A stretch of 14,008 bases of DNA from Fidelibacterota bacterium (lineage in GTDB: Bacteria > Fidelibacterota > BS150m-G59): NCBI GenBank assembly GCA_016784265.1, contig JADHUZ010000006.1, positions 1 to 14,008 of the forward strand. The letters are read 5' to 3'. Position 1 is the stretch's first letter. Each line of letters starts with the position of its first letter. The notes beneath the pieces were generated by a model. That model searched no databases. It worked only from the letters and a program-made list of their open reading frames with translations, and was not told the DNA's origin. The position numbers and the translations under genes were made by a program. Shown here in pieces: positions 1 through 14,008 of the stretch.

Positions 1-9
1 ACGCGTGTC

Positions 10-78
10 GCCCCTACAAATATTTTTCGCATTCACCATATTGGCGCGCCGCGCCGTGCCCCTACCAATATTTTCGCC
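10..78. repeat. Pair of imperfect GTAGGGGC-type repeats in intergenic DNA
   Basis: Two near-identical blocks occur at 10-30 and 58-78: GCCCCTACAAATATTTTTCGC and GCCCCTACCAATATTTTCGCC, 48 bases apart in the same orientation. Between them lies a GC-rich core (43-60) containing the palindrome GGCGCGCC, and a 7-base inverted repeat (ATATTGG at 38-44, CCAATAT at 65-71) brackets the core. The composition is far more GC-rich than the surrounding genes. Such GTAGGGGC-rich palindromic units resemble small dispersed intergenic repeats seen in many environmental bacterial genomes; that comparison is from memory. The block may continue to the left of the window. It lies just downstream of the holB stop codon, so the folded RNA could act at the 3' end of that operon, but no U-tract follows the hairpin. 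Confidence 0.55.
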
Positions 79-95
79 ACAGATTACACAGATTT
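76..95 (-). repeat. Dispersed ATCTGTG repeat, copy 1
   Basis: GCCACAGATTACACAGATTT on the plus strand; on the minus strand it reads as 9-base units ATCTGTGTA and ATCTGTGGC. It recurs at 7595-7614 with one mismatch. It begins 12 bases after the holB stop codon, in the same orientation relative to the preceding gene as the second copy has to valS. Confidence 0.75.
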
Positions 96-107
96 GTTTT
101 TCGATAT

Positions 108-1247
108 TCAGTTTCGATATTCCAAGTTTCGTTTCATCGTCAAAATCAGATGAATAAATAATGGCGTAAAATACAGATTTTTTCCAGATAAATCCACGCA
201 GTTTTCGATTGTTTTTGCTATTCTCTCAAAATCAAATTCTCCGAATTCTTGTGCGCAATTTTGTATTATTTCCGAATGATCCACAAGTTGAATTTCCGCA
301 AAATTCGATGCAATTGCCCACGAATCCTTGAAAATGGTTTGCAGAATTTTCATTTCTTTTGTGAACAGAGAAGGATTGTCCGCAAAGATTTTATTCCAAT
401 TTCGCGCAGTTTCGACGATTTCTTCTGTGGAAAATTTTTTGAGCAGACGGAGATATTTTTCTCCAACTTTGGCGATTTCATCTTCTTGCGATTCCGCCAA
501 TTGATTCGCCCACAAAATGTCTCCGTGAACTAATTTTGCGATGCTTTTCAATCCGGATTTTTTTGGGAATTTATTCTGCAAATATTCCAAAATGTTTTCT
601 CCCGAAATGGGCGGAATTGTGATTTCCTGACAGCGCGATTGAATGGTTGGCAACAAAGTGTTAGACGATGAAATCAGCAAAAATGTGGTGTCTTTGGGCG
701 GTTCTTCCAGTATTTTCAAGAGTGAATTTGCCGCCTCGATGGATAATTTTCCAGCATCGAAAATGATGACAAACCGCCATCCGAATTCTGCGGATTCCAA
801 AACAAAAGAGCGTTTAACAGCGCGAATGCTACTGATTCGGATGTTATTTCCGCCGGGATAGTGCATCGGGACATACGGATCTTCGGATTTATTTTGAATG
901 AGTTCGTGAAATGTTTTCAAATCAGGTTCTGTGAATCCTTTGAGCGGATTATCGGATTTCCCTTTGTTGGGCAGGGCGAAGATTAACTGGACATTCGGAT
1001 GTTGCAGTTTTTTCATTTTTGCGCAACTGCGACAAGAGCCACAATTATTTCCATTTTCACAATTTACCAAACTTGCAAAATTCATCGCCAGAGAATCGCC
1101 GCCGGAATTCCACGAATCGTTAAAAAGATACGCATTTGCGATGCGCTTCTTTTGAAAATAGCAGACAAGACGCTCCCAAACCATTTCCTGTCCGATTAAT
1201 GGGAACAGGTGATTTATTTTGTCAGCCATAACATCGGATCCATACAT
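108..1247 (-). CDS. holB: DNA polymerase III delta' subunit (clamp loader)
   Basis: Clamp-loader subunit that helps place the sliding clamp on DNA during replication. From the start at 1247 it is 379 residues, somewhat longer than typical delta' proteins. Visible family features are an early LIGQE motif (residues 17-21), a zinc-binding cluster C63-x5-C69-x2-C72-x2-C75, the strongly conserved EAANSLLKILEEPP block (171-184), a Walker-B-like VIIFDAG (160-166) and the SRC motif (204-206) of clamp loaders. The Walker A loop is replaced by NDSWNSGGDS (43-52), with no GKT/GKS, so the protein probably does not hydrolyse ATP, as known for E. coli delta'. Its 5' end overlaps the upstream EnvC-like gene. 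A second ATG at 1229 (MADKINHLF) is an equally good start and leaves a 16-base overlap. It is the last gene of the selD operon. Confidence 0.9.
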   Translation of the reverse strand: MYGSDVMADKINHLFPLIGQEMVWERLVCYFQKKRIANAYLFNDSWNSGGDSLAMNFASLVNCENGNNCGSCRSCAKMKKLQHPNVQLIFALPNKGKSDNPLKGFTEPDLKTFHELIQNKSEDPYVPMHYPGGNNIRISSIRAVKRSFVLESAEFGWRFVIIFDAGKLSIEAANSLLKILEEPPKDTTFLLISSSNTLLPTIQSRCQEITIPPISGENILEYLQNKFPKKSGLKSIAKLVHGDILWANQLAESQEDEIAKVGEKYLRLLKKFSTEEIVETARNWNKIFADNPSLFTKEMKILQTIFKDSWAIASNFAEIQLVDHSEIIQNCAQEFGEFDFERIAKTIENCVDLSGKNLYFTPLFIHLILTMKRNLEYRN

Positions 1248-2389
1248 TGATCGCTATTCCAAATGGCAAAATGCAATTTTGCTCCTTCAATCGAGCCGCT
1301 ATCGCCGACCGTTGCAATCACATCGCCCGCCTGAACAATGGTATCAACATCCACGTTGATGTCGTCCACGTGTGCATAAACCGTGTAAAATCCGCCGCCA
1401 TGATCGACCAATATCACATTGCCAAAACTGCGCATGAATGTGATTGTTGCCACTTTTCCATCCATGACAGATTTCACTGGAGTTCCCAATTTTGCGCCGA
1501 TATCAATGCCTGTATTTTCTGTAATTGTTTTGTGTTTCGGGTGTTTCTGCGTTCCGAATTTAGCGATGATTCGTCCAATGGCTGGCCACGGCAATTTTCC
1601 GAGCATAGAATTGAACGGCACGCTGGAAACAAAACTAACTTTTCCAGATTTGCCAGCCAATTCTGCTTCCCGTTTCTGCCGTTCCAATTCGCGAATCATT
1701 GTTGCAAGTTGTGCGGCAGATTCTTCTTTTTCTTTCAGCCTTTTTTGTAATGCGATTTTATCATTTTTGATTTTTGCGAGCAGATTATTTTTCTCTTTTC
1801 GCTGATTTTGCAAAGATTTTTTGTTGCTCTCTTTTTCTTTCAGCAGTGCTTGTTTTCTTGTCTGCAATTTTTGGAGATTTTCTTTTTTTCGCGAAAATTC
1901 GTCCATATTGGATTTAACCTCCGTTTGCAGTCGCGCGTCATATAGCGCCAAGGCTTTTAGATATTTCATTTTTGCCGGAGTGGAAGCGGAAGTTTCTCTG
2001 TTCAAAAAGAGTTCCAAAGTGTTCATTTTTCCAGTGATGTACATTCTGCGAATCCGTTTTTTTAGGCGCGATTGCAAGGATCCAATTTGTTCTGCCAGCG
2101 CAGAAATGGAGTTTTCTGTTTGAGTTATTTCGTGTTGCCGCGAGTTGTTTTCTTTGCTCAACGCGCGCACAAGTTTGGATGTAAGTGAGATATTTTTTTC
2201 TACATCGTGGATTGTTTTTGTGATTTTTGTTTCTTCGGATGATTTGGTTGAAATGGACAATTTGAAGTTTTCAATTTCTCGCCTGATTTTTTCCAGTTGC
2301 GTGGATTTCTGTTCAATATCTTTCGTAGATGGCGATTGAGCAAAAACGATAAAAAAACCTATGAAAAGAACGCAGATATTTTTTATCAC
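1214..2389 (-). CDS. EnvC-like murein hydrolase activator, degenerate LytM/M23 domain
   Basis: Secreted coiled-coil protein of 391 residues with a C-terminal LytM (peptidase M23) fold. In EnvC/NlpD-type factors this fold activates cell-wall amidases at division. Residues 1-18 form a signal peptide (KNICVLFIGFFIVFAQ). Residues about 22-245 are a charged, heptad-like coiled coil. The LytM domain spans about 260-391. The usual metal and catalytic residues are altered: the first His of HxxxD is N292 (NTGID, with D296 kept) and the HxH motif reads K371-L-H373. H340 (YAH) is kept. Two of the canonical residues being lost argues for a non-enzymatic activator; known EnvC proteins are also degenerate. 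The start is a GTG that overlaps the upstream stop (GTGA), so it is probably translated by coupling. Role in division is inferred from family and architecture. Confidence 0.85.
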   Translation of the reverse strand: MIKNICVLFIGFFIVFAQSPSTKDIEQKSTQLEKIRREIENFKLSISTKSSEETKITKTIHDVEKNISLTSKLVRALSKENNSRQHEITQTENSISALAEQIGSLQSRLKKRIRRMYITGKMNTLELFLNRETSASTPAKMKYLKALALYDARLQTEVKSNMDEFSRKKENLQKLQTRKQALLKEKESNKKSLQNQRKEKNNLLAKIKNDKIALQKRLKEKEESAAQLATMIRELERQKREAELAGKSGKVSFVSSVPFNSMLGKLPWPAIGRIIAKFGTQKHPKHKTITENTGIDIGAKLGTPVKSVMDGKVATITFMRSFGNVILVDHGGGFYTVYAHVDDINVDVDTIVQAGDVIATVGDSGSIEGAKLHFAIWNSDQCMDPMLWLTK

Positions 2390-4107
2390 AAACCGCTTTC
2401 GATTTTAACGACTTTGCCCGATTGAATATAGACATAAATTGATTTCGAAACGCTAAATGGATCAGGATAAAGCCATAAAAATGTTTCCTCGCCGGATGCT
2501 TTGCTGGAATATTTTGTGTGCGGTTTGCCCATAATCCTGAGCACATCCTGCATTGACATGCCAAGTTGGGCACTATTTTCTTCTTTTTTGTGTCTCGTGT
2601 AATATTTGTTTCCAACGATGCGTTCTTGCCTTTTGTCTTGAATCACGCCCTCCAAGATGTTTGCGCCTTTTTCCGCCAAATCACTTGCGCTGGATTTTGT
2701 TTCTGTAACATCTAACAGAGACTGTCGAGCGAAAGCATATTCATCTAATTGAACGGCGCGATAGGCATCTTTCAGAAATTCCACTGCAACTTGGTCACGA
2801 TATTCTTGCACTCTTTCATCAATTTTTGGATTAAATTGAATTGCTTGCTCAAACCACTCAAAAGCACGATTTACATTCTCTATCCGAAATTCACGCTCTC
2901 CGCGAATGAAATAGACTTCCGCCAATCCCAAACGAGACCGTTTTGCAATTTTTCCGCCTGATTTTATGGCTATGTTTAAATTGTGTTCGCTTTTTTTGAT
3001 TTGATTTTGCCCAAGCGCACTCATTCCGATTTCGTAAAAAGCGAGTCCCATCTGCTGTCTTCGGGCATCAATTTTTTTGATAAGTTGCAAATCATTAGTT
3101 CTCTCGCGAGCAAGATTGTAATTATTCAACGCAATCTCCAAATCCTTGTCATGAAAAGCATTTTCTGCTCGCGCCATGTATTGATGTGGAATCATTTTTT
3201 GCGCTGCTTTTTCCATCTCGGTTGCTCGATGAATTTTATTGTGTTTCGGATAACTTTTTGTAAACTCGTGAAACTGCTTTTCCGCTTTGATATAATCGCC
3301 TTTTAGGTAAGATTCGTTTGCGAAATCTCCAATTGTTTTTTCTCCGCCCAAAGCCAAATTCAGCGTGAGAAATAATCCGTGATTCGTGAGATTAAATCCA
3401 TTAATCGGCACGATTTTTTCCGGATCTTCTAAATCTGGAAAATTGGCGAGATGATAGCGATATTCAATTCCGAATCCTCTGCGAAACCGATTTCCTCCGA
3501 GAGATTTATAAAACATCATTCCGGTTCGGAAAAACCAAATCGGCGCTTCCGATGTGATATCTCGCTCCTTTGGCGGATTTTCGTAAATATAGATCCATCC
3601 GCGCCCATATCCAATTTCCCCAAAAAAATAGGAATTGTTTTTCCACTGAAACATCGCCGTTTCTGAAATGTGAACATCCGCATAACTCGGTTTGATTTCC
3701 GGTCTAACGGTCATTTCAGCCGGCGAAATCCAGTCGTCTGGCAAATCCAAACCAATTGGTGCTACGCTCACATTGATTCCAAAACCGGTTTGAAAATCAA
3801 TCATCGTTTGTTTGACGACGGGATAAGTCAGATTGAATTTCAAAATGTCCAGCGTGCCGTTGAGGAGAACTTTGGCGTGAGGTTCTTGCAAAAATGCCAA
3901 ATTTGCTTCGGTTGAATCCAAATCCAAATGCTCGCCAAGACCAAACATAGAACCGCCAACTCGAAATTCCAATAGTGTGCATTTAATTGGTGTGCGATAT
4001 TCCCAGCGATTGAAAAGCCACGAAAATCTATTTTTTTTCGGCGCTTTTTGCGAAAAAGAAACGCAAAGAATTAAAATCCAAATCAGCCAATGTTTCCTAA
4101 AATTCAC
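2386..4107 (-). CDS. Exported barrel-like/TPR protein with C-terminal BamE (SmpA/OmlA)-like domain
   Basis: A 573-residue envelope protein that I do not recognise as a named family. Residues 1-22 form a signal peptide (FRKHWLIWILILCVSFSQ); the LILC sequence is not a good lipobox. Residues about 35-255 are rich in Gly, aromatic residues and alternating hydrophobic strands (for example HGLFLTLNLALGG at 243-255), like an outer-membrane barrel. Residues about 260-500 are helical with TPR-like repeats (such as AFEWFEQAIQFNP at 415-427). Residues 513-573 match the SmpA/OmlA/BamE pattern: GMSMQDVLRIMGKP followed by a strand with W-L-Y-P and a final GKVVKIESG. The start is a GTG at 4107 overlapping the selD stop as GTGA. 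The frame stays open to 4479, but that part lies across selD and is not used. A role in outer-membrane assembly or in anchoring the division machinery is inference. Confidence 0.75.
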   Translation of the reverse strand: MNFRKHWLIWILILCVSFSQKAPKKNRFSWLFNRWEYRTPIKCTLLEFRVGGSMFGLGEHLDLDSTEANLAFLQEPHAKVLLNGTLDILKFNLTYPVVKQTMIDFQTGFGINVSVAPIGLDLPDDWISPAEMTVRPEIKPSYADVHISETAMFQWKNNSYFFGEIGYGRGWIYIYENPPKERDITSEAPIWFFRTGMMFYKSLGGNRFRRGFGIEYRYHLANFPDLEDPEKIVPINGFNLTNHGLFLTLNLALGGEKTIGDFANESYLKGDYIKAEKQFHEFTKSYPKHNKIHRATEMEKAAQKMIPHQYMARAENAFHDKDLEIALNNYNLARERTNDLQLIKKIDARRQQMGLAFYEIGMSALGQNQIKKSEHNLNIAIKSGGKIAKRSRLGLAEVYFIRGEREFRIENVNRAFEWFEQAIQFNPKIDERVQEYRDQVAVEFLKDAYRAVQLDEYAFARQSLLDVTETKSSASDLAEKGANILEGVIQDKRQERIVGNKYYTRHKKEENSAQLGMSMQDVLRIMGKPHTKYSSKASGEETFLWLYPDPFSVSKSIYVYIQSGKVVKIESGL

Positions 4108-5144
4108 TGTATGAAAATCCGTTTTTCTCGTTCTTTCGCGATGCGTCCGATTTCTTGCGCCGGCACGCTTGCTTGTTGTAATTTTGCTACTAATCTGGCT
4201 GATTGTTCTGCTGGCACACAAATCAACAATCCGCCGGAAGTTTGCGCATCGGCGATCATCAAGCAATCCAACTCGCTCAATTTTTCTGAAAAATGTGTGA
4301 TTGGTGCGACATGTGATAGATTCCTCCGACTCCCGCCCGGCATAATACCTTTTTCTGCCAACTTGCGAACATCGGGCAAAAACGTAATTTTTTGAAAAAC
4401 CAATTCCGCAGAAACATTGCTTGCTTCGAGCATCTCTTTCAAATGCCCCAAAAGCCCAAATCCTGTTACATCGCTGCATGCGTGGACTTCAAAATCTCGC
4501 ATAATTTCAGCCGCGGTTTTATTCAACATTGTCATCGTGTTGACGGCATTTTGGATCGTTTTTAGTTCGGCAACGCCTTTTTTAATCGCAGTTGCTATGA
4601 TTCCTGTGCCCAGCGGTTTTGTCAAAATGATTGCATCATTCGGCTTTGCGCCGGAATTTTTGATGATGTTTTTAGCGATTCCCGTTACAACCATGCCGTA
4701 TTTTGGTTCTTTGTCGTCAATGCTGTGTCCTCCGATAATCGCAATGCCGGCTTCTTTGGCTTTATCTTCGCCGCCCTGAAGAATTTTTCCGAGCATTTCC
4801 AGCGGCAATTCATCTTTTGGAAAGCCGACGATATTCAGTGCAAATAGCGGTTTTGCACCCATCGCATAAATATCCGAAAGCGCATTTGCCGCCGCAATCT
4901 GTCCAAAATGATATGGATCATCAACGATCGGCGTAAAAAAATCAACCGACTGAACAATGACATTTCCATCTTGTATGCGATAAACTGCGGCATCGTCTGC
5001 CTGCTCAAAACCGACAACCACGTTCGGATCGGACAGTGGATTCAGATACTGCAAAACAATCTCAAGGTCGCCCGGACCCAATTTGCATGCTCAGCCAGAG
5101 CCGTGCGAAAATTGGGTAAGTCTTTTTTTCAATTCTTTTTCCAC
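4104..5144 (-). CDS. selD: Selenophosphate synthetase containing selenocysteine (in-frame UGA)
   Basis: SelD makes selenophosphate from selenide and ATP, the selenium donor for Sec-tRNA and selenouridine. Reading from GTG at 5144, codon 18 is TGA (5091-5093) inside SHGSGUACKLGPGDL. This aligns with the E. coli HGAGCGCK active site, putting Sec at the catalytic Cys position and K21 at the essential Lys. After the TGA the frame is intact to 4104: DDAAVY (50-55), SVDFFTPIVDDP (66-77), GGHSIDD (138-144) and DVTGFGLLGH. Full length is 346 residues, as expected for the family (about 347). Calling from the TTG at 5081 would lose the active site. The RBS is weak; a TTG at 5132 preceded by GGAAAAAG is an alternative start. 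An in-frame TAA at 5154-5156 limits the 5' end. First gene of a four-gene overlapping operon. Confidence 0.93.
5050..5093 (-). promoter_or_regulatory. Bacterial SECIS-like hairpin following the selD UGA
   Basis: In the mRNA, the UGA (5093-5091) is followed 3 bases later by a two-part hairpin. The lower stem pairs UGCAAA (5087-5082) with UUUGCA (5055-5050), a perfect 6 bp. The upper stem pairs GGUC (5078-5075) with GACC (5069-5066), plus a G-U pair, closing a CGGGC loop (5074-5070). The loop begins 16 bases after the UGA and has a G in its first two positions, which fits the general rules for bacterial SECIS elements bound by SelB as I remember them. The fold is drawn by eye and the energy was not computed. 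Together with the conserved protein context it supports Sec insertion rather than termination. Confidence 0.65.
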
Positions 5145-5218
5145 AGCCGAAAATTACGGAAAAATGCGGTAAATTTCTCACGCAAAGTCGTTGGTGATTA
5201 TTCCTTTTTTTACAAAAC

Positions 5219-5235
5219 AGTTTACGTTGCAAACT
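5219..5235. promoter_or_regulatory. Imperfect palindrome in the divergent selD/acylase region
   Basis: AGTTTACGTTGCAAACT has arms AGTTT/AAACT plus matched inner C/G, giving a 17-base dyad. It lies between two divergent genes and overlaps the -35 candidate of the rightward gene, as an operator might. Chance occurrence in AT-rich DNA is quite possible. Confidence 0.25.
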
Positions 5236-5254
5236 ATATCATAAAGTCATAATT
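5227..5254 (+). promoter_or_regulatory. Possible promoter for the acylase gene
   Basis: TTGCAA (5227-5232) and CATAAT (5249-5254) are spaced by 16 bases and resemble sigma-70 type -35 and -10 boxes (4 of 6 and 5 of 6 matches). Transcription would begin near 5261, about 36 bases before the start codon. No equally good candidate was found for the leftward selD operon. Confidence 0.3.
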
Positions 5255-5296
5255 TATTCAAGGGGATTTCATCAATAAATCGGAGATAAGGGAAAA

Positions 5297-7462
5297 ATGA
5301 AAAATTCAACAAAACCTTTTGAAATTACTGCAATTTTTGATTCTATCACAATTCAGCGAAACAACGATGGTGTGCCGACAATTACCGCAAAAAACCAGCG
5401 AGATTTATGTTATGGAATCGGTTATGCGCATGCGACTGATCGACTGGTGCAGATGATGCTTGTCCGTGCAATCGTGCAGGGGAGAAGCTCGGAAAAATTT
5501 GCAGGAGATGACGAACTTATCGAAATTGACAAATTCATGCGATGGATTTTTTTAGAAAAAGATATTGAGCAAGAGATTGACAAATTAGAACCCGAAATAA
5601 AACAAGAACTCGATGCATACTGCGCAGGAATCAATTCCGTTATCGCGGAGAAAAAACGCTCGTTTGAGTTTCTTTTAACTGGATACAAACCAGAACCGTG
5701 GGGAATTAAAGATTCGATAGCAACCGCGAAAGTGATGGGTTTTGTCGGATTGGCGCAAACGCAAGTTGATATGCAAAAATTCTTAATTCAGATGATTCAG
5801 CAGGGCGCAAGCGAAGAAAAAATCAAAGCACTATTTCCATATTTGACAGAAAAAATTGATTCCGATTTAATCAAATCAATTCAGTTGGATATGAAAATTA
5901 TCCCGGATCAGATTTGGAATGGCGTTCTGCCGAATTTCAAAGCGAGCAATAATTGGGCTGTCAGCGGGGAAAAAACGAAATCCGGTCATCCAATGTTGGC
6001 GACGGATCCGCATTTGGAAGTAAATCGTCTGCCGGCAGTTTGGTATGAGATGGTTGGAAATGTGAACGGCGAAAAAATCATGGGCATCACGATGCCGGGT
6101 TTACCGATGACGATTATGGGCAGGACGAAGAATCTTGCTTGGGGCGGAACGTATGGATTCATGGACATGATTGATTATTTTATTGAGGATTGCGAAGATG
6201 AAAAATTTCTTTATGACGAAGAATGGAAATCATTTGAAAAACGTGAAGAAATTATCAAGCCCAAAAAGAAAGATCCAATCCATTTGACATTTTATGAAAA
6301 TCATCACGGAGTTTTAGAGGGGAATCCTGCGCAATCGGGAAAATATCTCGCTATGGCATACACAGGGCGTTCTGGTGCTGGCGCAGATGTATTCAACACG
6401 ACGATGAGAATTCACACCATTCGCACTGTGAAAGAAGCGCAACAGTTATTGCGCGGACTTGCGGCGCCGACATTCAACTGGGCACTTGCGGACAGAGAAG
6501 GGAATATCGGTTTCCAGATGAGCGGAAAAATGCCGAAACGAGCGGATGGATTCAGCGGATTATTGCCCATTCCCGGTTGGGATTCTGCAAATGATTGGCA
6601 AGGATTTGAAAATTCGGAACAGCACCCGAGTTGTTTGAATCCGGAATCGGGATTTTTTGCAACTGCGAACAATGATTTGAATAAATTTGGTGAAAATTCA
6701 CCGATCAACATCTGCATGGCACCGTATCGCGTTCAACGAATTATGGAAATTTTAGCGGAAAATCAGCCTGTGGATGCGGAAACTTTTCAGGCGATGCATT
6801 ATGATTTGTATTCCAAGCAGGCGGAGCGATTGATGCCGTTGTTTTTTCATTTGTTGCCAGATACGGAAAATGGAAAAATTTTGAAAGAATGGGATTTTGT
6901 GTATGATGAAAATTCCAAAGGCGCGATGCTGTTTGAGTCGGTTTATCGCAATTTGATTGAAATTGTGTTTGGGAAAAATGGCATCGGCGAGGAGGCAATG
7001 GTGCATCTTTTGGATGAAACTATTCTTTTTTCGATATATTTTGGCAATTTTGATGATGTGATTATGGATGAAAATTCGCCGTGGTTTGCAGAAACAAGCC
7101 GCTTGGAAATGCTGAAAAAAGCAATTGAAAAAGGCTTGGATGTCTCAATTTTGCCATACGGAGAAACCAGAAAATATGATATGAATAATATCTTTTTGGG
7201 CGGAAAATTTCCCGGATTTTTCGGTTTTGATCTGAAAAACAAAACGCTTCCCGGCTCCCGCGCGACAATTCCGCAGGGACAAATTTGCAGGTTCGGCGGG
7301 AGAATTTCTACATTTTCGCCGTCGTTTCGGATGATTGCTGAGATGCAAAAAGATGAAATTCTAACAAATCTCCCCGGTGGACCTTCTGGAAAACGGTTTT
7401 CAAAATGGTATAAATCCGATCTGAAAAATTGGGAAAATGGGCGCTACAAACTGGTGAAATAA
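5297..7462 (+). CDS. Penicillin acylase family (S45) Ntn amidohydrolase
   Basis: An Ntn hydrolase that hydrolyses an amide bond after self-cleavage into alpha and beta chains; the substrate (beta-lactam, acyl-homoserine lactone or other N-acyl compound) cannot be told from sequence. Visible features are the alpha-chain motif DGVPTITAKNQRDLCYGIGYAHATDRL (within 24-50), then the autoprocessing site at A216/S217 in ASNNWAVSG, where S217 would become the N-terminal nucleophile. The beta-chain motif SGHPMLATDPHL follows, then FNWALADREGNIG (393-405), whose N394 corresponds to the oxyanion Asn. Length (721) is normal. The N-terminus begins directly with the mature-type fold and has no signal peptide; an in-frame stop at 5276-5278 excludes a longer form. 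The ATG is preceded by AAGGG (5288-5292). It stands alone, divergent from selD. Confidence 0.9.
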   Translation: MKNSTKPFEITAIFDSITIQRNNDGVPTITAKNQRDLCYGIGYAHATDRLVQMMLVRAIVQGRSSEKFAGDDELIEIDKFMRWIFLEKDIEQEIDKLEPEIKQELDAYCAGINSVIAEKKRSFEFLLTGYKPEPWGIKDSIATAKVMGFVGLAQTQVDMQKFLIQMIQQGASEEKIKALFPYLTEKIDSDLIKSIQLDMKIIPDQIWNGVLPNFKASNNWAVSGEKTKSGHPMLATDPHLEVNRLPAVWYEMVGNVNGEKIMGITMPGLPMTIMGRTKNLAWGGTYGFMDMIDYFIEDCEDEKFLYDEEWKSFEKREEIIKPKKKDPIHLTFYENHHGVLEGNPAQSGKYLAMAYTGRSGAGADVFNTTMRIHTIRTVKEAQQLLRGLAAPTFNWALADREGNIGFQMSGKMPKRADGFSGLLPIPGWDSANDWQGFENSEQHPSCLNPESGFFATANNDLNKFGENSPINICMAPYRVQRIMEILAENQPVDAETFQAMHYDLYSKQAERLMPLFFHLLPDTENGKILKEWDFVYDENSKGAMLFESVYRNLIEIVFGKNGIGEEAMVHLLDETILFSIYFGNFDDVIMDENSPWFAETSRLEMLKKAIEKGLDVSILPYGETRKYDMNNIFLGGKFPGFFGFDLKNKTLPGSRATIPQGQICRFGGRISTFSPSFRMIAEMQKDEILTNLPGGPSGKRFSKWYKSDLKNWENGRYKLVK

Positions 7463-7473
7463 TTTTTCTACTG

Positions 7474-7491
7474 GATGTTTGATGTTTGATG
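7474..7491. repeat. Short 7-base tandem repeat
   Basis: GATGTTTGATGTTTGATG: two full GATGTTT units and a partial third, 12 bases after the acylase stop codon. Function is unknown; it is too short to be more than suggestive. Confidence 0.4.
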
Positions 7492-7495
7492 CCAC

Positions 7496-7579
7496 TCACG
7501 CAACATTTTCTAAAAGGGGCTTCTGAAAAACAACAATATCAGCAAACATAATTGCGGCAAGTTTGCTTTTAATTTTCAT
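7496..7579 (-). pseudogene. N-terminal remnant of a class III adenylate cyclase
   Basis: A 27-codon frame begins with ATG at 7579, preceded by AAGGAAAATCT (a good ribosome site), and ends at TGA 7496-7498. Its residues 6-16, KLAAIMFADIV, match the characteristic first strand of class III adenylate/guanylate cyclase catalytic domains (usual form KLAAIMFTDIVGYT), which contains the metal-binding Asp. After that the expected Gly is Val (VFQKPLLENVA) and the frame stops; beyond it lies the antisense of the acylase gene. So the cyclase has been truncated to its first strand. It follows valS by 53 bases, on the same strand and past the dispersed repeat. A functional micropeptide is possible but there is no evidence for one. 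The match is short, so identity is moderately sure. Confidence 0.55.
7541..7576 (+). terminator. Possible rho-independent terminator of the acylase gene
   Basis: AGCAAAC (7541-7547) pairs perfectly with GTTTGCT (7561-7567) around a 13-base loop, followed by TTTAATTTT. It is about 80 bases after the acylase stop. The large loop and the broken T-run make it a modest terminator. It overlaps the cyclase remnant on the other strand, whose codons could produce the symmetry by chance. Confidence 0.4.
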
Positions 7580-7594
7580 AGATTTTCCTTATTA

Positions 7595-7626
7595 GCCACA
7601 GATTACACGGATTTCACAGATGATTT
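7595..7626 (-). repeat. Dispersed ATCTGTG repeat, copy 2 (three 9-base units)
   Basis: On the minus strand this reads ATCTGTGAA, ATCCGTGTA, ATCTGTGGC, three variants of a 9-base unit in tandem. The 20 bases at 7595-7614 differ from those at 76-95 by one base. It starts within 20 bases of the valS stop codon, between valS and the cyclase remnant. Confidence 0.75.
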
Positions 7627-7632
7627 ATGATT

Positions 7633-10296
7633 TTATTGTTCATTCCTAATTCCCAATTCCCTCAAGTGTTCTTCCAGTTTTGCCAGTTTTTCGCGGTATT
7701 TCTCTATTTTTTCGCGTTCTGAATTGACGACTTCTTCTGGCGCACGTGAGATGAAATTCTCGTTTGAGAGTTTTCCTTGCGTGTTTTGGATCAGTTTTTT
7801 GGTTTTTTCAATTTCTTTGGAAAGTCGCGATCGTTCCGCTTCCAAATCAACAAGTCCAGCCATCGGAATGAAAATCTCCAATTTTCCAGCAACGGTTTTT
7901 GCGCAATTTTCGGGTGCTTCGCCATTTTCGCTGATTTCCAAATTTTCCACTTTTGCAAGTAATTTCAAAACAGCCATATCGGATTTGATGATAGCAAGTT
8001 CGGAAACATCTCCTCGAAAAAGGGCATCAATTTTCTTCCCCGGCGGCACATTCATTTCGCCACGCAAATTTCGCAAAGCCGTCGCAACTTCGACTATCAA
8101 TTTCATCTCTTTTTCCACAGAATCATCGAACCATTTCTCGTCAACTTCGGGGAATTCTGCGATGATTAAATCAGGCTCATTTTCCGATTTTATTTTTTGC
8201 CAAATCTCTTCCGTCGCAAACGGCGTGTAGGCGTGCATCAATTTTAGAATATTTTTCAAAACGTGCATCGCCACGGAAATGGCGACTTCTTTTCGTTTCG
8301 CATCATCGCCGAAAAAGCGTTCCTTAATCATTTCGATGTACCAATCGCAAAATTCAGCCCAAATAAATTCATACAGCGCCTTCGCCGTATGATCAAATTT
8401 GAAATCATCCATGAGTTTGTCAGTTCTGACGATGACGTGATTCAGTCGTGATAAAATCCAGCGGTCGGCTATTTCGAGATTTTCGATTTTATCCAGAGAT
8501 TTCACTTCTGTTTTTTCGGCATTCATTAGCACAAATCGTGACGCATTCCACAATTTGTTCATGAAATTCCTACCTTCTTCCATCTTTTCTTCACTGAACA
8601 AAATATCCAATCCTTGCGGTGCGAGTCGCATCAAGCCAAACCGAATTGCATCGGCGCCGTATTTTTCAAAAAGGTCAATCGGATCTGGCGAATTTCCGAG
8701 CGATTTGCTCATTTTTCGTCCCTGCCCATCGCGGATAATTCCTGTAAAATAAACATCCGTAAACGGAATTTCGTTTTTGAATTGCAAGCCAGCCATAATC
8801 ATTCTGGCAATCCAGAAAAATATGATATCCGGTCCCGTGATGATTAAATCTGTGGGATAGAATTTTTTCTGAGTTTGCGTTTTTTGTGGCCAGCCCATTG
8901 TCGCAAAGGGCCAAAGCCACGATGAAGACCATGTGTCCAGCACATCGGAATCTTGCCGGAGGTTTTCATTTTTTCCACAATTTGGACATTTTTGCGGTTT
9001 TTCGATTGCGCAAATTTCCGTTTTTTCACAAGTTTCGCAATACCAAATTGGAATGCGATGTCCCCACCAAAGTTGCCGAGAAATGCACCAATCCCGAATA
9101 TTATCAAGCCAGTGAAAATAAGTTTTTTCCCAATGTTTCGGATGAAATTTGATAGTACCGTCTTTCACAACCTGTTTCGCATCTTTTGCCATTTTTTCCA
9201 TCGAAATAAACCATTGCTTCGAAAGATACGGTTCGACAACGGCATCAGTGCGCTCAGAATGGCCGACGCTGTGCGTGTAATCCTCGATTTTTTCGATTAA
9301 ATTCAGCGATTCCAATTTTTCTAAAACAAGTTCTCGGGCTTCCTCACGAGTTAGTCCGATAAAATCTTTTCCGGCTTTTGCGTTCATCGTTGCATCGGGA
9401 TTCATCACATTGATGATATCCAAATTGTGCCGCTGTCCCATTTCAAAATCGTTCGGATCGTGCGCCGGTGTAACTTTGACCGCACCAGTTCCAAATTCCA
9501 AATCCACGTAGGAATCCGCAAAAATCGGAATTTCTCGATTCTGAATTGGCAAAATGACAGATTTACCGATTTTGGATTTGTATCGCTTATCGTTGGGATT
9601 CACAGCGATTCCAGTATCGCCGAGCATCGTTTCCGGTCTCGTCGTTGCGACGATGACGTGTCCTGAGCCGTCTTTGTATGGATATTTGAAATACCACAAC
9701 TTGCTCTGATGCTCACGATAAATCACTTCTTCATCGGAAAGTGCGGTTTGCCCGACAGGATCCCAATTGATAATACGCTCTCCGCGATAAATCAAACCAT
9801 CGTTGTAAAGTCGCACAAATGCTTCCAAAACAGCACGTGAATAATTTTCGTCCATCGTGAAGACTTCCCGCTCCCAATCGCAAGATGCACCGAGCCGCTT
9901 GAGTTGTTCGATAATTATTCCGCCAAATTTTTCTTTCCATTCCCACGCATGTTCGAGGAATTTCTCGCGCCCGATTTTGCGTTTGTTGATGCCTTTTTCT
10001 TTCAACATTTTGGTAACTTTTGCTTCTGTCGCAATCGAGGCATGATCAGTGCCGGGAAGCCACAAAGTTTCCATTCCTTTTTGGCGAGCGCGACGGATGA
10101 GAATGTCTTGCATCGTGTTGTTCAAAACGTGTCCCATCGTGAGCATTCCTGTTACATTTGGAGGAGGAATCGTGATGCAGTATTTCGGTTTGTCGGAGTT
10201 TTCGTCTGCACGAAAATGCCCCATTTCATTCCAATGTTCATACCATTTTCTTTCCGCAATTTGCGGATTGTATCGCTTCTCAAGTTCTGTGGTCAA
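7633..10296 (-). CDS. valS: Valyl-tRNA synthetase
   Basis: Class I synthetase that charges tRNA-Val in the cytoplasm and edits mischarged threonine. Its 887 residues hold the full architecture. The HIGH region is PPPNVTGMLTMGH (44-56), unusual in having Thr53 where most have His. The CP1 editing domain carries TTRPETMLGDTG (218-229) and TPAHDPNDF (276-284). A zinc ribbon has C420-x2-C423 and C437-x2-C440. GRKMSKS lies at 526-532, an anticodon-binding domain follows, and the ValRS-specific C-terminal coiled coil is at about 815-885. The start is TTG at 10296, supported by GGAGGA five bases upstream inside the last codons of the preceding gene; the preceding stop (10297-10299) abuts the start with no gap. 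The DVLDTWSSSWLWPFATMGWP block is of the Bacteroidetes/FCB-like type. Confidence 0.97.
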   Translation of the reverse strand: MTTELEKRYNPQIAERKWYEHWNEMGHFRADENSDKPKYCITIPPPNVTGMLTMGHVLNNTMQDILIRRARQKGMETLWLPGTDHASIATEAKVTKMLKEKGINKRKIGREKFLEHAWEWKEKFGGIIIEQLKRLGASCDWEREVFTMDENYSRAVLEAFVRLYNDGLIYRGERIINWDPVGQTALSDEEVIYREHQSKLWYFKYPYKDGSGHVIVATTRPETMLGDTGIAVNPNDKRYKSKIGKSVILPIQNREIPIFADSYVDLEFGTGAVKVTPAHDPNDFEMGQRHNLDIINVMNPDATMNAKAGKDFIGLTREEARELVLEKLESLNLIEKIEDYTHSVGHSERTDAVVEPYLSKQWFISMEKMAKDAKQVVKDGTIKFHPKHWEKTYFHWLDNIRDWCISRQLWWGHRIPIWYCETCEKTEICAIEKPQKCPNCGKNENLRQDSDVLDTWSSSWLWPFATMGWPQKTQTQKKFYPTDLIITGPDIIFFWIARMIMAGLQFKNEIPFTDVYFTGIIRDGQGRKMSKSLGNSPDPIDLFEKYGADAIRFGLMRLAPQGLDILFSEEKMEEGRNFMNKLWNASRFVLMNAEKTEVKSLDKIENLEIADRWILSRLNHVIVRTDKLMDDFKFDHTAKALYEFIWAEFCDWYIEMIKERFFGDDAKRKEVAISVAMHVLKNILKLMHAYTPFATEEIWQKIKSENEPDLIIAEFPEVDEKWFDDSVEKEMKLIVEVATALRNLRGEMNVPPGKKIDALFRGDVSELAIIKSDMAVLKLLAKVENLEISENGEAPENCAKTVAGKLEIFIPMAGLVDLEAERSRLSKEIEKTKKLIQNTQGKLSNENFISRAPEEVVNSEREKIEKYREKLAKLEEHLRELGIRNEQ

Positions 10297-10803
10297 TTAA
10301 TCCTCCAAAATCAGGCTGAACGCCGTGGTGAGCTTTTTCACATCTAAATTTGCTTGCCGCAATCGCAGAGAAAGGATTTTTCCGATATTTCTCATTAGCA
10401 AATATCCTACTCCCGAGTGTTTTTCGCAGATTCGCAAAACCATCTCATTTCCCAAAATTCCCAATGTGCACGCGGTTTTGCTTGTTACTGTTGCGCTGCG
10501 TTGATCGAATCCGCCCAGCACGGTCATTTCGCCAAAAATGGGAAAATCATCACTATTTAGCCGAGTGATTGATTTGTCTTTTTTCTCAATTTGGCCTTTG
10601 GTGATTTTTAAAGTTAGTGATTGCGAAATGATGACTTCGCCATTCAAGAGCAAAACAATTGATTTGCCAAGTTCACCTTCATGAAATATTTCCATGCCAT
10701 TTTCTAATTCTTGCAACTGCATTTTATCGGCGAATAATGCGATTTGCTCATCGTTCATATTTTCAAAAATGCTAAAATTTCTCAATAGTTTTATATTCAT
10801 CAC
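10297..10803 (-). CDS. Stand-alone cyclic nucleotide-binding domain protein
   Basis: A 168-residue cytoplasmic protein made of one cNMP-binding (CRP-type) domain without a DNA-binding domain. The domain begins LLRNFSIFENMNDEQI (6-21). The phosphate-binding cassette is F90-G-E-M followed by QRSATV (101-106), keeping the Glu (92) and Arg (102) that contact the ribose and phosphate of cAMP/cGMP. A longer linker (SLTLKITKGQIEKKDKS, 62-78) sits inside the beta-roll. The C-terminal helix LLMRNIGKILSLRLRQANLD is like the dimerisation helix of the family, and no helix-turn-helix follows. The start is GTG at 10803 or the adjacent ATG at 10800, after AGGA. It lies 6-9 bases after the K+ channel stop and directly abuts valS. 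A role as a detached gating subunit of the channel is inference. Confidence 0.85.
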   Translation of the reverse strand: MMNIKLLRNFSIFENMNDEQIALFADKMQLQELENGMEIFHEGELGKSIVLLLNGEVIISQSLTLKITKGQIEKKDKSITRLNSDDFPIFGEMTVLGGFDQRSATVTSKTACTLGILGNEMVLRICEKHSGVGYLLMRNIGKILSLRLRQANLDVKKLTTAFSLILED

Positions 10804-10809
10804 TTTTTC

Positions 10810-11988
10810 CTATTCAATTACAATTGCGACTTCGCCTTTTTGTATTTCGTAATCAGACGCTGGATTGATATTCAAATAAATTCGGTTATCGTCAATTAAA
10901 CTGTGCCCGGTAGCCTCCAATTTTCGAGCGATAAAATGATCTATCTGACTCGTATCAGAAGATAAAAAATCAGAGAGTTTTAGAGCGTTGCCATGAATAT
11001 CTTTTGAAAAGACACCGATTAAAACTTTACCCGCACCCTTGAAATAATCAAATAACTGCCTGTATGGCTTGCCCAGATATTGATTCGGGATAGCGACCTG
11101 TCTGATTCTGTTTTTCGTCTGAACATCAAGCAAATCCTTCACAGCCTGCGAAACGCCTGTTTCAAGCACATGAGATGCCAGCATAAATCCGCTAAACTCA
11201 TCGCTGATGATGATTTCATCTGCTTTCGCTCTTTTCAAATGCAGGCGATTATTCCGATCCAGCAACATCGCGACGACTTTAATTGAGGAATCAATCCCTT
11301 TAATTGTCAGCGTCGCGAGAATCGTTTTTTCATCGGTTTCACTCTGGGATCTTGTTGCCGTTACAAGATCAAAATTTGGGATCAAAATAACGGCACGAGC
11401 ATTTTCTACAGAAGCCCGATTCAATACGGATTCTCTTGTGAAATCACCGCGAACGAATCGCACATTATGCTCTTCATATTTGGGCAAAATCGTTTCGATT
11501 TGATCCTGCGATAATTCGTTGACCAAAATGACACCGAGCGGTTCTTGCGATAATTCTAAAATGGAATTCAGGACGGATTCAGCATTGCTATTCCATCCGC
11601 ATAAAATGATATGATTTTCCATATTCTGTTTCTCCAATCCTTTTCCTTCTCTGAGTTTTCGAGTAACATACAGGGACGAGACGAGACCCGTTAAAATAGC
11701 CACCATGATAATGCCTGAAAAAATAACAAATCCGCCGACAAATCTTCCGCCCAGCGTTATTGGTTCTTGGCTACCATAGCCGACAGTTGTCATCGTAACG
11801 ATTGCCCACCAGATGCTATTGATTAAAGAATCGAATTCGACGGGATTCTCTAAATGCTCAAAATGCCACGCTAAATATCCACCAATGATTTGAATCAATC
11901 CGATTATGAGGACAATCGCAACTATTGGCGATGTAACGAATCGTGTCAAATATGTGAGATTTCGCGTTATTTTATTGAACGTAGCCAT
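10810..11988 (-). CDS. Two-TM potassium channel with RCK (TrkA-N/TrkA-C) domains
   Basis: An inner-membrane K+ channel subunit of MthK/Kch type, 392 residues. TM1 is about 19-42. The pore helix and selectivity filter are at 55-72, with filter TVGYG (68-72) as in K+ channels. TM2 is about 82-108 and includes the hinge-like GGFVIFSGIIM. An RCK_N domain runs from about 125 (HIILCGWNSNAESVLNSI), very like the CGW motif of MthK, and contains RFVRGDFTRESVLNRASVENARAVIL. RCK_C covers about 300-392 (IRQVAIPNQYLGKPYRQL). It starts at ATG 11988, 34 bases after the rlmD stop; its ribosome site is weak. The channel is probably tetrameric and gated by a ligand on the RCK ring, and the adjacent cNMP-binding gene suggests a cyclic nucleotide input. 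Confidence 0.93.
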   Translation of the reverse strand: MATFNKITRNLTYLTRFVTSPIVAIVLIIGLIQIIGGYLAWHFEHLENPVEFDSLINSIWWAIVTMTTVGYGSQEPITLGGRFVGGFVIFSGIIMVAILTGLVSSLYVTRKLREGKGLEKQNMENHIILCGWNSNAESVLNSILELSQEPLGVILVNELSQDQIETILPKYEEHNVRFVRGDFTRESVLNRASVENARAVILIPNFDLVTATRSQSETDEKTILATLTIKGIDSSIKVVAMLLDRNNRLHLKRAKADEIIISDEFSGFMLASHVLETGVSQAVKDLLDVQTKNRIRQVAIPNQYLGKPYRQLFDYFKGAGKVLIGVFSKDIHGNALKLSDFLSSDTSQIDHFIARKLEATGHSLIDDNRIYLNINPASDYEIQKGEVAIVIE

Positions 11989-12022
11989 TGCCGATTTTAC
12001 TGTTTCTGCCCAAATTTTCCAG

Positions 12023-13441
12023 TCATTGTTTGCCTTGTTTTTTGGTGAGTTTTACGACAGTTTCGATGTGTGGCGTGTGTGGGAACATATCCACAGGTTG
12101 AGTTTTTTCGATATCATAGTTTGTTTCGGCGCAGAGCCATTTCAAATCCCGCGCCTGGGTTGCAGGATTGCAGGAAATGTACACAATCGTGCGCGGCTTT
12201 TGCTCGGCGATTCTTCGTGCGGTCTTTTCTGTAATCCCTGCTCGTGGCGGATCCAAAATCACAACATCCGGTGAAGGAAGGTTCTGCTTTTCGTCCGGTA
12301 GATTGCGGAAGAGCTTGTTCACATCGCCCAAGACAAATCGTGCGTTGTAAATTTCGTTGTTCATCGCATTTCGTTTGGCATCTTCAACAGCGGAAGGCAC
12401 GACTTCCATGCCGATTATTTCTTTGCAATCTCGGGCAAGGAATAATCCGATAGTGCCTGTGCCGCAAAACAGATCATACACGACATCCTCTGTCTGCAAA
12501 TCGGCAAAATCACGGGCGATATCATACAAAACTTTCGCCTGATGTGTGTTTGTTTGGAAGAATGAGTAGGCAGAGATATCGAAAGTCAAATCATTAATTT
12601 TTTCGTGGATGGTTTCGTTTCCATCAATGAGATTGATATCATCGGTATAAGCCACATTTCCCTTGCCGCCTTGAACACCATTCAAAAATGAAGCGATTTG
12701 CGGAAATTTTTCTTTGAAAATCTTGCTCAATGGCAGGAGTTTTTTCGGATCATCGTAATTTGTTACGACGTTTACCATGATTTCACCTGTATTGGCTCCC
12801 TCGCGGATAACCAAATATCGCAAAAAACCCTCGTGCTCACGCAAATCGTATAATTTAAGTTTGGATTCGAGGGCAAATTGCTTGACCGTTTGGAATATAT
12901 CGTTGCCTATTTCCGAGAGTAGATGACAATGCTCAAGGTCAAGAACTTTATCATAGCGTCCGGGAGCGTGCAGACCGAAGGCAAAATCATCCGGCGTGCC
13001 GGGATCGTTTTCTGCGCAGTGCCAGCGAGAGTTAGCAAAGGTGAATTCCATCTTATTGCGATAGCGGTAATTCGGATCTGCGCCGAGAGTTGCCGGAACC
13101 TCCAAATTCTTGAAACCCCCGATGCGCTGGATATGCGCTACAACGTGTTCGCGTTTATATTCGAGCTGTTTTTCGTATGGTACATTCTGAAACTTACAGC
13201 CACCACAATCAGCGAAATGCTTACAAGTGGGTGGAATTTCATCTGGCGCTTTTTCCAGGACCTTAGACACGCGTGCTTCGAGGAAATTCGAACGTTTTTT
13301 TATGATATGAACGAGAACAGTTTGCCCCGGAATCGCATCCGGGACGAAAATCACAGCGCGGTCGTGGCGTGCGATGCCACTACCGCCGAATGCCAGAGAT
13401 TTAATTTTTAATTTTAACTCGTCACCTTTGTTAATTGTCAT
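12023..13441 (-). CDS. rlmD: 23S rRNA (uracil-5-)-methyltransferase, RlmD/RumA type
   Basis: SAM-dependent enzyme that methylates C5 of a uridine, U1939 of 23S rRNA in E. coli RlmD; related RlmCD enzymes act on two sites, so the exact target is not certain. Its 472 residues contain an N-terminal TRAM domain (about 1-62), the iron-sulfur cluster cysteines C73, C79, C82 and C172, a SAM-binding motif DLFCGTGTIG (323-332), ILDPPRAGI (395-403), the catalytic cysteine C424 in SCNP, and the general-base E460 in HIET. All needed residues are present. It starts with ATG at 13441, seven bases after AAGGAA. It is the first gene of the rlmD - K+ channel - cNMP-binding - valS cluster. Confidence 0.93.
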   Translation of the reverse strand: MTINKGDELKLKIKSLAFGGSGIARHDRAVIFVPDAIPGQTVLVHIIKKRSNFLEARVSKVLEKAPDEIPPTCKHFADCGGCKFQNVPYEKQLEYKREHVVAHIQRIGGFKNLEVPATLGADPNYRYRNKMEFTFANSRWHCAENDPGTPDDFAFGLHAPGRYDKVLDLEHCHLLSEIGNDIFQTVKQFALESKLKLYDLREHEGFLRYLVIREGANTGEIMVNVVTNYDDPKKLLPLSKIFKEKFPQIASFLNGVQGGKGNVAYTDDINLIDGNETIHEKINDLTFDISAYSFFQTNTHQAKVLYDIARDFADLQTEDVVYDLFCGTGTIGLFLARDCKEIIGMEVVPSAVEDAKRNAMNNEIYNARFVLGDVNKLFRNLPDEKQNLPSPDVVILDPPRAGITEKTARRIAEQKPRTIVYISCNPATQARDLKWLCAETNYDIEKTQPVDMFPHTPHIETVVKLTKKQGKQ

Positions 13442-13588
13442 GGTTTGTTCCTTATTCGTGGTCTGTAAAATACATTAAATTGTAAAGACAATGAAATTAG
13501 AAAATCTATCTTTCCGTTTTTCCCAAATTGCGATGAAAATCGGACTGCCACCGTAGAAAGGATAAACAACAATCCCGTTGCCAACACC

Positions 13589-13610
13589 AAAAAGCAAAAG
13601 ATTGCTCCTT
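13589..13610 (-). terminator. Hairpin downstream of the right-edge gene
   Basis: On the minus strand AAGGAGCAA pairs with TTGCTTTTT (nine pairs, two of them G-U) around a TCTT loop. It is about 60 bases after the stop of the gene at the right edge. The T-run is part of the stem and is not followed by more T, so termination is only possible, not clear. Confidence 0.3.
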
Positions 13611-13669
13611 CGCCACCAAAACGAAGTACAATGACAGCCCTGATTTTCTCAAAATTCGATCCAATCCCA

Positions 13670-14008
13670 CTAAAACGGAAGGTCTTTCGTAATCCAATCC
13701 CAAAATTTCGTAAATCCTTCTCGCATCCACGGCATCGAATCTTTCAAAACTTTCCGTGTTTTGACGAAAAATGTAACGATATTCTCCCGCGCGTTCTCTT
13801 GGGAAAGCACAGTGCCGCCGACACCGCTCCCCATGCCGAACACGATGGGCAGTTGCCCCTCGCCTTCTTTGATTTCGATGCGTAAAATGTTCCGAAACGG
13901 AATTCTTTTTTCAACATACGCTGAATCCGGATGCCGAGCAGTTCCGACAATCTCCGTTCCGATAATCTTTGCGTAGCCACCTTTGCTGACGAACTCAAAT
14001 CTCACGCT
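13670..14008 (-). CDS. Hypothetical protein, 5' end beyond the window
   Basis: The C-terminal 112 codons of a minus-strand gene; the frame is open up to the window edge (a GTG at 14005 is available but the frame continues before it), so it is probably partial. I do not recognise the family. The visible part starts with beta-rich sequence (RFEFVSKGGYAKIIGTEIVGT), then EKRIPFRNILRIEIKEGEG, which resembles small repeat-like strands of surface or scaffold proteins. A glycine-rich hydrophobic stretch FGMGSGVGGTVLS follows, which could be a membrane insertion. A charged helix ends in WMREGFTKFWDWITKDLPF. It is followed by about 230 bases before rlmD. That gap holds a hairpin and no convincing gene. 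Confidence 0.6.
   Translation of the reverse strand, partial: SVRFEFVSKGGYAKIIGTEIVGTARHPDSAYVEKRIPFRNILRIEIKEGEGQLPIVFGMGSGVGGTVLSQENARENIVTFFVKTRKVLKDSMPWMREGFTKFWDWITKDLPF

Follow-up and report, generated by a model that had tools for sequence, protein, structure and literature searches.

An in-frame UGA as the probable selenocysteine codon of selD in a Fidelibacterota genome

The selD locus and its in-frame UGA

The window (the whole stretch of 14,008 nucleotides that was analysed) carries on its minus strand a gene for selenide water dikinase (selenophosphate synthetase, SelD) that is interrupted near its 5' end by an in-frame TGA. The main features are as follows.

4104..5144, minus strand: selD, selenide water dikinase (selenophosphate synthetase), GTG start at 5144, 346 residues with selenocysteine (Sec) predicted at position 18
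5091..5093, minus strand: in-frame TGA, the probable Sec codon at the catalytic position; faces Cys of SelD 3u0o, and is TGA in 66 of 79 relatives
4104..4106, minus strand: TGA that is the true stop of selD, from the translation

The open reading frame listing under translation table 11 gives selD as 5081..4104 on the minus strand, with a TTG start and 325 aa, exactly as the preliminary description had stated for a reading by the standard code. If the TGA is instead read as Sec, the product begins VEKELKKRLTQFSHGSG-U-ACKLGPGDL and the full frame runs to 346 residues before the terminator, which is itself TGA. An in-frame stop lies a few codons upstream of GTG 5144, and TTG 5132, the sole other in-frame ATG, GTG or TTG between that stop and the internal UGA, is an alternative start. 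Against a cut-off of 125, the product scores 399.5 bits with the SelD profile TIGR00476 and covers positions 1-310 of its 311; in the profile search of the source genome, the SelD match contains a single TGA. This match and the translation bear out the earlier claim that read-through at 5091-5093 yields a SelD active site and a protein of 346 residues.

Alignment to a Cys-type SelD, a comparison that the preliminary description had proposed, places the UGA opposite the Cys of HGAGCGCK in structure 3u0o: residues 6-17 of the window SelD align with residues 5-16 of 3u0o, and U-A-C-K with C-G-C-K (the SelD motif being a catalytic Cys or Sec with Lys three residues on). This alignment of residues 6-17 and the nearly full match to TIGR00476 show that the reading frame 5' of the UGA is not a chance one. 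Among solved structures, the selenide, water dikinase 3u0o (Escherichia coli) is the best match (262.5 bits), followed by the SelD 2yye/2zod (Aquifex aeolicus; 238.9 bits). Both are homologous to the window SelD over most of its length; in the alignment, the catalytic residue of their deposited chains is Cys, whereas the window gene has the Sec codon.

No selenium gene adjoins selD within the window. Upstream of it, and diverging from it, is a gene with a below-cut-off match to the acylase PvdQ (68.7 vs 950 bits), and after it comes an ORF whose sole match is weak and below the cut-off; as listed, this ORF and the end of selD overlap. Scanning 5050-5350 for promoters and terminators returned one promoter-like site, against 0.9 expected, and no terminator.

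The codon in relatives and across the phylum

A protein search of genome contigs, for which the window selD itself was the query (so that the set leans to its kin), yielded 91 confirmed stretches, and the analysis retained the best 80. The site is covered in 79 of these best 80 loci; in one (L024) it is not on the contig, and this locus was left out of the codon count. The catalytic codon is TGA in 66 of the 79 and Cys in the other 13 (11 TGC, 2 TGT), and nothing else was found at this position.

We also surveyed 149 genomes of the phylum, comprising that of the window and others labelled with the same phylum (a search by family returned the source genome alone). SelD was found over the cut-off in 107 of the 149. 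In 87 of these 107, a SelD copy has a single TGA within its match, and the remaining 20 have only copies lacking a TGA. Thirty phylum loci were fetched for a check of the codon (26 TGA, 4 TGT), all of which have it at the catalytic position; the place of the TGA within the match was thus confirmed in 26 of the 26 TGA loci checked. Starting at the codon, four of the 30 agree at all 63 bases with named Marinimicrobia/Neomarinimicrobiota records, and this fixes the identity of the phylum. In some phylum genomes two SelD matches exceed the cut-off: G103 has two TGA forms, and G126 and G060 each have one TGA-form SelD and one long frame without TGA.

SelA tracks SelD across this set. It was over its cut-off in 82 of the 87 genomes with TGA-SelD and in 18 of the 20 with only non-TGA SelD, that is, in 100/107 genomes with SelD vs 9/42 without SelD over the cut-off (Fisher p 4e-18, for genomes that are related and hence not independent). 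Incomplete assembly is a likely explanation for the nine genomes with SelA but no SelD over the cut-off (G050, G088, G094, G096, G097, G101, G106, G129 and G135). Partial SelD matches below the cut-off occur in two of them, G094 and G129.

A tree of 106 SelDs groups the window gene with 37 other Sec genes (support 92/73 for the group of 38); apart from L030 (TMED161, for which no phylum is given), all 37 carry the label of this phylum. Weak support at the neighbouring forks (92/26) leaves the position of the window gene only approximate. Five changes of the Sec/Cys label are needed on the tree, and at least four of them are forced by well-supported branches.

These distributions bear on the simplest objection to a Sec codon, namely that the Cys codon of an ordinary Cys-SelD has been turned into TGA by an error in sequencing or assembly, or by a mutation that disables the gene. 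TGA is a single base away from both TGC and TGT, and the source assembly is fragmented (118 contigs). However, 66 of 79 relatives share the TGA at this codon, which makes a sequencing error very unlikely, and a single TGA in the SelD match of 87 of 107 SelD-bearing phylum genomes points the same way. The remainder of selD is intact, and the UGA is followed by a structural signal that is largely missing from Cys genes (see below). We consider an error or disabling mutation very improbable.

Sec machinery of the source genome

The source genome is an incomplete metagenome-assembled genome of 964,451 bases in 118 contigs (65.1% complete). Even so, it contains the genes expected from the preliminary description, which had argued that selA, selB and selC must also be present and had named a lack of selB or tRNA-Sec as evidence against its reading. 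selA (510.9 bits) lies on contig C19 and adjoins selB (314.4 bits, above the cut-off). A C-terminal part of SelB that scores 27.2 bits alone is found on contig C1 and overlaps the C19 piece. Each of the two pieces (L001 2-1333 and L003 1486-2439) reaches the end of a contig, and their overlap spans about 136 residues with five differences (counted by eye), so the break in selB looks like one of assembly. The five differing residues suggest that the binned population contains varying strains. Contig C56 carries a third selB match, which at 82.3 bits is below the cut-off of 242.25. tRNA-Sec is on contig C32 (71.4 bits vs a gathering score of 47), and ARAGORN calls it tRNA-SeC with anticodon tca (UCA).

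The machinery also bears on two further readings of the locus. Translation could start at TTG 5081, the frame given by standard ORF calling, to produce a 325-residue SelD-like protein that lacks the active site and serves some other use. This is highly improbable: conservation with SelD extends to the residues 5' of the UGA, and the genome, which encodes SelA, contains only this one SelD above the cut-off (the sole second match, on contig C62, scores 32.8 vs 125 bits). Reassignment of UGA in the lineage, for instance to Trp or Gly, would likewise account for an in-frame TGA within a conserved gene, but we regard it as extremely improbable, given that selD itself terminates in TGA, that the site faces Cys in homologues, and that tRNA-Sec, SelA and SelB are all present.

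A search of five selenoprotein-type families found no second UGA gene in the 65% complete assembly. There was no match in it to the SelW-like PF10262, AhpD-like PF02627 or TusA/SirA-like PF01206 families, nor to the selenouridine synthase TIGR03167. A match to the formate-dehydrogenase-like TIGR01591 (564 bits, below the cut-off of 666.25) and a peroxiredoxin-like PF00578 domain were both found without an internal stop. At 65% completeness, and with so few as five families searched, the absence of other selenoproteins proves little. The pattern fits that of organisms lacking FdhA, since all such Sec-decoding organisms then known were noted to have Sec-SelD (PMC1794560).

RNA structure downstream of the UGA

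A published model of the bacterial SECIS has a stem of 4-16 bp and a loop of 3-9 nt with G in the first two loop positions, placed 16-37 nt from the UGA and with a minimum free energy of -7.5 or below (PMC13188914). We scanned the 60 bases after the codon for hairpins of this geometry, except that 5 bp were required, in 110 rows (the window gene, 79 relatives and 30 phylum loci). Removal of four duplicates left 89 Sec genes, including the window's, and 17 Cys genes. Expected counts came from 100 rounds of synonymous-codon shuffles, which preserve the protein.

At -5 kcal/mol or below, 79 of the 89 Sec genes have such a hairpin, against 16.6 expected and a maximum of 25 in the 100 rounds; at -7.5 kcal/mol the count is 59, against 8.5 expected. 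Four control stretches in the same 89 genes gave chance levels (3, 7, 5 and 4 vs 3.7, 9.1, 3.8 and 6.3). Among the 17 Cys genes, four have a hairpin at -5 (3.1 expected) and likewise four at -7.5, where the excess over the 1.5 expected is small; remnant SECIS elements have been described in some Cys genes (PMC1794560). Folding of the whole region gave a mean z of -2.18 in 16 genes of or near the phylum (window included), -1.54 in 51 other Sec genes and -0.27 in 13 Cys genes; for the phylum loci the means were -1.98 in 26 Sec genes (four of them identical to earlier rows) and -0.74 in four Cys genes. The hairpin excess over shuffles and the folding z scores agree: as a family, the Sec genes carry a selected RNA structure 3' of the UGA, one that is unexplained by the protein sequence. 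The synonymous-shuffle test is a simple means of separating a coding-region SECIS from protein constraint. The best hairpin most often has its loop at a spacing of 33 nt from the UGA (51 of 93 Sec rows, duplicates still in); L023 and L033 have theirs at 17 and L053 and L056 at 27.

Three hairpins can be drawn in the window gene itself.

5065..5079, minus strand: candidate SECIS core, a 5-bp hairpin GGGUC-CGGGC-GACCU with its loop beginning 16 nt after the UGA, -4.9 kcal/mol
5050..5087, minus strand: alternative, longer candidate fold with outer stem UGCAAA/UUUGCA, the minimum-energy fold of 50 bases from the UGA, -11.5 kcal/mol
5076..5117, minus strand: hairpin around the UGA (ACCCAAUUU/AAAUUGGGU) with the UGA in the upper stem, from folding; probably a chance structure

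The hairpin at 5079-5065 has SECIS geometry (5 bp, loop CGGGC, spacing 16), but its -4.9 kcal/mol alone falls short of the -7.5 bound and is reached by 8% of synonymous shuffles (p 0.08). When the 48 bases that follow the UGA are folded (-10.8), 12% of shuffles do as well (p 0.12). The window gene lacks the spacing-33 hairpin and belongs to the 10 Sec genes without a hairpin at -5 kcal/mol or below. Its own downstream element is therefore weak, and the Sec call does not rest on the candidate hairpin. An Rfam scan of the window gave no match at gathering thresholds.

The hairpin at 5117-5076 beats 97% of synonymous shuffles in the window (z -2.35). We rejected it as a recoding element, since the region from -24 to +24 shows, on average, no excess structure in either gene set: the mean z is -0.04 in the 16 genes of or near the phylum (window included), where the window is the only one at p <= 0.05, and 0.02 in 51 other Sec genes, 6 of which are at p <= 0.05. 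This hairpin is not common to the relatives and probably arose by chance.

Interpretation and relation to known SelD proteins

Our data indicate, almost certainly, that in this genome of Candidatus Neomarinimicrobiota (Marinimicrobia, SAR406, Fidelibacterota) the gene encodes a selenophosphate synthetase that stands alone and contains Sec, with UGA 18 decoded as Sec. In the organism, SelB would bind Sec-tRNA(UCA) together with a stem-loop just 3' of the UGA, for which the hairpin at 5079-5065 is a candidate, and Sec would be inserted at position 18; were decoding to fail, translation would end after 17 residues. By homology, the selenol of Sec18 is predicted to handle selenide in the ATP-dependent synthesis of selenophosphate, which SelA would then put to use in forming Sec-tRNA. 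Since SelA makes Sec-tRNA from the selenophosphate of SelD, SelD would support its own synthesis.

The preliminary description was right to call this a self-referential selenoprotein, yet that is the normal state of Sec-type SelD. The Sec form makes up 19% of SelDs in one reference set (PMC4561486), and it was tabulated in 383 organisms, second after formate dehydrogenase among bacterial selenoproteins (PMC5029168, Table 3). Being long known and the second most widespread bacterial selenoprotein, Sec-SelD makes the window selD an ordinary instance. A selenium-supplying enzyme that needs selenium is not new, and the arrangement is well known and usual in the phylum, so the novelty implied is low. 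The window SelD shares the enzyme family and the Sec position of bacterial Sec-SelDs (TIGR00476; see PMC4561486, PMC5029168 and PMC1794560), along with family-level structure 3' of the UGA and co-occurrence with SelA, SelB and tRNA-Sec, and differs only in its lineage and in its weaker, differently placed hairpin. The warning that automated annotation will miss selenoproteins is right only in part: in one evaluation on 20 test genomes, 195 of 298 selenoprotein genes received a correct annotation (PMC12013277).

The value of the call lies rather in a secure selenoprotein in a poorly sampled lineage. The accessible literature on Marinimicrobia, SAR406 and Neomarinimicrobiota selenoproteins (most subscription journals being outside its scope) yielded no report of Sec-SelD in the phylum, and three SAR406 single-cell genomes were listed with an 'orphan' SelD and no other selenium genes (PMC5029168, Table 1). 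Sec decoding with Sec-SelD is usual in this same phylum; we infer that the orphan entries may be due to incomplete genomes or to Cys-SelD fusions. It is also conceivable, but unlikely, that SelD is the sole or nearly sole selenoprotein of the lineage, that the Sec machinery is kept mainly for it, and that the position and strength of its SECIS would set a self-limiting, selenium-sensing level of SelD. The element varies among relatives (best loop 16-17, 27 or 33 nt from the UGA) and is weak in the window.

Fused Cys-SelDs of the phylum

The four fetched Cys-SelDs of the phylum (L098 334-2526, L110, L116 and L118, from genomes G045, G126, G072 and G080) form the C-terminal portion of longer frames, 736-748 codons in length, whose start resembles a NifS cysteine desulfurase. 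They share the SelD domain and the phylum with the window SelD, but are of Cys type with an N-terminal cysteine-desulfurase-like part, whereas the window SelD is standalone and has Sec. Two cases of NifS-SelD have been reported (PMC4561486). Pfam identified Aminotran_5 and AIRS domains in L098, the sole fused frame scanned. Across the phylum, 21 of the 23 over-cut-off SelD matches without TGA lie in open frames of 700-762 codons, and the rule in the phylum may be that standalone SelD has Sec and fused SelD has Cys.
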